DNA from: a virus
DNA: 64,000 nucleotides
IMG/VR virus record: IMGVR_UViG_3300032087_005453
Span: 43,437 to 107,436 of that record
Strand: one strand, 5' to 3'
The position numbers and the translations under genes were made by a program. The notes beneath the pieces were generated by a model. That model worked only from the letters and a program-made list of their open reading frames with translations, made no database searches and had not been told where the DNA came from. Each line of letters opens with the position of its first letter. Within the stretch, counting starts at the first letter, position 1. Positions 1 to 64,000 of this stretch are shown piece after piece.

Positions 1-73
1 AAAAACATTCTGTAGTTAACTTTTAAAGACTAAGGAATACTTACTTGTTGGTTAGTTTAAGATTTAAGATCAG

Positions 74-120
74 TAAAGGGAAGGAAATCCCAAGGATAAT
101 ATGATTATCACCTCCCTTTA
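74..120. promoter_or_regulatory. Nested hairpin in the leader of the sugar operon
   Basis: An 8-bp perfect stem (74-81 with 113-120), extended by GG/CC past a bulged A, encloses a second hairpin, GATAAT (95-100) with ATTATC (104-109). It lies about 55 bases before the first start codon and has no strong U-run. It could be the end of an upstream transcript, a leader structure or a protein site. Nothing else is recognisable in 1-176. Confidence 0.45.
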
Positions 121-176
121 ATGAACATGGTCTATGTGGTTAGTTATTTCTAATAATATAAAAAGGACAAAAAAAC

Positions 177-527
177 ATGATGACAGAAAAGGCAAAGGTC
201 GTAGAAAAACGATGGGGTCGAGAAATCTGGTTTGCTAATAATGAGGAGAAAGATTATTGTGGTAAGATTCTCGAAATCAAACCAGACAGCCGGTTAAGTC
301 TACACTTCCACATGATTAAAGAAGAACATCTTTTCAACTTGGAAGGAGATTGTCAGGTCACTTATCTAACAAGAAGTGGAGACACAATAAAATTTGACCT
401 TCAGGTTGGTTGTTCTTTTCACATTAGACCTGGACTTGTTCATCGATTTTCTACAAAGAATGGTTGTAGACTTTTAGAGGCTAGTACTTTTCATCGTGAT
501 AGTGATAGTTATAGAGTGCAACGATGA
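177..527 (+). CDS. Small cupin protein, mannose-6-phosphate isomerase type II-like
   Basis: A 116-residue single-domain cupin. The N-terminal WGREIWF segment, the Gly-Lys-Ile-Leu strand, the HFH metal-site motif followed by a Glu, and a later His (PGLVHRF) match the small cupins found in surface-polysaccharide clusters and resembling the C-terminal domain of type II phosphomannose isomerase/GDP-mannose pyrophosphorylase. It probably binds a metal and acts on a sugar or sugar nucleotide, but the reaction cannot be read from sequence. An AAAAAGGAC site precedes a double ATG (177 and 180); either may be used. It is the first gene of the + strand sugar operon. Confidence 0.7.
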   Translation: MMTEKAKVVEKRWGREIWFANNEEKDYCGKILEIKPDSRLSLHFHMIKEEHLFNLEGDCQVTYLTRSGDTIKFDLQVGCSFHIRPGLVHRFSTKNGCRLLEASTFHRDSDSYRVQR

Positions 528-539
528 GCCTATCAATAG

Positions 540-620
540 AAGATATTTCGTGTTGTGCAAGGACCGATTGAAGATAGTACATTTCATCTTGACTCAGATA
601 GTTATAGGGTATTTATATGA
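540..620 (+). pseudogene. Remnant of a second cupin gene (3' end only)
   Basis: Read in frame from 540, these bases encode a tail containing STFHLDSDSYRV that ends at TGA 618-620. The intact cupin just upstream ends with STFHRDSDSYRV, and the DNA is also alike. No start codon and no room for the rest of a cupin exist, so this looks like what is left after a deletion between tandem paralogues. Its stop overlaps the next start (ATGA at 617-620), as in the coupled genes around it, so the old gene junction has been kept. Confidence 0.7.
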
Positions 621-1309
621 CATGCTTTAGTATAGTTTTGGTTTCTAGATCCAGACCGTTAATGATGTTAGACTTATACAAGTCAATAAAAAATACATCA
701 AAACTTGATAACGAAATACTTATAGGTTTAGACAACGATGATGATCACTTAAATGATTATATAAAAATATTCTCAGAAATTGAAAATGTACAGTTGTTCA
801 TAGAGGAAAGAAACTCAAATCTGCACACTAGGATAAATCAATTATTACCTCATGTTAAAGGTAAATATATATTTGTATTAAATGACGATTGTAAATTGAT
901 TGAAAATTCTTGGGATAAATACTCTATAGAATTGTTAGATTCTTTTGGTGATATAGTATATGGTAAAACATACGACAATAGTATTGATAGAGTTAGCAAT
1001 ACCTATGCCGCATTTCCTATTGTTTCAAAGACGGCTGCTAAAAAACTAGGCTTCATAATGGATGAAACTTTTGGCAATCATGGCTCGGACGTTATGACCT
1101 ATAGAGTTTACGAGGGTGCAAATAAAATCGTTGATTTGCCCGGAGTTAGGATTGATCACGTTCTACACAATTCAGTAGATGCTTTGCAAGATAGGAAAAG
1201 AGATAAAACAGCAGTCGATATGATTAATAGAACTTTTTCTGATGATAAATTTTCAGTTGATAGTCTTTTTAGTATTGATACCTCAAAAAAATCGGAGATG
1301 CTTAAATGA
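617..1309 (+). CDS. Glycosyltransferase family 2-like protein
   Basis: A 230-residue GT-A type glycosyltransferase. It begins with a beta strand typical of family 2 (FSIVLVSRSRP), has an acidic LDNDDD turn, and carries the metal/nucleotide-sugar motif FVLNDDC near residue 95. This motif also occurs in the gene at 2238, so these are probably related enzymes. It should transfer a sugar from a nucleotide donor; the acceptor is unknown. The start overlaps the cupin remnant stop and the end overlaps the next gene by ATGA, implying translational coupling. AT content is very high. Confidence 0.7.
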   Translation: MTCFSIVLVSRSRPLMMLDLYKSIKNTSKLDNEILIGLDNDDDHLNDYIKIFSEIENVQLFIEERNSNLHTRINQLLPHVKGKYIFVLNDDCKLIENSWDKYSIELLDSFGDIVYGKTYDNSIDRVSNTYAAFPIVSKTAAKKLGFIMDETFGNHGSDVMTYRVYEGANKIVDLPGVRIDHVLHNSVDALQDRKRDKTAVDMINRTFSDDKFSVDSLFSIDTSKKSEMLK

Positions 1310-2241
1310 AATTATTAACAGTATATAATACTTGTGGTATAAAAGGTGTTGAAAATGTATATTATTATATTGCTGCATTGGAAAGTATTTTTAAACAAGA
1401 AGGTGTTGATCATGATATTGTGGTTTCTGCGTGTTTAAATAAAATTTCTACATTACAAAAAATAAAAAACAAATTTAAAGACATAAGAATAAATTTAATA
1501 AATGATGCAGTTCCTGTTAATGTGAGCTTTAATCATACTTGCGAAATGTTTAATGATTCACATGATGCATTTTTGTATATTGATTCCGGCATAATTATGC
1601 CTGATAAATTCACTATAAAAAAAATGATTGACAGGCTTGAATCTGGACCATATTCTATGGTTTGTTCTAATGTTAATAATGATGTCGGCCAGGCTGTTGA
1701 AGATACACCCAATTACGATAAAGGTGATGGTATACTGACTGATGATGTTGGTTCGTTTGTGTCAGTAGGTTCGTCTTTAAACTTGCATTGTCAAATATTT
1801 TCAAAGCAGCTAAAAGAATTTTATAATAGAATTATTCCCGACATCTTTGCTGGACATTGTACTGAGTCAGTACTATCTTTCCTTTGTGCGGCATTAAAGA
1901 CAAGATGGGCTTTTTGTGATGACGTTTTAGTTTTTCATGCGATAAATATGGATGGGCAAAGTTCCGGTTTCGACCCTTTAAAATGGATGTATGAAAAAAA
2001 GAGACAAACCTATGATCATCCATTTGTTATAGAGAGCTATTTGGATAGATTCACAAATCAATATGCAAAAAGTATAGGGTTAGGATTTGAGGAGTGTCGT
2101 AATGTTGTTATGCACGACAAGGAACAATTTGACGACAATTCATTTTGCATAAATGATGATCTTAAATCTTATATAAAACAAAATCTATTCCTCAAGAATA
2201 GTGAATTTAATTATTCCAACATAAGGAGTACAGTGATATGA
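1306..2241 (+). CDS. Glycosyltransferase-like protein
   Basis: A 311-residue protein with the layout of a GT-A glycosyltransferase: an N-terminal LLTVYNTCG strand, an alpha/beta half, and a DAFLYIDSGIIMP segment in which the single Asp takes the place of the usual DxD. The C-terminal half has HAINMDGQSSGFDP, which resembles an acceptor-side loop. Because DxD is not canonical the family is less certain than for its neighbours. It sits between two other glycosyltransferases and overlaps both by ATGA (1306-1309 and 2238-2241). Confidence 0.55.
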   Translation: MKLLTVYNTCGIKGVENVYYYIAALESIFKQEGVDHDIVVSACLNKISTLQKIKNKFKDIRINLINDAVPVNVSFNHTCEMFNDSHDAFLYIDSGIIMPDKFTIKKMIDRLESGPYSMVCSNVNNDVGQAVEDTPNYDKGDGILTDDVGSFVSVGSSLNLHCQIFSKQLKEFYNRIIPDIFAGHCTESVLSFLCAALKTRWAFCDDVLVFHAINMDGQSSGFDPLKWMYEKKRQTYDHPFVIESYLDRFTNQYAKSIGLGFEECRNVVMHDKEQFDDNSFCINDDLKSYIKQNLFLKNSEFNYSNIRSTVI

Positions 2242-3077
2242 CGCAGACTTGGCTTCGAAACGAACATGTACGCTATATGCGTATTACAGATAAAAATAAA
2301 TGGTGTTGGGATTATAAGATTTCAATAGTTATACCAACGAGAGGAAGGGTTGAGCTTCTTAAAAATTGCTTACTTTCTATTTTAGATAAATCTTTTAAAT
2401 CTAATAGGTTATTTGAGATTATACTGGTTATAGATTATGATGATGATGAAACCTTAAAGTTTGTTAAACAATTTTCAGATATTTTTAAATTTAACTGCCC
2501 AAAGACAAAGATGCAGCTAAACAGTCTTTCGGTTATACTAACTGAGAGATCTGAATATATGCAGCGTGATTATAACAATGTTGGTGCCAATGCCGCAAAA
2601 GGCGATTTGATATTCATTTTAAATGATGATTGTGTTATAACAACAACTAATTGGGATAAAAAACTTATAGATTATTATATTGAAAACAAACCTGATGATG
2701 ATATTATGTTGATAGCATGTAGTGATAATACACATGACGGTGAAAGTTTAGATATCAAAGGTCAAGTAAGAGATAATGAGACTCATGGAGCATGTTTTCC
2801 AATTTTTACAAAGACTTTTTGCGATATATTTAACGGCGTGTTTCCTCCAGAATTCAAGATGTGGTGTGTTGATACGGCCATGAATTCATTATTTAAATCA
2901 TTTGACAGAAAGTATTCTTTTAAAGAATTACATATAGACCATATTAGTTATCATACAAAAACTAGAGAGCCGGATTCTATCAACTATCATGTAGCAAATG
3001 TCAGTAACTCTGCGGTGCCACCAGCTAACATGCAGTATTATTTAAATACTGTGTCTAAATATATAAAAAATGATTAA
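2238..3077 (+). CDS. Glycosyltransferase family 2
   Basis: A 279-residue family 2 glycosyltransferase. The N-terminal ISIVIPTRGRVELL nucleotide-binding segment and the FILNDDC motif are typical of the GT-A fold, followed by an NWDKKL segment like that of the 617 gene (SWDKYS). The two are probably diverged paralogues, but this copy is longer and keeps the complete N-terminal motif. It ends the glycosyltransferase block. The next gene follows after 11 bases with its own AAGGA site. Confidence 0.8.
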   Translation: MTQTWLRNEHVRYMRITDKNKWCWDYKISIVIPTRGRVELLKNCLLSILDKSFKSNRLFEIILVIDYDDDETLKFVKQFSDIFKFNCPKTKMQLNSLSVILTERSEYMQRDYNNVGANAAKGDLIFILNDDCVITTTNWDKKLIDYYIENKPDDDIMLIACSDNTHDGESLDIKGQVRDNETHGACFPIFTKTFCDIFNGVFPPEFKMWCVDTAMNSLFKSFDRKYSFKELHIDHISYHTKTREPDSINYHVANVSNSAVPPANMQYYLNTVSKYIKND

Positions 3078-3088
3078 GGATCTTTAAA

Positions 3089-3715
3089 ATGCATAAACAA
3101 GAAATAGTCAATTTTGAAAAAGAAATACAAAATCTATATGAGGATGGAGCTATTCGTGGACCTGTCCATCTTAGAGATGGAAACGAACAGCAGTTAATTG
3201 ATATTTTCAAAGATGTTAAAAATGGTGACTATGTCTTTAGCACATGGGCTAATCATATTCATGCATTATTGAAAGGCGTGCCTCCAGAAGCTATCAAGAA
3301 TAGAATTCTAGAAAGTCAGTCTATGGCTATGAATTTTCCACAACATAGATTTTTCACATCAGCGATTGTTGCTGGAATACCGCCGATTGCTATAGGTACT
3401 GCACTATCATTAAAGAGAAGTGGATCAGAAGATAAGGTGTGGTGTTTTGTTGGAGATATGGCTTTTAGGACTGGTATATGTCATGAATCAATTATGTATG
3501 CTATTTCTCACGACCTACCAATTACTTTTGTAGTAGAAGACAATGGAAAATCTGTCGGGACTCCTACACAAGATAGTTGGGGTGAAGTAAAATTGGACAA
3601 ACTGCTTGAATTTTACAATAGCTTGATTGGTAAAGAGTCTAGTGCCGATATAATATACTACCAGTACCTTCTTTCCTATCCGCATTCTGGAACTGGAACT
3701 TTCGTGTCTTTTTGA
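3089..3715 (+). CDS. Thiamine-diphosphate enzyme, alpha subunit (E1-alpha type)
   Basis: A 208-residue protein resembling the alpha subunit of two-subunit 2-oxo-acid/acetoin dehydrogenase E1 and transketolase-like enzymes. The ThDP-binding signature is present as VGDMAFRTGICHES followed about 20 residues later by VVEDNGKS (family consensus GDG...NN; Met replaces the second Gly). FSTWANHIHALLKGVP fits the conserved His region. It is much shorter than E1-alpha of central metabolism (320-360 residues), having lost the C-terminal part. It pairs with the next gene. No E2 or E3 gene is nearby, so a role in sugar modification is more likely than in central metabolism (inference). Confidence 0.75.
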   Translation: MHKQEIVNFEKEIQNLYEDGAIRGPVHLRDGNEQQLIDIFKDVKNGDYVFSTWANHIHALLKGVPPEAIKNRILESQSMAMNFPQHRFFTSAIVAGIPPIAIGTALSLKRSGSEDKVWCFVGDMAFRTGICHESIMYAISHDLPITFVVEDNGKSVGTPTQDSWGEVKLDKLLEFYNSLIGKESSADIIYYQYLLSYPHSGTGTFVSF

Positions 3716-3723
3716 GGGTTGCG

Positions 3724-4236
3724 ATGAATTATTTAGAAGAAGTAGATAAAGGTATGAAACTGCTTGCCAAGAGTGAAACCACAATTATTGGCCAAGCCGT
3801 TAGCTATAAGGGACATGCAATCACAAGGCAGGCCGCATTTTGGCCTGAAGATAAACGTATTGAACTACCTGTGGCAGAAGAGATGCAAACAGGTATGGCT
3901 TTAGGTATAGCTATTGCAGGTGATATTCCCGTGTCAATATATCCAAGAATGAACTTTCTAATTTGTGCCGCTAATCAATTACTGAACCATTTAGATAAAT
4001 GGGAATTGATGGGTGGTGGAATTCCACATGTTATACTTAAGGCTGTTGTTGGTAGCGAATATCCATTAGATCCTGGACATCAACATAAAGCCAATTGGTC
4101 TTCTGAGATTAGTAATATGTGTGATAAGGTCAAAGTTCACAATCTTATTTATGGACATCAAGTGTTTGATGCCTATAATGATGCAATCAACAAAAAAGGA
4201 GTGCATCTAATTATAGAGCATGGTGATTTGTATTAG
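3724..4236 (+). CDS. Thiamine-diphosphate enzyme, beta subunit pyrimidine domain
   Basis: A 170-residue partner of the preceding gene, matching only the N-terminal pyrimidine-binding domain of E1-beta: the activating Glu lies in LPVAEEMQTGMALGIA and the domain ends near residue 165. The C-terminal transketolase domain of usual E1-beta (about 325 residues), which contacts the lipoyl-bearing E2, is absent. This is a minimal ThDP pair without the parts needed for a dehydrogenase complex. A TTG at 3712 opens the frame, but ATG 3724 with GAGG six bases upstream is the better start. Confidence 0.72.
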   Translation: MNYLEEVDKGMKLLAKSETTIIGQAVSYKGHAITRQAAFWPEDKRIELPVAEEMQTGMALGIAIAGDIPVSIYPRMNFLICAANQLLNHLDKWELMGGGIPHVILKAVVGSEYPLDPGHQHKANWSSEISNMCDKVKVHNLIYGHQVFDAYNDAINKKGVHLIIEHGDLY

Positions 4237-4246
4237 AGGTTGCTAG

Positions 4247-4747
4247 ATGACAATAAAAATAATAACAGAAACCAAGCATATCGATAATAGAGGTTCTCTT
4301 TACACTACATTTACAGATTACGATTATGATATTCAGTTTGTTCAGGATAAAATCTCTCAATCTAGATATGGAGCAATTCGTGGATTTCATGGAGATAATA
4401 AAACCTACAAACTCGTCACCTGTATCTACGGAGTAATGCAGTTTGTGACTTTTGACATAGAAACAGAAAAAACCACCCGTTATTTACTAGATGCTAATAA
4501 TAAAGAAGTTGATTCTATTCTTGTTGAACCGGGACAGTTAAATGCTCATCAATGTCTGTCAGATCAATGTATAATGAGCTATAAATGGAGTGAGTATTAT
4601 ACTTCTCCAGAAGATCAATGGACTGTAAAATACGATGACCCAACTATAGATGCTGACTGGTGTGATACCAACTATGTGATTTTGTCTCATAGAGATTCTA
4701 CGGCACAAGACTTTTTGTCACAAAAAGAAGAAGGTGTATTCTCATGA
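4247..4747 (+). CDS. RmlC-like nucleotide-sugar 3,5-epimerase family protein
   Basis: A 166-residue cupin of the dTDP-4-dehydrorhamnose 3,5-epimerase type. GAIRGFHGD carries the conserved RG.H with the candidate catalytic-base His, and a Tyr-rich segment around residues 118-120 (SEYYTSP) could supply the general acid. It probably epimerises a 4-ketosugar nucleotide; the nucleotide cannot be read. A GAGGT site precedes the ATG, and the stop overlaps the start of the radical SAM gene (ATGA at 4744). Its position among ketosugar enzymes supports the assignment. Confidence 0.7.
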   Translation: MTIKIITETKHIDNRGSLYTTFTDYDYDIQFVQDKISQSRYGAIRGFHGDNKTYKLVTCIYGVMQFVTFDIETEKTTRYLLDANNKEVDSILVEPGQLNAHQCLSDQCIMSYKWSEYYTSPEDQWTVKYDDPTIDADWCDTNYVILSHRDSTAQDFLSQKEEGVFS

Positions 4748-6225
4748 ATTTACTGGTTGTATGTCCAAGTTCAGCCGGATTATACCAAGATCTTCAAACT
4801 GACTTTTCAGCTAAAGAAACAAATATATGGGCGGGACTTTTAGCAAATGCTGTTAGAAAAGAACATGATGTAGTCATCTATGATATGGAGATCGAAAGAC
4901 CTTCTGAGTCTAAATTCATTGATGACGTGAATCAAATAGATCCTGATCTTGTATTATTTGTTGTTACAGGTCAAAACCCTAATGCATCTACGGCAGCAAT
5001 GGATGGTGCTACAAAAGCATCATCTGTGTTATCGGGTCAATTTAAGATAGCATTTGTTGGACCGCATGTTAATGCTTTGCCTGTTGAGACCCTCCAAAAG
5101 CATCCGGAAATAGATATTGTCTTTACTAACGAAGGTGTTTATGCTCTTAAGAATCTTTTAAAAACAGATTTGAAAGACATCACTGGAGTTAATGGAATAG
5201 CCTATAGAGATAATGGAGAAATAAAGCTCAATTCACCAGAAAAAATTGTGCCTCAAAATCTATTAGAACAAGATCTTCCGGGCGTAGCATACGACCTCAT
5301 GCCAAAGCTTGATAACTATAGAACATCGCATTGGCACGCCAACTATCAAGATGATAGATCTCCATTTGCCAGCATCTATACTAGCCTCGGATGTAGTTTT
5401 AAATGTAACTTCTGTATGATCAATATTATCAACAGGACAGAAAATGGTAGTGATAAATATGCTGGAATGTTTAACAAGTTTAGGTATTGGTCTCCAGAAT
5501 TCACCATAAAGCAACTGGACTACTTAGCGGATAAAGGTGTCAAGCACATAAAAATAGCTGATGAATTATTCCTAAATAATCCAAACAAACATGCTATGCC
5601 ATTGTGTGATTTAATTATTGATCGTGGTTACAAATTTAATATATGGGCTTATACTCGCGTCAATACAGTCCGTGAGCACCATCTTGATAAACTTAAAAAA
5701 GCTGGAGTTAATTGGCTTGCAATAGGTATCGAGAACGTCCGTCAAAATGTTAGACAGGAAATAGAAAAAGGTGTCTTTAAAGATGCAGATATTGGTAGTG
5801 TTGTAAAGATGATCGAATCTGCTGGTATACATGTAATTCAAAACTATATTGTAGGACTTCCCGGTGAATCTGCTGATGATGCTCGTGCCAATCTGGAATT
5901 TGCTTTAGATTTAAAATGTGCCGCATATAACGTCTATCCATCTATGGCATTACCGGGATCACAATTGTACACAGATGCTTTTGCTAACAATCAAGAGTTA
6001 CCAAAGGAGTATTCAGAGTTTGGATTTCTTAGCTATGATTGTTTTCCTCTTAGTAATGGAATAATGACCCGCGAAGAAATGTTAAAAATTCGTGATGAAA
6101 ATTGGATGCTGTATCATAAAAATGACCAATTCTTGCTTGCGACTCAAAATCGTTTTGGTAAAATGGCTGTTGACAATATAAGAAATATGGCATCCGTAAA
6201 TATTAAAAGAAAACTATTGGATTAA
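4744..6225 (+). CDS. B12-binding-type radical SAM enzyme
   Basis: A 493-residue protein with two domains. Residues 1 to about 140 form a Rossmann-like cobalamin-binding-type domain (VVIYDMEIERP, VLFVVTGQNP, IAFVGPHVNAL) without the DxHxxG histidine, as is common in class B radical SAM enzymes. Residues 205-420 are the radical SAM barrel, with the 4Fe-4S motif CX3CX2C at Cys217, Cys221 and Cys224 and a typical GIENVRQ segment. Enzymes of this class often methylate unreactive carbons or rearrange small molecules. Here the substrate is probably a sugar nucleotide or a precursor in the same operon (inference). Confidence 0.82.
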   Translation: MNLLVVCPSSAGLYQDLQTDFSAKETNIWAGLLANAVRKEHDVVIYDMEIERPSESKFIDDVNQIDPDLVLFVVTGQNPNASTAAMDGATKASSVLSGQFKIAFVGPHVNALPVETLQKHPEIDIVFTNEGVYALKNLLKTDLKDITGVNGIAYRDNGEIKLNSPEKIVPQNLLEQDLPGVAYDLMPKLDNYRTSHWHANYQDDRSPFASIYTSLGCSFKCNFCMINIINRTENGSDKYAGMFNKFRYWSPEFTIKQLDYLADKGVKHIKIADELFLNNPNKHAMPLCDLIIDRGYKFNIWAYTRVNTVREHHLDKLKKAGVNWLAIGIENVRQNVRQEIEKGVFKDADIGSVVKMIESAGIHVIQNYIVGLPGESADDARANLEFALDLKCAAYNVYPSMALPGSQLYTDAFANNQELPKEYSEFGFLSYDCFPLSNGIMTREEMLKIRDENWMLYHKNDQFLLATQNRFGKMAVDNIRNMASVNIKRKLLD

Positions 6226-6239
6226 ATAAGGACTATGTA

Positions 6240-7376
6240 ATGGACAGAATAGAATTTGGTGAATTGAGAATCGGACAAAATGCTCGAAGAAATCTTCTTC
6301 ATGTGTGTGATACTAATTGGGCTAGTGGTGGTCCAAAAGTAAAAGACCTTGAAGACAGATGGAGTAAACTATTTGGCTATAAAAGAAGTGTTGCCATGAG
6401 TTCTGGAACTGATGGTGTGACAAATGCCTGTTTGGCACTATATGACCTTAAGGGTGCAACTAGAGGTGTCAGCGAGGTTATTGTTCCAGCATGTTCATTT
6501 ATAGCGACATCAAATGGTGTTCGTGCCGCTGGTCTTATTCCAAGATTTGTTGATGTAAAGAAAGAAACACTAAATATTGATGAATCTAAAATTGAAGAGG
6601 CAATTAATGACAACACAGTAGCAATCATGCCCGTTCACACTATGGGTCGCATGGCCGACATGCACACTATTTGTAACCTTGGTAAGCGATATGACCTGAC
6701 AATTATTGAAGATGCTTGTGAAGCTCATGGTGCCGTATTCAACAATGGAAATGTTTCGGAATATGTTGGTAACTGGGGTGATATGTCCATCTATAGTTAT
6801 TATATTGCACACTTGGTTTGCTGTGGTGAAGGAGGTATGGTATCTACTAATGACGACAATATTGCGGATGTTTTGTCCTCAACAAGATCTCACGGCAGAC
6901 CTTTCAATTCGATTTACTTTGACCACCAACGAACTGGTTTAAATTCTAAAATGAATGACTTGGAGGCATCAATTGGCCTTGAAGCCGTTAGTGTCTTTTG
7001 GGATACTTTTTGGACAAGACACAAGTTTATGAAGACGATGCGTGCGGCAGCAGAAGGATTTGAGGATGTTGCTTGGTTTTCTGAAGAAGATGATGAGTGT
7101 ATAAATTGCCCGCATGGATTCAGTATTACTTGTAAAGAAGAAGGTAAGATAGATAAGGTTAAAGAAACCTTTGACAAATATAATATTCACCACAAAAGGA
7201 ACTTTGGATGTATTCCAACACAGCATCGTGCTTTTGAAGATATGGGGTATTATCTTGGTGATTTCCCAAATGCTGAGTGGATTGGAGATAATGGGGTGCA
7301 TATTGGATGCCATCAGTATCTAACTGAAGAAAATCTTGATAGAATTTGCACCGCGATTAAGGAAGGATTGTCATGA
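6240..7376 (+). CDS. DegT-family PLP enzyme with Lys-to-His change; probable sugar 3-dehydratase
   Basis: A 378-residue fold-type I PLP protein of the DegT/DnrJ/EryC1/StrS family. SSGTDG (55-60) should hold the PLP phosphate and D158 in IIEDACEAHGA the pyridine nitrogen. Aligning SYYIAHLVCCGEGG with the family consensus SFxxxKxxTTGEGG puts His191 where aminotransferases have the PLP-binding lysine. This exchange is the hallmark of GDP-4-keto-6-deoxymannose 3-dehydratase (ColD) and CDP-sugar E1 (RfbH), which remove the C3 hydroxyl in 3,6-dideoxyhexose synthesis. Cys194-Cys195 and a later CINC are reminiscent of the cysteine-rich E1 type but do not prove an iron-sulfur cluster. ATGA couples it to the next SDR gene. 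Confidence 0.78.
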   Translation: MDRIEFGELRIGQNARRNLLHVCDTNWASGGPKVKDLEDRWSKLFGYKRSVAMSSGTDGVTNACLALYDLKGATRGVSEVIVPACSFIATSNGVRAAGLIPRFVDVKKETLNIDESKIEEAINDNTVAIMPVHTMGRMADMHTICNLGKRYDLTIIEDACEAHGAVFNNGNVSEYVGNWGDMSIYSYYIAHLVCCGEGGMVSTNDDNIADVLSSTRSHGRPFNSIYFDHQRTGLNSKMNDLEASIGLEAVSVFWDTFWTRHKFMKTMRAAAEGFEDVAWFSEEDDECINCPHGFSITCKEEGKIDKVKETFDKYNIHHKRNFGCIPTQHRAFEDMGYYLGDFPNAEWIGDNGVHIGCHQYLTEENLDRICTAIKEGLS

Positions 7377-8329
7377 ATATTTTAATAACTGGTGCGGGAG
7401 GGTATATTGGAGCTAAGCTAACACAGTTCCTTGCCTGGAAGCAACACAATGTCGTTTGTTTTGACAACTTTTTCTTTAATCACAAAACCTTGGTTGAGGA
7501 TGTATTTGATAGACCAAACTGTAAATTATATGAAGAGGATGTTACTGAATGGTCTGACAATCTAAAAAGAGAAATCAAAAATGCAGATGTAATATTTCCA
7601 CTAGCTGCACTTGTTGGAGCACCTTTGTGTGACAAGTTTCCAGAAGAGACTTTGGATTTAAACCAAAATTGGTTCAACAAACTGCTTGACTATGTCGATA
7701 ATCAAGTTATCATCTATCCAAACACTAATTCTGGATACGGAAGCACAGGAACTGACATCTGTACAGAAGAAACACCATGCAACCCCCTTTCTTTATATGG
7801 AAAAACTAAAGGAGAGGCAGAGCGGATTCTTCTGGAAGATTATGACAATGCTGTTTGTTTTAGACTGGCGACGGTTTATGGTCGTAGTCATAGACAACGG
7901 ATGGACCTGCTCGTGAACAACCTAGTGTATTCTTCAATGATCAATAGAAGATTAGAAGTATTTGATGGGCATTTTCGGAGGAACTATATTCATGTAGATG
8001 ATATTGTTTCTGCTTTTACTCATGCTCTAGATAATTTTGAATCTATGCGTGGAGAAGTTTACAATCTTGGTAATGATTCTGTTAACATGTCTAAGCTTGA
8101 TCTTGTAAAAAAGATATGCCATGAAACACGGGCTGTATGGGTTGAGGTTCAAGATAAAACTGATCCAGATAAAAGAGATTACATTGTTAGTAGTCAAAAA
8201 CTATACGACACGGGTTTTAAACCAAAATACAATTTAGACTATGGAATTAAACAAATGATGATGGTTTGTTCTGAAAATTGGAAGAACTTTGCCGATGTCG
8301 ATTACATGAGTATGTGTAAAAATTATTAA
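7373..8329 (+). CDS. NAD-dependent epimerase/reductase of the extended SDR family
   Basis: A 318-residue extended short-chain dehydrogenase. The N-terminal ITGAGGYIGAKL holds the NAD(P) glycine motif, NTNSGYG supplies the Ser/Thr, and YGKTKGEAER the catalytic YxxxK. NYIHVDDIV is a typical downstream motif. It should epimerise or reduce a 4-ketosugar nucleotide. By analogy with colitose synthesis, where ColC is an SDR acting after ColD, it could be the reductase/epimerase that completes the dideoxysugar made by the preceding gene, with which it overlaps by four bases. Confidence 0.78.
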   Translation: MNILITGAGGYIGAKLTQFLAWKQHNVVCFDNFFFNHKTLVEDVFDRPNCKLYEEDVTEWSDNLKREIKNADVIFPLAALVGAPLCDKFPEETLDLNQNWFNKLLDYVDNQVIIYPNTNSGYGSTGTDICTEETPCNPLSLYGKTKGEAERILLEDYDNAVCFRLATVYGRSHRQRMDLLVNNLVYSSMINRRLEVFDGHFRRNYIHVDDIVSAFTHALDNFESMRGEVYNLGNDSVNMSKLDLVKKICHETRAVWVEVQDKTDPDKRDYIVSSQKLYDTGFKPKYNLDYGIKQMMMVCSENWKNFADVDYMSMCKNY

Positions 8330-8343
8330 TATTTGGAGAAGTT

Positions 8344-8577
8344 ATGGTATATTATAGACTTGTTATTAAAAAAGATGAAAATGGAATATCAGCCTCGGAG
8401 ATCGTAAAGCAGTTTGTGGATGAGCAGTCATACAATGACATGGTTTGGGATAAGCCGATTATATCTCATGAGTTTGATGGAATGCTCCACTTTATAGCAT
8501 TAGATCCTTCGTATCTTGAGGCATTCTTAGCAGGAATGCAAACATATGTAGAGTTAACCAATGAAGCGGTATCTTGA
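8344..8577 (+). CDS. Small protein of unknown function
   Basis: A 77-residue protein with no family I recognise. It has no signal peptide or membrane segment; the composition is acidic with several aromatic residues. A TTGGAGAAG site precedes the ATG. Its last 17 bases overlap the next gene in another frame, which suggests co-expression. Confidence 0.6.
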   Translation: MVYYRLVIKKDENGISASEIVKQFVDEQSYNDMVWDKPIISHEFDGMLHFIALDPSYLEAFLAGMQTYVELTNEAVS

Positions 8578-9490
8578 GTGTGAATGTATTTTTAGTGACT
8601 TCTGCGAAAGACATGTTGAATCAAAAACCATTCACGAGTATAGGAGATGTAAATCTTCTGACTTTTACAGAAGACAAAAAGATATTATGATTTATGGGTT
8701 TACACTAGATAATCTCTCTACAGAAGAAGGCATATTTGTAAAAAATATTCAATCAAATCTAAAAAGATTATATGATCTTAAACAGAATTTAAGCAAAGAA
8801 TATACAATATCTCAAGATGATTTATCAAATACAAAGTTGTACGTATTAGGTCATAGTCAAGCAAAATTAGATTCGCTACCTAAGCTTGAATATACTCAAA
8901 AAATTAATCTTGAAACACTAGATTATGGAAAGTATTCAAAATATGCTGTTCCAGAACTGTGTGAAAACAGATTCTACTTTTATGACTTTGAATGTCCAGA
9001 AACAGTTGGGACAGTAACTTCATCATGGAGAGAAAAGTACGTAATACCTAATGTGCAAATTGAGAACTTCTTCGACTGGGAAGAATCAAAGGTGTTGTTC
9101 AGCAATCCAGATGAGAATATTGTGCTGTGTGCTTTTTATGCACATTTACAAAAATACGAAAATCAGAATAAATACTTTGAGGATTTATTGTATGATTTAG
9201 GACTGCAAGATTTACGCAATGTAGGCGTATGGGCGAATCAAATCATCTGTAAAAGGGAGATATTCCAAGAGTTAAAAGAATTCATGATAGAGGCAATTAT
9301 CAAGCTCTTGGATCTACACAAAAAGTGTGATCTATTTTCAGGCCCACAACACCCCAAATTTAATCTAGTAAGATACAACAATAGAGGTTTGGGGTTGCTT
9401 GCTGAAGAGATATCGGCACGATGGTTTTGTAGCCGCGAGGATATTACTACCATAGAGGTCCAAAAAATTAACTCTAGTTGGTATCACTAG
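8561..9490 (+). CDS. Protein with N-terminal Cys/His module, unknown function
   Basis: A 309-residue protein. The N-terminus has a compact Cys/His module: CEC, then C at 16, RH, another His and C at 30 (ECECIFSDFCERH...HEYRRC). The same spacing recurs in the proteins at 9474-9929 and 38528-39544, so it looks like a portable metal-binding module. The remainder is alpha/beta, rich in aromatic residues and not recognised. The start overlaps the preceding gene by 17 bases, and the end overlaps by 17 bases the convergent - strand gene, so the two large transcription units meet tail to tail here. Confidence 0.6.
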   Translation: MKRYLECECIFSDFCERHVESKTIHEYRRCKSSDFYRRQKDIMIYGFTLDNLSTEEGIFVKNIQSNLKRLYDLKQNLSKEYTISQDDLSNTKLYVLGHSQAKLDSLPKLEYTQKINLETLDYGKYSKYAVPELCENRFYFYDFECPETVGTVTSSWREKYVIPNVQIENFFDWEESKVLFSNPDENIVLCAFYAHLQKYENQNKYFEDLLYDLGLQDLRNVGVWANQIICKREIFQELKEFMIEAIIKLLDLHKKCDLFSGPQHPKFNLVRYNNRGLGLLAEEISARWFCSREDITTIEVQKINSSWYH

Positions 9491-9929
9491 GCCACTTGCC
9501 AATTGGGCATGATGAACTCCTCCATTTAGCTTTTTTATCTAAAAAGCATCCGCATTTAGCACATCTTCTATCAGTACGCATATACTCACAGCCTTCGCAT
9601 ATTTTGAGTCTTTCTAAGTACTGATCATCAGAGACAACATTTAACCCATCCTTTACATGTGCTGCTGTTGCCGAGGCAAGATTTTTAGCCTGCGTCATCA
9701 TACTTGGAAGAGGTTTATCTTCTTTCTTTTCAGGTGTTTGTGGCTCTTCCTTCTTCTTTTTGCCTTTTATGCAATTTACAAAACTCTGTAGCGGCCCTTT
9801 ACACTTCTCCCAAAGATTAAAGTATTTTATATTTGTTTGACATAATTTATGTAAATGTGCATTCTTATTAACTTCATGTCTATTACAATATCCGGCCAGA
9901 GGACATTCACATGGTGTTTTTTTGTCCAT
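9474..9929 (-). CDS. Cys-rich protein with two metal-binding-like modules
   Basis: A 151-residue protein read from ATG 9929, with GGAG six to seven bases upstream; a TTG at 9941 also opens the frame. The N-terminus carries the CEC...GYCNRH...HLHKLC module seen in the 8561 gene. A Lys/Glu/Pro-rich linker follows. The C-terminus is a zinc-ribbon-like segment with CEGC, CAKCGC and a final Cys. A shuttle or regulatory role is possible, but the function is unknown. It is the last gene of the - strand unit and may have its own promoter at 9998-10005. Confidence 0.6.
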   Translation of the reverse strand: MDKKTPCECPLAGYCNRHEVNKNAHLHKLCQTNIKYFNLWEKCKGPLQSFVNCIKGKKKKEEPQTPEKKEDKPLPSMMTQAKNLASATAAHVKDGLNVVSDDQYLERLKICEGCEYMRTDRRCAKCGCFLDKKAKWRSSSCPIGKWPSDTN

Positions 9930-9997
9930 CAATATCTCCAATCACTTTATAAAAGCTTTCCTGTTTCTATCTATATTATAGAACAAATCGTAATCTT

Positions 9998-10005
9998 ATT
10001 TATAC
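9998..10005 (-). promoter_or_regulatory. Candidate T4-like late promoter TATAAATA
   Basis: The - strand reads exactly TATAAATA, the late-promoter sequence recognised by T4 gp55-type factors, about 70 bases before the start at 9929. The window encodes a short sigma-like protein (55546-56031) that might use it. A single exact 8-mer in AT-rich DNA is weak evidence. Confidence 0.35.
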
Positions 10006-10017
10006 ATAAAATTAATT

Positions 10018-13000
10018 TTAACTCTGTGTTAAGTTTATCAACAGATTACTATCACTACAAGTTTGGTATCTGATCGCAGCAGAACATCCGCATTCTGGAT
10101 TTAAATGTACTGCACCATTAGCTTCAAGCTGATAGTTTTTATAGTCCGATGTGCCAACAGCCGCTGAGTGTCCAACACCACTCCAGGCATATCCACTACT
10201 TAAAATATTACATATAGTTGTTGTTCCTTGACAGCATCCACTATCGTCGAATTTATCATACCCACAGCCTTTATTGGCAAAACAGCAGTCAGTTGCGGGA
10301 TCTAGTTCCAAAAAGTTTGTTCCTAAATATGTGACACCATCACACTCCCATGCCCATCCAGTAGATGCTAGTTCTGTGATATATAGTGTTCCGCCAACGT
10401 CAACAATATTATTAAACTCAGAAATTTCATCTGCCAAGGTTGTTGTTCCATCACAACAACTCCACGGAACACACGTACCGAAAAAGCAGGGTTCGCAATT
10501 TGGAATATAATGATTAAAGTCGGGACTTACTTGTGCTGATCCACCAACTATAAACATATCATCAACAAGTTCATCGATAACATAGGCACCAGTTGTGCCT
10601 GTCTGTACGTCACAGTTGCCTCCTGAGTCCACAGGGAATTCTCCAGTAGCAATAACTTGTGCTACTGTTTTGTATACTTCAACACAGGTGAAAGAATCTG
10701 GTTGATCTTGTCTTGGACTAGCATATCCGCAAACTGTATCTTCACAGTCTTGACACACAACTGGCTTAGTCATCCCTCCGCAGAATTCAGAAGGAATATC
10801 TGTGAGAATATAGTCAAGATTAGTTGGATCATCGTTTGTGTTTTTTCTTCTAATGTTTGAGGTACAGCAATCAACATCGACCATAATCTTAAACGGATTA
10901 AGTAAACACTCGTCTACACCACTAGCAACTGATCTTTGTAGATAATAAGTAAAGCTGGTTTCTTTGTTGTTAGCCCATGTTTTTGGTGCGTGTAGTCCAG
11001 CCGCTATACTTTGATCAGAATGCGTCCATACTGGAATACATCCAGTTGTTGGCACAATACAACTCTTCACATCGTTCAATTGCCTAAAATTATTTCTGTC
11101 AATACCCATTAAAGGAAGAACGTCCTGAACAATAAGTTCTGTATCATCAATACCAATACCGCCCATCAACTGCTGTTGAATATCTGTATCGCAAGTATCA
11201 ATGAATGGAGCTATATTTTCAGTTTCCAATTCAAGATCTGTTCCGCTTAAGTCTTGATACCCATCATGCCAAGGAGAAAAAGTTCTCGTTGCATTTGCGG
11301 TACAAATTTGCATAGAACCAAATCTTGTAACGATAGTTCCAGAAGCGTGAGTTCTTCTTGGAAAGAACATTTTATTACAATAAAGTTCGGCACCACACGA
11401 TGTTTGATCTTGTAAACAACTATGCCGAGCATTTACTGCTAATGTTCCAGATGTACCAACTGGGCTAAAAAATTCACCACTAGAAAAAATTCCAATATTT
11501 GTAGAACCGTCTTCAGTTGTTGGACATTGAGGTTGATATCCTCCAGCGGCATCACTTAACGCAAGATTGTAGATATATGTACCATTTCCGGTAGTGAATC
11601 CAGACTCATAAAACAAATTATAATAATTCCATAGTACATCACCACTTGGATCAACCGGTTGATTTGTGAATAGAAAATCTTGACCAGCATGTAAACCTGT
11701 AGGCTGACTAACTAGACATGGTAAACCTGAATTCCATGCTGGAGTTACGCTATCGGCAGGGTTAGCATAAGCAATAGATTCACAGCCACTTTGTGCTGGA
11801 TCACCTTCGTAGTATTGATATCCGCCATACGCCTTAGTAAAACACTGTAATGGACCTCCTCCATCAGGTGTTTTTAATTCCTGCCAAGTTCTATCATGGG
11901 TATGATATTCTCTGGATACATGTAACCTATATCCATCACCTAAATATCCACTAGATAAACACTCTACTTTACTGACCAACATTATCTCAGGATAGCAACT
12001 TCTTCTATTAACTTGTATCCCAGAAGCTTCTTTTTGTGATCCACTTGGGAAAGGTATTGGATAACTACAAAGACCAGCACCAACATTAGCATTGTCAGCA
12101 CAATCTTGTAGCTCACAATCATCAGGAGTTAAACCACAGCCTTCCGGTGCGTTTTTCTTTTCCGGCTTGTTGATATAGTGTAAAACTCCAGATTCAAATT
12201 GATTAATACCCTCGCTTTTCCATCTACAAGCTGATTCAGAAGTAGCCGAGTATGGACCATATCCAATAAAATCATAATCTTCAATTCCATAGATGATTGG
12301 ACCAACAACCCCAAAATCTCCAGAAAAGGAAACAGATTTTATTAGAGGATTAACACATCCACTACTAGTATTATCTGTTGATATGGTTCCACTGGCGGCA
12401 CAAGCATCCCAATCGATAATTCTGGCTAGCTGTTCATTACAGTCGCATGTACACGCACCTAAATAAGACCTGGGTATTTCACTGATATCGTAATCTCCAC
12501 AATTACAGCATACATCTGGACATTCGCAAAAAGATCTACCGGCTGGTTGGCCGGAAGCACACTGAAAACCACCTGGACAGCCAACAAAACCACTCGCACC
12601 ATATGCATCCGGACCTATACAGCCATATTCTATCACGGAAAAATTACATCCAAATGCGTTATTCGCTAAAAGCACATCATTAACATAATCAAATCTTATA
12701 TAATCTTCTAGTTTTGCTTGAGTAACGCCATCTGTTCTTATTGCATGTTCTGGAGTTATTTCAAACAGGTCAGCATACTGATCATGTACTAAAACAAAAG
12801 AAGTATCTAATTGTAAATCAGTATCTGCGGATGGATAGTGATGTTGACAACCTATTCCGTCAGCATCAGGATTAAATATCTTATAAATAGGGTTGTTGTC
12901 TGTGCCTTGATCTATATAATTAGCGATATCAATATATCCACTTGGATAAGGTTTAAATAGAAACTCTAGCATTTCTGGACAAGCTAATCTCATCGAAACA

Positions 13001-15876
13001 TAAGTCGTATAAGGAAGTCCATCTCTAGTTCCAGCAGTGATATTACCATCAGTTTCTATAAAATTATCTTCCCAATTCCAACCAGTAAGTTTTACAAAAG
13101 AGTTAGCGGTATTCCATGTGGAATAACCAAGTAATAAACTTTGAGTTCCAGTTCCATATGCAAATATTGGTTCTAGAGTAACCGAATTACCAGTTGCTAA
13201 CTGACAGGTATTACCCGTATATGGATTTTGTAAATTTTCTACATAATCATCAAAGTTGTCAAAAATTCCACCACTGCCCTTGGCTTCGCATGGTCCTGGC
13301 CATCCACTCGCACAAGTGTAGTTTATAGGAGCTTCTCTTATGCCTTTGTATAAGCAATAATTAAAACCATGCTCTCCAGTAATTGTGTTGTAGCTATATT
13401 TGGTATCCAAACCTTGTAGTGTAGCAGTTATTGCTGTTTCCTCCATTTGAGGAGTAACACATTGAAGGCAAGAATCGTCGTGGTCAATTTCAATTAAAAA
13501 GGGAACATTGTCAGTGGGCCATCCACTTTGTGCGGTTCCACATCTATCAAATGACAGATAATTAAAACTTTGAGACCCTCCGCAGTCGGTGTAAGAACCA
13601 CTGGTCAATGTATTCCTAAAATATGGTGCTACCAACCTTCCTGATTCGTCGGCCACACCCCAGAAAGGATAATTACCAGTTCCGATAAAAGGGGGATCTC
13701 CTCCATCAGCTTGACCGCTAAACATGACATCTGGATTTGAGAATTCCCAATATACTGGTTCGTTGTTTCCAGACCCCGGTGTTGTATTTCTAGCATCTCC
13801 TTGTTGAATGAGCTGACTAAATCCATTACTGATAACAGACATTCTGTCATCTTTTTGCTGGCCGCATAAACTTCTCATGTATCCATAAGTTGTGTATGGT
13901 TGCTTGATATTACAAACCCAGTCAAATGTATCAAATCCACAGCATGGAGGATCTGCTATACCGCACTCATTAAATGCTTGGTCTTTTTGGAACTTAGGTT
14001 CTTGACACCCATACTCATCTGGATATAAATCCCATTTAGGAAAGCTTGGGAAGGTTATTGGTGATGTAATATATTCCCACTGAGGAGAGTTTACACGTCC
14101 GTCAATGCTGTCGCAATCACAAGGAACTTCCGGTTTGATCATCGCACCCCTGGCATCGTCCAGATTGATGAACATATTAATCTCAAGACCAGCAAGTCCA
14201 CTTCTTAGTTGATCTATATTAGTTGGTAGTGAATTATTCCAATCAGCAAAAGGTAGACCACTTGAATCAAAGTTACATGTATCATAAAAATTAGCACCAC
14301 GATAAACAAAAGACATTCTTGGAATTCGTTGGGTATTCCATTCTGTTCCGCCACCACATCCGTTAAAAGAGTAAGTTTGAGTGATACAGCCCGGAAACAT
14401 ATCCAGAGTATTACGCTTCGTAGCACATGTGAAATTTCTACCTATTTCAAAGTTTCTTTTTTGATCACGTCGTGTATTTAGGTCGTATAAATCCACTTCA
14501 AAGAATGGACCGTTGTATGGCATTTTTCTTTCATATACCGGAACATCACCATCCAACAACACTGTTCCATCAGTATCAACTGAAGGATATGATTTATCTG
14601 TTCTTACTGTGCCACTTGCCACAGTCGGAGTAATAGAATCAAATGGTGCTATAAATCTATTTTCCGGAAACCTATTAGATTGCCTTAGATTCTTCGCGTT
14701 GTTGAACGCTCTACCAAAATCGTTGTGGTAGTTGGTATCAAGATTTGCTCTTTTATAGGTATTGTCTACCCCGTAAGCAAAATTACTACAGCATGTTGAT
14801 GGGTCATAGCTGTTGCCCATAACCCATGTGCCGGATTCGTTGATTGGTGTGGTGAAGTTTTCCTGACCAAAAGTTCCGGCAAGAAAAACTCTTGTGCTAC
14901 TGCCTTGATCAGAAACATCAACAATCTTAAAGTGGTTGCTATAAGTATCATCTAAACCATTAAGATCAAGATGTATTGATCCTCCACGAAACAAAGCATC
15001 AGCAGAAGTGCCATTGTAAGAAACATCAGCATATGCTAAATTATTAACAGCGGTGTTTCTGACGATTTCGTTAACTACACCTTTGTATCTATCTACAACA
15101 CTGCCATCAGGTAAACATGAAGGATAATCACCTAACGCTCTATATCTGAACGGATCGTAGTTTGAAAGGAAATTTCTATGTCTAATTAATGATTGTTTTG
15201 CTCCAGTTGGTGCAACTCCTGTTGGTGGAGTGCCAGAAGTACAAACCGATGCCACGGTAATAAACTCGCCAAAGTTTCCAGAGTTTGGAGTTTCTACGTC
15301 TACGAGCCTCCATGCACCAGTAGCATTTTTATAAATACCATCGGCAAATAAGATCTTGTTTCCAAGACCAAAGTTTTCTGGGTATTTCTTGAAGATCTGA
15401 GTGGGATCATTGTCGTCGCAGGACGCTCCATCGCTAGTTGGTCTGCCGCCATCTGCACTTTGACCAGCCTGTTGGTCTACCAAATAAATCTCTGCTCCAC
15501 CACGTTCTATGCCATCTTCATAACCATCAGAACCATAATGTATAACACCAGTGGGTGTATAAACAGATCTATAAAATACATCTGGTCGTTGCTCATTAGC
15601 ATATGGACCCTGAGTGACCATTCCGCATGTTTTTGTGGCAAAATGGTTTTCATCATATCCATCAAAGAAATCAAAGTGACCATCATTAAAAAATGCCCAC
15701 CCAGAAATCAGCACGTTTGTTTCATTCGATCCAAAACCCCAAAAGGTTGGGTTGGCAATTAATTTCACGTTCAGATGTTTAGGAAGACCAACATTTGCAG
15801 TTTCCTCTAAACAGAACTGTGTTTGTATACAATCTGAGCCGCACGAATAGCAGCCTTCGTAAATGTCTCCAGCCAT
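10018..15876 (-). CDS. Giant cysteine-rich tail-tip/adhesin candidate
   Basis: A 1952-residue protein, the last large gene of the tail block. It is exceptionally rich in Cys, including CC, CxC and CxxC clusters along the whole length (CEDTVCGYAS, CPDVCCNCGDYD, CFFGTCVPWSCCDG), and also in Gly, Ser, Asn, Asp and Tyr. No membrane segment or family domain is recognisable. Position after the hub-like and tip genes suggests a surface-exposed tip, side fibre or receptor-binding protein. Many disulfides or metal sites would be surprising for a protein folded in a reducing cytoplasm. Related cysteine motifs occur at the C-terminus of the preceding gene. AGGA precedes the start. Confidence 0.6.
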   Translation of the reverse strand: MAGDIYEGCYSCGSDCIQTQFCLEETANVGLPKHLNVKLIANPTFWGFGSNETNVLISGWAFFNDGHFDFFDGYDENHFATKTCGMVTQGPYANEQRPDVFYRSVYTPTGVIHYGSDGYEDGIERGGAEIYLVDQQAGQSADGGRPTSDGASCDDNDPTQIFKKYPENFGLGNKILFADGIYKNATGAWRLVDVETPNSGNFGEFITVASVCTSGTPPTGVAPTGAKQSLIRHRNFLSNYDPFRYRALGDYPSCLPDGSVVDRYKGVVNEIVRNTAVNNLAYADVSYNGTSADALFRGGSIHLDLNGLDDTYSNHFKIVDVSDQGSSTRVFLAGTFGQENFTTPINESGTWVMGNSYDPSTCCSNFAYGVDNTYKRANLDTNYHNDFGRAFNNAKNLRQSNRFPENRFIAPFDSITPTVASGTVRTDKSYPSVDTDGTVLLDGDVPVYERKMPYNGPFFEVDLYDLNTRRDQKRNFEIGRNFTCATKRNTLDMFPGCITQTYSFNGCGGGTEWNTQRIPRMSFVYRGANFYDTCNFDSSGLPFADWNNSLPTNIDQLRSGLAGLEINMFINLDDARGAMIKPEVPCDCDSIDGRVNSPQWEYITSPITFPSFPKWDLYPDEYGCQEPKFQKDQAFNECGIADPPCCGFDTFDWVCNIKQPYTTYGYMRSLCGQQKDDRMSVISNGFSQLIQQGDARNTTPGSGNNEPVYWEFSNPDVMFSGQADGGDPPFIGTGNYPFWGVADESGRLVAPYFRNTLTSGSYTDCGGSQSFNYLSFDRCGTAQSGWPTDNVPFLIEIDHDDSCLQCVTPQMEETAITATLQGLDTKYSYNTITGEHGFNYCLYKGIREAPINYTCASGWPGPCEAKGSGGIFDNFDDYVENLQNPYTGNTCQLATGNSVTLEPIFAYGTGTQSLLLGYSTWNTANSFVKLTGWNWEDNFIETDGNITAGTRDGLPYTTYVSMRLACPEMLEFLFKPYPSGYIDIANYIDQGTDNNPIYKIFNPDADGIGCQHHYPSADTDLQLDTSFVLVHDQYADLFEITPEHAIRTDGVTQAKLEDYIRFDYVNDVLLANNAFGCNFSVIEYGCIGPDAYGASGFVGCPGGFQCASGQPAGRSFCECPDVCCNCGDYDISEIPRSYLGACTCDCNEQLARIIDWDACAASGTISTDNTSSGCVNPLIKSVSFSGDFGVVGPIIYGIEDYDFIGYGPYSATSESACRWKSEGINQFESGVLHYINKPEKKNAPEGCGLTPDDCELQDCADNANVGAGLCSYPIPFPSGSQKEASGIQVNRRSCYPEIMLVSKVECLSSGYLGDGYRLHVSREYHTHDRTWQELKTPDGGGPLQCFTKAYGGYQYYEGDPAQSGCESIAYANPADSVTPAWNSGLPCLVSQPTGLHAGQDFLFTNQPVDPSGDVLWNYYNLFYESGFTTGNGTYIYNLALSDAAGGYQPQCPTTEDGSTNIGIFSSGEFFSPVGTSGTLAVNARHSCLQDQTSCGAELYCNKMFFPRRTHASGTIVTRFGSMQICTANATRTFSPWHDGYQDLSGTDLELETENIAPFIDTCDTDIQQQLMGGIGIDDTELIVQDVLPLMGIDRNNFRQLNDVKSCIVPTTGCIPVWTHSDQSIAAGLHAPKTWANNKETSFTYYLQRSVASGVDECLLNPFKIMVDVDCCTSNIRRKNTNDDPTNLDYILTDIPSEFCGGMTKPVVCQDCEDTVCGYASPRQDQPDSFTCVEVYKTVAQVIATGEFPVDSGGNCDVQTGTTGAYVIDELVDDMFIVGGSAQVSPDFNHYIPNCEPCFFGTCVPWSCCDGTTTLADEISEFNNIVDVGGTLYITELASTGWAWECDGVTYLGTNFLELDPATDCCFANKGCGYDKFDDSGCCQGTTTICNILSSGYAWSGVGHSAAVGTSDYKNYQLEANGAVHLNPECGCSAAIRYQTCSDSNLLINLTQS

Positions 15877-15894
15877 TATATCCTATTTCCTATT

Positions 15895-17667
15895 TTAGAA
15901 TGAATTGATGAGAGTAGTATCTTCACCACACCATTCACAAGTTTTAAAACCTTGAGTTTGTATTTTCATACTACATGTTTGTAATAGTCCAGCATCACAT
16001 TCCACATGTGTAACAAATTGTTGTGATTTAAATTCAGCTTGTAAAATCCAATGTATTGGTAAGGATTCTGTTTGTACCGTAGCATCGTTAGGATATACAT
16101 CTACTGAACATGATGCATTGTTTGGAAATCCAGCAGATGGGGTAAGTGTTCCACCAGTTATTTCACCCCCAACAACTGTTAAGGCAATATCAGTACATAT
16201 GTTACATCCACCAACTGGAACAGCAAAGGCACCAAAAGTATACCCAGTTCCACCATCTACAACGTTAATACTAGCATTGCCACTGGCGTCAGTAGTTAAT
16301 GTAACAACGCCATCTTGTCCAGTACCTCCAGTAAAACTACCAGTATTGATCTTCTTCTTTCTTCCGGTATTGACTGTAAAGGCTAGATCTCCAACATCCA
16401 AATTTTGCCTTAATGGGTTTTCGATGAGAATCTTTTTGTTTTCTATAATTGTTCCGCTGCTCTCGTGTCTAGGAAAAGTTCCCGAAGGACATGGGTTAGA
16501 AACATGTCCACAGTCATGACAGTCTTCTGACCAACTATTATAATAGTCCCCGGCACCAACAGCATCTCTAGTATCTCTAATCACAAATGCTTCGTAATAA
16601 GGAAACTCTAGTCCAGCAAAATCTAATTGTTCATATACGCCAGTATTGTCTGGATTTCCAGTATAAGCAACATATTCCGCATCATAGATTGGATCATCAG
16701 CGACAAATGTTCTTTGTACACTTGGTGAATTTCTTGAGAATTGAGATCTGTTATAACTTCTATCTACTTCATATGAAAAGTTTGGAGGATTGTATGTATT
16801 TGTGACCTTGACGAGTGAAATAATTGTTGTATTACCACCAGTCCAAACACCTCTTGCTTCATCCCATCTTAAATCAACTGGGCCAGATTTCCATACGGCA
16901 GGGTTCCACATAGCTTCTGGATGAATGTTGGATATTCCATTGATAGTAGCATCACCAGTTGGAACCGGATCTCCATCCGTATTGTATCCCCAACCAGTCA
17001 TCACAAGCGGTGCTCTTAACCCAACACCTCTAATGCCAGAAATTTCTGCTGTGTGTCTAGCAAAGTGATCTCTTTCGAAAGAATATGAAACCGGAGCACC
17101 TTTACCAGATGGATAAATACCTGTAACTTCTGGATCGTAAGGATTGTGATTCAAAGCAAACGATATGCTGTGACCACCACTTGTCCAAGGATCATCTTCA
17201 ACAAAATCCGAAGTACCTGACACATCTATATAGGTTGTCAGATTATCGAATGGGTTAAATGGATTTAAAGTTTTGCTATTAGGATCAGAAGTGTTTGTAG
17301 GATTTGTCCAAGTTGGCAAGAATGGACCCGCTCGACCAGAATCAGAATGTGTAGAGTATGGTGCAAAGATACCATCCAGACCTATTGCACCCATACTGTT
17401 CCAGGGGTGAAAATCAGAATTATTGCCAGTAACATCTATAAAATCCCTTGAACTTTCCAAGAAGGAATCGTGATCAAGAATACCAATTGATACAGACGGA
17501 ATAGCACTATACACTCCGGACATAATTGGAGAATCGACGCCGGTTCCAATAATTGTACCCGTAGCCTCAATATTTCCTTGTGCCCGAAGCGTAGTAGCGA
17601 TTTCACCAACAATTAGAGAATTATTTCTTCTAATATTGTTATAATCAGGTTCTTTATTTGTAGGCAT
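15895..17667 (-). CDS. Tail-associated protein with Cys-rich C-terminus
   Basis: A 590-residue protein, mostly a beta-rich Gly/Ser/Asn/Asp composition typical of phage tail proteins. It has a glycine-rich module around residues 440-480 (GGTGQDGVVTL, VDGGTGYTFG) like repeats in viral adhesins, and Cys pairs (CHDCGH, CNIC, CEWCGED) towards the end. No enzyme motif is seen. It lies 18 bases from the giant Cys-rich gene and 7 bases from the hub-like gene, all on one transcript. A tip or fibre component is the likely role; AAGGA precedes the start. Confidence 0.55.
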   Translation of the reverse strand: MPTNKEPDYNNIRRNNSLIVGEIATTLRAQGNIEATGTIIGTGVDSPIMSGVYSAIPSVSIGILDHDSFLESSRDFIDVTGNNSDFHPWNSMGAIGLDGIFAPYSTHSDSGRAGPFLPTWTNPTNTSDPNSKTLNPFNPFDNLTTYIDVSGTSDFVEDDPWTSGGHSISFALNHNPYDPEVTGIYPSGKGAPVSYSFERDHFARHTAEISGIRGVGLRAPLVMTGWGYNTDGDPVPTGDATINGISNIHPEAMWNPAVWKSGPVDLRWDEARGVWTGGNTTIISLVKVTNTYNPPNFSYEVDRSYNRSQFSRNSPSVQRTFVADDPIYDAEYVAYTGNPDNTGVYEQLDFAGLEFPYYEAFVIRDTRDAVGAGDYYNSWSEDCHDCGHVSNPCPSGTFPRHESSGTIIENKKILIENPLRQNLDVGDLAFTVNTGRKKKINTGSFTGGTGQDGVVTLTTDASGNASINVVDGGTGYTFGAFAVPVGGCNICTDIALTVVGGEITGGTLTPSAGFPNNASCSVDVYPNDATVQTESLPIHWILQAEFKSQQFVTHVECDAGLLQTCSMKIQTQGFKTCEWCGEDTTLINSF

Positions 17668-17674
17668 AATGTCC

Positions 17675-20600
17675 TTACCTAAATTTAATTTTCTTGATCT
17701 TATTAGATATTTTAGACAAAGTTTTTTCTATATCTCTATTATTTTTATTAAATCTAGGAGAAATAGTTTTAAAACTGTAAGACGTATCTATGTTTGAATT
17801 GCTAACATTGACACTGATATCAGTAACTTGAGGTAAACCATAAAGAGAGTCGCCAATCCTCTTTATGGCAGGTGCTCCAGGTATTTTTATACTTCCTTCT
17901 TCTACAGCAAATAAAGTGAAGTCATCTATTGCGTTTGCTCTACCCTGTGCAGCTAGATTTAAACCTTCTAGTCCACTTGTTTGTGATAGCGTGAAATCTC
18001 CAAATTGGCCAAAGTTTGTTGGAATTAGGAAGTTTTCTGGCACCAAAGAATCATCCTGCTCGTATTCAATTTTGCCCCTAAATGCAACAGCATCTACGGC
18101 GGTAATCCAAGGTCCATAAACATGTCTATTGGATATTTGTGCATAACTTATAGATTTTGGAGTTATTGCTATTGGGGTAGGATATAAATTTGTACTAATT
18201 TTATTTTCATTAATTCGAGGTTGCTGTGTAAGTCCTGAACCTGGACCACTTACCGGACCTTTTGATGTAGTCATATGGGAGGAGCTAAGTATACCCTTTA
18301 AATCTTCCTTTCCTATAATTCCAGTATCCTTTACGGGCGGTAAAAATACTTTTCCTGTTGAGCATTTAACATATGCAAATTGAAACCTACCATTGTCTTC
18401 ATAATCGAGACTATATAGACCACTTATTGTAGTCTCTAAATGTCCAGTGGCTGTGTGTATTGGTAATAACAATGGGTTTTTGAGTCCTGGCTTTGGACTT
18501 CCAAAACCATCAAGAAATGATTCGCTATAATTATATACACCAATTCCTCTTGGTATGCCACTTGTTTCAACTTGGGTTGGTCTTTCTTCAAATCCAGGAC
18601 TTATATTTTGTGTGGGTAATTTTGGCACTCCGCTAGCATCCCACTCAAAAATAGGAAATCCAGCAGTTCCGCTTTCCCAAGTGATTTGATTTTCATATTG
18701 ACCAACGGTTATAGGGCCTAACTGCTCGCTTTTATAGGCTTGACCGGAATTGGCAGCATAATATGTAGGAATCCCGCTTTCATAATAATAAAAAGGTAGT
18801 AAAGTTCTATCGTAATAATAATCATAAGCATACGGAAGAAAAGAATACTCATTTCCTATAGATTGAGGTGCTGCATGAATAATAGAAACACCAGAGTATT
18901 GCGTAGTACACAATTGATCTAAAGAATATTCTGAAAAGTTAAACACCTCTTTGGTCTTATTATCTATAAGGCTGTTTAATTGTTGGATATAAGCCTCATC
19001 ATATGTTCCGCTATTTGCATTACCTGTATCAAAAACAAAATTAAAATCATAGTTAACAAATGGTGATACTGTGCCTCCATTTATAAACTGATTAGATTGC
19101 GGAATTTTTCTCGGATAATAACTCGAAGGTTCAACATAAGCAGAATCAACTAATTCCCAAGAACGCTCAAAGTTTCCAACAAGATTATTCCCATCTAAAT
19201 CTTCTTTGGTTTTAAAGTAAGGAACTGGAAGATACCAGCTTTTACCATAATGAGTATCTCCAATCGCTTTTATTTTTTCGTGAATTTTAGGAAGCAAATC
19301 TCTAACCATATTGCTTTCTGCTACGCCACAACTTAAAAGAGTTTCTGAACCATCTTCACCTGGTTCTGATACTGGCGATCCATCAGCATTTTTGCTAGGT
19401 ATTTGGTCATATGGTCCAATTTGCTGTTGTGAGTGCGTAAAATATCCCAACTGAGATATACATTCCCCAAATGCTGAACCACCAGCAGAATTATACTTAC
19501 CAGCAGCTCGCTTTCTTTTATTTTGTAATTCACTTGTTTGTTCCACCTCCGCACCTGGTGATGTGTTTAATTTAGTATCAAATACTTCGTAACAGTCAGG
19601 ATAATAGTATTCTCTTAATAAATCTAATTTAGCATATTTATAGGCTTTCATAAACTCCAGCCATTTATCAAATGCATTTGCATTAGTTGACCCTATAGCT
19701 ATTCTTATTTCATACATAGATGCGGCATATACACCTCTATGAAAAACCCCTTGCACGTTTATATCCCCAACAATATCTTTCATATCTATAAAAATGAAAT
19801 CATCCATGTCAGAGGGGTCTAATTGAGTTGTAACTACTGGAACTTTTCTTAAAGAAGTTTGTTGTATCCCAAGAGGATCAGTTTCAGTATCGATAGTTGT
19901 TGGGTCTATAGCATTCGGCAGTATGATATCCCCCCAGTAACACTTTAAGTGTTTTTTGGGGACTGTAACTAGCCTACTTTGTTTACCACCGGTAATAACC
20001 TTCATTATTGTAAGATCATTTAGTTTGATGGATATATCAGAACTAGCAATTTTTAAATCATCCAGTTTGTCGGAATCCCAATACTCTGTAGCTACTGGAA
20101 ATTTTCCACCATTGGCGATGGATTGAGTTCCCACATCTGTAAATCCCTCATTGGCAAAATCCAATCCTTTAGAATCTAATGGATCTGAATATATACCGCT
20201 GAGTTCGGGTGTTGCTAATCCATAATCGGAATTACTGATGGGGCGTTTACCTGGGTGAATACCAGTATCATCTACGCCAGTCCAATATACATCTTTTAAA
20301 TCTGGAACTTCTAAACCTATTAAGCTATAGGCAATATTGCTAAAAGGTTTATATTGATTTATAAATGAGTTCTTGTCAACAGTCTGAATTCTAATTGTTC
20401 CACCATATTTTCCACCGGTGGTGCTAAATTTATTAGTGTTTAATCCAGTCCAGTTACAAATGGCAGGTTGGGTCCAATTAGGGTCATCCTCTTGTAATGT
20501 TGGGTCTCCGATACTTGTATCAGTATATAAATCGATATAGCAATAGTATTCTAGATTAGCCTCGCCACATATATCTGCAATTATTTCATTCAAGCTCTTT

Positions 20601-21451
20601 GATGATCCACCAACTCTATATTGCGGACCCAACCTATCCTTTACTTGATTATAAAAACCAAGAGCGTCAAAGTGATAATAATAAGGTATAGCTTCATCAT
20701 CTCTATTGATATTGTAATTATGTCTACCAAAAAGAAGATTACCACCCTGAGTTTGTTGTCTTTGACTATCGCTAATAACTGGCAGGTGATTTATACCTAC
20801 ATGCAAAGCATACATTAATTTAATTAAAGGTATTCCATCTTCACTTCTGCCGGAAAAACCATAATCCCCGTACAATACTGGATCACCAAAGATATTATAT
20901 TGAAAAGGAACTCTATATAGAGGATCTTCATTTTCCAATAATCCAAAAGTATTGATAAGGTTTGAAACATTCCACCAACCACTTGCACTTGGTGTATTAT
21001 CAGTAAGGATATTAGAATTTCTACTGCCAAATTCATAAATACCAGTTCCGCTAAAATCTGACAATCCTTCAATGGAGCCTCCAAAACCTAAAAATCCATC
21101 TAATATAACTTGCGTTGCAGAAAGAATAGTCAAAGGACTTGTGAGCTGTACAGAATATGTTTTAGAGGTGCTTGATGACCTACTAAAGGAATCAACCAAT
21201 CCAATGTACTGAAACAGAACATTATCGCTGGTATCCTTTAGTTCAAACAAATGGGGTGATCCAAGAACTGGTATAACCAGCCTGTCACCATCAGCTTCAT
21301 CTTCTATGATTTTAAAACTGAGGCTACCAGCTTGTGATGACCAATCAGCAGATACACTAAAATCTATAACGGTACAACCAAAAGCCTTAATAACGGCCAA
21401 ATCTGGTTGTGCTCCGTCTGTAGAAGTTCCAAAAGGTTGTATGTCAGACAT
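17675..21451 (-). CDS. Large tail hub/tip protein candidate
   Basis: A 1258-residue protein two genes downstream of the tape measure in transcription order, where siphoviruses place tail-hub proteins. The N-terminus (LSFKIIEDEADGDR, LFELKDTSDNVLFQYIG) resembles hub domains in which beta strands describe an interface with the tail tube, but similarity is only of general style. The middle is Asn/Tyr/Ser-rich and the C-terminal 40 residues are basic (KTLSKISNKIKKIKF). No peptidase motif was found. TAATG overlap at 21451 couples it to the gene before it. Confidence 0.5.
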   Translation of the reverse strand: MSDIQPFGTSTDGAQPDLAVIKAFGCTVIDFSVSADWSSQAGSLSFKIIEDEADGDRLVIPVLGSPHLFELKDTSDNVLFQYIGLVDSFSRSSSTSKTYSVQLTSPLTILSATQVILDGFLGFGGSIEGLSDFSGTGIYEFGSRNSNILTDNTPSASGWWNVSNLINTFGLLENEDPLYRVPFQYNIFGDPVLYGDYGFSGRSEDGIPLIKLMYALHVGINHLPVISDSQRQQTQGGNLLFGRHNYNINRDDEAIPYYYHFDALGFYNQVKDRLGPQYRVGGSSKSLNEIIADICGEANLEYYCYIDLYTDTSIGDPTLQEDDPNWTQPAICNWTGLNTNKFSTTGGKYGGTIRIQTVDKNSFINQYKPFSNIAYSLIGLEVPDLKDVYWTGVDDTGIHPGKRPISNSDYGLATPELSGIYSDPLDSKGLDFANEGFTDVGTQSIANGGKFPVATEYWDSDKLDDLKIASSDISIKLNDLTIMKVITGGKQSRLVTVPKKHLKCYWGDIILPNAIDPTTIDTETDPLGIQQTSLRKVPVVTTQLDPSDMDDFIFIDMKDIVGDINVQGVFHRGVYAASMYEIRIAIGSTNANAFDKWLEFMKAYKYAKLDLLREYYYPDCYEVFDTKLNTSPGAEVEQTSELQNKRKRAAGKYNSAGGSAFGECISQLGYFTHSQQQIGPYDQIPSKNADGSPVSEPGEDGSETLLSCGVAESNMVRDLLPKIHEKIKAIGDTHYGKSWYLPVPYFKTKEDLDGNNLVGNFERSWELVDSAYVEPSSYYPRKIPQSNQFINGGTVSPFVNYDFNFVFDTGNANSGTYDEAYIQQLNSLIDNKTKEVFNFSEYSLDQLCTTQYSGVSIIHAAPQSIGNEYSFLPYAYDYYYDRTLLPFYYYESGIPTYYAANSGQAYKSEQLGPITVGQYENQITWESGTAGFPIFEWDASGVPKLPTQNISPGFEERPTQVETSGIPRGIGVYNYSESFLDGFGSPKPGLKNPLLLPIHTATGHLETTISGLYSLDYEDNGRFQFAYVKCSTGKVFLPPVKDTGIIGKEDLKGILSSSHMTTSKGPVSGPGSGLTQQPRINENKISTNLYPTPIAITPKSISYAQISNRHVYGPWITAVDAVAFRGKIEYEQDDSLVPENFLIPTNFGQFGDFTLSQTSGLEGLNLAAQGRANAIDDFTLFAVEEGSIKIPGAPAIKRIGDSLYGLPQVTDISVNVSNSNIDTSYSFKTISPRFNKNNRDIEKTLSKISNKIKKIKFR

Positions 21452-23136
21452 TAATCAGCCCTCTCATAGGTCCATTCAACATTGTAAGAATAAGATCTTG
21501 ATCTTGCATCCCAATCCTCAGTTGGTGCTGAGTGGAAACATTTCCCATTTACTACACTAAAGTTAGGATCATTAACTGGATTTGCAGCTTGGTAAATCAA
21601 GTTGAATTCACCGCTATTTGTTATACTTGGTTTTTGAGTTATAAACAAACTTTGTATTGTAGATTCTGCTAGTCCAGAACTTAACGTTCCGCTAGTATTA
21701 ACATCGGTTCCAATAGTTGTATTCCACGTAGGAGTCTGAGTACCCATAGTCACATTGATAGAAAGGCTTCTTTTGTACTCACTTCGAGAATTTAAGTACT
21801 GAAGAATTGGTTGACTTCTACCAATAACTGGAGTAACAGAAAATATTTCACCCGGATATGTATCGTTTATTGTGATTGTTTCCGAAACACTACCCGGAAT
21901 AATGTTTGGTGGACGATCATCAAAAGTAAAGCTGTAGTTGATAGATCCACCAGCAAAATCTCTTGCTACAGATTGAGATAATGGTTTTGGGTGTAACCAT
22001 CCACCAGAAGCAAGAACTGCTTGGGCATAATAATATGCGTCTGGCGGAACCCCTGTTGAAATAGATTCCCAATACGTCTCAGCATTATTAAAAGCATTTC
22101 CGCTAGAAGCAAAACCATCAATAGTGTTTAACCCATTGATAGTGCCATTGACTGTTATACTGTTGATTTCTGCTTCTGCTAAACTTTTATCAACATTTAT
22201 TGTTTCGATAACTGGACTAACACCGCTATAAGCAATGTATACTTCTGTTAAACCATAAGAACCAGCTTCTGCATCAACATTTTCATTGTATACGGTATTT
22301 GCTATATTGTATCCATCACCAAGTAAATTAGAAAATGTAGTTCTGATGTCAGGTAATTGACCAGACCCCAAACCAAGATATTCATAAATGTATCCGCTGG
22401 CTTGTTGCCAAGGAGCAAGGCCACTAACATAATCTCCGTTTTCATCATAAACTGGAGACCCAACAGCATTGATGGATCTGTTGATGGTATAAACTTTATT
22501 GTTTTTGGTGAAGTTATAATTATTGTCAAAAGTTAATGTTTGCTGTCCTTCTTCAGAAACATCAAAGGTCTCAGACAAACTGGTTATATTGTATGTACTT
22601 TGAGTTTCATTTTGATAGGCACTAAACTCTCCAGAATTAGCACTTGACAAAAATGTAGCATTTCTTAAATTGACGGTATAACTATTAGGTGATGCCCAAT
22701 TACCGTCAGCATCGAAAGAAACATCGTCAACAAAAGCCATAAAGGAAAGGCCAGATCCTTCAAGACCAGTATCCCACCCTTGAATACTCACTTTTATTGG
22801 TTGTGCTACTCCGTTTACTACAGGGTTGGTAAACAAAGATCGAATCTTCTCTTGTTTCTTTATCGTAGCATCTAATCGGTCATTATTGCCAACTGCTGTA
22901 ATTTCAGCAGATTCAACTTCTGGTGTTGTTGTCCAAGTTTCAGTGCTTAGATCTACAGTACCACCACTATAATATGGATTACCGTGCGTTTGAATTAATG
23001 TTCCTTGCAACGAAGCGGTAAAATCGGCACCAAATCCGGGCCTACCAATATTATTATAGTTCTGCTTATTAAATGACACCAGCGGGGCCGGAACCAGATA
23101 ATAATCTACTGAGTCTTTTGTTATTATAATTGGCAT
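21451..23136 (-). CDS. Distal tail protein candidate
   Basis: A 561-residue beta-rich protein directly after the tape measure, the usual place of the distal tail protein. The N-terminus (VPAPLVSFNKQNY) and the sequence around residues 90-130 (DATIKKQEKIRSLFTN) resemble tail proteins that form the ring between tube and tip, but no diagnostic motif is visible. The rest is Asn/Ser/Thr/Gly-rich. It overlaps the next gene by TAATG and follows the tape measure with a 9-base gap, so all four tip genes should be one transcript. Confidence 0.5.
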   Translation of the reverse strand: MPIIITKDSVDYYLVPAPLVSFNKQNYNNIGRPGFGADFTASLQGTLIQTHGNPYYSGGTVDLSTETWTTTPEVESAEITAVGNNDRLDATIKKQEKIRSLFTNPVVNGVAQPIKVSIQGWDTGLEGSGLSFMAFVDDVSFDADGNWASPNSYTVNLRNATFLSSANSGEFSAYQNETQSTYNITSLSETFDVSEEGQQTLTFDNNYNFTKNNKVYTINRSINAVGSPVYDENGDYVSGLAPWQQASGYIYEYLGLGSGQLPDIRTTFSNLLGDGYNIANTVYNENVDAEAGSYGLTEVYIAYSGVSPVIETINVDKSLAEAEINSITVNGTINGLNTIDGFASSGNAFNNAETYWESISTGVPPDAYYYAQAVLASGGWLHPKPLSQSVARDFAGGSINYSFTFDDRPPNIIPGSVSETITINDTYPGEIFSVTPVIGRSQPILQYLNSRSEYKRSLSINVTMGTQTPTWNTTIGTDVNTSGTLSSGLAESTIQSLFITQKPSITNSGEFNLIYQAANPVNDPNFSVVNGKCFHSAPTEDWDARSRSYSYNVEWTYERAD

Positions 23137-23145
23137 AATAAAACC

Positions 23146-26100
23146 TTATGGTGTTGGTTGAGGAGGAAGATTACCAGCCGCATTATCAAAAGCGTTGGCT
23201 TGATCGTCTGGTGTATTACTGTCTCTAAAGGCCCTAGCTAATTCTGTAAATCTTTGTGATATTGTTGTGTAAACTTGTGATACAACGGCGTTTAATACTG
23301 TTCCATTGAGGTTGACATTAACTTGTGTTGTTCCTGTGATTTCAACTTTCTGTGGAGGTCCAGGAACCGGAACTTGTACTCCTGCCGCTCCCGCTCCAGC
23401 AGCAGGTATACCAGTAGGTGCTCCACCTCGTACTGGTGCTGGCCCCGCCCCAGCGGGTACGCCACCAGCGGGTACGCCACCAGCGGGTACGCCACCAGCG
23501 GGTACGCCACCAGCCGGTACGCCACCAGCCGGTACGCCACCAGCGGGTACACCACCGGGGAGTCCTGCTGCTGCTGGCTTTTGTAGGCCCGACTTTAGGG
23601 TTTCAACTTCACCCTCAAGTTTATTTCTAAGTTCAAGAAGTTTGCGAACCGCTTTTCCTTGTTTTTCAAGACGATCAGCTTCCTCGTTTTTACCCCTTTT
23701 CTTAAGATCTATAACCTGCAATTTTCTCACTGCCTCGTCACCACGAATCGTTGCCCGTTCGTCGCCGGGCCTTGCAAACACCCTCGTGTCTCTTATTTTA
23801 TCTTGGACTCGATCCAACTCGGCCCTTTTTTGAGCCAACTGTATTTCTTGAGACTCACGTTTCTTTTTGTCTTCTTCTGATAAAGCAAAAGCATCAACGG
23901 CGGCGGCAAAAGTATTCGCAGCAGCTTGTTGTGTTTTAATAGCATTTAGAGTAGCCGCCTCCTGTCTATCGAAACTAGCTTCAGCCTTTTTGCGTTCTGC
24001 TTCAAATGCTTCACCGAGTCTTTGCTCTACGGGTTTGCCTTGTTGCTCAATAGCCTTGACAAAGGACTCTCTTTCATCAGCACCAATCAAACCTTTTCTA
24101 ATTGCTTCGTCCGCAGCAAATTCTCCTTTTACTCTAGCCGCAGTTTTCCCGCCTAGTGTATCAAGAGCTAAATTTTGAGGTAATCTATCCAAGAACGACT
24201 TAACGGCACCTCTATCTTCAGAGGCAATATTTTGTATGCCGCCCTGTTGAATAGCCTGTGCTGTAAGTGCGGCAGATCTGCCAAGATCACGTCTTTGCTC
24301 ATCGGTTCCAAATGCAAACTCTTCAACCAATCCACCTTTGAAATCTTCCAACGCGGCTATTGATTCCATTCGTGCCTTGATTTCTTGTCTAGCTGCTTCT
24401 TCTTGAGCTTTTGTACTAGAAACAAGAATGTCTTGTGCTTGTGTTAGCTTTTTCGATCTATCTTGTGCTTCGGTAAGAGCTGCACTTAATCGTTTGATTT
24501 CTTCTTCATCACCACTAAATGCTGCTTGTTCAAGACCAGTCTTGATGCCTACAATAGCACTACTGGTTGCTAGTAACTCTTGATTAACCTGCTGAAGATT
24601 TGTAGGTGCTCCCTGTCCTGAACCAACCAAAGCCTGTACTCTCCTAGCATCTCTAGCCGACCGTCCAGCTTGCTGATCCGCAGTGCTGGTGCCCAAGAAA
24701 GATGCCCTTTGTTGAGCTATTTGTTCTTCAGTGTCGATAGCCTTAAGGGTGAGTTTTATTCTTTGTTCTTCAATCTTGAGTCGTTGCTGTTGTAGCTTCT
24801 GTGCCTGTTTAAGATCCTTCTCTAAGTCTTCACTTATAAATTCACCAAATATATCCAAGGCGTTAATAGCTTCACCCGCTGACAACCTAAGTAGTTGAAA
24901 TTCAGAATTAGTAGCATCGAAATTTTTCTTTTGTACCCTCACGGTATTAGCCAGGCTTGATGTGTCGTTTCTAAGATCTTCCAAAGCCGCTTTAGCACCC
25001 CTAGATTTTAAAGTGGACTCAAGAGCTTTAAATGCTCTGTTTAGGTTTTTTGACGACCGTAACACTTCCTCGCGACTACCCCCTCCTATAGATTTAGCTT
25101 GTGCTTCAAATTGACTTATAAAAGCACTGAAGTTACGAAGATTTTCTGTCTCTAAATCCTTTTTCTCAAAAGACGCTCTTGCTCGTCTGCCTGAAAACCT
25201 TGGATCAATGCCGCTTCTTTCTAATGCTGCTTTTTCTTTTCTTATTTCGAGATCGAGCTTGGCGGCTTCTTTTTCTGCTGAAGAAGCAACAATAGATTGC
25301 TGTTCCGACGTTGATGCTCCACGGCTTCTTGCTCTTTCAAGTTGTCGAGATGTAGATTTATTTAAGTTTCGTGTCCATACTTCAAGAGCTTTATTAGCTG
25401 CTTCAATTCTTGCCTTTCTGGCTTCTTCTTTGGAGTTGGTTATTCCAAGCAAATCGGTTAGGAATTGAAACCCTTTAACAACGCCTGGTATAAAGGTAAG
25501 AAGTTTTCCAAATGCTGAACCGATGGCGGCTCCGACAGGTCCAAAAATTCCACCGATAGCAGTTCCCAAGCCGCTAAGAGCAGCCGCAGCTTGAACTTGA
25601 CTTGCCGCCTGTGCTCTCTTACTAGCTGCCTCTTCAGCCTTGGCTGATGCCTCTTGTACATCTCCAGCCTGCACGGCTTTGTCTGCAAGCTTATCCGCTG
25701 CTTGAGCGGCAGCATTTAGACTAGCTGAAAAAGCAGCCACGGCAACACTTGCAAGAGCATCGGCACCTTGTGCTATTTGTTGCCCACTAGCTTTTAGTTT
25801 ACCAAGTTTGCCACGTTTTAGTTCTTCAGTTCGTTCTTTTTCAGCTTTAATTTGTTTTTTTAAACTGTCATTATGTTCTTGTTCGGACTTTGTGGTTGCC
25901 TCTAAAAGATTAACGTATTTTCCTACGGCGGTCGCTTGAGCAACAACATCGCCTTTAAATTTAGCCTGTACCTTATTCAAGGCATCAAGTTCTTTTGAGC
26001 CTCTTCCGTATTTTTGTGTGGCAAAGCCAATTTCATTAGCTAGTTTAAGCTGTGCTTTTTTAATCTGAGCTTCATCTTCAATTCCAGCCCCGAATCTATC

Positions 26101-28644
26101 AAACTTCTTTTGACCAAGTGATGTTGCTCTGGATGCAGCAGATTCAACGCCTTTTTCTCTGGTAGCTTTTATGCGTTCGTCTGATTTTTGGACTGATACA
26201 GATAAATCCTTAAGACTTTTAGCACTCTCTTTAATTTGCTGTGCGTTTTCTTTTCTTGCTTGAATTGTCTGCTTTATACTACCAGCAGCCTCTTGTAATG
26301 TGCTGCTTACAGTTGTGGATGCAACTTGAAGAGTTAAAAAACTACTACCCAAAGATGCTGTAAATCCACCAAGTTCAGAAGCAAAACCACCAAACCCGCC
26401 TCCACCAAGAAGTGCTCCAGCTATTCCACCACCAAGTCCACCAACAAGACCACCAGCTTGGAATTTTTGTACAACCCCACCTTTAGCATATCTGTTGACC
26501 TCTTTGAGGTTTCCGTATCCAAATGCTTGGGCAGATTTTTTGTTGACAACAAATTCACCAGGAGTTAAAAGTGCAGGAACAGTATCAGTGCCTACACCAG
26601 GAATTGAGCCTCCAGCATTTCTTCTTTTTCGACCTGATGGTTTCCTACCCTTACCCCCTTGTCCCGTTGGGGTTAAACCAAGTTCCGCTAAAGACCATGT
26701 GGATGTTGTGTCTGGACCTTGCTCCATAATAGCAACACCAAAATCTTTCTTTCCAGGCCTCCGCTTTCGTCCATCCCCCGATAAAAATCTTGCAATTTTT
26801 GCTTTTATTTTGCTATCAATTGGTTTAGTTTTTTTGGCATCGGTTGTCATAGCACCTCTACCAACTAAATTAAAATAGCTATTTTTAAGACCGGTAGGAA
26901 AATCAAATGGTTTTAATGGATCATCATTGTCGGTAAATTTACCACCAGAAGCTCTTGATAAAGCCGCTTCAAATAAGACCCCAACAACTGATTCATATTG
27001 AGGTATATTTTTAATAGTTCCTCTAACTTGTTTTGAATCCTTGTTCATAGACTTTGCTAAATCATTTACTGCTTTAGCCATACCAGCGTTTAATGTATCT
27101 TCTGCAATACCGTCCCTCTGTGGTCTATCATATATAATTCTTCCGCCGTCGGCGTACTTGTTTATAGCCTGTAAATTCTCAGCACCAAATGCCTGTGCCG
27201 CACTTTTACGGATTACAAATTCACCGGGAGTAAGCATTGCTGGAACTGTGTCGCTATTTCCGCTACCCGGAACAAAACCGCCGGAGTTTAACCCAATTAA
27301 ACCTTTCGCTCCACCCGCCAGTCTACCCAAACCTCCACCACCAATAAACGATCCCAATTTTATACCAGCTAAAGTAGTAAATAATGGAATAAGAGGTGTT
27401 AATGCTTTACCAACTTCAACTAAAGCATTTGCTATACCAATAATAGCTTTTGATAAGGTTTGAAAGGCGGGAGAAGAAATAACATCGTCAATAAATGATG
27501 CAAAGTTTTTCTGAAGACTTCCAAGCTGGAAAGCTACGGTCTGTTGAGCTTTCGCCACGTCGGCAGCACTTTCTGCCGTGCCATTATTGGCAACACCAAG
27601 TGCTTCTGTAATTTTTGTGGTTTGCGTAAGAAGTGGAACCACCCTAGAAAGTTGTCTAATTCCACCAATCTGCTCAACAACTTCAGCAAATTTAGTACTT
27701 CCAACGGAAATATTTAGTTTATCAAGACCTTGACTAATATTTTGAATAGCTTGTAGAGGACCAACAAATTGACCCTCAGCGGTTTCAAGCTGAATACCAA
27801 GTTCTTTGAAGAACTCAATTGTTTTAGGACGTTGCAAACGACCAAAAATAGTACGGAAACCAGTAGCAATAGTTTCGGCACTTTCACGAGAAGTAGATCT
27901 TACTGCTGTGAATAATGCTATAAGTTCGTTGATATTACCACCGGCTGCGTTAAATGCACCACCAGTTCTTCTAATAGCCTCTACAATGTCTGAAGACTCT
28001 ACAGCAAATCTTTTAGACACAGCGTTTATTGCCTCAAGAGATTGACCAGCTTGATCTACACTTAAACTAAACGAACTTAATGTAGCAATAAACCCTTCAG
28101 TTGTTGACTGTAAACTATCAAAGGTTGCTAAAAGACTGGTGCGTGCTAATACTTCAGCAGCCTTAGCGGCTTGTTGAAACGACAAACCAGTTTGAGCTAA
28201 AGTTCTGGTTAATTGAGCAACTTTAGAAGAAGCAATATTGTATTCAACAGAAACTTTTTTGAGTAAATTAGATTGATCTAATACCTCTTTATTGCTACTA
28301 TTTGTAACTTGAGCAATTTTAGCCAATTCAGTCTGTAATTTTAAACTCTCTCTAGTAGCATTACTAATCGCACCAGTTAGTTTAAGAACTGCTGTGCTAG
28401 CAAGTGTATATGCGGCAAAGTTAACGGCTTTCAAACTTACAGCATCACCAAATTGCTTGGCTACGGATGTAGTCTTGCTTAAGGTTCCCTGTAATTTTTT
28501 TATTTCACCTTGTGCTTTAGCAATGTTTTTAGCGTCAAGATTCAGACTAACCTTATTCAAGGATTTCTGAATATCTTTATTAACTTTGCTTAAGTTGGCG
28601 GGATTTGTTTGAATGTTTAATGCTGCGGTAAAGTCGAAAGCCAT
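23146..28644 (-). CDS. Tail tape measure protein
   Basis: A 1832-residue protein, long, largely alpha-helical and Ala/Lys/Gln-rich, with hydrophobic stretches in the middle: typical of tape measure proteins. PAMLTPGEFVIRKSAAQAFG near residue 465 and PALLTPGEFVVNKKSAQAFG near residue 695 are copies of a motif common in phage tape measures, here duplicated. Residues 960-1650 look like long coiled coils. Near the C-terminus is a run of Val-Pro-Ala-Gly-Gly repeats. If about 1.5 Å per residue holds, the tail would be some 270 nm long. Its position between assembly genes and tip genes agrees. Confidence 0.9.
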   Translation of the reverse strand: MAFDFTAALNIQTNPANLSKVNKDIQKSLNKVSLNLDAKNIAKAQGEIKKLQGTLSKTTSVAKQFGDAVSLKAVNFAAYTLASTAVLKLTGAISNATRESLKLQTELAKIAQVTNSSNKEVLDQSNLLKKVSVEYNIASSKVAQLTRTLAQTGLSFQQAAKAAEVLARTSLLATFDSLQSTTEGFIATLSSFSLSVDQAGQSLEAINAVSKRFAVESSDIVEAIRRTGGAFNAAGGNINELIALFTAVRSTSRESAETIATGFRTIFGRLQRPKTIEFFKELGIQLETAEGQFVGPLQAIQNISQGLDKLNISVGSTKFAEVVEQIGGIRQLSRVVPLLTQTTKITEALGVANNGTAESAADVAKAQQTVAFQLGSLQKNFASFIDDVISSPAFQTLSKAIIGIANALVEVGKALTPLIPLFTTLAGIKLGSFIGGGGLGRLAGGAKGLIGLNSGGFVPGSGNSDTVPAMLTPGEFVIRKSAAQAFGAENLQAINKYADGGRIIYDRPQRDGIAEDTLNAGMAKAVNDLAKSMNKDSKQVRGTIKNIPQYESVVGVLFEAALSRASGGKFTDNDDPLKPFDFPTGLKNSYFNLVGRGAMTTDAKKTKPIDSKIKAKIARFLSGDGRKRRPGKKDFGVAIMEQGPDTTSTWSLAELGLTPTGQGGKGRKPSGRKRRNAGGSIPGVGTDTVPALLTPGEFVVNKKSAQAFGYGNLKEVNRYAKGGVVQKFQAGGLVGGLGGGIAGALLGGGGFGGFASELGGFTASLGSSFLTLQVASTTVSSTLQEAAGSIKQTIQARKENAQQIKESAKSLKDLSVSVQKSDERIKATREKGVESAASRATSLGQKKFDRFGAGIEDEAQIKKAQLKLANEIGFATQKYGRGSKELDALNKVQAKFKGDVVAQATAVGKYVNLLEATTKSEQEHNDSLKKQIKAEKERTEELKRGKLGKLKASGQQIAQGADALASVAVAAFSASLNAAAQAADKLADKAVQAGDVQEASAKAEEAASKRAQAASQVQAAAALSGLGTAIGGIFGPVGAAIGSAFGKLLTFIPGVVKGFQFLTDLLGITNSKEEARKARIEAANKALEVWTRNLNKSTSRQLERARSRGASTSEQQSIVASSAEKEAAKLDLEIRKEKAALERSGIDPRFSGRRARASFEKKDLETENLRNFSAFISQFEAQAKSIGGGSREEVLRSSKNLNRAFKALESTLKSRGAKAALEDLRNDTSSLANTVRVQKKNFDATNSEFQLLRLSAGEAINALDIFGEFISEDLEKDLKQAQKLQQQRLKIEEQRIKLTLKAIDTEEQIAQQRASFLGTSTADQQAGRSARDARRVQALVGSGQGAPTNLQQVNQELLATSSAIVGIKTGLEQAAFSGDEEEIKRLSAALTEAQDRSKKLTQAQDILVSSTKAQEEAARQEIKARMESIAALEDFKGGLVEEFAFGTDEQRRDLGRSAALTAQAIQQGGIQNIASEDRGAVKSFLDRLPQNLALDTLGGKTAARVKGEFAADEAIRKGLIGADERESFVKAIEQQGKPVEQRLGEAFEAERKKAEASFDRQEAATLNAIKTQQAAANTFAAAVDAFALSEEDKKKRESQEIQLAQKRAELDRVQDKIRDTRVFARPGDERATIRGDEAVRKLQVIDLKKRGKNEEADRLEKQGKAVRKLLELRNKLEGEVETLKSGLQKPAAAGLPGGVPAGGVPAGGVPAGGVPAGGVPAGGVPAGGVPAGAGPAPVRGGAPTGIPAAGAGAAGVQVPVPGPPQKVEITGTTQVNVNLNGTVLNAVVSQVYTTISQRFTELARAFRDSNTPDDQANAFDNAAGNLPPQPTP
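23446..23550 (-). repeat. 15-bp tandem repeat encoding (VPAGG)n
   Basis: Seven nearly identical 15-bp units (+ strand consensus GCCACCAGCGGGTAC) lie inside the tape measure gene and encode repeated Val-Pro-Ala-Gly-Gly. The array is far more GC-rich than its surroundings. Such arrays change copy number by slippage without breaking frame, so length may vary between isolates. Confidence 0.9.
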
Positions 28645-28658
28645 TTAATCACCTATCA

Positions 28659-29507
28659 TTATGTGGCTTCAGCTACTTTCTTTTTTGCTGATGCACGGGT
28701 TTTTCTCTTAGGTTTTTCTTCCTTTTCGGTATCCTCAGCTAGATCGTCTTCAAAATCAAGTTCGTCAACTACACTATCATCCAATAATGGATTGTTGTTG
28801 ATATCTATTCTATTGCCATCAGCATCAATTCTTGAACCTTCATCGTCAAGAAGATTGCCATTGATGTCTACTCGCTGACCCTTTCTATTGATAAGCTGAC
28901 CTTTATCATTTAATAGATTAAGTCTCTTCAGAAGTTTATTTTCAACAAAAGCATCTTGGTAGTTTTCATCTAAGCCATAAGCAACATTGGCATATTCGCT
29001 AGCACATTTAACGGCTAATTCAGAATCTGCCTGATCTTTGTAATCTTGTAAAGAGGAGAAAACTGGCTTTTGTGTTAGATAGTCATAAACACACACAGAC
29101 ACAAGATAGAAAAATCTTTCATTATCGGCAAGACCTTCTGCGGTAACAGAATCCATAGAGTTTCGAACAGAAAGCAATGCCGTCAGTTCGTTTCTAATTT
29201 TCTTAAGTTCAAATGCCTTGTCTCTTAATTCTGATGCCTTTTTATAAGCTCCACTTTTAATCTTGTATTCTAGATCAGCACTTTGTTTAACAAGGTCTGT
29301 ATACTTTTCCGCCATTTCATCATCCCACAAACCTTGATCACGCATGTGTTCTTCCAAGCTTTGTTTTAGGATAGCACCGTTTTCAACGGCTTTTTTAAAT
29401 TCTTTTGTATAAACACGTTGAGCTTCAATTGTTTGATCGGCAGTCAATTCCTTGATAAGGTATTGCTTGTCTTCGTATTCGAATTTCTTTTCTTCTTTCT
29501 TGCTCAT
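28659..29507 (-). CDS. Tail assembly protein candidate with heptad glycine repeats
   Basis: A 282-residue charged protein just upstream of the tape measure, where tail assembly chaperones are found. The first 180 residues are Lys/Glu-rich and helical. Around residues 205-250 comes a run of seven-residue units of pattern GxxI/V/L-D/N-xx (GQLINRK, GQRVDIN, GNLLDDE, GSRIDAD, GNRIDIN), followed by an acidic stretch and a basic Lys/Arg tail. The repeat recalls short beta-roll or calcium-binding turns, but this is only a visual likeness. No productive frameshift to a neighbouring frame is seen. Confidence 0.5.
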   Translation of the reverse strand: MSKKEEKKFEYEDKQYLIKELTADQTIEAQRVYTKEFKKAVENGAILKQSLEEHMRDQGLWDDEMAEKYTDLVKQSADLEYKIKSGAYKKASELRDKAFELKKIRNELTALLSVRNSMDSVTAEGLADNERFFYLVSVCVYDYLTQKPVFSSLQDYKDQADSELAVKCASEYANVAYGLDENYQDAFVENKLLKRLNLLNDKGQLINRKGQRVDINGNLLDDEGSRIDADGNRIDINNNPLLDDSVVDELDFEDDLAEDTEKEEKPKRKTRASAKKKVAEAT

Positions 29508-29524
29508 TTTCTTCTCCTAGTTCC

Positions 29525-29839
29525 TTATCCGTTGAATGGTTTTAGTGGTAGACTGTAGTGATATTTGTTCCACACAATATCGTAAGTCTCGATTTCTGAA
29601 TCTATGTTTCGAATTTGGTTGTTTCCCTTGTCAAGAATCTCAGTTCTTAATTCTTCAAAAACTTCCTTCATTACTGCTTGTTCTGGTGTGGGATTGTCAG
29701 TATCGTCCCCCCACAAAGAACCAAGGTGTTTTTCTATACTGGAAAGTGCTCCGATCATTGTTGTCTGAATTCTTTTTTTAACTTCTTTCTTTAGTCTGGT
29801 TTTAGACCTTTCCTTTAATAGTTCCTCTTTGCCGTCCAT
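29525..29839 (-). CDS. Small tail assembly protein candidate
   Basis: A 104-residue charged, mostly helical protein (N-terminal KEELLKERSKTRLKKEVKKR). It lies between the tube and the tape measure, so a chaperone or assembly role is likely from position alone. Its start overlaps the preceding stop (TAATG at 29839). No motif is recognised. Confidence 0.5.
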   Translation of the reverse strand: MDGKEELLKERSKTRLKKEVKKRIQTTMIGALSSIEKHLGSLWGDDTDNPTPEQAVMKEVFEELRTEILDKGNNQIRNIDSEIETYDIVWNKYHYSLPLKPFNG

Positions 29840-30861
29840 TATCTTCTCCTGTTTTGTGAAGCCATTTGATTTGATTTCATTTGTAATTCTCTTCTTGTGC
29901 TTGACAAATCCGACTCATTAACTGAACCATGTTTTTTCAAGTCACTTTTCAAAGATTTTATTTTCGCTTTTGCTTGAGCGTTGTTTAGATTATATATATC
30001 CTCTACTTCTTTTTTATTTCTAGCGGGAATAAATACTTCACCAGCATCTCCAATATTGTCTGGCAGCATGTCTTCAGCCTGCTTTTTCTTTTCTTCCTCT
30101 TGTCTTTTCCTTTTTTGTTTTTCACTCCAACCATCTAGAGCTATATCGTCTTGAATAATTTCTTCGCTTGGTCTATCCAAAGACTCATTGATATTGTCAT
30201 AATAATAAGACCAAGATATTATATTGTGTTGTAAATCAGTAAAAGCAGAAGGACTGTTTTCGAATAACTTTTCTTTAACCCCAAACCACATATTTCTCCA
30301 TTCTGAAGATTTTGCTACCTCTCTAAGTCTTGCGTTTATATCCCAATATCTTGAGTAGAATTTATTGATTATATTGTTAAAGGAAAATAGATCAGTCGCC
30401 AATCTACCATCTTTTAGAAATACATTGTTCTCTAAATATTTAGCTTTACGAGCATAGTCCGCCACATATTCACAAGTCTTATCAGAAAACAATGACTTCT
30501 TTTTGTATAATTCCGATACTCTCTTTTCTTGTTTTTCAAGATTCTTTTGGATATATTCTTTAGTTGTTGAATTGTAAAAACTGTTAAAATAGTCAAGTCT
30601 CATTTGCTGCATGTTTTTTTGTATTTGTTCCATCAGCTCAGATTCTTCTTTTGACCAAAAACCATTTTCAATCAAAAACTCTTCAACCTCTTCTTCTTTG
30701 AGCATTCCTTCTAGTAAACAATCTTCATAAACTTCATATGAAAAAAAATCCGCAAAAGTTTTATCTTCTGCGGACGGAGGATTAACAAATATATATTCCC
30801 GTCCTATTTTTAATATAATGACCCCAGAAATAAGGGTATTTATTAAGTCCTGTTTCTTCAT
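29839..30861 (-). CDS. Tail assembly protein candidate, coiled-coil rich
   Basis: A 340-residue protein, the first gene after the tail tube in transcription order. It is strongly charged, with predicted coiled coils in the middle and C-terminal third (KQKRKRQEEEKKKQAED, LNNAQAKAKIKSLKSDLKK). Tail assembly chaperones take this position in long-tailed phages, usually one or two genes joined by a frameshift; here three separate reading frames fill the space and no slippery site is convincing. Function is inferred only from position. Confidence 0.5.
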   Translation of the reverse strand: MKKQDLINTLISGVIILKIGREYIFVNPPSAEDKTFADFFSYEVYEDCLLEGMLKEEEVEEFLIENGFWSKEESELMEQIQKNMQQMRLDYFNSFYNSTTKEYIQKNLEKQEKRVSELYKKKSLFSDKTCEYVADYARKAKYLENNVFLKDGRLATDLFSFNNIINKFYSRYWDINARLREVAKSSEWRNMWFGVKEKLFENSPSAFTDLQHNIISWSYYYDNINESLDRPSEEIIQDDIALDGWSEKQKRKRQEEEKKKQAEDMLPDNIGDAGEVFIPARNKKEVEDIYNLNNAQAKAKIKSLKSDLKKHGSVNESDLSSTRRELQMKSNQMASQNRRR

Positions 30862-30877
30862 ATCAAGTCCGAGTGCC

Positions 30878-30900
30878 GGGGAGACACCTATTGTCTCCCC
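30878..30900 (-). terminator. 9-bp hairpin after the tail tube gene
   Basis: A perfect inverted repeat, GGGGAGACA and TGTCTCCCC around a 5-base loop, lies between the tail tube stop and the next gene. On the - strand it is followed by GC-rich bases and not by a U-run. It may act as a partial attenuator or as an mRNA 3' stabiliser, letting the tube protein be made in excess. Confidence 0.6.
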
Positions 30901-30922
30901 AGCGAAAATCCAAAGTTATCTA

Positions 30923-32146
30923 TCAAGCAAACCAGTCTTTGAAGTATTCTGCAGACGCCAAGTCATTCATTGGGTCGCCAGAATGCATAACAGAAAGGTC
31001 GTTGGAGTTTGTCATACTGTAGGTAATAGTTGCGTTACCACCACCAGCATCTCCTCCACCATAACTAACACTTGTTACCTTATTTTTATTACCAAGCTGA
31101 ATTACAGTACTGTCATCCAGAACAAACTGAATAGAGTGATTAGAAAGGTTATTTGCTTCTTCAGCGGCATCAATATTGTCACCACCAACAGCAGTTACTT
31201 CGATATCGCAAGTTACATCTACTGGGAAACTAACATAACGGAAGTAAGGAGCCTTTTTACCAAGCTGCTGAATGTTTTCACGACCCAAGTCTACACTGAT
31301 ACTAACAGAGTTTAGGTAAGGACCAGCATCTGTAGAAATATAAGAAGCATTAGTACTTAGGCCGGTTCCACCATATCCAGCGACACCAGTTCCAACGGTA
31401 TCAGCACCTTCGATAAAGTTAGGTATTACGGTTCGGAAGGTTGTACCACTTGCACCCAAGTCTTTACCAGTAGATCCAATAACCACATTTTGACGACGCA
31501 AAACACTGTTGTCATCAGAAACAGGAGCATCGTTACCAAATACTGTACTTGCAAATGCTGCATCAATCTCCCCATTCGCATCTGCTAAAAGACCTCCAGT
31601 ATCACTACCTGTCAGCCATTGTTTGTCGTTACCAACAAATGTGGTGGATTCTGTGAAAGTTCCATCCGTAGATAGATTGTAGGCTACAGAACTAATATAC
31701 ATTCCAGAACAATACAGTTCCGCAACACCAGAGTTTGCTCCACCCTCCTGAATGCTCGTTTCTGTATCATAACCAACTACCATTCTAACGTCTGCACGAG
31801 CATTTGCTCGTCCAGTAAGTGTTGGATTGGTGGCATCTACAGTTCCAAGATGGTAAACTAGGGAATAACCGTCAAGAAGCTTTTCGAAGGTAACTTCAAT
31901 ATCTGGTACTTCTTCTAGGTTTTCATACAAGGAAAGTTGTCCAAGTTCGAAAATCTGCTCAAGGTTAAAGTTTGTGGTGATACCAATAGACTGTAAACCG
32001 TGAGCGATCATGACGTTGCCGTCGCCATTGATAGGAACTCCATCGCCAACATAGCTATCAATAACGCCAGTAGCACCTATATCTCCAACTGCTACCCCCT
32101 GAGTAGCATAAAATACTCTATTATTAGGATTATTGGGATATGCCAT
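30923..32146 (-). CDS. Major tail tube protein candidate
   Basis: A 407-residue protein upstream of the assembly genes and tape measure. It has a beta-rich Gly/Asn/Ser/Thr composition and even spacing of strand-like segments, as in tail tube proteins with an added surface domain (IEVTFEKLLDGYSLVYHLG, ISVDLGRENIQQLG). The hairpin after it fits a need for high expression. The first in-frame codon is TTG 32158, but ATG 32146 (MAYPNNPN) has GGAG six bases before it and is chosen. No sheath gene lies nearby, which argues for a non-contractile tail. Confidence 0.65.
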   Translation of the reverse strand: MAYPNNPNNRVFYATQGVAVGDIGATGVIDSYVGDGVPINGDGNVMIAHGLQSIGITTNFNLEQIFELGQLSLYENLEEVPDIEVTFEKLLDGYSLVYHLGTVDATNPTLTGRANARADVRMVVGYDTETSIQEGGANSGVAELYCSGMYISSVAYNLSTDGTFTESTTFVGNDKQWLTGSDTGGLLADANGEIDAAFASTVFGNDAPVSDDNSVLRRQNVVIGSTGKDLGASGTTFRTVIPNFIEGADTVGTGVAGYGGTGLSTNASYISTDAGPYLNSVSISVDLGRENIQQLGKKAPYFRYVSFPVDVTCDIEVTAVGGDNIDAAEEANNLSNHSIQFVLDDSTVIQLGNKNKVTSVSYGGGDAGGGNATITYSMTNSNDLSVMHSGDPMNDLASAEYFKDWFA

Positions 32147-32186
32147 ATCTAACTCCAATTAAAAGAAAACATGTTTATCTAATTTT

Positions 32187-33140
32187 TTATACACCAAATA
32201 GGATTAATTCAGTAGTAAATTTGACGGTTCCGACGTGAATATTCGGATTTAAAGAGTATACTGAATCTAAACTGGTATTAACCAGTCTAATTTTTACACC
32301 AGGATATTGTGAGATCAATTCTGAATACAAAAGTGCCCCAGAAGCTGGAACACCTCTATAATCCAGAGGGAAAGCACCACTGGAAGAAATAGTATCTAAA
32401 TCATAACTTTTGAAGATTTTTTGGTTTTGTAGTGTAACTATGTCCATTAAATGATCTCTAGTGTACACATCTTCAGCAACACAATGAAACAGAAAATCAG
32501 TAAATAAGTTTTGCCCGCCGCCGAGTGCAAAAGGAGTCATTTTACGAGAGTTTACAGGCTCAATACCAATTGCTGGTAGTTGATACCTATTGTCTCCCAA
32601 AATTCCCCATTCTCCACTATTGCCAACAAAATTGGAATTTTCTGATCTTTCTGATCTTTTTTGAACTTGCTGAAACCAATTTAATCCATCCACTTTTGAT
32701 ACATTCACATATTTGTAACTGTATTCACAAGTTACAGTTGATGAAGTATCAATAGCGGAATCAAAAACTACTCTTCCTAATGGGTGATTAATATGATGGG
32801 CATATACGCCTGTAGCAGATGTTGAATAAAAGTCGCCATCAACATAAACTCCAGAAACCCCAGGGTTTGCATCGTCAGTACTTGTTAAGGCACCAAGTCC
32901 GCTTTCCCACACCCAATTTTGTCTAAATCCTTCCCAAACTTGACCATATGTATATCTCGGATCGTCTACGACTCTCAATTGATGTTCAATACCGCCATAA
33001 TAACCCGTAGAAGGAATCTCAACATTTATAAAGGCTGATTTTTCAAGCAGCCCGTAATCAAAGAACGAAATTAAGTTTTCTGTAATGTCGTTCGTAACAG
33101 TTGAATCACCAAAAGTATCAAAACCTTTTAAGTTTGTCAT
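32187..33140 (-). CDS. Tail/neck structural protein, unassigned
   Basis: A 317-residue protein between the neck genes and the tail tube. It is beta-rich with many Ser, Tyr, Asn and Asp residues (VEIPSTGYYGGIEHQ, VCEYSYKYV-like strands). No diagnostic motif is seen. Position would fit a tail terminator or a tube-related protein. It overlaps the preceding gene by ATGA (33137-33140). Confidence 0.5.
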   Translation of the reverse strand: MTNLKGFDTFGDSTVTNDITENLISFFDYGLLEKSAFINVEIPSTGYYGGIEHQLRVVDDPRYTYGQVWEGFRQNWVWESGLGALTSTDDANPGVSGVYVDGDFYSTSATGVYAHHINHPLGRVVFDSAIDTSSTVTCEYSYKYVNVSKVDGLNWFQQVQKRSERSENSNFVGNSGEWGILGDNRYQLPAIGIEPVNSRKMTPFALGGGQNLFTDFLFHCVAEDVYTRDHLMDIVTLQNQKIFKSYDLDTISSSGAFPLDYRGVPASGALLYSELISQYPGVKIRLVNTSLDSVYSLNPNIHVGTVKFTTELILFGV

Positions 33141-33787
33141 TTGATACTCCTCTGCATTTCATTTATAATTAATTTGCCTATTTCATCTTTAGCAGGATCT
33201 AATGCCCGACTAATAAAGTTATCCGCTATAGTTCCAGCATGTTCTGGATCTACTCTAAAAGCTGGTTTGTTAACTTGTGGAATCATGACCTTTGATCCAC
33301 CAGATCTTGTTTTACCTTTAGCCCCATCAAATAAAGCGTAATCAGCAATTACCACTTGTGTGCCTCTTGTCAACAACCATTCCAGCCAGTTTACTTCTCC
33401 ATTCGTGCTTTGATAAGACCCGCCCGGAACAGACAAAATATCATCAAATCCTCCTGGCAGAAAATTGAGGTTAATTTGTATTCCGTTTCTTATTCCTAGT
33501 GCTTGAGCGGTGACATTCTTGGATAAAAATGCTATGATATTAGTTATTGCTGCACCAGCTTCTCCGGGTCTCAAACCAAAGTCATCTTTTAAAGTTCCTC
33601 CCAATAATGAACGGACTGTTGGAGAGGCATTAAGTGTGCTACCAACTATAACAGCCATTTGTGTGGACAGATTAGTATTGATTTGATTCGACTTTTTGTT
33701 AAACTGTACCAAGAATTCATCAACCATAGCTTTACCAATATCTGATGATTTCGATAATAGTTGTATATTGGAAGTTACTATCGTCAT
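33137..33787 (-). CDS. Neck/tail completion protein candidate
   Basis: A 216-residue protein. ATG 33787 overlaps the preceding stop (ATGA) and is preferred over the frame's earlier codon at 33805. The N-terminal half is helical, then a Gly/Ser-rich segment and a basic KGKTRSGGSK stretch follow. In long-tailed phages genes in this position join head and tail (tail completion or terminator). No family is recognised with confidence. Confidence 0.5.
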   Translation of the reverse strand: MTIVTSNIQLLSKSSDIGKAMVDEFLVQFNKKSNQINTNLSTQMAVIVGSTLNASPTVRSLLGGTLKDDFGLRPGEAGAAITNIIAFLSKNVTAQALGIRNGIQINLNFLPGGFDDILSVPGGSYQSTNGEVNWLEWLLTRGTQVVIADYALFDGAKGKTRSGGSKVMIPQVNKPAFRVDPEHAGTIADNFISRALDPAKDEIGKLIINEMQRSIK

Positions 33788-34260
33788 GCTCTTTCCCAAA
33801 CACACATAAAATACTTGTTATTTAAACCATGCATTGTTGGTTCAGAAGTTCTAGTGAATCTCCATTCAACATGACCAGATTTATCTGTATTTATCAATAA
33901 AGCTTTTGCTCTACTAACTTTTGGCAAGTCAGAATAAGCACCTATAGTCATTACGGAGCCATCAGCAACTTCAACATTTCCGAATTTCTTGAAATCTTTC
34001 TTGTCCCAATAAACTCGTAGCACAATATCTTCAGTGGTTTCTACAGTCTTAAATTCCTTATTAGCACGAGAAAATCCAGAACTTGGGGAAATACCCTGTA
34101 AGTTCATGACTTTTTTCTGCTTGATGTTTGGAACTGGGTCTGTTATGACCTGTATTTTGTCTGTATAAACTAATTGACATTGTGTGCCGAACCCGCTTAG
34201 TGATAACATAGTATCAGCGACTTCAGCATACTTTGTGAATACACCCGATGGAATAGCCAT
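33784..34260 (-). CDS. Head-closure/connector-like protein candidate
   Basis: A 158-residue beta-rich protein (DIVLRVYWDKKDFKKFG, VEWRFTRTSEPTMHG). In order and size it resembles head-closure proteins, which sit between the adaptor and tail completion proteins. The assignment rests on position. It overlaps the next gene by ATGA. Confidence 0.45.
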   Translation of the reverse strand: MAIPSGVFTKYAEVADTMLSLSGFGTQCQLVYTDKIQVITDPVPNIKQKKVMNLQGISPSSGFSRANKEFKTVETTEDIVLRVYWDKKDFKKFGNVEVADGSVMTIGAYSDLPKVSRAKALLINTDKSGHVEWRFTRTSEPTMHGLNNKYFMCVWERA

Positions 34261-34273
34261 ATATCACCTTATT

Positions 34274-34480
34274 TTAAGCAGTTCCACTACCACCAAGATA
34301 GTAACCAATATCATCAAATCTACTGTCGAGTATACCGCTTTGGTCAATTACTGTACCAGTTTTATTGATTTTTGGGTCTATAACATGATTGGTAATGGTT
34401 CCAAATTTATTTGTGGAAACCAATAAGCTGCCATTTTTCAGGTCATTTGATGTAATAACCTTTTTAAGAACATCTGCCAT
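34274..34480 (-). CDS. Short paralogue of the adhesin N-terminal anchor
   Basis: A 68-residue protein nearly identical in plan to the first 66 residues of the next gene (34525-35919): NDLKNGSL, NKFGTIT, PKIN, QSG and D-RFDD-YY occur in the same order. It stops just where the other protein goes on into its beta-propeller. It may be a stand-alone anchor or capping protein, or an adhesin that has lost its receptor domain. It has its own start and upstream ribosome site, so it is probably expressed. Confidence 0.7.
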   Translation of the reverse strand: MADVLKKVITSNDLKNGSLLVSTNKFGTITNHVIDPKINKTGTVIDQSGILDSRFDDIGYYLGGSGTA

Positions 34481-34524
34481 AATAAAACCTTTTATGTAAA
34501 ATAAGCTGTGTTAATTAAGTTTGT

Positions 34525-35919
34525 TTATCCAGCGTAAACTCTCACATGGCCAGCGTTACTGGCTGTGCCATCATTGTAAATTGCTCCAATTGCCACAGTC
34601 CTTCCGTCATTACTCAATGACACACTATGTCCACTGTAGTCGCTCGCAGCTTCTCCGTCTATATCACTACCCTTTTGAACCCATGCACTTCCGTTCCACT
34701 CGTGAACTCTTACATGACCAGCATTGCTACCTGCACCGTCATTTTTAATCGCACCAACTGCTACAATACTTCCATCACTACTTAATGATACACTCCATCC
34801 GCTTTCGTCGAACTCCGCTTCACCATCAATATCGCTACCCTTTTGACTCCAACTACTACCGCTGTACTCATACACTTGCACATAGCCAGCATTGGCACCT
34901 GTACCATCATCATAGTAATGTGATCCAATTGCCAAAATACTTCCGTCGCTACTCAACGATACACTACGCCCAAATTGATCACCCGACGCTTCGCCGTCTA
35001 TATCACTACCTTTTTGAACCCATGCACTTCCGTTATACTCATACACTCTGACGTGACCAACAGTAGTAAATGCAGCGTCAGCAAATATTGCCCCAATAGC
35101 CACGATATCACCATCATCACTCAACGACACGCTATATCCGCTATAATCATTTGAATCCTCACCGTCTATATCACTACCCTTTTGAATCCACGCACTTCCG
35201 TTCCACTCATACACTCTCGTGTGCCCAGCATTGCTACCTGCACCGTCATTAAAAATGGCTCCAATTGCCACAATACTTCCATCACTACTCAACGATACAC
35301 TATATCCACTTTGATCAGAGACCGCTTCAGCATCAATGTCACTACCCCTCTGAACCCATGCACTCCCGCTGTACTCGTACACTCTCGTGTGGCCAGCATT
35401 ACTGCCTGTGCCATCATTAAATCTCGCCCCAATTGCCAAAATACTTCCATCATTACTAAGTGATATGCTATACCCACTGCGGTCGTCAGCCGCCTCGCCA
35501 TCAATATCGCCACCCTTTTGGCTCCAACTACTACCGCTGTACTCGTATACCCTCACATGACCAGCATCAGTACCCGTACCATCATTTTTATTTGCTCCAA
35601 TTGCTACAATATTGCCGTTACCACTCAGTGATACACTCCATCCACTTTGGTCATCCGCCGCTTCACCATCAATATCACCCCCTTTTTGACTCCACTCCTC
35701 GAATGCTGCTTGAACAGCAGCAATAGTTCGGGCAATGTAATATTTAACATCATCAAACCTAGTATCTAACAACCCGCTTTGAGTAGTTATAGTGTCATCA
35801 TTATTAATTTTAGGATTGATAATATGTTTGGTGATGGTTCCAAATTTATTTACAGATACCACCAAGCTGCCATTTTTAAGGTCATTACCTGTAATGATTT
35901 TTTGAAAAACATCCGTCAT
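34525..35919 (-). CDS. FG-GAP-like beta-propeller adhesin
   Basis: A 464-residue protein. Residues 1-66 are an anchor module shared with the 34274-34480 gene; the rest is a series of about seven imperfect repeats of some 55 residues, each with WxQKGxDIDGEA, SGxSVSLSxDG and VAIGAxxNDG, then GHxRVYEW/Y. This matches FG-GAP/integrin-like propeller blades with DG-containing loops that often bind calcium. Such proteins bind polysaccharide or cell-surface receptors. The anchor-plus-propeller plan suggests a virion decoration or side fibre near the neck, as it lies between the adaptor and connector genes. Confidence 0.75.
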   Translation of the reverse strand: MTDVFQKIITGNDLKNGSLVVSVNKFGTITKHIINPKINNDDTITTQSGLLDTRFDDVKYYIARTIAAVQAAFEEWSQKGGDIDGEAADDQSGWSVSLSGNGNIVAIGANKNDGTGTDAGHVRVYEYSGSSWSQKGGDIDGEAADDRSGYSISLSNDGSILAIGARFNDGTGSNAGHTRVYEYSGSAWVQRGSDIDAEAVSDQSGYSVSLSSDGSIVAIGAIFNDGAGSNAGHTRVYEWNGSAWIQKGSDIDGEDSNDYSGYSVSLSDDGDIVAIGAIFADAAFTTVGHVRVYEYNGSAWVQKGSDIDGEASGDQFGRSVSLSSDGSILAIGSHYYDDGTGANAGYVQVYEYSGSSWSQKGSDIDGEAEFDESGWSVSLSSDGSIVAVGAIKNDGAGSNAGHVRVHEWNGSAWVQKGSDIDGEAASDYSGHSVSLSNDGRTVAIGAIYNDGTASNAGHVRVYAG

Positions 35920-35930
35920 GATAAAAATCT

Positions 35931-36458
35931 TTATCTAAAGTATGAACGACGATCATTAGTATATCTAGTTACAACATCACTACCCGGAGAATATGGACTG
36001 AGGATTGCTTTTCCTACAGCGTTATTACCTGCGGCATAATTAAACTTATATTCTTCGTATTTTTTACAAGAGTATTCGTATAAGAATTTAATATTTGCAG
36101 CAATTGCCGTATAGTCTATACTACTTGGTCCGTCACTAACTCTAACTGCACTTAGGCTCTGAGTCTTCATCTCGCTACCCATAATGTTACAAGCAGTCTT
36201 TAAAGAGACGAGATTAATAAACGCATCATCTTTATCTGCTGTAGCTAATCCCGTTGCGGGATCAGTAGGATCAGGGCTTAAATAACATTGCTCTACATCA
36301 ATTACATATGTATTCTCAAAATCAACCTCAGTCTGAACCAACTGAGCTGCAACAAGAATTGCTGTTTCTAATCTTAAATCGCTATACGAGTAATTACTAG
36401 AGTCAGTGTCACTAATCAACTCGCGAACGATAGTGGTTATTTCACCTTGCCAGCTCAT
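35931..36458 (-). CDS. Head-tail adaptor candidate
   Basis: A 175-residue protein, mostly helical, with an N-terminal segment (ITTIVRELISDTDSS) and helices like those of gp6/gp15-type head-tail connector adaptors, which bind below the portal. The C-terminus ends with a basic RYTNDRRSYFR. Length and place in the order fit; no decisive residue motif exists for this family. Confidence 0.5.
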   Translation of the reverse strand: MSWQGEITTIVRELISDTDSSNYSYSDLRLETAILVAAQLVQTEVDFENTYVIDVEQCYLSPDPTDPATGLATADKDDAFINLVSLKTACNIMGSEMKTQSLSAVRVSDGPSSIDYTAIAANIKFLYEYSCKKYEEYKFNYAAGNNAVGKAILSPYSPGSDVVTRYTNDRRSYFR

Positions 36459-36469
36459 TACTCACCCCT

Positions 36470-36775
36470 TTACAGATTACAATGGACTTTAAAAGCTCCG
36501 ACACTTGAAGAATAATTTCCGCTACTTAAATTAACTTTTCCTTGAATTCTATAATTTCCAGATTGGTCAAAATCTCCTGCAATAGAAACATATTGCATTT
36601 TTCCATCTGTACCATCTGTTGTAAATACGCCTGTTTTTGTTAAAGTTGTTGCGTCTGGTTTTTTTATGATTATCTGTAAAGATGAAGCACTAGAAATATC
36701 TACAACAGATCCATCTTCAAGGATAGTCACTATTAATGTAGTTCCAATATCTCCTACATGAATTTGACTTGCCAT
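36470..36775 (-). CDS. BppU-like N-terminal domain protein
   Basis: A 101-residue beta-sandwich-type protein. The order of strands (IGTTLIVTILEDGSVVDIS, LQIIIKKPDA, TKTGVF, GKMQYVSIAGDFDQSG, YRIQGKVNL) closely resembles the N-terminal domain of baseplate upper proteins and other small phage Ig-like domains. It probably decorates the neck or head. Confidence 0.55.
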   Translation of the reverse strand: MASQIHVGDIGTTLIVTILEDGSVVDISSASSLQIIIKKPDATTLTKTGVFTTDGTDGKMQYVSIAGDFDQSGNYRIQGKVNLSSGNYSSSVGAFKVHCNL

Positions 36776-36799
36776 GAATCACCCCGTTATGTAAAATTA

Positions 36800-36991
36800 T
36801 TATTGATTAAGGTTAAATTCGTAATTTGTTTCAACCTCAAGTTGACTGAATTCGTAATTTGTTTCAATTTCAAGTTGAAATGTTATTTCTTGATCAACTT
36901 CTTGACTAAAAGAAATTATTTCCCCATTTGAGCTAATGAATGCGAATTCTTCACAAAACGATGTTTCGCAAAATGAACTATCACAAAACAT
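36800..36991 (-). CDS. Small repeat protein with Cys triplet
   Basis: A 63-residue protein of unknown function. The N-terminus has three Cys at five-residue intervals (FCDSSFCETSFCEEF), and the C-terminus repeats QLE-I/V-ETNYEF twice. The start has a TAGGAG site, and a CTAAATA sequence lies about 20 bases upstream. The internal duplication is visible in the DNA as well. Confidence 0.6.
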   Translation of the reverse strand: MFCDSSFCETSFCEEFAFISSNGEIISFSQEVDQEITFQLEIETNYEFSQLEVETNYEFNLNQ

Positions 36992-37080
36992 ATTTATCTC
37001 CTAGTCTATATTTAGTATACTCCACCAAGCACAAATTTGCAATTTTAAACTAGAAATTCACAAAAATCGAGAATAGTAGC

Positions 37081-37380
37081 TTATACTTGAGGATCAGTAA
37101 TATTTACGTTGGTATTAAGAGCATCAGCAGCCTGTTGTTTAGCAAGTTTAACTTCGTAAGCGGCTACATGATCTGATAAAAACTTTCTTACCATTCTATT
37201 GGCAAATACTGATTTAGACTCAGGATTATCAATTTGAAGTGGATTAGAAACCGGATCTTCATCCAATTCTGGATTAAAATCTGGATTATCTATTTGGTCT
37301 GATCGACCGTAATTTGCGGCTACAGCGTCTAAAACTCTAGCAACATCTGCATCATCAATTTGAATTGAAAAAACCGCCAT
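37081..37380 (-). CDS. Small phage protein, possible neck or structural component
   Basis: A 99-residue acidic protein. IQIDDADVARVLDAV at the N-terminus and a helical ANRMVRKFLSDHVAAYEVK segment resemble small conserved proteins near tail genes in phages, but no function is established from sequence. A TAGGAG site precedes the ATG. No other gene is seen in 36992-37080 or 37381-37447. Confidence 0.55.
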   Translation of the reverse strand: MAVFSIQIDDADVARVLDAVAANYGRSDQIDNPDFNPELDEDPVSNPLQIDNPESKSVFANRMVRKFLSDHVAAYEVKLAKQQAADALNTNVNITDPQV

Positions 37381-37447
37381 TTAATTATCTCCTAAAAACA
37401 TGGTATGTTATAATATACACGATTTATTGAATTATTTAATTTTTGTA

Positions 37448-37978
37448 CTAACTGCTGTTTAAGTGAGGTAGCTCACATCTAGGTATTTGACATTTATCAC
37501 ATATTTCATGCCATCTATTTGGTAAATCTTCAAAATTGTACACCTCTACACCAAGATCTTCACCGTAGAGTCCTTGTGTGAAAAACTGCGTAGTGTGATC
37601 CATCCAGTTGTCTTCAAAGAATTTCATGTGGTCTTCAATCGCTAAAAAGTCTTTTATCTCATCTGCTACCGGCTCCAGAATCTTATTCTGGTCTTTTTTT
37701 AATTTTTGAACCCAATTATTCATACTTGTGAATCTATCTTGTATAGGTCTATGAACAGCAAACCTGTATATGTCGTTCCATTCTCTAATGTAGCCTTTCA
37801 GTACTGCGGCTGTCTGATGACCTTGGCATCTTTCAAATTCTCTGACAAACATGGGTACTGTGCTAACCAGAGAGGGTATGCCGTGACCAACACAAGTGGA
37901 TGCAATGGCATTTTTTATAGAGTTTCCTCCAGTTCTTGGTATATGTATAAAAACAGCTCTTTTGGGTAAATATATCAT
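37448..37978 (-). CDS. Sulfotransferase-like protein
   Basis: A 176-residue protein. The N-terminal VFIHIPRTGGNSIKNAI is the 5'-phosphosulfate-binding loop of carbohydrate sulfotransferases that use PAPS. The later RFAVHRPIQDRFTSMNNW fits the 3'-phosphate-binding region (R-P...R--S). It is shorter than typical family members (about 250-300 residues). It could sulfate a surface sugar of the host or virion. ATG 37978 overlaps the stop of the methyltransferase gene (ATGA) and has GAGG upstream; an earlier ATG at 37990 is less likely. Confidence 0.7.
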   Translation of the reverse strand: MIYLPKRAVFIHIPRTGGNSIKNAIASTCVGHGIPSLVSTVPMFVREFERCQGHQTAAVLKGYIREWNDIYRFAVHRPIQDRFTSMNNWVQKLKKDQNKILEPVADEIKDFLAIEDHMKFFEDNWMDHTTQFFTQGLYGEDLGVEVYNFEDLPNRWHEICDKCQIPRCELPHLNSS

Positions 37979-38535
37979 AGTACCTCGCATATATAACTTG
38001 GGTATTTTTCTATGCTAATACCTACCATTTTGATTTTACCAGCTTGAATATGTTCATTAACAGCTCTTATTACACCGGCTTTCCAAACCTGACAATTGGT
38101 AACATAGTCATGACCCATTATAAAACCGCCCTTTTTAACTTTATACAAAGCGTTCTCTAATTCTATGGAGACAGACTTGTAGTCATGACATGCGTCTATG
38201 TATATCCAGTCTAGGTAGTCATTCTCTAGACCATATAAAAAGTTGCCACCATATTCTCTGTGCAACTCTACTGTTCCTTGCTCTATCTCTCTTTTGAATA
38301 ACCTGCCCACCAACTCCCTGTGGTCATCCTCCCAGAGACACGGGTACTCAATTAGGCAAGCATTGGGGTGTCTTTCTCTCCATATGTCACATAGATGTAG
38401 TTTTTTTGGCTTAGTTATATGATACAAAGATATTGCATTGACACCCTTACAGACTCCAATCTCAGCACCTATACCATCTTTAGGTACGTCTAGGTACATT
38501 TCATTTGATGTTTCGTATTCTTTTATTTTATCCAT
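37975..38535 (-). CDS. SAM-dependent methyltransferase-like protein
   Basis: A 186-residue class I methyltransferase fold: IGAEIGVCKGVNAISLY matches motif I (ExGxxxG), KLHLCDIW the second strand, and DWIYIDACHDYKSV the conserved acidic motif of Methyltransf_24-type proteins, with GGFIMGHDY afterwards. It probably methylates a sugar or small molecule. It is placed between a phosphoribosyltransferase-HAD protein and a sulfotransferase, with overlaps at both ends (38528-38535 and 37975-37978), so the three act as one unit. Confidence 0.75.
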   Translation of the reverse strand: MDKIKEYETSNEMYLDVPKDGIGAEIGVCKGVNAISLYHITKPKKLHLCDIWRERHPNACLIEYPCLWEDDHRELVGRLFKREIEQGTVELHREYGGNFLYGLENDYLDWIYIDACHDYKSVSIELENALYKVKKGGFIMGHDYVTNCQVWKAGVIRAVNEHIQAGKIKMVGISIEKYPSYICEVL

Positions 38536-39544
38536 ATCGTTCCTCCGGGCAGATTACAAGTTTGCCACTTTTCCTTCTAATTTTAATGGCCTCTGATATT
38601 TCGCTCTCTATGAAAAAATGGGCGTTAGACTCAGAAAATATTCTAGCTTTAAATGTAGAAACTTCTTCTACATGATTCTTGTTTCTTTCTTCTTCCATTT
38701 CAGTCGGAAACATTTTTAAAAAACCATATTTTATATTGTATCTATCTAACCATTCTTCTGTTATATCTCTATATTTTTCTAACCTACCTGTTACGATTCC
38801 CGCACAATGTGTTTTGGGTATTCTGTGAGGAAATGGTTTTACGTTTTTAATAAAGTCAATATATCTTGATTCGTCTTCACACACGTCTATAGGAACATTC
38901 GGAGAGAATATACCATCAAAATCCAATAATGCTTTCTCTATATAAGTACAGTTAAAAAGATTCCATTCCAGCAAGTGTGGTGGAGACAATTCTCTAGCAA
39001 AAAAATCTGGTTTGTGCTCACAGTCTGGTTTAAAATAAACTGTAGCAAAATAAACATCTTCTAGTAGTCTAGATTTAATGTTCTTCATTGCTGTACCAGC
39101 ATACATCGTATCATCCACGACCAAGATTCTACCCTCTCTGTCGTCAAAGTCTTTCATTCTGATCCCACCAAAACCGGTAGCACCAGATAAAATCTTGGCA
39201 TTATTATTTTCATCTAGGTAGTAGAGCGGTAGATTTAACCACATGGCAATCATACTTGCTGGTAACATACCCGAACGAGGCACGCCAAGAACACCTCTTA
39301 ATTTAAGATTATGTACTTGTGGTAATAATAAATTTTTACAGTCCTCTATCATCTTTGCATTGGTAATATATTCTCCGGCAAGATAAGATTGTCTGCGTTC
39401 GTGTTTCTTGTCGCAATCTATCTTGTACTTTTTCCTTTCTTCAGCGGTAGCATTTTGACACCATTGCCAATTAGGAGGACTTGCTGTCATCTCTTGGTTA
39501 TAGTATTTACAATATCCATGTTTTTCACAAATGCATTTTTCCAT
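38528..39544 (-). CDS. Phosphoribosyltransferase-HAD fusion with N-terminal Cys module
   Basis: A 338-residue protein in three parts. Residues 1-30 hold a Cys module (CICEKHGYC...WQWC) related to those in the 8561 and 9474 genes. Residues 60-190 are a type I phosphoribosyltransferase with the PRPP motif ILVVDDTMYAGTAM. Residues 205-338 look like a HAD hydrolase, starting with LLDFDGIF, and containing GIVTGRLEKY. Such a pair could make or break a phosphoribosyl compound and remove a phosphate. The substrate is unknown. Adjacent sulfotransferase and methyltransferase genes suggest modification of a small molecule or glycan. Confidence 0.72.
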   Translation of the reverse strand: MEKCICEKHGYCKYYNQEMTASPPNWQWCQNATAEERKKYKIDCDKKHERRQSYLAGEYITNAKMIEDCKNLLLPQVHNLKLRGVLGVPRSGMLPASMIAMWLNLPLYYLDENNNAKILSGATGFGGIRMKDFDDREGRILVVDDTMYAGTAMKNIKSRLLEDVYFATVYFKPDCEHKPDFFARELSPPHLLEWNLFNCTYIEKALLDFDGIFSPNVPIDVCEDESRYIDFIKNVKPFPHRIPKTHCAGIVTGRLEKYRDITEEWLDRYNIKYGFLKMFPTEMEEERNKNHVEEVSTFKARIFSESNAHFFIESEISEAIKIRRKSGKLVICPEERYG

Positions 39545-39546
39545 AA

Positions 39547-39924
39547 TTAATCCACAAATAAAATAGAGGGGGCAGTTAGCCTACCAATTAAGTGTGGGGC
39601 TGTCTCAGGACTACCAGAAGATCCGCCCCCGGAATAAAGATCAGCGGGTGAGTCATCACCAAGTCCTCCCGTATCATATTCATATTTAATAGTCAGCTCA
39701 TTGGCTTCCTCGTCAACACTGGTAACAATATAGGTATATGTAGACAATATAGTACTTTCGGTTCCTGCACCAGCTTCGCGTGACTCTACAATTACCTTAT
39801 CGCCAATCCTAGCGTCGTATATGCTATCTATATAAGTTACAGTATAACTAGGTCCAGAACCAGTAACAGAGTCCACCGACACAGAAGATATGACTGTATA
39901 ATATGGCTGAAAAGAGTTAGACAT
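39547..39924 (-). CDS. Small fibre-associated protein
   Basis: A 125-residue beta-rich protein (SYTVTYIDSIYDARIGDKVIV) with a Gly/Ser-rich stretch GGGSSGS near the C-terminus. Its start overlaps the stop of the large fibre (TAATG), so it is made along with it and may be a fibre chaperone, tip or attachment partner. No family is recognised. Confidence 0.55.
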   Translation of the reverse strand: MSNSFQPYYTVISSVSVDSVTGSGPSYTVTYIDSIYDARIGDKVIVESREAGAGTESTILSTYTYIVTSVDEEANELTIKYEYDTGGLGDDSPADLYSGGGSSGSPETAPHLIGRLTAPSILFVD

Positions 39925-42900
39925 TATAAGTTGTATCCTACTACGAAACCGTCATAATTATTAGCAGAGGTGCAGATAAATCCGAACACATCCGTTTTAT
40001 TAGGAGTGGTTGTTAATGTTGGCGTAACACCTCCGGCCCATTTGATTGTATTAAACCAAGTCACAGTTCTGCTACCCGTTCCGTCTTGGGTAAGTCTAAT
40101 AATAAATTTTTGTCCAGCATCAGAATTTGAAAGAGCTAGAGTTCTATTTCCACCAAGAACAACAGTATGTGTGTTTGCTTCGTCTAGATCAAACGTAACG
40201 GTGGCACCATCCGTATTAGATTGTATTGGTGTTTTTATAGCTTTAGAAAATGTAGACCTTTGTGACATTGTAACTTCACCGTCACTAGCAATTGCTATAG
40301 CATCTGTGTCACTAGCAGAACCAATGTTTCCGGCATCTCCAACTATGAGATTAGCCATAGTAACGGTGCCAGTAGTTGTGTCATCAGCATTATTGACTAA
40401 GAAGGCATCGTCTACATTAACTGTAAGAGTATCCCCAGCCATTGCGGTGGTTGCGTTTGTGCCTCCAGCAATAGTAAGCGTGTCTCCGGGCGTTATACCT
40501 GTAGAACCACTATCTCCAGCAACCGTTGTGTCAGAAACAACAAAGTCTAGCGTTCCATCGCCGTCTTGATAAGTTACAGAAATACCAGTTTCAGTATTTC
40601 CTGTGACCATACCTCCAACAAAGTCTTCAACCTGTTCTTCGGTAAGTTGAGTGTTTGTGTCTGTAGCCGCAATCGTTATGGTATCGGTACTAGCGTTAGT
40701 TGTAATAGTTACGTTTGAACCGGCAGCAAAAGTCAAAGTATCGGTAGTAGTATCCGCTACAACATCTGATTGTCCAGCAACCGATATAGTCTTAAACGAA
40801 AACTCATTAGCCTCTCCACCACCACCACCACCGTTTACACCTGATCCATTGAAATATAAAACCCCACCAACATTGTACAAAGTATTAGTAGTAGAAGCTG
40901 GCGTTAAACTAGGAATAGTAACACCGCTGACAACAGTAATAGAGCCGCTTACAGAAACATCACCATTAACTGTTACGCCAGTAGCCGTTATAGTACCATC
41001 TACAGCAAGATGATCATGAACGCCTAAAGTATCAGCGGCAGCTCGATAAATGTATGTGTTTAAGGCTGCACCTTTTGTAGAGGTTGACTTAAATCCTATT
41101 TTTCCATCCTGCATCGCCGCAATGAGACCGGTTTTAGGATATATATCCAAATACCGACTATCATGCGTCATATGCATTAAAGCACAGCGATTAAATTCAA
41201 ATACACCATTACTATTGGTTGCTGTATTCTCTAAATACGGTAAATCACTAATAGATAAGTCATTTGAACTTCCAAAATAAAATCTATCAGCTTGTACGTA
41301 CCCACTAGAATAGATATTGCCTTCTGAATCAACATGAGCTAATCCACTACCGGTAGCATCTTGCCATTCTTGAAGATTAGCACTTTGTGCGGCAGCACCT
41401 TTAATTGTAATGCCAGCATCTGTTGCGGTTAATATCTTGACGCCTAATTGACCGTCCAAGTCAGCATTGCCACCACCAAATATAGACTTCTCTTCAACAG
41501 AATCCATAAAGAAGATTGGATTGGTTGACCCTGCATCTGGATAAAACACAAAGTCCATATCCTGATAAGACGGATTGAACTTTAATGCTCCGGTATCTCT
41601 TTTGGAGATTACATTTTCTCCAAGTATTTGAAGACCGCCTTCTGGTGCTCCATTACTTAAATACAGGTTGACGGTTTGAGATCCGGTAGTGTTTGAAACT
41701 CCTATATTTGATCCTGTACTACTATTTGCGTGTGTTACATATAGGTAAGTAGTAGAGGCTCCTTCATTGATATTGCTAATTATTCCATAGCTTGTACTTT
41801 CAGTAGCAAATCCTCCAGCTACAATTATATCGCCACTTGTTGTAAAGTTAGAAGTAGCCACGCTACCTCGCCCAATCACTGTTTCAAGGGTATCACTTTC
41901 TGCCGTCAAGTATCCAGAATCATTGTTAAGAAGACTAATATTGTCTCCAGATTGGATAACGGTAGCATCTATGTTGAATTCAGTACCGTCTAAAGATAAT
42001 CCAGTTCCGGCAGTATATGTAGTGTCTGTGTTTACCACAGTTTCCGTGGCGGTAGCGATTCCAGTAACGTGACCATTGCTGTCCAGAATAATGTCCTGGA
42101 TGTATGTCCGCCCAGAGTTATCTGAGGACGAAGCGGCAGAAATAGCTGGGTGTGCGGTCAGGTAGCCAGCATCGTTCGTTAAAATAGAGACATTGTCTCC
42201 AGACTGAACAACTGTGTTATCTACGTTGAATTCTGTGCCGTCTAGCAGAAGGCCAGTTCCGGCAGTATATGTAGTGTCAGTAACTGTTTCCGTTGCCGTG
42301 GCAATACCTGTGACATGACCATTGGAATCCAAGATAATGTCTTGAATATATGTTCTACCACTATTGTCTGAAGATGAAGCAGCACTAATTGTTGGATGAG
42401 CTGTTAAATATCCAGAATCATTCGATAAAAGAGAGACATTGTCGCCGGATTGGATAACAGTCTCGTCAACATTAAATTCAGTACCGTCAAGAGACAATCC
42501 CGTCCCTGCGGTATATGTGGTATCCGTAACTGTTTCAGTAGCTGTGGCAATACCCGTGACATGGCCGTTGGAGTCCAGAATAATATCCTGAATATAGGTT
42601 CTTCCAGAATTATCACTACTACCCGCCGCAGAAATTACAGGGTGTGCCGTAAGATACCCAGCGTCATTTACTGCTTTAGGTGTTAAAGCTTTATCTTGAT
42701 CTGAATTAATCGTGTTGGTCAGAATAGTAATACCAGACGCGGCAGTAGTTGCCGTCAAAGCGTTGAGAGTGACATCTCCGGTTACTCCACCACCAGATAA
42801 CCCACTTCCAGCATTTACGGCAGTAATATCACCACCGCCACCGCCACCGCCACCACTCCAAGGAACATTAACAACAAGATTGTCGCTAGCATCTACTTGA

Positions 42901-44777
42901 ACAGCATATGTTCTACTTGCTGTTGACGTTACACTTTCGGGAGCAGTTGTTTGAGTTGTAGCATTGACATTGGCATCAAATGTTGTACCGTTTAAAGTTA
43001 TACCAGTTCCAGCAGTATATGTAGTATCCGTAACTGTCTCCGTTGCCGTAGCAATACCAGTGACGTGACCATTAGAGTCCAAGATGATGTCCTGGATGTA
43101 TGTTCTACCACTATTGTCTGAAGACGAGGCGGCGGAAATAACCGGGTGTGCTGTTAGATAGCCAGCATCATTCGATAAAAAGGAGACATTATCACCAGAC
43201 TGAATAACAGTCTCGTCAATATTAAATTCAGTACCAGCGAGAGACAGTCCCGTCCCTGCGGTATATGTCGTATCTGTATTTACCACAGTTTCCGTGGCAA
43301 CCGCTATTCCGGTAACGTGCCCGTTGCTGTCCAGAATAATGTCCTGGATATAAGTACGACCAGAATTATCACTACTGCTAGCGGCAGAAATGACGGGGTG
43401 TACCGTTAAATACCCGGCATCATTGGCAAAATTACTTACATTATCACCAGAAACCTGAACTTCACTACCATTTATCAGCAGTGTTTGATTTCCACTATCA
43501 TACACAAAATTGCTAGTGGTTTGCATACCGCCAGCACTTGTGTCGGCAACGCTAGTAACAAAAGGAACCCCACTTACCGTAACAGCGGCTTCGGATTTCA
43601 GATCGCCGCCACCTAATTTTGTATTACCAACTTGTACTAAAACCATTCCATTATTTGGATGACTAATAATAACATGTCCAACTGTTACTTTGTAATTAGG
43701 TATTGTTGGAGCTGTTTCAGTAAAGGCACCGGATGTAGAAGCGTCAAGAAATATTTCAGCCCCTTCTGTTATGCCCGAAGTAGCTATACCTCTAACCAAA
43801 CCATAGGTTGTAACATATCCAAAGGAATTATCTTCAATATCATGTGTAGCTAAACCAATTATTTGAGCATTTGCATTTGAATCAGCAATGGCTAAGCAGA
43901 CAGTTGGTGCTTGACCTTGTGATCCATTGATTTTTACAACTTGACCGTTTGTAATGGTGCTACCAGTATTATTTCTTACTCTTAAAAATTCCTCTTGACC
44001 AAGTTGTAATGTTACGTCAGCTTCATCGTTGTATAAACTTAAAGTATGATTGTCTGAGTCATAAAACACAAGCCCTTCTGAATGTGCGGGCTGATCTCCA
44101 TTGGCAATTAAAGTAAAATCTAATATATCAAAAATGCCAGTAGTAGCAGTAATATTTCCGCTAGTGGTGATAGAATTTGTTGTGTTAGATCCGCGATCTG
44201 TTACTGTTTGTAAAGTATCACTTTCTGATGTAAGATATCCGGCGTCATTATTTAATAAGCTTATATTATCGCCAGACTGTACAACTGGGTCCGTGACATT
44301 AAATTCAGCTCCATCTAGAACGAGACCTGTTCCAGCGGTATATGTTAAACCTCCAATAGCAGACCCATTAAAGTAGAGAGATCCTCCTATGTTATACAAA
44401 GTATTAGAAGTTGAAGAAGGACTTCCAGTTGCCAGTATAACCCCAGAAGATCCAGCAACTACTTGATCATTTTCATCTTTATAGACAGACTTTTCTGATG
44501 GATATGCTATAAAGACATTGGAATTTCCAGATAAGCTGATCTTTGATCCGCCACTGCTACTGGATAAAACTGTATCTCTTGATAGACTATCAGAGCCATA
44601 TGTTCCAATACCAACTTCCCATCTTGGAGAGTTTTCTATTGTGTAAAATGTTTTTTGCCCGCTAGAAAGAACATTAGAAAATGCCTGAAAACCAGTTGCT
44701 GCACCGGCTAGCGTAACTGTTCCACTACCACTGGTTATACTGGTTTCTTTTACTCTGTTGTGTAAGAAAATCGTCAT
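39924..44777 (-). CDS. Large repeat-containing tail fibre
   Basis: A 1617-residue fibre. The N-terminus (MTIFLHNRVKETS, TFYTIENSPRWEVGIGTY) is like the virion-binding part of many environmental phage fibres. The middle has five long repeats containing HPVISAASSSDNSGRTYIQD and LDSNGHVTGI, linked by YTAGTGLSLDG and IQSGDNVSLLSND. Two polyglycine hinges occur. The C-terminus (VVLGGNRTLALSNSDAGQKF, then a Trp-rich end) is a common fibre tip domain. It is preceded by a strong terminator after the capsid gene, so it should have separate expression. Confidence 0.85.
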   Translation of the reverse strand: MTIFLHNRVKETSITSGSGTVTLAGAATGFQAFSNVLSSGQKTFYTIENSPRWEVGIGTYGSDSLSRDTVLSSSSGGSKISLSGNSNVFIAYPSEKSVYKDENDQVVAGSSGVILATGSPSSTSNTLYNIGGSLYFNGSAIGGLTYTAGTGLVLDGAEFNVTDPVVQSGDNISLLNNDAGYLTSESDTLQTVTDRGSNTTNSITTSGNITATTGIFDILDFTLIANGDQPAHSEGLVFYDSDNHTLSLYNDEADVTLQLGQEEFLRVRNNTGSTITNGQVVKINGSQGQAPTVCLAIADSNANAQIIGLATHDIEDNSFGYVTTYGLVRGIATSGITEGAEIFLDASTSGAFTETAPTIPNYKVTVGHVIISHPNNGMVLVQVGNTKLGGGDLKSEAAVTVSGVPFVTSVADTSAGGMQTTSNFVYDSGNQTLLINGSEVQVSGDNVSNFANDAGYLTVHPVISAASSSDNSGRTYIQDIILDSNGHVTGIAVATETVVNTDTTYTAGTGLSLAGTEFNIDETVIQSGDNVSFLSNDAGYLTAHPVISAASSSDNSGRTYIQDIILDSNGHVTGIATATETVTDTTYTAGTGITLNGTTFDANVNATTQTTAPESVTSTASRTYAVQVDASDNLVVNVPWSGGGGGGGGDITAVNAGSGLSGGGVTGDVTLNALTATTAASGITILTNTINSDQDKALTPKAVNDAGYLTAHPVISAAGSSDNSGRTYIQDIILDSNGHVTGIATATETVTDTTYTAGTGLSLDGTEFNVDETVIQSGDNVSLLSNDSGYLTAHPTISAASSSDNSGRTYIQDIILDSNGHVTGIATATETVTDTTYTAGTGLLLDGTEFNVDNTVVQSGDNVSILTNDAGYLTAHPAISAASSSDNSGRTYIQDIILDSNGHVTGIATATETVVNTDTTYTAGTGLSLDGTEFNIDATVIQSGDNISLLNNDSGYLTAESDTLETVIGRGSVATSNFTTSGDIIVAGGFATESTSYGIISNINEGASTTYLYVTHANSSTGSNIGVSNTTGSQTVNLYLSNGAPEGGLQILGENVISKRDTGALKFNPSYQDMDFVFYPDAGSTNPIFFMDSVEEKSIFGGGNADLDGQLGVKILTATDAGITIKGAAAQSANLQEWQDATGSGLAHVDSEGNIYSSGYVQADRFYFGSSNDLSISDLPYLENTATNSNGVFEFNRCALMHMTHDSRYLDIYPKTGLIAAMQDGKIGFKSTSTKGAALNTYIYRAAADTLGVHDHLAVDGTITATGVTVNGDVSVSGSITVVSGVTIPSLTPASTTNTLYNVGGVLYFNGSGVNGGGGGGEANEFSFKTISVAGQSDVVADTTTDTLTFAAGSNVTITTNASTDTITIAATDTNTQLTEEQVEDFVGGMVTGNTETGISVTYQDGDGTLDFVVSDTTVAGDSGSTGITPGDTLTIAGGTNATTAMAGDTLTVNVDDAFLVNNADDTTTGTVTMANLIVGDAGNIGSASDTDAIAIASDGEVTMSQRSTFSKAIKTPIQSNTDGATVTFDLDEANTHTVVLGGNRTLALSNSDAGQKFIIRLTQDGTGSRTVTWFNTIKWAGGVTPTLTTTPNKTDVFGFICTSANNYDGFVVGYNL
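41950..43440 (-). repeat. Five-copy long repeat within the fibre gene
   Basis: Five copies of a segment of roughly 245 bp are recognisable from the phrase around TCCAGAATAATGTCCTGGAT at about 42080, 42327, 42570, 43080 and 43329. The copies differ mostly at third positions, so they are old or under selection to avoid recombination. A spacer with a polyglycine hinge separates the third and fourth. Confidence 0.85.
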
Positions 44778-44846
44778 ATTTCATCCCGCATATTGTTTTT
44801 TGGGTTTTTTGGTCTTTAGTATATACTCCTTATGGAGACTTTCTTG

Positions 44847-44884
44847 TAAAAAAATAAAAAAGGGGAGTGGAAAATCCACCCCCC
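44847..44884 (-). terminator. Intrinsic terminator after the capsid gene
   Basis: On the - strand a GC-rich stem (GGGG and GTGGA paired with TCCAC and CCCC, loop of three) is followed directly by TTTTTTATTTTTTT. This is the clearest factor-independent terminator in the window. It would end the capsid transcript and isolate the fibre gene at 44777. Confidence 0.9.
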
Positions 44885-44910
44885 TCTCTACACTAGCTCT
44901 AATATAGTTC

Positions 44911-45921
44911 TTAGAAGCTACCCAGCAGAACACGACGATTATCCAGAACGCCAAATCCAACTTCAGCGAAACCGTACAGACCGGATCGTTGCTGACGATG
45001 AAGACCTGGATCTTCGAAAATAGTAACTTCTTGCTTGACTGGCATAACGAAGCTGTCGTTAGCAGACAGGTCAAGACCAACAACAAGTTCAACATCAGAA
45101 CTTGGACCAAAAGTACCACTCAGGCTATCTGTGTAGTAAGTTTGGTATTCTTGACCTTCGCCCAGTTCATCAAGAGCATGGATATTAACACCAAATACTC
45201 TTGAAACAGCACCAGCACCATCACCAGCAACATAGATTTCTCTACGACTGGTTTCGTCAAGCTGATCAATGCCCCAGTTTCTCATGTCTTCAACACCTTC
45301 TGGAGACATGTAAAGATCTGTAAGAGCACCACGCTTAACTGACGCACTGTTACCACCAGCATTACGACGCATTACAACCTTCAGCAGGCTAACAAGACGC
45401 TTGGTGAATTGACCAGCAGCAGCATCGGCATCGTAAACAAGAATGTTACGGTCAACACCCGCAGCAAGCAGTGTGTGCCACCCATCATCATTCATCTTCT
45501 TAACGAAACCGGCTTCAAGAACCTGAGTCGCACGGGCTACAACATCCCAGCGAGCTTCACGAGCATAACGAAGCAGCCAATCAATTGCGTTAGCAACTGT
45601 GTAGGTTGGAACCATCACATAGTCGCCCTCAACGGTACGCTCAGGAATACGACCGTGAGCAGGAGCAACATATGCGACGTGATCATTTTCCTCACCAGGA
45701 GAAAGAAGATCAAGTGGGAACTCAGTAGAGCTACCGGCTGGCATGGCAATTCTTTCATAAATGCTACCAGCAATATCTCCGACAAGAATACCTTCGCGGA
45801 GTGGAAGTTCGATGGCTTTGGCTAGTTCAGCCATAGCAGCACCTCTAATATTGCTATCATCAGAAGAAGTTCTGTGAAGCAATTCGATAAAATCTTCATC
45901 AGGTTTTGTTAAATATGACAT
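44911..45921 (-). CDS. Major capsid protein, HK97-type
   Basis: A 336-residue protein between the decoration protein and a strong terminator, in the canonical portal-protease/scaffold-decoration-capsid order. Segments such as VPTYTVANAIDWLLRYARE, TLLAAGVDRNILVYDADAA, GALTDLYMSPEGVEDMRNW and FGVNIHALDELGEGQEYQTYY fit the spine helix, axial domain and P-loop of HK97-fold capsids. GC content and codon use are less AT-biased than in neighbours, as expected for a highly expressed gene. GGAG precedes the start. Confidence 0.88.
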   Translation of the reverse strand: MSYLTKPDEDFIELLHRTSSDDSNIRGAAMAELAKAIELPLREGILVGDIAGSIYERIAMPAGSSTEFPLDLLSPGEENDHVAYVAPAHGRIPERTVEGDYVMVPTYTVANAIDWLLRYAREARWDVVARATQVLEAGFVKKMNDDGWHTLLAAGVDRNILVYDADAAAGQFTKRLVSLLKVVMRRNAGGNSASVKRGALTDLYMSPEGVEDMRNWGIDQLDETSRREIYVAGDGAGAVSRVFGVNIHALDELGEGQEYQTYYTDSLSGTFGPSSDVELVVGLDLSANDSFVMPVKQEVTIFEDPGLHRQQRSGLYGFAEVGFGVLDNRRVLLGSF

Positions 45922-45951
45922 ATTATAGTTCTCCTATTTTTCTAGTCTTGA

Positions 45952-46404
45952 TTAAGGAAGGTTAATAGAAACTTTGGCGTAACCATCAGCATCCTTTGTA
46001 GAAAGGAAGCGACCAACGGCTGGAGCAGTACCATCTTGAGATCCAGAAATCTTACCAGAGTCTGCAAGATATGCAGTATCACCAGCAGATGGACTACCAC
46101 TAATTTGGTCAGTTACAACAAAACCTTTAGATAGAATAGTAACTTTACTACCCTGCTGAACTTCATCTTTGTGCCAGTTCAAGTGTTGACGAGTCTGATC
46201 GATATTAACAACATCGTTCAGAAGAACACCAAGAGCGACAGCACCAGAAGCTTCAGCGGCAACAGTGGCAACAGCAGAAGAGTTGTCCATCGCAGCACCA
46301 GAACCCTGAGTACTAACAGATACGACAACACCACGACTGGCTGTCTCATTCATAAAATAAGAAATGTCAGTGTCTAATTCGTGACGATCACCTTTAAGAG
46401 CCAT
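45952..46404 (-). CDS. Head decoration/stabilisation protein candidate
   Basis: A 150-residue protein before the capsid gene. It has the Ala/Gly/Ser-rich, beta-type sequence of capsid decoration proteins of the DUF2190-like kind: GVVVSVSTQGSGAA, GVLLNDVVNID, KVTILSKGFVVTDQI, GDTAYLADSGKIS and a final VGRFLSTKDADGYAKVSI. It should bind the outside of the capsid. Expression with the capsid gene supports this. Confidence 0.72.
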   Translation of the reverse strand: MALKGDRHELDTDISYFMNETASRGVVVSVSTQGSGAAMDNSSAVATVAAEASGAVALGVLLNDVVNIDQTRQHLNWHKDEVQQGSKVTILSKGFVVTDQISGSPSAGDTAYLADSGKISGSQDGTAPAVGRFLSTKDADGYAKVSINLP

Positions 46405-46417
46405 TTTTCACCTCTAC

Positions 46418-47083
46418 TTATTTAAGATTTTTAGTTGACTTTAAAACAGACTTACGAAGCCATTGAGCCGCAGACGCAATAGCTGTATTCTCTACTTCTT
46501 CTTCAGGATTAGCCAAAGTAGCTTCGGAAACTTCCTCTACTTCATCTAGCTCAGAGGCATCAGCTTCTTCTTCTTCTTCTTCAACAACCTCTTCTTCTTT
46601 TTCTTGTGCTTTTGGGGCAGGAGCAGGAGCGGGAGCAGGAGCAGGCTTGTCTTTGTCTGCCATCAAAGCAACAACAGATTCGAACATTTCGTCAGAAGCT
46701 TCGGCGAAGTCAACAAGAATAGAATCGATTTCTTCAGCAGCTTTGCCTTTTTCTTTCAGCATAGCGGCACGTTTCATAGCTTTCATTTCTTTCATCATGG
46801 CAGAGTACTTTTCTTTCATGCCTTTTAGTTCTTCCTCTTTTTTCTCCATGTCGTGCTTAAAAGCTTCAGCTTCTTTTTGCATCTTTTCCTTGTCACCATG
46901 CATAGTCGCAGCAGAATCTTCCAATTCTTTGACTTTGACTTCAAGATCAGCTTTTTCGCTAAGAAGAGACTCATTAGCTGAAGTAAGTTCAGCAATCTGA
47001 GACTCGAAATTTTCTGTGATTTCAGATTTAGCCGCCTCAAACTCAGCAGTTAAATCTTCAATCTGCTTGGTATTATCACTCAT
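46418..47083 (-). CDS. Nested in-frame scaffold protein
   Basis: Internal ATG 47083 (residue 269 of the fusion, MSDNTKQ) is preceded on the - strand by GGAG with nine bases between. Translation from it gives 221 residues comprising only the coiled coil, Pro-Ala linker and acidic tail. Lambda C/Nu3 and other phages use the same plan to make excess scaffold. That it is used is inferred from the ribosome site and the domain border. Confidence 0.65.
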   Translation of the reverse strand: MSDNTKQIEDLTAEFEAAKSEITENFESQIAELTSANESLLSEKADLEVKVKELEDSAATMHGDKEKMQKEAEAFKHDMEKKEEELKGMKEKYSAMMKEMKAMKRAAMLKEKGKAAEEIDSILVDFAEASDEMFESVVALMADKDKPAPAPAPAPAPKAQEKEEEVVEEEEEEADASELDEVEEVSEATLANPEEEVENTAIASAAQWLRKSVLKSTKNLK

Positions 47084-47887
47084 TTCATGATTCTCCGTAG
47101 CAGTTAAAAAATTAACAAATTGTACAGATGCACTCGCATCAAAAGGATTGGTATCCTTGCTAAGAATAATACTTCTTGGATTAGCTGGCTTGGCGACTAA
47201 ACCTTTTCCGGAGAAGTAAAAACCCTTAAGAAGTCTTCCAATTTTATAACCTTGGTATTTGCCTTCACCACCATACGCACGTAGATGTTTTGTCAAGAAA
47301 GATGATTCTTCCGTTCGGGCCAATACTCTATTTTCATCATCTGGTCCAAGAATCGCATAATCAAAATCGCTAAAAATGCATTCCATAGATACGGACCATT
47401 CGCCAGCATCTATTCCATCACAGAGTTCTTGAACTCTTTCTCGCATTTGCGGATCAGACCAGGTTTTGTATATAACAGCACTTGTGACGATATCAATTTT
47501 TTCTGGCAGTGTGTCTTTTTCTTTGATCACATTACCTTCTTGATCCATGACCATAGAGGCGGTCATGTGGCCAATAATATCAGTATCATCATGCATATAA
47601 TTGAACTGTTTGTTTACAGGAGTGTTTCGAGCATCCCATAATTGATCAACAGCAAAAACGTCATCATTCTTATTCCATCCAGCAGATACTAACACAGAAT
47701 TCAGATAAAAGAGATCTTTCTGCTTTTCTGCATCTACGCCAACAAATGCTAAAGACTTTTTGATATTTTCTTCGTCTATATTCAACGCAGGATCTAAATC
47801 GATAATCTCACAATCAAAAGCGATAGAATTATCGTTTTCGATTTTTTCTTTTAAATTGTCATTGATTTCATATTCGTATATATGCAT
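46418..47887 (-). CDS. Prohead protease-scaffold fusion
   Basis: A 489-residue protein. The N-terminal 250 residues fit a prohead protease: YMHDDTDIIGHM provides the candidate catalytic His and GEWSVSMEC the Ser of the herpes/HK97/T4 gp21 protease clan. From residue 269 on the sequence is a long coiled coil (EIT...VKVKELED...MKEKYSAMMKEMK), then a Pro-Ala linker and an acidic run, typical of scaffold. The protease probably cleaves its own scaffold part and the capsid N-terminus after assembly. The fusion arrangement implies that scaffold alone is supplied by an internal start. Confidence 0.78.
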   Translation of the reverse strand: MHIYEYEINDNLKEKIENDNSIAFDCEIIDLDPALNIDEENIKKSLAFVGVDAEKQKDLFYLNSVLVSAGWNKNDDVFAVDQLWDARNTPVNKQFNYMHDDTDIIGHMTASMVMDQEGNVIKEKDTLPEKIDIVTSAVIYKTWSDPQMRERVQELCDGIDAGEWSVSMECIFSDFDYAILGPDDENRVLARTEESSFLTKHLRAYGGEGKYQGYKIGRLLKGFYFSGKGLVAKPANPRSIILSKDTNPFDASASVQFVNFLTATENHEMSDNTKQIEDLTAEFEAAKSEITENFESQIAELTSANESLLSEKADLEVKVKELEDSAATMHGDKEKMQKEAEAFKHDMEKKEEELKGMKEKYSAMMKEMKAMKRAAMLKEKGKAAEEIDSILVDFAEASDEMFESVVALMADKDKPAPAPAPAPAPKAQEKEEEVVEEEEEEADASELDEVEEVSEATLANPEEEVENTAIASAAQWLRKSVLKSTKNLK

Positions 47888-47926
47888 TTTTCTACCTTTC
47901 TAACAGGTACTACACCATAAACTAAT

Positions 47927-47934
47927 TATTTATG
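47927..47934 (-). promoter_or_regulatory. Candidate late promoter CATAAATA
   Basis: The - strand reads CATAAATA, one base from the T4 late consensus, 40 bases before the protease-scaffold start. A promoter here would suit the head genes. AT-rich context lowers confidence. The nearby CTAAATA motifs before 36991 and 50007 could be weaker variants. Confidence 0.3.
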
Positions 47935-50007
47935 TTATTTTTCGTTCAAAAAATTTAAAGAATATGATAGATTATTGATATGACGAAGTTCATCTATGTT
48001 TGGTTCACGACCAGACTGATCCATAAAGTCAGTAAAAATGCTGGCTTTTGTGGTCTTTTGGACTTCATTCGCCGTTGGATTTTCTTCCAAAACTTTTAGT
48101 ATTTTTTCTTCGTTTATTTTTTCGTGTGGAGACAAATTACACAGAACTCTAAACTTAATATCCTCTAGTTCTCTTAACTGAGCCTTGCTTAACTCTCTTA
48201 AATTTTTCTTGCCGTAATGAGCAAGTAGACCCGGATTGAGTATGTTAGAGATCTTCTTCTGTGCTTCTTGTGACCAAATCATAACTGAAGCTTTAGGTGT
48301 GGTCTTCGGCAAAACCCGCCGTTGCTTTCTTGGCTCGCTATCTTTTGTGAAAAGAGGACGACCACCTTGCGGATCTGGAGTTTGTTTAGTTTCTTCTTGC
48401 CGTTGAGGTTTTGGGGTTGTTTCCGGTTGGCTTACAACCTTTGTCTCAAGGTCAGTTACATCATCAATTCCAATATCACCTTTTTGTAAAGCAATCTTCT
48501 TGTATTCAGTATCAACATTGCCATTATGAAATGGATCAGCCTTGTATTGAGGCATTTGACCTCTTTCTCTTTTACGAGCTTCTGTTTTAACTCTTGACTC
48601 TTCGATTTCGTTGAGTTCACCAAATCTATCTCTTAGTGTTTCAACAGAGATGATGTCTCTATCGGCAAGTTGAATAAGTAAGTTTTTCTCAGAAGCTTCA
48701 TCAGACAGAATCATATTCTCAAAGTGCAAAGTAGCTGGAGAAGAAAACCCCATAGACTTTTGAATATACTCGATTTCTTTCTTCCAGAACTGCTCAAGCA
48801 ATGCACGCCCGTATTCCAGACGTTCAATCAAAGTCTTTAAAGAGATGAAGTTATTTGTAAATCCACCACTTTGTCCAGCTAATCCAGTTAGAGTCGGAGG
48901 AATACCAAGTCCAGCATAAATACTATTTAGAACAGGCTGGTATTTTTCTGTACCCAAGAATTTGTAGATCTGAGTATTGCTTTCTTTAAAATCGATTTCC
49001 GGACCCCATACAAGATCCATCGTTCCACCACCAACATTACTAGCGAGAATATTTCTCAGCTTGTCAATCGCACCTTTGTTTGGTAGAATCTTATGTTCAA
49101 GATTACCTAATCTCCATAATCTAATATTGGAGATAGCACCATCAAGAGCTGACATATCGGCCAATTTCATCTTTTCAAGCATAGTCACATCATCAATAAT
49201 GGCATTGATCATCGGACTTGCCCAAATATTCCAGTCGTCTTTCTTGTAGTAGAAGATTTCCAGAGAGTCAGAATCCAGAACAACCTTATTATCTCCAGTC
49301 TTTAATGCTTGCTTAACAGAGGTGGGAAGATTCTTTGAAAACTTAGGGTTCTTCTTGAACGAATCGCACAGGGTTTTAGCAAGACGCATTTTGTAGATCT
49401 TTTCTCCACTAAATGCACCAGCGTATCCACCTTCTACTTCAATAGATAAAGGATTGAGAAAATCATACCTAAAAGGCAGAGTCTTCTTTGTAACAGGCAT
49501 TTTCTTGATGTCCATCATATCCTGGGCTTTGGACATTTCCTGTTTTTGCTTCTTAGTGATCTTGCCGTATCTTTTGTATACGACTACGTTTCCGCAACGA
49601 TAGAGCATATTGAGGAATCGCTCAGATCGCTCAACGCCGTTGATTTTCGCCCACCATCTACGATAGAATCTTTGAATGCTTTTATTTTTGTGGTTGAGGC
49701 TAATACCTTGAGAAGCAAAGTCGCCCATCAAATCGATAATGTTCTTGATTATGCCAACTTTATCATATGCCTTCATACACATAGAAATAGACTGCTTGAA
49801 GCTACTTGCTGGCTCCTCGTGCGGTCTAAATCTATAATAATCATCCTTGACAAAATCAGTTCTTACTGATATATTAGGCTCAATATCTATGTACGAGCGA
49901 CGACTAGCTGTGGCACTCATAATACCATCATAGCTGTCGATATTTTTAGCGGCTTTGTCTAAATCTTCCGCAGTAGACCAATGAATGAAAGGAGATTTTT
50001 CTGACAT
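47935..50007 (-). CDS. Portal protein
   Basis: A 690-residue protein between terminase and protease, typical of a portal. Motifs include RFYRRWWAKINGVERSERFLNML, then GNVVVYKRYGKI, a long wing and stem region, and GIPPTLTGLAGQSGGFTNNFISLKTLIERLEYGR, a segment characteristic of SPP1/HK97-like portals. The C-terminal 150 residues are a Pro/Gln-rich, basic extension (PETTPKPQRQEETKQTPDPQ) followed by helices, longer than in simple portals. It starts after an 87-base gap that might hold a promoter. Confidence 0.88.
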   Translation of the reverse strand: MSEKSPFIHWSTAEDLDKAAKNIDSYDGIMSATASRRSYIDIEPNISVRTDFVKDDYYRFRPHEEPASSFKQSISMCMKAYDKVGIIKNIIDLMGDFASQGISLNHKNKSIQRFYRRWWAKINGVERSERFLNMLYRCGNVVVYKRYGKITKKQKQEMSKAQDMMDIKKMPVTKKTLPFRYDFLNPLSIEVEGGYAGAFSGEKIYKMRLAKTLCDSFKKNPKFSKNLPTSVKQALKTGDNKVVLDSDSLEIFYYKKDDWNIWASPMINAIIDDVTMLEKMKLADMSALDGAISNIRLWRLGNLEHKILPNKGAIDKLRNILASNVGGGTMDLVWGPEIDFKESNTQIYKFLGTEKYQPVLNSIYAGLGIPPTLTGLAGQSGGFTNNFISLKTLIERLEYGRALLEQFWKKEIEYIQKSMGFSSPATLHFENMILSDEASEKNLLIQLADRDIISVETLRDRFGELNEIEESRVKTEARKRERGQMPQYKADPFHNGNVDTEYKKIALQKGDIGIDDVTDLETKVVSQPETTPKPQRQEETKQTPDPQGGRPLFTKDSEPRKQRRVLPKTTPKASVMIWSQEAQKKISNILNPGLLAHYGKKNLRELSKAQLRELEDIKFRVLCNLSPHEKINEEKILKVLEENPTANEVQKTTKASIFTDFMDQSGREPNIDELRHINNLSYSLNFLNEK

Positions 50008-50094
50008 GGTTTTTCCTCAATTGGAATGTAATTGAATTGACAATCTAACTGTTACCAATCTATACACCATAACAAGAGAAAAATAGTTTTTTAT

Positions 50095-52101
50095 TTAGTA
50101 TAATCCATTCATAGCTTGAGTAAACCAGTTAGGACCACTAAATGTAGCGTCTTCTTTGTTTTTACCACTTCCATATTGTGCTGCGAACCCACCATAAGAA
50201 TTATAACCAGGAGTTTCTTCCGTCTTGAGATTTCTGGCCGCCATATTTGCCATTAAAAGGGATGAATAGCGGTCCTTTCTCATTCGAGATTTTTTACCAA
50301 CCCCAATTTTAACTTCAGGAGTATCCCATCTTAATCTACCATTAGCACTTTCAGTAACTTCGATTAGAGATAGTTCGTTTTTTAACTCTTCTATTTCCAT
50401 AACACAATCTTCAAGTGTGTCATATAATCTATCGTTTGCTTTATCTTGCTCAATAGAAAGTCCGATAGTAATGGGGTCAAACCTTGGGAATAAAAGGATC
50501 TTATCTTCAAAGTCTTTTCTCAAACCATGATTAGCGTCGGAGTACCAATCATATCTAGCGAATTGACACATCTCTAAAATGTGAAGACCTTGTTCGTCAT
50601 CTGTTGGTTGTGATTTTTCTGGATTGATTATAGGCCAAATAGCGACTTCACCAGCTTGAATTTGGTTAGAATCATGTAGTGCTTCAGCAACAGCATATCC
50701 ACCACCCTGAGCGTCCATAGCGATGTGTACTATATTAAACAATCCCATTAACTCCCGGATCTTACGAGCACAATAGCTATAGAAGTTATTCTCCTTGGTC
50801 AAACCTTTCTTTACTCGCTCGGTATGGTCTTTTCTTGTTGTTGTCCAGCAATGAACAATCCTTCTGTGATCAGCATGAAGCTCAAGTACCACAATACTAA
50901 AATTATCCACCTCAGAAGCAGGGTCAATAGCCATGAGATACTTTTCATTCTTATTTCCCTTTAAAATAGGATCAAAATATACCTCCCCACTTGCTATCTT
51001 AACTGGTTTTAAATCAGTACCCACACAAGCTTCGATCAAGCTTCTTTTAAAAAACCCCTGACTATCTTTAGTGAATACAGCCCCAAATTCCATTAGATAA
51101 ATACCATTATGAACAGTTGCTTTGGATCTTGCAATTTGTCCTTCATCCATGAACCCTTTAGGAACCATGTCCACCGGAATTCTAATTATGGAGTAATCAT
51201 CCCATTTAAAAGATGGAGGTACATCCTCACCGTTGAAGACATTGTTCGATATAGCCTTTTTATCACCTTTGGTCTCTATCGTCGTCTTCCATTTTTTCCA
51301 ATATTCCGCGAAATGGTTAAAGTCATAATAGGCAGTACCCGATAGAATAATCTGGTTGGACCTGCCTTGCTCCATTGCATCTGTTTTGAATAGTTCAGAC
51401 ACATCCACACCTAATTCTTCCGCTTTTTTCTCGGCGGCTAGTCTACGAACATTATCAATAGGAGAAGATGAAACTGCTGCGAAACCTGCAATGACATTTT
51501 CAAAGATTTCTCTGGACATACTCGCAAATTCGTCTGCGATAATATCATTTGCTCGCTGTCCACGAATCTTTTGACCATCACCGATGGGGAGTGCAGAAAT
51601 GGTACTTCCATTCAAGGTTAGTCTACACATATCCACATCGCGTCTAGGACCGCTACTGCTGTCGCACATGTCTCTTAAAATCGGAGCATTCTTCCAAATA
51701 TTCTCCATATAATCATACAGATACTTCGACTGTCGGAATGCGGCACCAACGACGACTATCTTTCGATTAGGCATCAATATGGCTCGTAACATACAGTACA
51801 ATGAAAGGATAAATGTTTTTCCTAAACCGCGAGATCCAACAAGCATCGGAAACTTCTTGTTCCACATTTCTTTGAGAATAAGTGCCTGCATGGGCAACAA
51901 ATCGACATTGAGAACGTGCTTACAAATAAACGAAAAATAATCCGGGTTGATAAACAAGCAAGTTAGTCGTTTATAAAACTCATCTGGGTCATCGGTCACA
52001 AGCCGCTCAAATGGATTGATAACATATCTATCGTCAACACTAATATTGAGCCAAGCATTATTTAGCTCTTGTATTAACTCTTTACTTAATTTGCCGCTCA
52101 T
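50095..52101 (-). CDS. terL: Terminase large subunit
   Basis: A 668-residue packaging motor. The ATPase domain has Walker A GSRGLGKT at residues 89-96 and Walker B DIIADEF with D190-E191. The C-terminal nuclease domain begins near residue 390 with LMAIDPASE, the first metal-binding Asp, and continues with HIAMDAQGGG. The length is at the upper end of the family. It overlaps the ClpP-like gene by ATGA (52098-52101). It should pump DNA into proheads through the portal encoded just downstream. Confidence 0.95.
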   Translation of the reverse strand: MSGKLSKELIQELNNAWLNISVDDRYVINPFERLVTDDPDEFYKRLTCLFINPDYFSFICKHVLNVDLLPMQALILKEMWNKKFPMLVGSRGLGKTFILSLYCMLRAILMPNRKIVVVGAAFRQSKYLYDYMENIWKNAPILRDMCDSSSGPRRDVDMCRLTLNGSTISALPIGDGQKIRGQRANDIIADEFASMSREIFENVIAGFAAVSSSPIDNVRRLAAEKKAEELGVDVSELFKTDAMEQGRSNQIILSGTAYYDFNHFAEYWKKWKTTIETKGDKKAISNNVFNGEDVPPSFKWDDYSIIRIPVDMVPKGFMDEGQIARSKATVHNGIYLMEFGAVFTKDSQGFFKRSLIEACVGTDLKPVKIASGEVYFDPILKGNKNEKYLMAIDPASEVDNFSIVVLELHADHRRIVHCWTTTRKDHTERVKKGLTKENNFYSYCARKIRELMGLFNIVHIAMDAQGGGYAVAEALHDSNQIQAGEVAIWPIINPEKSQPTDDEQGLHILEMCQFARYDWYSDANHGLRKDFEDKILLFPRFDPITIGLSIEQDKANDRLYDTLEDCVMEIEELKNELSLIEVTESANGRLRWDTPEVKIGVGKKSRMRKDRYSSLLMANMAARNLKTEETPGYNSYGGFAAQYGSGKNKEDATFSGPNWFTQAMNGLY

Positions 52102-52709
52102 GCTACTTCATCCATAAAACCATAATAAACAGCTTCGTAAGCATCCATCCACCAATCAACTTTTTGCTTCATTTTATCTTCAATAAAATTCCGAATACCT
52201 TGCCAATCTAATCCTTTCTCTTTACAGAAATTAGATCCATTACAGCGGTTGGCATAAATATCAAGCATTACATCAGCAGATCTCTTTCCATACTCCATCG
52301 CACTTATTACTGCGGTATATTCACCAGCATCTGAATAGTTTCCGTTATGAATCATAAAGTCTGCGTGTTTGTAGATGATTCTTTTGTCGGCAGATTGTGG
52401 AACAATAGATGACATAGATCTAGCATGACCCATAGAATGAAACTCAATATATTGTGGACAATCTACGATAGCATCGTACATAGCCATTCCATAGTTCCAA
52501 TCTCCACCGCACGATATCATGTACACCTTGATAACTTCATCGGCAGGAATACGGCTTGACAAATGATTTAGGTTTTTTATAAATCTTGATGCCATTTCAA
52601 AGTCAACACCATATTCTCCTTCTTCGTCTCTACCTTCTGATCCTATATAGATTGTATTTGTTGATAAGTCTATTCCAAGGTTATGAATATGTTCAAGATT
52701 TGGTTCCAC
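52098..52709 (-). CDS. ClpP-like serine protease
   Basis: A 203-residue ClpP/crotonase-fold protein. CGGDWNYGMAMYDAI corresponds to the GG(S/D) oxyanion turn, GHARSMSSIVP carries the nucleophilic Ser98, and FMIHNG the catalytic His121. In many phages a ClpP-like protease next to terminase or portal processes the head; here a separate protease-scaffold fusion exists as well, so its substrate is unclear. The start is GTG 52709 with GGGAG upstream; it overlaps the nuclease gene by 17 bases. Confidence 0.8.
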   Translation of the reverse strand: MEPNLEHIHNLGIDLSTNTIYIGSEGRDEEGEYGVDFEMASRFIKNLNHLSSRIPADEVIKVYMISCGGDWNYGMAMYDAIVDCPQYIEFHSMGHARSMSSIVPQSADKRIIYKHADFMIHNGNYSDAGEYTAVISAMEYGKRSADVMLDIYANRCNGSNFCKEKGLDWQGIRNFIEDKMKQKVDWWMDAYEAVYYGFMDEVA

Positions 52710-53169
52710 TGTTCTTCTCCCAAAAACTTAAAGTATCATAAGTAAATTTTTCAGCAGCATCTCTGTTGCCGCAAAAAACTACCTCTATATTTGGGCAGTC
52801 GTCTTCGATTTGATGAATTAGCTTTCTAAGGTATCTACCATTCATTCTGACTCTTGAAAGTTGTGCTTTGGACATTCCAGAATTTTGCGGAAATTCATAA
52901 ACATCAGACTCAGAAAACTCACAAACAATATAGGCTTTTGTCAAAGATTCCATGCGTTCAAATTCACGATAGAACCTAGCTTTAGCTGTTTTCTTTCCAA
53001 GGTTGTTTGCTATTTCTGTAGCAGAGGCTTTTCGTTCAATAACAACTATATCTTTAAGACTTTCTGTAGTATAATCACCACAGTCAAGTTTCTGATCGAC
53101 AATGTCGATATTGTCGTAAAAAATAAAATCCCAACCTTGTTTTTCCCGTGTGTCTCTAATTACTTTCAT
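52693..53169 (-). CDS. ERCC4-type nuclease
   Basis: A 158-residue single-domain nuclease of the ERCC4/XPF superfamily. The motifs are in order: RDTREKQGW, LDCGDYTTE, VVIERKASATEIANNLG (the ERK core with metal ligands) and RFYREFERM. It probably cuts branched DNA during packaging or recombination. It lies between an HNH nuclease and a ClpP-like protease in the packaging region and overlaps both. Confidence 0.88.
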   Translation of the reverse strand: MKVIRDTREKQGWDFIFYDNIDIVDQKLDCGDYTTESLKDIVVIERKASATEIANNLGKKTAKARFYREFERMESLTKAYIVCEFSESDVYEFPQNSGMSKAQLSRVRMNGRYLRKLIHQIEDDCPNIEVVFCGNRDAAEKFTYDTLSFWEKNSGTKS

Positions 53170-53425
53170 TGTCGTAAGCTATCTGTAAAAATAATGATTC
53201 ATAAATATGCTCCTGCCCGGTTACAGATTCATGGCAGGAGCGGCATAGTGTAATCAAGTTGTAGGTATCAAACCTCAAAGATGATGCGGCAGACCAGGGT
53301 CTAATGTGATGAACCTGGAGATGTTTTTTAGTAACGCATCCAGGCATTTGACAACATCTTTTGTCTCTTTTGAGAACCCTTCTTCTTACTTCCTTATAAA
53401 CTGGGTCGTCATAATTTCTTCTCAT
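53156..53425 (-). CDS. HNH endonuclease
   Basis: An 89-residue protein with a complete HNH motif: CCQMPGC, then LQVHHIRPW, an Asn-containing NLITLCRSCH and final His. Small HNH proteins beside terminases aid DNA cutting during packaging in many phages. The coding region overlaps the neighbours on both sides, which argues against a recent homing insertion. Confidence 0.9.
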   Translation of the reverse strand: MRRNYDDPVYKEVRRRVLKRDKRCCQMPGCVTKKHLQVHHIRPWSAASSLRFDTYNLITLCRSCHESVTGQEHIYESLFLQIAYDNESN

Positions 53426-53669
53426 GAGATTCTAACTTTAATACTCTGATGTCATATTTAAGTTCTTTTAGCCACTTTTTTGTTTCTATTGAGTCGTCTT
53501 GATCTAGTATAGTGTCCATAAGTTTCTTTACCGCCATAAAACAAGCGTCATCAGGATCATCAGCCTTGACGGTTACAAATGGAAATCTACGATTTAGTGA
53601 GCCAAGGTCATACTTCTTGGATAGATCGGTCACTACCAACGACAGATCGAGTTGTGCTATGTATATCAT
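53409..53669 (-). CDS. Small protein overlapping the GMD gene, unknown function
   Basis: An 86-residue protein with beta strands at its start (IAQLDLSLVVTDL) and a charged helical end. The first 62 bases overlap the 3' end of the GDP-mannose dehydratase gene in another frame, and the last 17 bases overlap the HNH gene. No motif is recognised. The long overlap makes the exact start uncertain. Confidence 0.5.
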   Translation of the reverse strand: MIYIAQLDLSLVVTDLSKKYDLGSLNRRFPFVTVKADDPDDACFMAVKKLMDTILDQDDSIETKKWLKELKYDIRVLKLESHEKKL

Positions 53670-54747
53670 GATCTACCATCATTTCTACTAGATCTTTAAA
53701 TGAATGTTTCGGGGTCCATCCCAATTTGTTCAATGCCTTGGAAGCATCACCACGAAGGTAATCTACCTCGGCGGGGCGGTAAAACTCGGGGTCTTGAACG
53801 ACTAAGTTGGACCAATCTGCAATATCAATATAAGAAAACGCTACGTCTAGGAACTCGCGAATAGTATGAGTTTCGCCGGTGCAAATGACAAAGTCCTCCG
53901 CAAGGTTCTGCTGAAGCATCATCCACATCGCTTCCACGTAATCTCCAGCGTACCCCCAATCTCTAAATGCTTCTAAGTTACCTAGACGCAGCTTTGGAAA
54001 CCTACCTAATTCTTCATCGTTTTCAGTAGACCTGAAAATAATATTGTCTTCATCGGATGTAGTATCTTTGAGTGCAAATTCTAATTTAATGTTTTTCTTG
54101 AATGCCGCAAATTCGCCAATCCACTTTGTAATCTTTCTTGTTACGAAATTTTCGCCTCTTCGCGGTCCTTCGTGATTAAACAGAATGCCTGCGGAAGCGT
54201 GCATATCATACGCTTCACGGTAGAGTCTCACAGTTTCATGAGCCGCACACTTGGCAATAGCATAAGGGCTTTGCGGCATAAACTTAGTGGCTTCGTTTTG
54301 AAACTTTTCCGTATGTCTTTTGTGTCTAAAGCGAGTATCGTAATTCTTGCCGAACATTTCGCTTGAGCTGGCCTGATAGAATCTAACCTTGGACTGCAAA
54401 TCCAAGTCAACAATAGCCTGAAGAATATTCAAACAGCCTTTCGCGGTAACATCCCAAGTAAGTGCAGGTTGCTTGAAAGAAACAGCTACGTGGCTTTGTG
54501 CTGCTAGATTGTAAAACTCAGTAGCGTCTTCATGATCTTTGAGCAAATTGAGCATGCTGGAGTAATCTGTGATATCCCCCTCATATAGCACAAAATTCTC
54601 ATTCTTTAGTGCGTGCTGGATTCTTGATGTGGTGTTGGTAGAAGATCGTCGTGTTACACCAATAACGGTATAATTTTTCTTTAAAAGAAGGTCTACTAGG
54701 TGAGAGCCATCTTGACCTGTTACGCCAGTTACAATCGCTTTTTTCAT
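53608..54747 (-). CDS. gmd: GDP-mannose 4,6-dehydratase
   Basis: A 379-residue extended SDR very like bacterial GMD. TGVTGQDGSHLVDLLL is the NADP glycine motif, SSSEMFG gives the Ser/Glu pair, YAIAKCAAHE the YxxxK, and GILFNHEGPRRGENFVTR is the signature of the family, including the substrate-binding Arg. It converts GDP-D-mannose to GDP-4-keto-6-deoxymannose. That is the substrate of ColD-type 3-dehydratases, one of which seems to lie at 6240-7376. It sits in the packaging operon between small terminase and HNH, coupled to the former by ATGA. Confidence 0.93.
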   Translation of the reverse strand: MKKAIVTGVTGQDGSHLVDLLLKKNYTVIGVTRRSSTNTTSRIQHALKNENFVLYEGDITDYSSMLNLLKDHEDATEFYNLAAQSHVAVSFKQPALTWDVTAKGCLNILQAIVDLDLQSKVRFYQASSSEMFGKNYDTRFRHKRHTEKFQNEATKFMPQSPYAIAKCAAHETVRLYREAYDMHASAGILFNHEGPRRGENFVTRKITKWIGEFAAFKKNIKLEFALKDTTSDEDNIIFRSTENDEELGRFPKLRLGNLEAFRDWGYAGDYVEAMWMMLQQNLAEDFVICTGETHTIREFLDVAFSYIDIADWSNLVVQDPEFYRPAEVDYLRGDASKALNKLGWTPKHSFKDLVEMMVDHDIHSTTRSVVGSDRSIQEV

Positions 54748-55559
54748 TTATCCTTGTCCTCTTGTTCGTAAAATACGGTTTCTGAATTTAAGAAGGGACG
54801 GTCCACAGCCCCATCTTCGTAAGTATGATAATCTGACAATCGTTTCTTTTCCTCTTCCATTGCCAGACGCATTTTTTCTAAGTATTTACCTTCTGTTTCA
54901 AAGAACTCCGGATCGCGGAGAATTTGCTGAATCAGAGAGGATAGTGTTTTCTTGTTGCTTTCCAGCTTTTGTACACGCTGTTCACGAGTAGCTTTTAGGT
55001 CTTTGTACAATCCGGCTTTTTTTGTTTGCAAGTCTTTGAATTCTCTGGATAGAGATTCTTTGGCTGCACGAAGGCTGGCAATTTGCCGCTCAAGATTAAA
55101 GATCAACTCTTTATCCTGTTGGTCACTGTCGTGTGCCTTTTCAAGCTGGATTTCTGCCTCAAGAATTCTAACGCGATTCATAGATTCTTGTTGTTCCCTC
55201 AAAGCCCGGTTCATCAATACTTCAAGCTTGATAACATCCACAATTTGCAACTCTTCAGTCGCGAGGACATCTTTTCTAAATTGGGCAACAATTTGCTTCC
55301 AGTGATACAAAAATAATTCTAGTTCTTCCTCGCTAAATTGGAGTTTTAACTCCTTCCAATATGGGCGGGATTTGATATCATATTCAGCTTGAACGGTAAA
55401 TGATTCGTGCTTGTTAACGGCTTTTCCGATTTTTTTGAGGTACTTTTCGATAGAGGCTAATGAGCGATCAAGATTTTCCGCAATCTTTTCAGCAGGCAAT
55501 CTGTCGGCATTAGCTTCGATGTACTCCCAATCGGCTTTTGATAGTCTACCAGTCTTCAC
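54744..55559 (-). CDS. Terminase small subunit candidate
   Basis: A 271-residue protein. The N-terminal 60 residues form a helix-turn-helix (EKIAENLDRSLASIEKYLKKIG), followed by a long helical and coiled-coil body (QLEKAHDSDQQDKELIFNLERQ, ATREQRVQKLESNKK). DNA-binding head plus oligomerising coiled coil is the layout of small terminase subunits, and the gene precedes the terminase block in transcription order. The start is a GTG with GGAG upstream. It could instead be a regulator. Confidence 0.65.
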   Translation of the reverse strand: MKTGRLSKADWEYIEANADRLPAEKIAENLDRSLASIEKYLKKIGKAVNKHESFTVQAEYDIKSRPYWKELKLQFSEEELELFLYHWKQIVAQFRKDVLATEELQIVDVIKLEVLMNRALREQQESMNRVRILEAEIQLEKAHDSDQQDKELIFNLERQIASLRAAKESLSREFKDLQTKKAGLYKDLKATREQRVQKLESNKKTLSSLIQQILRDPEFFETEGKYLEKMRLAMEEEKKRLSDYHTYEDGAVDRPFLNSETVFYEQEDKDK

Positions 55560-56031
55560 CTAAAATACTCCTTACTTTTTCAAACAATGCCTGCTTTTTT
55601 ACAGTTTGAATGCTGACGCCATTAGCAACGCGAAAGAAATCATTTCTCATAGAAGGAGTAAGATTCTCCATCACCAGATCCAAAGCTTCTTGAGTGGTGA
55701 TATTCTGAAAATAATCTTCTGTAAAAGAGAGGTCTCCATCATAAGAATACAAATCCATCAGGTTTTTCTTGGACTCGTTGAGCCTGGCGTGATTCTCGGA
55801 CTCGACGTTGCTGCGAGAATAGTTGTTTCTGATGAATGTTTTTAGCCGCCTGGACAGATGTTTTGAAAGAAAGTTCTCAAGTGGGCGAGATTCGTCGTAT
55901 TTTTCCAGGGCTTCACAGCATATAATATATGCCTCTTGTTTGATGTCATCCGCATCATAATAGCCAAATGTGTATTTAGGGGCGATTCTATCGATTACTT
56001 GAAGAATCGTTTCTAGTTGCTGGTCCGTCAT
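55546..56031 (-). CDS. Sigma70 region 2-like factor (late sigma candidate)
   Basis: A 161-residue protein. YDADDIKQEAYIICCEALEKY followed by FLSKHLSRRLKTFIRNNY has the pattern of sigma70 region 2 (core binding and -10 recognition). The C-terminal 60 residues are helical and might be a reduced region 4. Short sigma factors such as T4 gp55 direct late transcription. As second gene of the - strand unit it could turn on structural genes from TATAAATA-type promoters. A TTG at 56058 opens the frame; ATG 56031 with AGGA eight bases before is better. Confidence 0.72.
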   Translation of the reverse strand: MTDQQLETILQVIDRIAPKYTFGYYDADDIKQEAYIICCEALEKYDESRPLENFLSKHLSRRLKTFIRNNYSRSNVESENHARLNESKKNLMDLYSYDGDLSFTEDYFQNITTQEALDLVMENLTPSMRNDFFRVANGVSIQTVKKQALFEKVRSILGEDW

Positions 56032-56137
56032 CTTTTTGTTCCTGTAGAATATCGGCAAGAGTTACACCTGAAGGATCAGGCTGGTTCAATTCGCGAGCAA
56101 CTGCTTGCTCAAGATCTGTTGTTGCTTTTGCTTTCAC
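55988..56137 (-). CDS. Small acidic protein at the start of the - strand operon
   Basis: A 49-residue protein if read from GTG 56137, which has GGAG six bases upstream; the frame is open to ATG 56185, but that codon has no ribosome site and would make the operator and -10 region coding. The protein is Asp/Gln/Glu-rich (LNQPDPSGVTLADILQEQ) without a known motif. Its end overlaps the sigma-like gene, so they are co-translated. Confidence 0.5.
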   Translation of the reverse strand: MKAKATTDLEQAVARELNQPDPSGVTLADILQEQKDDGPATRNDSSSNR

Positions 56138-56156
56138 GGTTGTCTCCGTTTTTTTA

Positions 56157-56182
56157 GGTATGTTTACATACCCTATTATACT
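56157..56182. promoter_or_regulatory. Divergent promoter with palindromic operator
   Basis: GGTATG-TTTA-CATACC (56157-56172) is a perfect inverted repeat. Next to it, TATAAT on the - strand (56175-56180) is a good -10 for the structural operon, placing its start inside the palindrome; TATACT on the + strand (56177-56182) is a -10 for the HNH gene at 56200. Neither has a clear -35. A repressor at this palindrome could control the switch between the two directions. Confidence 0.55.
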
Positions 56183-56199
56183 CATAAAAGAGGAAGAAA

Positions 56200-56646
56200 A
56201 TGTTAGAAATTAAGTTAAATGGCATAAATGGAGCTGGAAAGTTTGCAAAAGTATCGGCTGAAGACTACCCAGTAGTGGCACGACACAGTTGGTATTACCG
56301 CGAGGGATATGCAATTGCCCAAGTCGATGGCCGCGAAGTAAGAATGCACAGGTTTATTATGAAACCTGAATTGGACGCAACGATGTATTCTGATCAGTAT
56401 GTGGTAGACCACAAAGATCGTGACCGCCTCAACAACACCCGCGAAAATTTGCGTCTTCTGTCGCACGTCCAAAACGCCAATAACCGCGAAGATAATGTTT
56501 TTGTGGAATGCTTTGGAGAATCAAAAACAGTAGCTCAATGGAGCCGTGACGAGCGTTGTACGGTGCCTTATGCAGTTCTGCGTGGACGACTGCGAAAAGG
56601 AATAGCTGCTTGGGAGGCAATTTTGGCTCCTGCTGATGCTGAGTAG
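56200..56646 (+). CDS. HNH endonuclease of the homing type
   Basis: A 148-residue HNH protein. The motif VDHKDRDRLNNTRENLRLLSH with NANNR after it is typical of HNH_3-type homing and free-standing phage endonucleases. A DNA-binding helix (TVAQWSRDERCTVPYAVLRGR) follows. It opens the + strand accessory region, at the border with the structural genes, where free-standing homing endonucleases often sit. GAGGAAG precedes the ATG. Confidence 0.85.
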   Translation: MLEIKLNGINGAGKFAKVSAEDYPVVARHSWYYREGYAIAQVDGREVRMHRFIMKPELDATMYSDQYVVDHKDRDRLNNTRENLRLLSHVQNANNREDNVFVECFGESKTVAQWSRDERCTVPYAVLRGRLRKGIAAWEAILAPADAE

Positions 56647-56780
56647 GTGAGTATAGCCAATACATTTTATGTTTGAGTTGATGATCGTGGATGAACCTCC
56701 CCCGCAAAATTCTCACAAATAGTAAACCCTTCTCTTTCAAGATAAAACCCCACCCGTTGCTTATTTCCTAAAGATTATCC

Positions 56781-56808
56781 TGTACAACGTCGATAATTAT
56801 GGTACAAT
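56781..56808 (+). promoter_or_regulatory. Promoter, TGTACA-N16-TACAAT with GTCGAT box
   Basis: The -35 at 56781 and -10 at 56803 are 16 bases apart. GTCGAT lies two bases after the -35. It precedes the 56841 gene, whose leader shares CTGACAACCA with the 59084 promoter's transcript. The remaining bases of 56647-56840 hold no gene. Confidence 0.8.
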
Positions 56809-56840
56809 ACCAGTATCTGACAACCACAAGGAAATAAACA

Positions 56841-57002
56841 ATGTTCGCGACCTACACCAAATCTCAATCGCTCGTCTTCAAAGAACTTTCAGATCGTGGC
56901 GAAGATCTGTACATTGATGGTGACGGATTTCATTTCAACGCAATAGTTTTCGATAATTTCCGCGAATTCTTCTCATTCTGTAAAGACCAGCTTGACAAAT
57001 AG
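56841..57002 (+). CDS. 53-residue protein of unknown function
   Basis: A small protein starting MFATYTKSQSLVF and ending SFCKDQLDK, with aromatic and acidic residues (DGDGFHFNAIVFDNFREFF) and no known motif. An AAGGA site lies nine bases upstream and a strong promoter 40 bases upstream. Its stop codon is inside the next promoter, which shows how compact this region is. Confidence 0.75.
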   Translation: MFATYTKSQSLVFKELSDRGEDLYIDGDGFHFNAIVFDNFREFFSFCKDQLDK

Positions 57003-57021
57003 CCGATAAATATAGTACAAT
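56992..57021 (+). promoter_or_regulatory. Promoter, TTGACA-N18-TACAAT
   Basis: Consensus -35 and good -10, but the spacer is 18 bases and the box is GCCGAT. It overlaps the end of the preceding gene and drives 57058-57249. Confidence 0.78.
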
Positions 57022-57057
57022 ACCCGTATGACAGTCAACAACCCAAAAGGAAATACA

Positions 57058-57249
57058 ATGTCAGCTTTTACTGCTCAGATCACAACTATCGTTGATGGTG
57101 TCGTTACCGATGTCTCTGAGGCTCCTTTTGCGAACAAACAGAATGCCATCAGCTTTGTGTATCCATTTTACAAAAGAAGTCACAATCAATACCGCACCTA
57201 TAAGGTTCGCGTGATTCGAAATTCCGATGGTGTTGTGGTATTCGCGTAA
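57058..57249 (+). CDS. 63-residue protein of unknown function
   Basis: A small protein (MSAFTAQITTIVDGVV...) with beta-strand character and a basic YKRSHNQYRTYKVRVIR segment. ATG 57058 has an AAAAGGA site; the ATG at 57028 lies almost at the expected transcription start and is rejected. No family is recognised. Confidence 0.7.
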   Translation: MSAFTAQITTIVDGVVTDVSEAPFANKQNAISFVYPFYKRSHNQYRTYKVRVIRNSDGVVVFA

Positions 57250-57270
57250 TCAGAGAGCAAACACTGTAGG

Positions 57271-57300
57271 GACCGCGACAAAGCGGTCTTACAGGACCGC
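57271..57300 (+). repeat. Family A double-hairpin element, copy 1
   Basis: GACCGC, GCGGTC and GACCGC follow each other with 6-base spacers. The central arm can pair with either neighbour, so two hairpins exclude each other. It follows a gene end, and the -10 of the next promoter ends 119 bases from its first base. Only TTGTGTTT follows, so termination would be weak. Confidence 0.8.
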
Positions 57301-57361
57301 TTGTGTTTATGACTACCCTAAGAAATGTCCAGAAACTTTCCAGAAACTATGGAGAATAATC

Positions 57362-57389
57362 TGGACACGGTCGATGTATACACTATACT
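57362..57389 (+). promoter_or_regulatory. Promoter, TGGACA-N16-TATACT with GTCGAT box
   Basis: Second part of cassette A1. GTCGAT lies two bases after the -35. It drives 57442-57618. Confidence 0.82.
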
Positions 57390-57441
57390 TCCCGTGTGAC
57401 ATGTGAGTCACGTTTCTTCCCTCTCTCTCAGGAGTGTTCAG

Positions 57442-57618
57442 ATGGATGACTTTTCTTCTCAGCTTCAGTGTGAAGATGTTTGTGGCGAAGCGGAATACTA
57501 TGCTGCTCAGGAATGGGCGGCAGAGTGTGAGCGTGAGCGACAGCGAGGACTTCAGGATCAGGAAGATCTCGGATGGCCAGAGTTCTGGCAAATGATTCGC
57601 GATCAGGCTACCAAGTAG
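57442..57618 (+). CDS. MDDF-family small acidic protein, copy 1
   Basis: A 58-residue protein rich in Glu, Asp, Gln and Trp. MDDFSSQLQC, AQEWAAECERER and a final EFWQMIRD match the protein at 58550-58732 (MDDFSCQIQC, AQEWAAECERER, EFWAEVRA), so these are tandem paralogues. AGGAG lies seven bases before the ATG; an upstream in-frame ATG has no such site. Function is unknown. Confidence 0.82.
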   Translation: MDDFSSQLQCEDVCGEAEYYAAQEWAAECERERQRGLQDQEDLGWPEFWQMIRDQATK

Positions 57619-57634
57619 CTCACCCATCAAGGCC

Positions 57635-57656
57635 ACCCGGAGCCTACAATCCGGGT
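57635..57656 (+). terminator. Hairpin with pyrimidine tract between small genes
   Basis: ACCCGG and CCGGGT pair across a 10-base loop and are followed by a C/T-rich stretch ending in TTTT. It may attenuate transcription into 57685-57900. Confidence 0.55.
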
Positions 57657-57684
57657 CTCTTTCCCTCTCTTTTAAGGCTTTCAA

Positions 57685-57900
57685 ATGTTTGTAAAAACCT
57701 CAACTTTTGATGCGGCTCAGGCTTTCCCCGTTGATTCCGTGTGGCGGGATATGAACAACGACACCCTGAGAGTTCTGGCTGTTGATGAAAATAAAGTTTG
57801 GTTTTTCATGATGATCGAAGGAGTATGGGCTGACGTTTCCCCACAAGCGGTTGATGTTCAACAAGCGGTTGCCGATTGGATTCCAGTCAGGGGGGTTTGA
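57685..57900 (+). CDS. 71-residue protein of unknown function
   Basis: Starts MFVKTSTFDAAQAF and contains VDSVWRDMNNDTLRVLAVDEN and KVWFFMMIEG, an SH3-like or beta-barrel-like alternation of strands. It has no known motif. AAGG precedes the ATG. It is followed by cassette A2. Confidence 0.72.
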   Translation: MFVKTSTFDAAQAFPVDSVWRDMNNDTLRVLAVDENKVWFFMMIEGVWADVSPQAVDVQQAVADWIPVRGV

Positions 57901-57920
57901 TTGCAAGGTGTTCCATAAGG

Positions 57921-57950
57921 GACCGCGACGAAGCGGTCCTACGGGACCGC
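57921..57950 (+). repeat. Family A double-hairpin element, copy 2
   Basis: GACCGC-GACGAA-GCGGTC can form one hairpin, and GCGGTCC-TACG-GGACCGC a stronger one with a UACG tetraloop. The two exclude each other. The -10 of the next promoter ends 120 bases from its first base. Confidence 0.85.
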
Positions 57951-58012
57951 TTGCGTTTGTGCTGTTCTTGGTAAATGTCCGAAAACTTTCCCATAAAGTT
58001 GGAGGAATAGTA

Positions 58013-58040
58013 TGGACATAGTCGATACTTATGATATAAT
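58013..58040 (+). promoter_or_regulatory. Promoter, TGGACA-N16-TATAAT with GTCGAT box
   Basis: Second part of cassette A2; perfect -10. It drives 58085-58453. Confidence 0.85.
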
Positions 58041-58084
58041 TCAAAGCCGTGTGACACCTCTCCCTCTTTCTTAGGAAATCTGAA

Positions 58085-58453
58085 ATGCGTATCTTCTTCA
58101 AAATTTTCGGCCTGTTCATCGCTGTTGGTCGCCAGTTTGGCAACTGCTTCGCACCCGCGTTGGTGCTGGAGTGGTACGGCGTTCGCCGTCGTGTTTCCTC
58201 TCATTCCCTCACTCGTCGGCCTGAGGCTCTTGATCGGCCTGAGGTGTTTTATCACCCCGCGTGGGCAAAATTCACCATCCGCACCAGCGGTCATGCGGAA
58301 ACCGTCATCTACTGGCGTGGGTGGTTCCGGTTTGGCTGGAATTCTGAGCACATTGCTCAGCGTTTCGGCAAGTGTGAAGACCATTCCAATTATGGTGGTC
58401 CGGTTGAATTTTATAGTTATCGGGGAATTCTTGGCACCCACCAAGCACTTTAG
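58085..58453 (+). CDS. 122-residue basic protein of unknown function
   Basis: Begins with a hydrophobic MRIFFKIFGLFIAVG segment that may be a signal or membrane anchor, then a basic, Trp- and Arg-rich body (YGVRRRVSSHSLTRRPE, YWRGWFRFGWN). Other frames are also open here, but this one has GGA at the right distance and follows cassette A2. Composition is GC-rich compared with neighbours, suggesting a separate origin. Confidence 0.6.
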   Translation: MRIFFKIFGLFIAVGRQFGNCFAPALVLEWYGVRRRVSSHSLTRRPEALDRPEVFYHPAWAKFTIRTSGHAETVIYWRGWFRFGWNSEHIAQRFGKCEDHSNYGGPVEFYSYRGILGTHQAL

Positions 58454-58478
58454 GGGCCAAATAATTAAAGGGTTGGCC

Positions 58479-58506
58479 TGGACATGGTCGATATATATGG
58501 TATACT
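58479..58506 (+). promoter_or_regulatory. Promoter, TGGACA-N16-TATACT with GTCGAT box
   Basis: The promoter has the family A layout, but no double-hairpin precedes it; instead a simple hairpin (GGCCAA 58455-58460 with TTGGCC 58473-58478) abuts the -35. It drives 58550-58972. Confidence 0.82.
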
Positions 58507-58549
58507 TCACTATCTGAAGTTGAGTTTCTTTTTGTTCGGGAGTTTTGAG

Positions 58550-58732
58550 ATGGATGACTTTTCTTGCCAGATTCAGTGTGATGAGATGGATGCTCAGGAA
58601 TACCACATGGCTCAGGAATGGGCCGCTGAGTGCGAGCGTGAACGGTGGGAACTTTGGGCGTGCGTTGACGCAGAATATCAGCGTGAGGAAGATTGGCAAG
58701 AATTTTGGGCGGAGGTGCGAGCTAATGCGTGA
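58550..58732 (+). CDS. MDDF-family small acidic protein, copy 2
   Basis: A 60-residue paralogue of 57442-57618 sharing MDDF, the Q-Q-C start, AQEWAAECERER and the EFW ending, but with a different middle (WELWACVDAEYQREEDW). A GGGAG site precedes the ATG. The stop lies inside the next gene's start region (8-base overlap). Two diverged copies suggest a useful dose- or target-specific function, such as binding a host protein; this is a guess. Confidence 0.82.
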   Translation: MDDFSCQIQCDEMDAQEYHMAQEWAAECERERWELWACVDAEYQREEDWQEFWAEVRANA

Positions 58733-58829
58733 TCGAACTACGGAAACCCTGATTGCCCTAGTTATGGGGCTTTTAGGGTTTGGCGGCTGGTATTATCTTT
58801 TGATCTGTTTTCAGAATATGGGAGTTTGA
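58725..58829 (+). CDS. 34-residue single-span membrane peptide, copy 1
   Basis: MRDRTTETLIALVMGLLG, then FGGWYYLLICFQNMGV: a short charged N-terminus followed by one membrane span. A paralogue lies at 59914-60021 with the same (A/I)xVMGxLGF(G/A)GWxYLxxCF-NM pattern. Translational coupling to 58550-58732 is likely. Such micro-peptides may act on the host membrane, but no function is known. Confidence 0.8.
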   Translation: MRDRTTETLIALVMGLLGFGGWYYLLICFQNMGV

Positions 58830-58831
58830 GT

Positions 58832-58972
58832 ATGTTCTACATTGCTTTTGATGGCTTCGATCTTTTCAAGCTGCACTTTGCAACCCGCGAAGCTGCACAG
58901 AAGCACCTCGATGATAACTACATGAAGCTGGCACGCCATTGCCAGTATCAGGTAGCGGTGTATGAGAAGTGA
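58832..58972 (+). CDS. 46-residue protein of unknown function
   Basis: MFYIAFDGFDLFKLHFATRE, then AAQKHLDDNYMKLARH and a short strand. The pattern strand-helix-strand, with ATREAAQKHL, resembles small phage proteins that display host-protein-like folds, but nothing is recognisable. It begins two bases after the preceding stop. Confidence 0.72.
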   Translation: MFYIAFDGFDLFKLHFATREAAQKHLDDNYMKLARHCQYQVAVYEK

Positions 58973-58990
58973 GCCGGGCTGGCACATTAG

Positions 58991-59020
58991 GACCGCGACG
59001 AAGCGGTCTTGCAGGACCGC
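58991..59020 (+). repeat. Family A double-hairpin element, copy 3
   Basis: GACCGC-GACGAA-GCGGTC and the alternative GCGGTCT-TGCA-GGACCGC; the terminal pair is G-U as in copy 1. The -10 of the next promoter ends 121 bases from its first base. Confidence 0.85.
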
Positions 59021-59083
59021 TTATGTTTGTGCAGTTCCTTGGGAATATTTCCCGAAATCTCTGGAATACTTTGGGGATTGATC

Positions 59084-59111
59084 TGGACAGCGTTCAGCCA
59101 TATGGTACAAT
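59084..59111 (+). promoter_or_regulatory. Promoter, TGGACA-N16-TACAAT
   Basis: Second part of cassette A3. The box is degenerate (GTTCAG in place of GTCGAT). It drives 59151-59519. Confidence 0.82.
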
Positions 59112-59150
59112 ACCCATATCTGACAACCAACACCCCAAAGGGAAAACAGA

Positions 59151-59519
59151 ATGAACACTCAGCCTTATTGTGGATTCAACAGCATCGAAGACCTGAAAGA
59201 GGATACCGCTCGTCTGTTCAAGGAAGCAATTGTGGTTCCGAATCACCTTCTGCCTGAAGAATACCAGAATCACAAGGAATGGGATTTGGGCGATAATGGT
59301 GAGAAGATCTACGGCCCTACACTTGCACAGATTGAAAATCACTACAATAAAAAGTATGCCGAGAGTGATGAACGTCGTCGCCATGCTGAGGAACGTGCTC
59401 GTCGTGTTGAAAACTATCGTGCTCAAGTTGAGACGACTGGCGAATTTGAGTATGATGAATTTGTGCTCGATGCGGTTTCTTCCGGTCGACCGTCCGCTGA
59501 AATCGACGAAATATTCTGA
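59151..59519 (+). CDS. 122-residue charged protein of unknown function
   Basis: MNTQPYCGFNSIEDLKEDTA, a proline-containing VVPNHLLPEEYQNHKEWDLG segment and a long Arg/Glu-rich helix (YAESDERRRHAEERARRVEN), ending with acidic residues. The middle helix may be a coiled coil. No family is recognised. The leader matches the conserved pattern (CTGACAACCA, then AAAGGGAAAAC before ATG). Confidence 0.75.
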   Translation: MNTQPYCGFNSIEDLKEDTARLFKEAIVVPNHLLPEEYQNHKEWDLGDNGEKIYGPTLAQIENHYNKKYAESDERRRHAEERARRVENYRAQVETTGEFEYDEFVLDAVSSGRPSAEIDEIF

Positions 59520-59549
59520 TAAAAAGAGGAAAGATCTAAAGTATATCGC

Positions 59550-59577
59550 TGGAAATTGACGATAACTATTGTACACT
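59550..59577 (+). promoter_or_regulatory. Weak promoter, TGGAAA-N16-TACACT
   Basis: Same 16-base spacing but weaker hexamers and no GTCGAT. It precedes the 59611-60021 gene group and may give lower expression. Confidence 0.55.
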
Positions 59578-59610
59578 TCTGATATCTCACACACTTCAAG
59601 GAAAAACAAA

Positions 59611-59838
59611 ATGCTCTTTAATGTAACTGTTCAGCGAGAAAATGGAATTCTGGAAACCTACAAAAATGTGGACGGAAGAAAAAGGAAAGATCTGGCGGAT
59701 TTGAATGTAAAGAACGGGACAGCAATTGGATCGCCCCGCTTTGCTGGTTTTCCGATTGTTTCTGTAGAAAGAGTACCGCAAAAACAAGTGGATGCCGAGC
59801 TTAGCTATTTTAACAAATATGGAACTGAGTGCGAATGA
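59611..59838 (+). CDS. 75-residue protein of unknown function
   Basis: MLFNVTVQRENGILETYKNV at the start, then a basic GRKRKDLADLNVKNG stretch and an FPIVSVERVPQKQ strand. The fold could be a small alpha/beta domain. CAAGGAAAAAC precedes ATG 59611. The stop overlaps the next start (ATGA). Confidence 0.72.
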   Translation: MLFNVTVQRENGILETYKNVDGRKRKDLADLNVKNGTAIGSPRFAGFPIVSVERVPQKQVDAELSYFNKYGTECE

Positions 59839-59930
59839 TTGAACTACCCGACTTTGCAACCTGTACAGCCTTGCTGTTTACTCTCCCTTTACTTTATTGG
59901 CTGGTTTTTGACAATGACAGAAAATACTAA
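59835..59930 (+). CDS. 31-residue membrane peptide
   Basis: MIELPDFATCTALLFTLPLL, then YWLVFDNDRKY: one membrane span with acidic N-terminus and mixed-charge C-terminus. It is held between coupled genes: its ATG overlaps the previous stop, and its end overlaps the 59914 start by 17 bases. Two successive single-span peptides may act together. Confidence 0.68.
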   Translation: MIELPDFATCTALLFTLPLLYWLVFDNDRKY

Positions 59931-60021
59931 AGATGCAATCATCGCAATCGTTATGGGGATTTTGGGTTTTGCCGGATGGCTTTACCTGTGTTTATGTTTC
60001 CACAATATGACGGGGGTTTAG
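59914..60021 (+). CDS. 35-residue single-span membrane peptide, copy 2
   Basis: MTENTKDAIIAIVMGILGFA, then GWLYLCLCFHNMTGV: paralogue of 58725-58829. The conserved glycines in the span (MGxLGFxGW) suggest tight helix packing, as in oligomeric membrane peptides. It closes the operon before a structured region and cassette B1. Confidence 0.8.
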   Translation: MTENTKDAIIAIVMGILGFAGWLYLCLCFHNMTGV

Positions 60022-60098
60022 AGAAAAACGGGGTGGCCGCCAATCCCGGCAGTTGAGACCGGGTCGGAAGATTGTAGAAAGATCGCCCCCATTTTCTC
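60021..60098 (+). ncRNA. Structured 3' region before cassette B1
   Basis: GAGAAAA (60021-60027) pairs with TTTTCTC (60092-60098), and GGGG (60030-60033) with CCCC (60087-60090). Inside, CCCGG (60045-60049) pairs with CCGGG (60059-60063). The result is a branched RNA between the stop of 59914-60021 and the repeat at 60105. It may protect the mRNA end or be a small RNA; the class is not recognised. Confidence 0.45.
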
Positions 60099-60104
60099 AT
60101 TAAT

Positions 60105-60136
60105 GACCGCGACGGAGCGGGGCCAATGGCCCGCTC
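60105..60136 (+). repeat. Family B double-hairpin element, copy 1
   Basis: GACCGC followed by GACGGA, then GAGCGGG paired with CCCGCTC (60115-60121 with 60130-60136) and inner CC/GG. CCGC (60107-60110) can alternatively pair with GCGG (60117-60120). A B-type promoter follows, whose -10 ends 110 bases from the first base. Confidence 0.85.
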
Positions 60137-60186
60137 ATGTATTTTGGTAATCTTTCTGAATAAATCCCATCTTTTGACTTAAGATG

Positions 60187-60214
60187 TTGACAACAAGCGT
60201 CGATATAGTACAAT
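60187..60214 (+). promoter_or_regulatory. Promoter, TTGACA-N16-TACAAT with GTCGAT box
   Basis: Perfect -35. In family B the GTCGAT box is six bases after the -35, not two. It drives 60251-61368. Confidence 0.88.
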
Positions 60215-60250
60215 AAGGAAGTAACGCAGACCACTAAAAGGGAAAGACAA

Positions 60251-60496
60251 ATGCAGTCAGTTGGATCAGATGGTACAGTTTACGTTCACAATAGCATGTT
60301 TCTCAATACTGATGAGTTGCAGATGCTGTATGTTGAGCATGAGTCAACGTGCGTTTTCAATACGCTTACAATTAAAACTCATAAGCTGACCGGCGGAACA
60401 AACGTCAAAGAAGAACTAACTATTGACTTTGACACTGACGAGCAGGTTGATTACCTGATTGAATCACTCCAGAAACTCAAAAAGGAAATGGCATGA
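60251..60496 (+). CDS. 81-residue protein of unknown function
   Basis: MQSVGSDGTVYVHNSMF at the start, then alternating strands (TCVFNTLTIKTHKLTGG, EELTIDFDTDEQVDYL) and a C-terminal helix. It resembles small antiparallel beta-sheet proteins, but no family is identified. It overlaps the next gene by ATGA (60493). AAAAGGGAAAGAC precedes the start. Confidence 0.78.
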   Translation: MQSVGSDGTVYVHNSMFLNTDELQMLYVEHESTCVFNTLTIKTHKLTGGTNVKEELTIDFDTDEQVDYLIESLQKLKKEMA

Positions 60497-60834
60497 ACTT
60501 GGAAAACATTACCCGTGCGGAATACCTCAGCAATAGCAGCGAGCTGTTTGATGCTTATTGGCGGCAGTTTGTTACCGGGCAAACTATCCGGTTTGTGGAA
60601 GCCAACATCGGAGTGGAAAAATTGCAGGCTAGCACTTGCAAGAATCTGAATGATGTGGTAAACTGGCAGAATGGCGGTCGCTCGTGGTTATGGGATTGCT
60701 CCCCGATCAATACGGAACTTCTGAAAGAACTGGGAGAGTCGGACTGTCCTTCGACTCGAACCTGTGTCGGAAAAGCCGCCGCTCGGATTATTCTTGAGTC
60801 TGTCGAAAATGACACTGTTTTGGTAAATAGGTGA
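60493..60834 (+). CDS. 113-residue protein of unknown function
   Basis: MNLENITRAEYLSNSSELFD at the N-terminus; helical first half, a Trp-rich VNWQNGGRSWLWDCSPI middle and a helical C-terminus with TRTCVGKAAARIILES. No motif is recognised. Coupled to the preceding gene; the next begins four bases after its stop. Confidence 0.75.
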   Translation: MNLENITRAEYLSNSSELFDAYWRQFVTGQTIRFVEANIGVEKLQASTCKNLNDVVNWQNGGRSWLWDCSPINTELLKELGESDCPSTRTCVGKAAARIILESVENDTVLVNR

Positions 60835-60838
60835 TAGG

Positions 60839-61027
60839 ATGAAAATGGACAGTAAAGAATTGCTCGAAAAAATCTTAGACGAATGGCACATGGCTCTGTA
60901 TGGCGATTTGGAACACGGTGTAGCGTGGCTGAACGAAAAAGCCTCAAATGAATTTGCGGAGAAGCATCCCAACCTTGTTAAGTTTGGGCAATGGTTAAGT
61001 GATCTGGAGAACGAAATAAATAGGTGA
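60839..61027 (+). CDS. 62-residue helical protein of unknown function
   Basis: MKMDSKELLEKILDEWHMAL, then AWLNEKASNEFAEKHPNLVK and a final helix. Likely a helical bundle. The upstream AGGTGATAGG and four-base spacing fit an operon. The same TAGGTGA(C/T)AGG sequence precedes the next gene. Confidence 0.75.
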   Translation: MKMDSKELLEKILDEWHMALYGDLEHGVAWLNEKASNEFAEKHPNLVKFGQWLSDLENEINR

Positions 61028-61031
61028 CAGG

Positions 61032-61259
61032 ATGAAACTGATTGATCTGGCAATAAAAAAGTATCACGACCTAAAACGTGAAAAGCCAAATCTAACCAAG
61101 TCACAACTGGTTTACAATGCTGGTTGGGATGGTGCAGGCGAATGGACTTGCTGCTGTTGTGGGCGAATGATAGGTAAGAACCTAAAGGGCGAAAGTCCGT
61201 TTCTGATGGCCCGGCAGCATTCTGAAAACTGTGGTAAACTTTCTAACTTTGACGCTTAG
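61032..61259 (+). CDS. 75-residue protein with Cys cluster
   Basis: MKLIDLAIKKYHDLKREKPN, helical start; then GEWTCCCCGRMIG with four Cys in a row, followed by RQHSENCGK. CCxC plus H and C could form a zinc site (CC--C...H...C). Function unknown; possibly DNA or protein binding. Confidence 0.72.
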   Translation: MKLIDLAIKKYHDLKREKPNLTKSQLVYNAGWDGAGEWTCCCCGRMIGKNLKGESPFLMARQHSENCGKLSNFDA

Positions 61260-61269
61260 GAGAACTGAC

Positions 61270-61368
61270 ATGGATTACGAAGATCTGGCAATGGAATTAG
61301 CTATCTGGCCTTGGATTGATGATGATCTGGCCGGGGCGGAAGATCTTTGGGATGATTACGACGATTGA
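61270..61368 (+). CDS. 32-residue highly acidic micro-protein
   Basis: MDYEDLAMELAIWPWIDDDL, then AGAEDLWDDYDD. About half of its residues are Asp or Glu and there is no Lys or Arg. GGAG precedes the ATG and it completes the operon before a strong hairpin. Acidic micro-proteins in phage early regions can mimic DNA, so inhibition of a host DNA-binding protein is a possible but unproven role. Confidence 0.7.
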   Translation: MDYEDLAMELAIWPWIDDDLAGAEDLWDDYDD

Positions 61369-61380
61369 AACTACCTCCCT

Positions 61381-61422
61381 GGGTAGGCACCGGATGGAAT
61401 GTAAGGCCGCCGGTGTCTACCC
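61381..61422 (+). ncRNA. Very stable 13-bp hairpin before cassette B2
   Basis: 61381-61393 pairs with 61410-61422 over 13 bases with a single G-U, around a 16-base loop that contains AAGGCC. No U-run follows, but repeat B2 begins 15 bases on. It looks like a protected 3' end or small RNA. It can be compared with the branched structure before B1. Confidence 0.6.
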
Positions 61423-61436
61423 AACTCCTTAATAAT

Positions 61437-61468
61437 GACCGCGACGGAGCGGGGCCTGTGGCCCGCTC
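61437..61468 (+). repeat. Family B double-hairpin element, copy 2
   Basis: Identical to copy 3 from GACCGC through CCCGCTCATGTA. GAGCGGG and CCCGCTC form the main stem. The -10 of the next promoter ends 110 bases from the first base. Confidence 0.87.
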
Positions 61469-61518
61469 ATGTATTTACGATTCTTTTCCTACAAAGTCCC
61501 AAAATTGTGCTAAAGGTG

Positions 61519-61546
61519 TTGACAAAGCATGTCGATATACTATAAT
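61519..61546 (+). promoter_or_regulatory. Promoter, TTGACA-N16-TATAAT with GTCGAT box
   Basis: Both hexamers are perfect sigma70 consensus. GTCGAT is six bases after the -35. It drives 61571-62395. Confidence 0.9.
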
Positions 61547-61570
61547 AAGGGAAAACAAAGGGAAACTAAA

Positions 61571-61798
61571 ATGTTCGGACTTACTGACAGACTATCAATC
61601 AGGCACGTTCCATTCAGAAATGGCTATACCGCCAGCGTAGCCAAGTATAGTGCTAGGGATTATGAAGTCGCCGTTAAGTTCAATGGCAAGGTGTGCTATG
61701 ATACCTCAGTAACAAACGATGTTGTTCGATGTGAAACCATTCAGGAAGTTACTAAGGTTCTGATTGAAGTTTCTGCTCTCCCTAAAAGAGAAGGTTAA
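61571..61798 (+). CDS. 75-residue protein of unknown function
   Basis: MFGLTDRLSIRHVPFRNGYT, then strands (ASVAKYSARDYEVAVKFNGK) and a C-terminal helix. Alternation suggests a small alpha/beta domain. AGGGAAACTAAA precedes the ATG. First gene of the operon from cassette B2. Confidence 0.75.
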   Translation: MFGLTDRLSIRHVPFRNGYTASVAKYSARDYEVAVKFNGKVCYDTSVTNDVVRCETIQEVTKVLIEVSALPKREG

Positions 61799-61802
61799 GT
61801 TG

Positions 61803-62033
61803 ATGAAAGTTGAGAAATACGCTTTCCCCGGTGGCTATCCTCTGTTCTACTATGTAGAATCTGACGATGGAAAGTTTCATTCCTGCCCGTCGTGCATCAA
61901 TCGCAACAGGGTGGGAAAGAATGTGACTCGATGTGATGGGCACATTAATTATGAGGATGACTCGCTTTACTGCGAAGTCTGTAACGAAGAAATTGAAGCA
62001 GCGTACGGAGAGAAGGTGTACAAAGATGTGTAA
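61803..62033 (+). CDS. Zinc-ribbon-like protein, 76 residues
   Basis: ATG 61803 with AAGG upstream is preferred to a TTG farther up. The protein has CPSC near residue 28, then a C, CDGH and CEVC (YCEVCNEEIEAAYG): a probable two-site zinc ribbon. It may bind nucleic acid or a host polymerase. It overlaps the next gene by eight bases. Confidence 0.72.
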   Translation: MKVEKYAFPGGYPLFYYVESDDGKFHSCPSCINRNRVGKNVTRCDGHINYEDDSLYCEVCNEEIEAAYGEKVYKDV

Positions 62034-62154
62034 CTTTTGCAGAGAAGAAAAGCAGACCGGGAGCCTTACCCTTTATCAGCGGGTTTTCCGGTTCTGCTCT
62101 GGCGAGTGTTTGACCAACTGGCTGAAATATTATCATTACAACGAGGAATGGTAA
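62026..62154 (+). CDS. 42-residue treble-clef-like zinc finger protein
   Basis: MCNFCREEKQTGSLTLYQRV, then FRFCSGECLTNWLKYYHYNEEW. CxxC and CSGEC separated by about 20 residues, with the second pair at the start of a helix, is the treble-clef or MYM-type arrangement. It is coupled with another Cys-pair protein. The role is unknown. Confidence 0.78.
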   Translation: MCNFCREEKQTGSLTLYQRVFRFCSGECLTNWLKYYHYNEEW

Positions 62155-62155
62155 G

Positions 62156-62395
62156 ATGCAGGACGATGGCCCAAAATTCGTAAGTATGGCACAACAGAGA
62201 AGGAAAGAAATGGCAGACCGTAAGCTATTCCTAACCAAAGTTGAAAACCAGAGATTCAAGACTGCCGAAGTCAGAACACTGGGCACATTTATCGGGATCG
62301 CAAAATCTTGGGTGGATGATGACGGGATTGCCCGCTTTGAAGATCTCAACGGCGGGATCTGGGATGAACGTGATCTCAAGAACTTCGTCCTATAA
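62156..62395 (+). CDS. 79-residue protein of unknown function
   Basis: MQDDGPKFVSMAQQRRKEMA, then a strand-rich part (VRTLGTFIGIAKSWVDDDGI) and NGGIWDERDLKNFVL. The stop is immediately before repeat B3. No known motif. Confidence 0.72.
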   Translation: MQDDGPKFVSMAQQRRKEMADRKLFLTKVENQRFKTAEVRTLGTFIGIAKSWVDDDGIARFEDLNGGIWDERDLKNFVL

Positions 62396-62396
62396 T

Positions 62397-62428
62397 GACC
62401 GCGACGGAGCGGGGCCTGTGGCCCGCTC
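62397..62428 (+). repeat. Family B double-hairpin element, copy 3
   Basis: Directly after the preceding stop codon. The 32 bases are identical to copy 2. The -10 of the next promoter ends 110 bases from its first base, the same distance as in copies 1 and 2. Confidence 0.87.
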
Positions 62429-62478
62429 ATGTAATTCGGAATCTTTTCTGAATAAGCCCTGTTTTTTAGCTCAAGTTA

Positions 62479-62506
62479 TTGACAAACATGGTCGATATAG
62501 TACAAT
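62479..62506 (+). promoter_or_regulatory. Promoter, TTGACA-N16-TACAAT with GTCGAT box, upstream of an RNA locus
   Basis: Second part of cassette B3. The expected transcription start near 62513 is about 15 bases before the tRNA-like element. No coding start is near, so the first product is RNA. Confidence 0.88.
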
Positions 62507-62527
62507 AAGAGCACAAGAGAACAATGA

Positions 62528-62663
62528 AGCGGATTGGTGTAGATTGGTTAACACAGCTACCCGCTCCTTTTGCGAGGGATGACCTCCGAGCAGGAGGGAG
62601 ACCAGCAGGTTAGGTCAGCCTGTTGGGAGGTAGAAGCAGTTGGTTCAAATCCAACATCCGCTA
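62528..62663 (+). tRNA. tRNA-like gene with expanded anticodon arm (136 nt)
   Basis: The acceptor AGCGGAT (62528-62534) pairs perfectly with ATCCGCT (62656-62662), with discriminator A62663. A D-arm (GTGT 62537-62540, ACAC 62551-62554, loop containing TTGG) and a T-arm (GTTGG 62639-62643, loop TTCAAAT, CCAAC 62651-62655) are canonical, as are position 8-9 bases and a variable loop of 4-5 bases. The anticodon stem can be CTACC (62557-62561) with GGTAG (62629-62633), but it holds about 67 bases where 7 are normal. Within are CCTCC/GGAGG (62583-62587, 62593-62597), CCAGCAGG/CCTGTTGG (62602-62609, 62619-62626) and a small CTTTTGC loop at 62567-62573 that could present UUU. CCA is not encoded. Confidence 0.65.
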
Positions 62664-62664
62664 G

Positions 62665-62744
62665 CTTACACTGTAGGTCGAAAGACTGAACAACGAGGCG
62701 TCAAATGTCCACGCCTACAACCCCGCAAGGGGAGAGAGTGTAAG
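62665..62744 (+). ncRNA. Cloverleaf-like structured RNA with two GNRA tetraloops
   Basis: CTTACACT (62665-62672) pairs perfectly with AGTGTAAG (62737-62744). Inside are three hairpins: GTC-GAAA-GAC (62677-62686), AGGCGT/ACGCCT (62696-62701 with 62711-62716) and CCCC-GCAA-GGGG (62721-62732). GTAGG (62673-62677) could instead pair with CCTAC (62714-62718), giving a second conformation. It lies between the tRNA-like gene and the 62784 coding region, as a leader or separate RNA. I recognise no known riboswitch or ribozyme. Confidence 0.6.
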
Positions 62745-62783
62745 GGGCCAAAACTGTACATTTTTAATCTTTTGGAGAAAACG

Positions 62784-62990
62784 ATGGAACCTGACAAAGA
62801 AACATTTGAGGCGATCATCGCAGACCTAGAACTGACGCTGTCTGATGAAAAAAAGATGTTTTCTAATCAGAACCCAAAAGCTTGCGATCTGGCGTGGAAC
62901 CCAAGAGCTTATGATCTGGGGTGGGAAACTGGGTTTGAAGCCGCCATAAATCAGATCAAACGGAGAAAAAAACTATTTATTGGTGATTGA
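62784..62990 (+). CDS. 68-residue protein of unknown function
   Basis: MEPDKETFEAIIADLELTLS, an internal repeat NPKACDLAW/NPRAYDLGW, and a basic KRRKKLF end. TTTTGGAGAAAACG before the ATG is a good ribosome site. The gene shares its transcript with the structured RNAs upstream. Function unknown. Confidence 0.75.
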   Translation: MEPDKETFEAIIADLELTLSDEKKMFSNQNPKACDLAWNPRAYDLGWETGFEAAINQIKRRKKLFIGD

Positions 62991-63012
62991 CATAACAGGC
63001 AAGGATGCTAGA

Positions 63013-63510
63013 ATGGTACAAGACAAAAGCAAAGTTTTTCAAAAGGCACTGGAAATGAGCAACGTCAAACCACGAGTTGAAACAAGCTGCGAAGTTCTAG
63101 AACACGTTGATCCTACCAAAAAGGTCCGCGTGTATCGCAATCTTCACAAGGATTGCATCAGTGTCCGGCAAGGTAATCTGGTTAAGTGCCACACTGACAA
63201 TGTGATTTTGCGGGACTTCAAGACAATCGTCAGCAAGGCTGGTCAGGATCGGGTTCGTAGAGAGAAAGCGAAAAATGTTCATGCCTTCATTGAAGGTTAC
63301 GTCGTTAGTCATACGGAGACTTACCGGGATGAAAACCAGCAAAAACTATTTGACTTCGAGTGGGGAGAATTGTACTACAACCCCTACAAAACAGACGACT
63401 GGACGGAACTTGAAACGGGCAAAGCTGTTGACTGTGGAGAGTATGCTGATATCGCTACTAATTTTGTTCTGGCCTCTAATTACCTTTACAGCACTTCTGC
63501 TGGAGCTTAA
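63013..63510 (+). CDS. 165-residue protein of unknown function
   Basis: Starts MVQDKSKVFQKALEMSNVKP. The sequence has beta strands around residues 40-85 (VRVYRNLHKDCISVRQGNLV), a basic middle (GQDRVRREKAKNVHAFIEGY) and an acidic C-terminal half. It resembles small phage DNA- or RNA-binding proteins only in general terms. ATG 63013 has AAGGA seven bases upstream; a GTG at 62980 also opens the frame. A TTGACA-N16-TAGAAT sequence overlaps this start. Confidence 0.65.
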   Translation: MVQDKSKVFQKALEMSNVKPRVETSCEVLEHVDPTKKVRVYRNLHKDCISVRQGNLVKCHTDNVILRDFKTIVSKAGQDRVRREKAKNVHAFIEGYVVSHTETYRDENQQKLFDFEWGELYYNPYKTDDWTELETGKAVDCGEYADIATNFVLASNYLYSTSAGA

Positions 63511-63513
63511 GAA

Positions 63514-63663
63514 ATGAAACCTAAAGCAACAAAAAACCCGTGGAAAGTTTCAATGGGTCATCAGATGCACGATCTGGGGTGTGGTCGCCATCAGGACCGC
63601 AGGGAAAAACGGCAACGTACCCGACAGGCTGCCAAGTCCGCAGCCATCAAGGAATATCAATAA
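63514..63663 (+). CDS. 49-residue basic protein
   Basis: MKPKATKNPWKVSMGHQMHD, then LGCGRHQDRREKRQRTRQAA: strongly basic, probably nucleic-acid binding. It starts three bases after the preceding stop. No motif beyond an Arg-rich helix is seen. Confidence 0.7.
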   Translation: MKPKATKNPWKVSMGHQMHDLGCGRHQDRREKRQRTRQAAKSAAIKEYQ

Positions 63664-63687
63664 CCCGAATTTGCTAGGAGAATTGTA

Positions 63688-64000
63688 ATGGGACTTGACC
63701 AATACGCTTTCGCACGCAAGGGCGACCGCATCGAAACCACTGAGGATTACACCTATCAGGATTTCGATGGTAACACTCAGACTAAACAGCGAACGTCTGT
63801 TTCTTATGAGGAGGAAATCGAAATTTCCTATTGGCGTAAGCATCCTAACCTGCAAGGGTGGATGGGGGAACTTTGGCGTTCCAAGGGTAACGAGGGTGAG
63901 TTCAATTGCGTTGATGTTGAATTGACGCTTGAGGACTTGGACGCTTTGGAGCAAACTCTTGACGGTAAAGCGTTGCCAGAAACGCAGGGTTTCTTCTTTG
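63688..64000 (+). CDS. Conserved phage protein of the MGLDQYAF type (partial)
   Basis: The gene runs off the right edge; 104 residues are seen. The MGLDQYAF start, YWRKHPNLQGWM, FNCVDVELTLEDLDALE and LPETQGFFF are the signature of a small conserved protein found in many phages, including cyanophages, whose role is unknown. Annotations of it as an enzyme are not supported. TAGGAG lies upstream of the ATG. Confidence 0.85.
   Translation, partial: MGLDQYAFARKGDRIETTEDYTYQDFDGNTQTKQRTSVSYEEEIEISYWRKHPNLQGWMGELWRSKGNEGEFNCVDVELTLEDLDALEQTLDGKALPETQGFFF

What the first reader, a model, noticed from the sequence alone, without database searches (positions are those of the whole stretch)
62528..62663. 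tRNA-like gene with about 60 extra bases in the anticodon region
Acceptor, D-arm and T-arm are all perfectly paired with canonical loops, but the anticodon stem encloses about 67 bases, themselves folding into two or three hairpins. It is too short for a self-splicing group I intron, and the phage is bacterial by every other sign, so an archaeal-type intron is unlikely. It could be a decoy for tRNA-processing enzymes or anticodon nucleases, a tRNA mimic, or an unrecognised small intron. A dedicated promoter lies just upstream.
Basis: partly seen in the sequence, partly recalled or inferred. Interest (0 to 1): 0.85.

Follow-up and report, generated by a model that had tools for sequence, protein, structure and literature searches.

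The report
Phage tRNA mimic with conserved tail
A phage gene shaped like a transfer RNA, with a folded RNA domain where the anticodon should be, is joined to a strongly conserved 80-base tail, and the same two-part RNA recurs in dozens of environmental phages, which makes it a widespread and apparently undescribed class of viral RNA.

Summary
The tRNA-like body (62528-62662) is real: acceptor, D and T arms pair, and the anticodon stem encloses 67 nt holding two hairpins. This 3' domain is highly conserved and covaries strongly (50 double-sided changes against 11.5 expected). It recurs in at least 40 other environmental viral contigs, in compact form in the cultured Tetrasphaera phage TJE1, and alone in some small-genome bacteria. 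In 32 of 48 element loci a tRNA-like cloverleaf ends at most 3 nt before the domain (29 at exactly 2 nt), against 1 of 960 shuffled controls. Acceptor sequences differ but pairing is kept. The anticodon loop is replaced by 21-157 nt in nearly all. One contig has circularly permuted tRNA modules in front of the domain. No Rfam 15 family covers the composite. It is not a decoding tRNA and does not look like an intron. Most likely it is a stable, early tRNA-mimic RNA: the body engages tRNA-handling machinery, while the 3' domain blocks the tRNA 3' end and carries the conserved function. The anatomy is firm; the function is inferred.

The parts
62380..62510 (+). repeated early module: GC-rich terminator-like hairpin followed by a sigma-70-like promoter (TTGACA 62479-62484, TACAAT 62501-62506)
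   Evidence: three copies at 60088, 61420, 62380, 74-75% identical; promoter scan 11/12 matches
62528..62534 (+). acceptor stem, 5' strand AGCGGAT (7 bp with 62656-62662)
   Evidence: sequence; acceptor covaries in 11 loci
62537..62554 (+). D arm GTG / CAC with GG in the loop
   Evidence: sequence; same arm in homologues
62557..62633 (+). anticodon stem CTACC / GGTAG enclosing 67 nt in place of the anticodon loop
   Evidence: sequence; equivalent stem closing 21-157 nt in homologues
62564..62600 (+). insert hairpin H1 (CTCCTTTTGC-GAGG-GATGA-CCTC-CGA-GCAGGAGGGAG); contains TGACCT 62580-62585
   Evidence: folds
62602..62626 (+). insert hairpin H2 (CCAGCAGGTT-AGGTC-AGCCTGTTGG); AGGTCA 62612-62617 is complementary to TGACCT of H1 (possible loop-loop contact, untested)
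   Evidence: folds; direct reading
62639..62655 (+). T arm GTTGG-TTCAAAT-CCAAC
   Evidence: sequence; covariation
62656..62664 (+). acceptor 3' strand ATCCGCT, then N73 = A and G; no CCA; fixed 2-nt link to the 3' domain
   Evidence: offset is exactly 2 nt in 29 of the 32 loci with a tRNA-like body
62665..62744 (+). conserved 3' domain: P1 CTTACACT/AGTGTAAG; GUA/UAC; hairpin a GGTC-GAAA-GACT; GAACAACGA; hairpin b GGCGT..ACGCC; TACAA; hairpin c CCCC-GCAA-GGGG; AGAG
   Evidence: covariance model hits; covariation 0/500 shuffles
62784..62990 (+). first ORF downstream, orphan; in L084 and L116 a separate promoter and other genes follow the RNA, so it is not a conserved partner

Best explanation
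The locus encodes one composite noncoding RNA of about 220 nt. Shown: the 5' module is a tRNA-like body whose anticodon loop is replaced by a phage-specific structured domain; the 3' module is a conserved domain of about 80 nt joined to the acceptor end by N73-G; the composite recurs in many phages. Inferred: it is made early from its own promoter. Host RNase P and other enzymes that read the tRNA elbow treat the body as a tRNA. Because position 73 runs almost straight into an 8-bp helix and the anticodon is gone, the RNA is neither charged nor used in decoding and stays as a long-lived tRNA mimic. The 3' domain is the conserved functional core (a protein-binding or catalytic site). The tRNA body tethers it to, or ties up, a host tRNA-handling factor, and the variable insert supplies phage-specific contacts. 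The stated confidence is for this mechanism; for the anatomy and the existence of the family it is about 0.95.
For: The 3' domain is found in 12 contigs besides the window, 11 with ordinary-order tRNA-like bodies of different sequence. Covariation of the 3' domain: 98.1% of cells paired, 50 double changes against 11.5 expected, score 0.452 against 0.122, 0/500 shuffles. Acceptor plus T arm in 11 loci: 98.5% paired, 44 double changes against 14, score 0.977 against 0.262. A tRNA-like body ends next to P1 in 32/48 element loci, 29 at exactly 2 nt, against 1/960 shuffled upstreams. Rfam's own tRNA model finds several bodies across the long insert (42-52 bits). U33 and an anticodon loop are not conserved. 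L125 carries two circularly permuted tRNA modules, each followed by the domain, so elbow shape rather than translation is what is kept. Own promoters lie upstream in the window, L084 and L116.
Against: No expression data. The tRNA finder used for homologues requires pairing, so covariation of the arms is partly conditioned on that; the shuffle control answers this only statistically. 16 of 48 element loci are scored without a tRNA-like body, including small-genome bacteria (L199, L228, L229), and phage TJE1 has none visible, so the 3' domain can work without it. L243 has a body of ordinary length. The nearest relatives by terminase (such as the L022 record) lack the element with model R1. No shared protein partner was found.
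Confidence: 0.42

Rival explanations
1. Processing-module model: the tRNA-like body only serves to release the 3' domain with a precise 5' end (cut after N73 by RNase Z or by the domain itself, which would be a small ribozyme); the free 80-nt RNA is the product and the body a by-product.
For: The 3' domain exists alone, before terminator-like hairpins, in small-genome bacteria and is far more conserved than the body. The junction is fixed at N73-G. Many invariant unpaired bases are what a catalytic or ligand site would show.
Against: The bodies carry large structured inserts inside a kept anticodon stem, which a mere processing signal would not need; L125 keeps permuted bodies that cannot be cut like a tRNA 3' end; no match to any known ribozyme family in Rfam at these loci.
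Confidence: 0.22
2. Y RNA-like Ro60 partner: a tRNA-mimic RNA that tethers a phage or host Ro60 (TROVE) protein.
For: L125 permuted modules give a sub-threshold YrlA match (30.8 bits, gathering 69). The 340-kb and 459-kb element phages encode full Ro60-type proteins.
Against: No TROVE gene in the window's 107-kb record or in ten of the twelve other phage records with the element, most of them fragments. None of seven named Ro60-encoding phages has the element with model R1; six re-tested with R3 give only one weak, unconvincing hit. A Ro60 phage record without the element exists. The window RNA is not permuted and has no stem joining its two ends.
Confidence: 0.12
3. tRNA gene with a small, unrecognised intron; the insert is spliced out.
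For: The insert sits inside the anticodon stem of an otherwise good tRNA body.
Against: Loop ends do not rebuild a 7-nt loop with U33; insert 21-157 nt with no shared ends; too short for group I; permuted bodies in L125; leaves the 3' domain unexplained.
Confidence: 0.06
4. Decoy for host anticodon nucleases or other tRNA-cutting defences.
For: Early promoter, phage setting, tRNA clusters near some copies.
Against: No anticodon loop is kept in the window and most homologues, so the cut site is absent; a decoy does not need the highly conserved 3' domain.
Confidence: 0.07
5. cis-regulatory leader of the downstream genes (riboswitch-like).
For: No terminator was found between the RNA and the ORF at 62784.
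Against: Downstream genes differ between phages, and in L084 and L116 a new promoter follows the RNA.
Confidence: 0.06

Closest known systems
Bacterial Y RNA, YrlA (Rfam RF02553; described in PMC8394870)
   Same: a tRNA-like module (D, T and acceptor arms) that does not translate, attached to a second functional domain; L125 shares even the permuted order
   Different: in the window and most homologues the tRNA is not permuted; the second domain is a separate 3' domain and not a stem joining the two ends; YrlA gathering score not reached; no constant link to Ro60
tmRNA (Rfam RF00023)
   Same: tRNA-like domain with a long insertion
   Different: full D stem and separate anticodon stem; no tmRNA match at this locus; no tag ORF recognised; no CCA end
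canonical tRNA / intron-containing tRNA
   Same: acceptor, D and T arms with canonical loops
   Different: no anticodon loop, attached 3' domain, no CCA
GOLLD and ROOL RNAs (PMC12286853)
   Same: structured phage RNAs near tRNA islands; L125 has a GOLLD next to the two elements
   Different: no Rfam match at the window; far smaller here
plant-virus tRNA-like structures
   Same: viral RNA imitating a tRNA
   Different: those lie at genome 3' ends of RNA viruses; this is a DNA phage gene (from general knowledge)

Membership tests
canonical tRNA (RF00005) | acceptor, D and T arms with canonical loops | tested here: met
canonical tRNA (RF00005) | 7-nt anticodon loop with U33 | tested here: not met
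   67-nt insert; U33 not conserved in homologues; ARAGORN none; Rfam 19.3 bits under 29
canonical tRNA (RF00005) | aminoacylation / use in translation | not testable with these tools
   needs biochemistry
intron-containing tRNA | removal of insert restores a standard anticodon loop | tested here: not met
   loop ends CG...GA give no U33 loop in the window; same in most homologues
tmRNA (RF00023) | match to the tmRNA model | tested here: not met
   no match at the locus; the only clear tmRNA-like match of the record is elsewhere, at G000:947-1165
YrlA / bacterial Y RNA (RF02553) | match to the YrlA model | tested here: not met
   none in the window; L125 30.8 bits, gathering 69
YrlA / bacterial Y RNA (RF02553) | partner Ro60 (TROVE) protein | tested here: inconclusive
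   present in 2 of 13 element phage records, absent from the window's fragmentary record; named Ro60 phages lack the element
GOLLD / ROOL | match to the Rfam model | tested here: not met
   no match in the window; GOLLD only as a neighbour in L125
any described RNA family (Rfam 15, 4227 models) | 3' domain reaches a gathering score | tested here: not met

The most novel reading that the evidence does not exclude
A new, widespread class of viral RNA: tRNA-shaped scaffolds with an interchangeable folded domain in place of the anticodon, locked by a two-base link to a conserved, possibly catalytic or protein-binding 3' domain, with the tRNA part sometimes circularly permuted. It would be a natural counterpart of the laboratory 'tRNA scaffold'.
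Probability: 0.65. Interest if true: 0.88.

Novelty: categorically new. Interest (0 to 1): 0.84.

Why it matters
Dozens of environmental phages share this RNA, the open-access papers searched here do not describe it, and no Rfam model covers it. It suggests that phages use tRNA shape for something other than decoding, in two topologies (direct and permuted), and it links that shape to a very conserved small RNA domain that some small-genome bacteria also carry alone. A cultured phage (TJE1) with a compact copy of the 3' domain makes part of it testable now.

Tried and rejected
Group I intron, tmRNA, GOLLD/ROOL: no model match at the locus. Anticodon-nuclease decoy: no anticodon kept. Ro60 partner: pursued and found not specific. 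Kissing-loop dimer idea: palindromic hexamers in 36 thinned inserts 57 against 43.5 +/- 6.1 in shuffles, CTAG cores palindromic in 16 of 24; suggestive only, relatedness not removed, and the window insert has no palindrome but has complementary loops TGACCT/AGGTCA. Anti-Shine-Dalgarno-like CCUCC stretches in some inserts: seen by eye, not general, dropped. Pattern CAAATGTCC-N6-ACAACCC brought mostly unrelated loci. Genome-contig pattern hits L195-L198, L200, L201 and viral hits L183, L187, L190 look like chance matches. The weak model hit in the 635-kb record LR745206 does not look real. The phylum of the small-genome bacteria was not established; genome sizes of 0.4-2.0 Mb in the searched group would fit Patescibacteria.

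Full report
Observation. The window is the last 64 kb of a 107,436-base virus record. At 62528-62662 the sequence reads as a tRNA cloverleaf with all arms paired and canonical D and T loops, and an anticodon stem (CTACC/GGTAG) that encloses 67 nt made of two hairpins. ARAGORN finds no tRNA in the window, and Rfam at gathering thresholds finds nothing. A permissive scan of the region gives only a misregistered tRNA match below threshold. The stretch folds better than all 200 dinucleotide shuffles (z -4.06). The cloverleaf (-54.5 kcal/mol) is not preferred by energy over an alternative (-55.1), so the D and anticodon arms rest on comparison. A sigma-70-like promoter matching 11 of 12 consensus bases lies at 62479-62506. 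It is the last part of a 131-nt terminator-plus-promoter module present three times in this early region.

Right after the acceptor stem come N73 (A), G, and then an 80-nt structured domain at 62665-62744. In L084, a contig found through a neighbouring gene (68% identical protein), the same position holds a tRNA-like body of quite different sequence followed by a nearly identical 3' domain whose outer helix carries a compensatory change.

Size of the family. A gap-tolerant pattern built after the first divergent homologue (L125) found the domain in more viral contigs and one bacterial contig. A covariance model recovered it in 11 of 38 searched records with E-values from 4e-10 to 1e-27. Hosts are unknown for almost all. 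One cultured phage, Tetrasphaera phage TJE1, has a compact copy at 37754-37836 in a stretch without annotation. Small-genome bacteria carry the domain without a tRNA-like body; L228, L229 and L199 show a terminator-like hairpin downstream.

Tests. On 16 distinct sequences the 3' domain has 98.1% of cells paired, 13 pairs with double-sided changes, 50 cells with double changes (shuffled 11.5) and a covariation score of 0.452 (shuffled 0.122), none of 500 shuffles reaching any of these; sliding the partners destroys the signal. That alignment was fitted to the model, which leans towards the structure. The inner GUA/UAC pairing never varies and is therefore untested. Acceptor and T arm in 11 loci, aligned without gaps, give 98.5% paired and a score of 0.977 against 0.262. 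In 48 element loci with enough upstream sequence, 32 have a tRNA-like body ending next to the domain, 29 at exactly two bases, against 1 of 960 dinucleotide-shuffled upstreams. Some of the other 16 fail because of strict limits rather than true absence (L258, for example, has a body 14 nt before the core; L125 has permuted ones).

Anatomy across the family. In nearly all bodies an anticodon stem encloses 21-157 nt; U33 is not conserved and no standard anticodon loop can be rebuilt. L243 is an exception with an ordinary length of 70 nt. Rfam's own tRNA model aligns several bodies across the insert at 42-52 bits. In L125, inside a tRNA cluster next to a GOLLD RNA, two modules have the order T arm, closed acceptor hairpin, D arm, with the anticodon stem open, and each is followed by the domain. 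This is the circular permutation known from YrlA. What is kept is therefore tRNA shape plus the 3' domain, not decoding.

Function. The inferred mechanism is a stable tRNA mimic: processed at its 5' end like a tRNA, closed at its 3' end by the domain's first helix, unable to decode, and bringing the conserved domain to (or occupying) a tRNA-handling factor. Nothing here shows expression, processing or a partner. The processing-module or ribozyme model is the main rival. A Ro60 link was tested: two very large element phages encode full Ro60-type proteins. But seven named Ro60 phages lack the element with model R1, and a Ro60 phage record without it exists, so the link is not specific on present data.

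Known or not. The library of papers searched (open-access PubMed Central) gave Y RNA, GOLLD/ROOL and jumbo-phage reviews but no description of this composite among the listed papers. Subscription papers and preprints were not searched, so earlier description cannot be ruled out. On the tests run it fails membership in tRNA, tmRNA, YrlA and GOLLD/ROOL and is filed as a new class, with tRNA mimicry itself a known principle.

Noticed in passing
L114:947-1110 (record G000, outside the window): A tmRNA-like gene that seems to lack the 3' tRNA half: tmRNA-type 5' end and first pseudoknot, possible tag frame GCA GAA CCT AGT TTT GCT CTG GCA GCG TAA (AEPSFALAA*), then a second knot or terminator. Rfam tmRNA 55.9 bits on a short slice, 40.5 bits in the whole record.
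   Followed up: partly
60088-60218, 61420-61550, 62380-62510: Repeated terminator-plus-promoter module in front of three early operons.
   Followed up: no
L089:3313-3461; L116:5-171; L085:464-625: tRNA-like bodies with inserts, or degenerate versions of them, without the 3' domain in related phages.
   Followed up: partly
L125:3220-3475 (minus strand): Two permuted tRNA modules each followed by the 3' domain, downstream of a GOLLD RNA in a dense tRNA cluster.
   Followed up: partly
L203 and L204: Full-length Ro60-type (TROVE) proteins in 340-kb and 459-kb phage contigs.
   Followed up: partly
L280:3342-3412: RAGATH-1 hammerhead ribozyme about 1 kb from an element copy.
   Followed up: no
L098:3340-3462: Another tRNA-like gene with about 50 extra bases in a phage tRNA cluster of 20 genes, without the 3' domain.
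   Followed up: no
inserts of the tRNA-like bodies, e.g. L184, L277, L289, L321: Recurring palindromic hexamers (NCTAGN, TGATCA) that might allow loop-loop dimers; weak statistics.
   Followed up: partly
63013-63510: Downstream gene matches Pfam Phage_L5_gp82.
   Followed up: no
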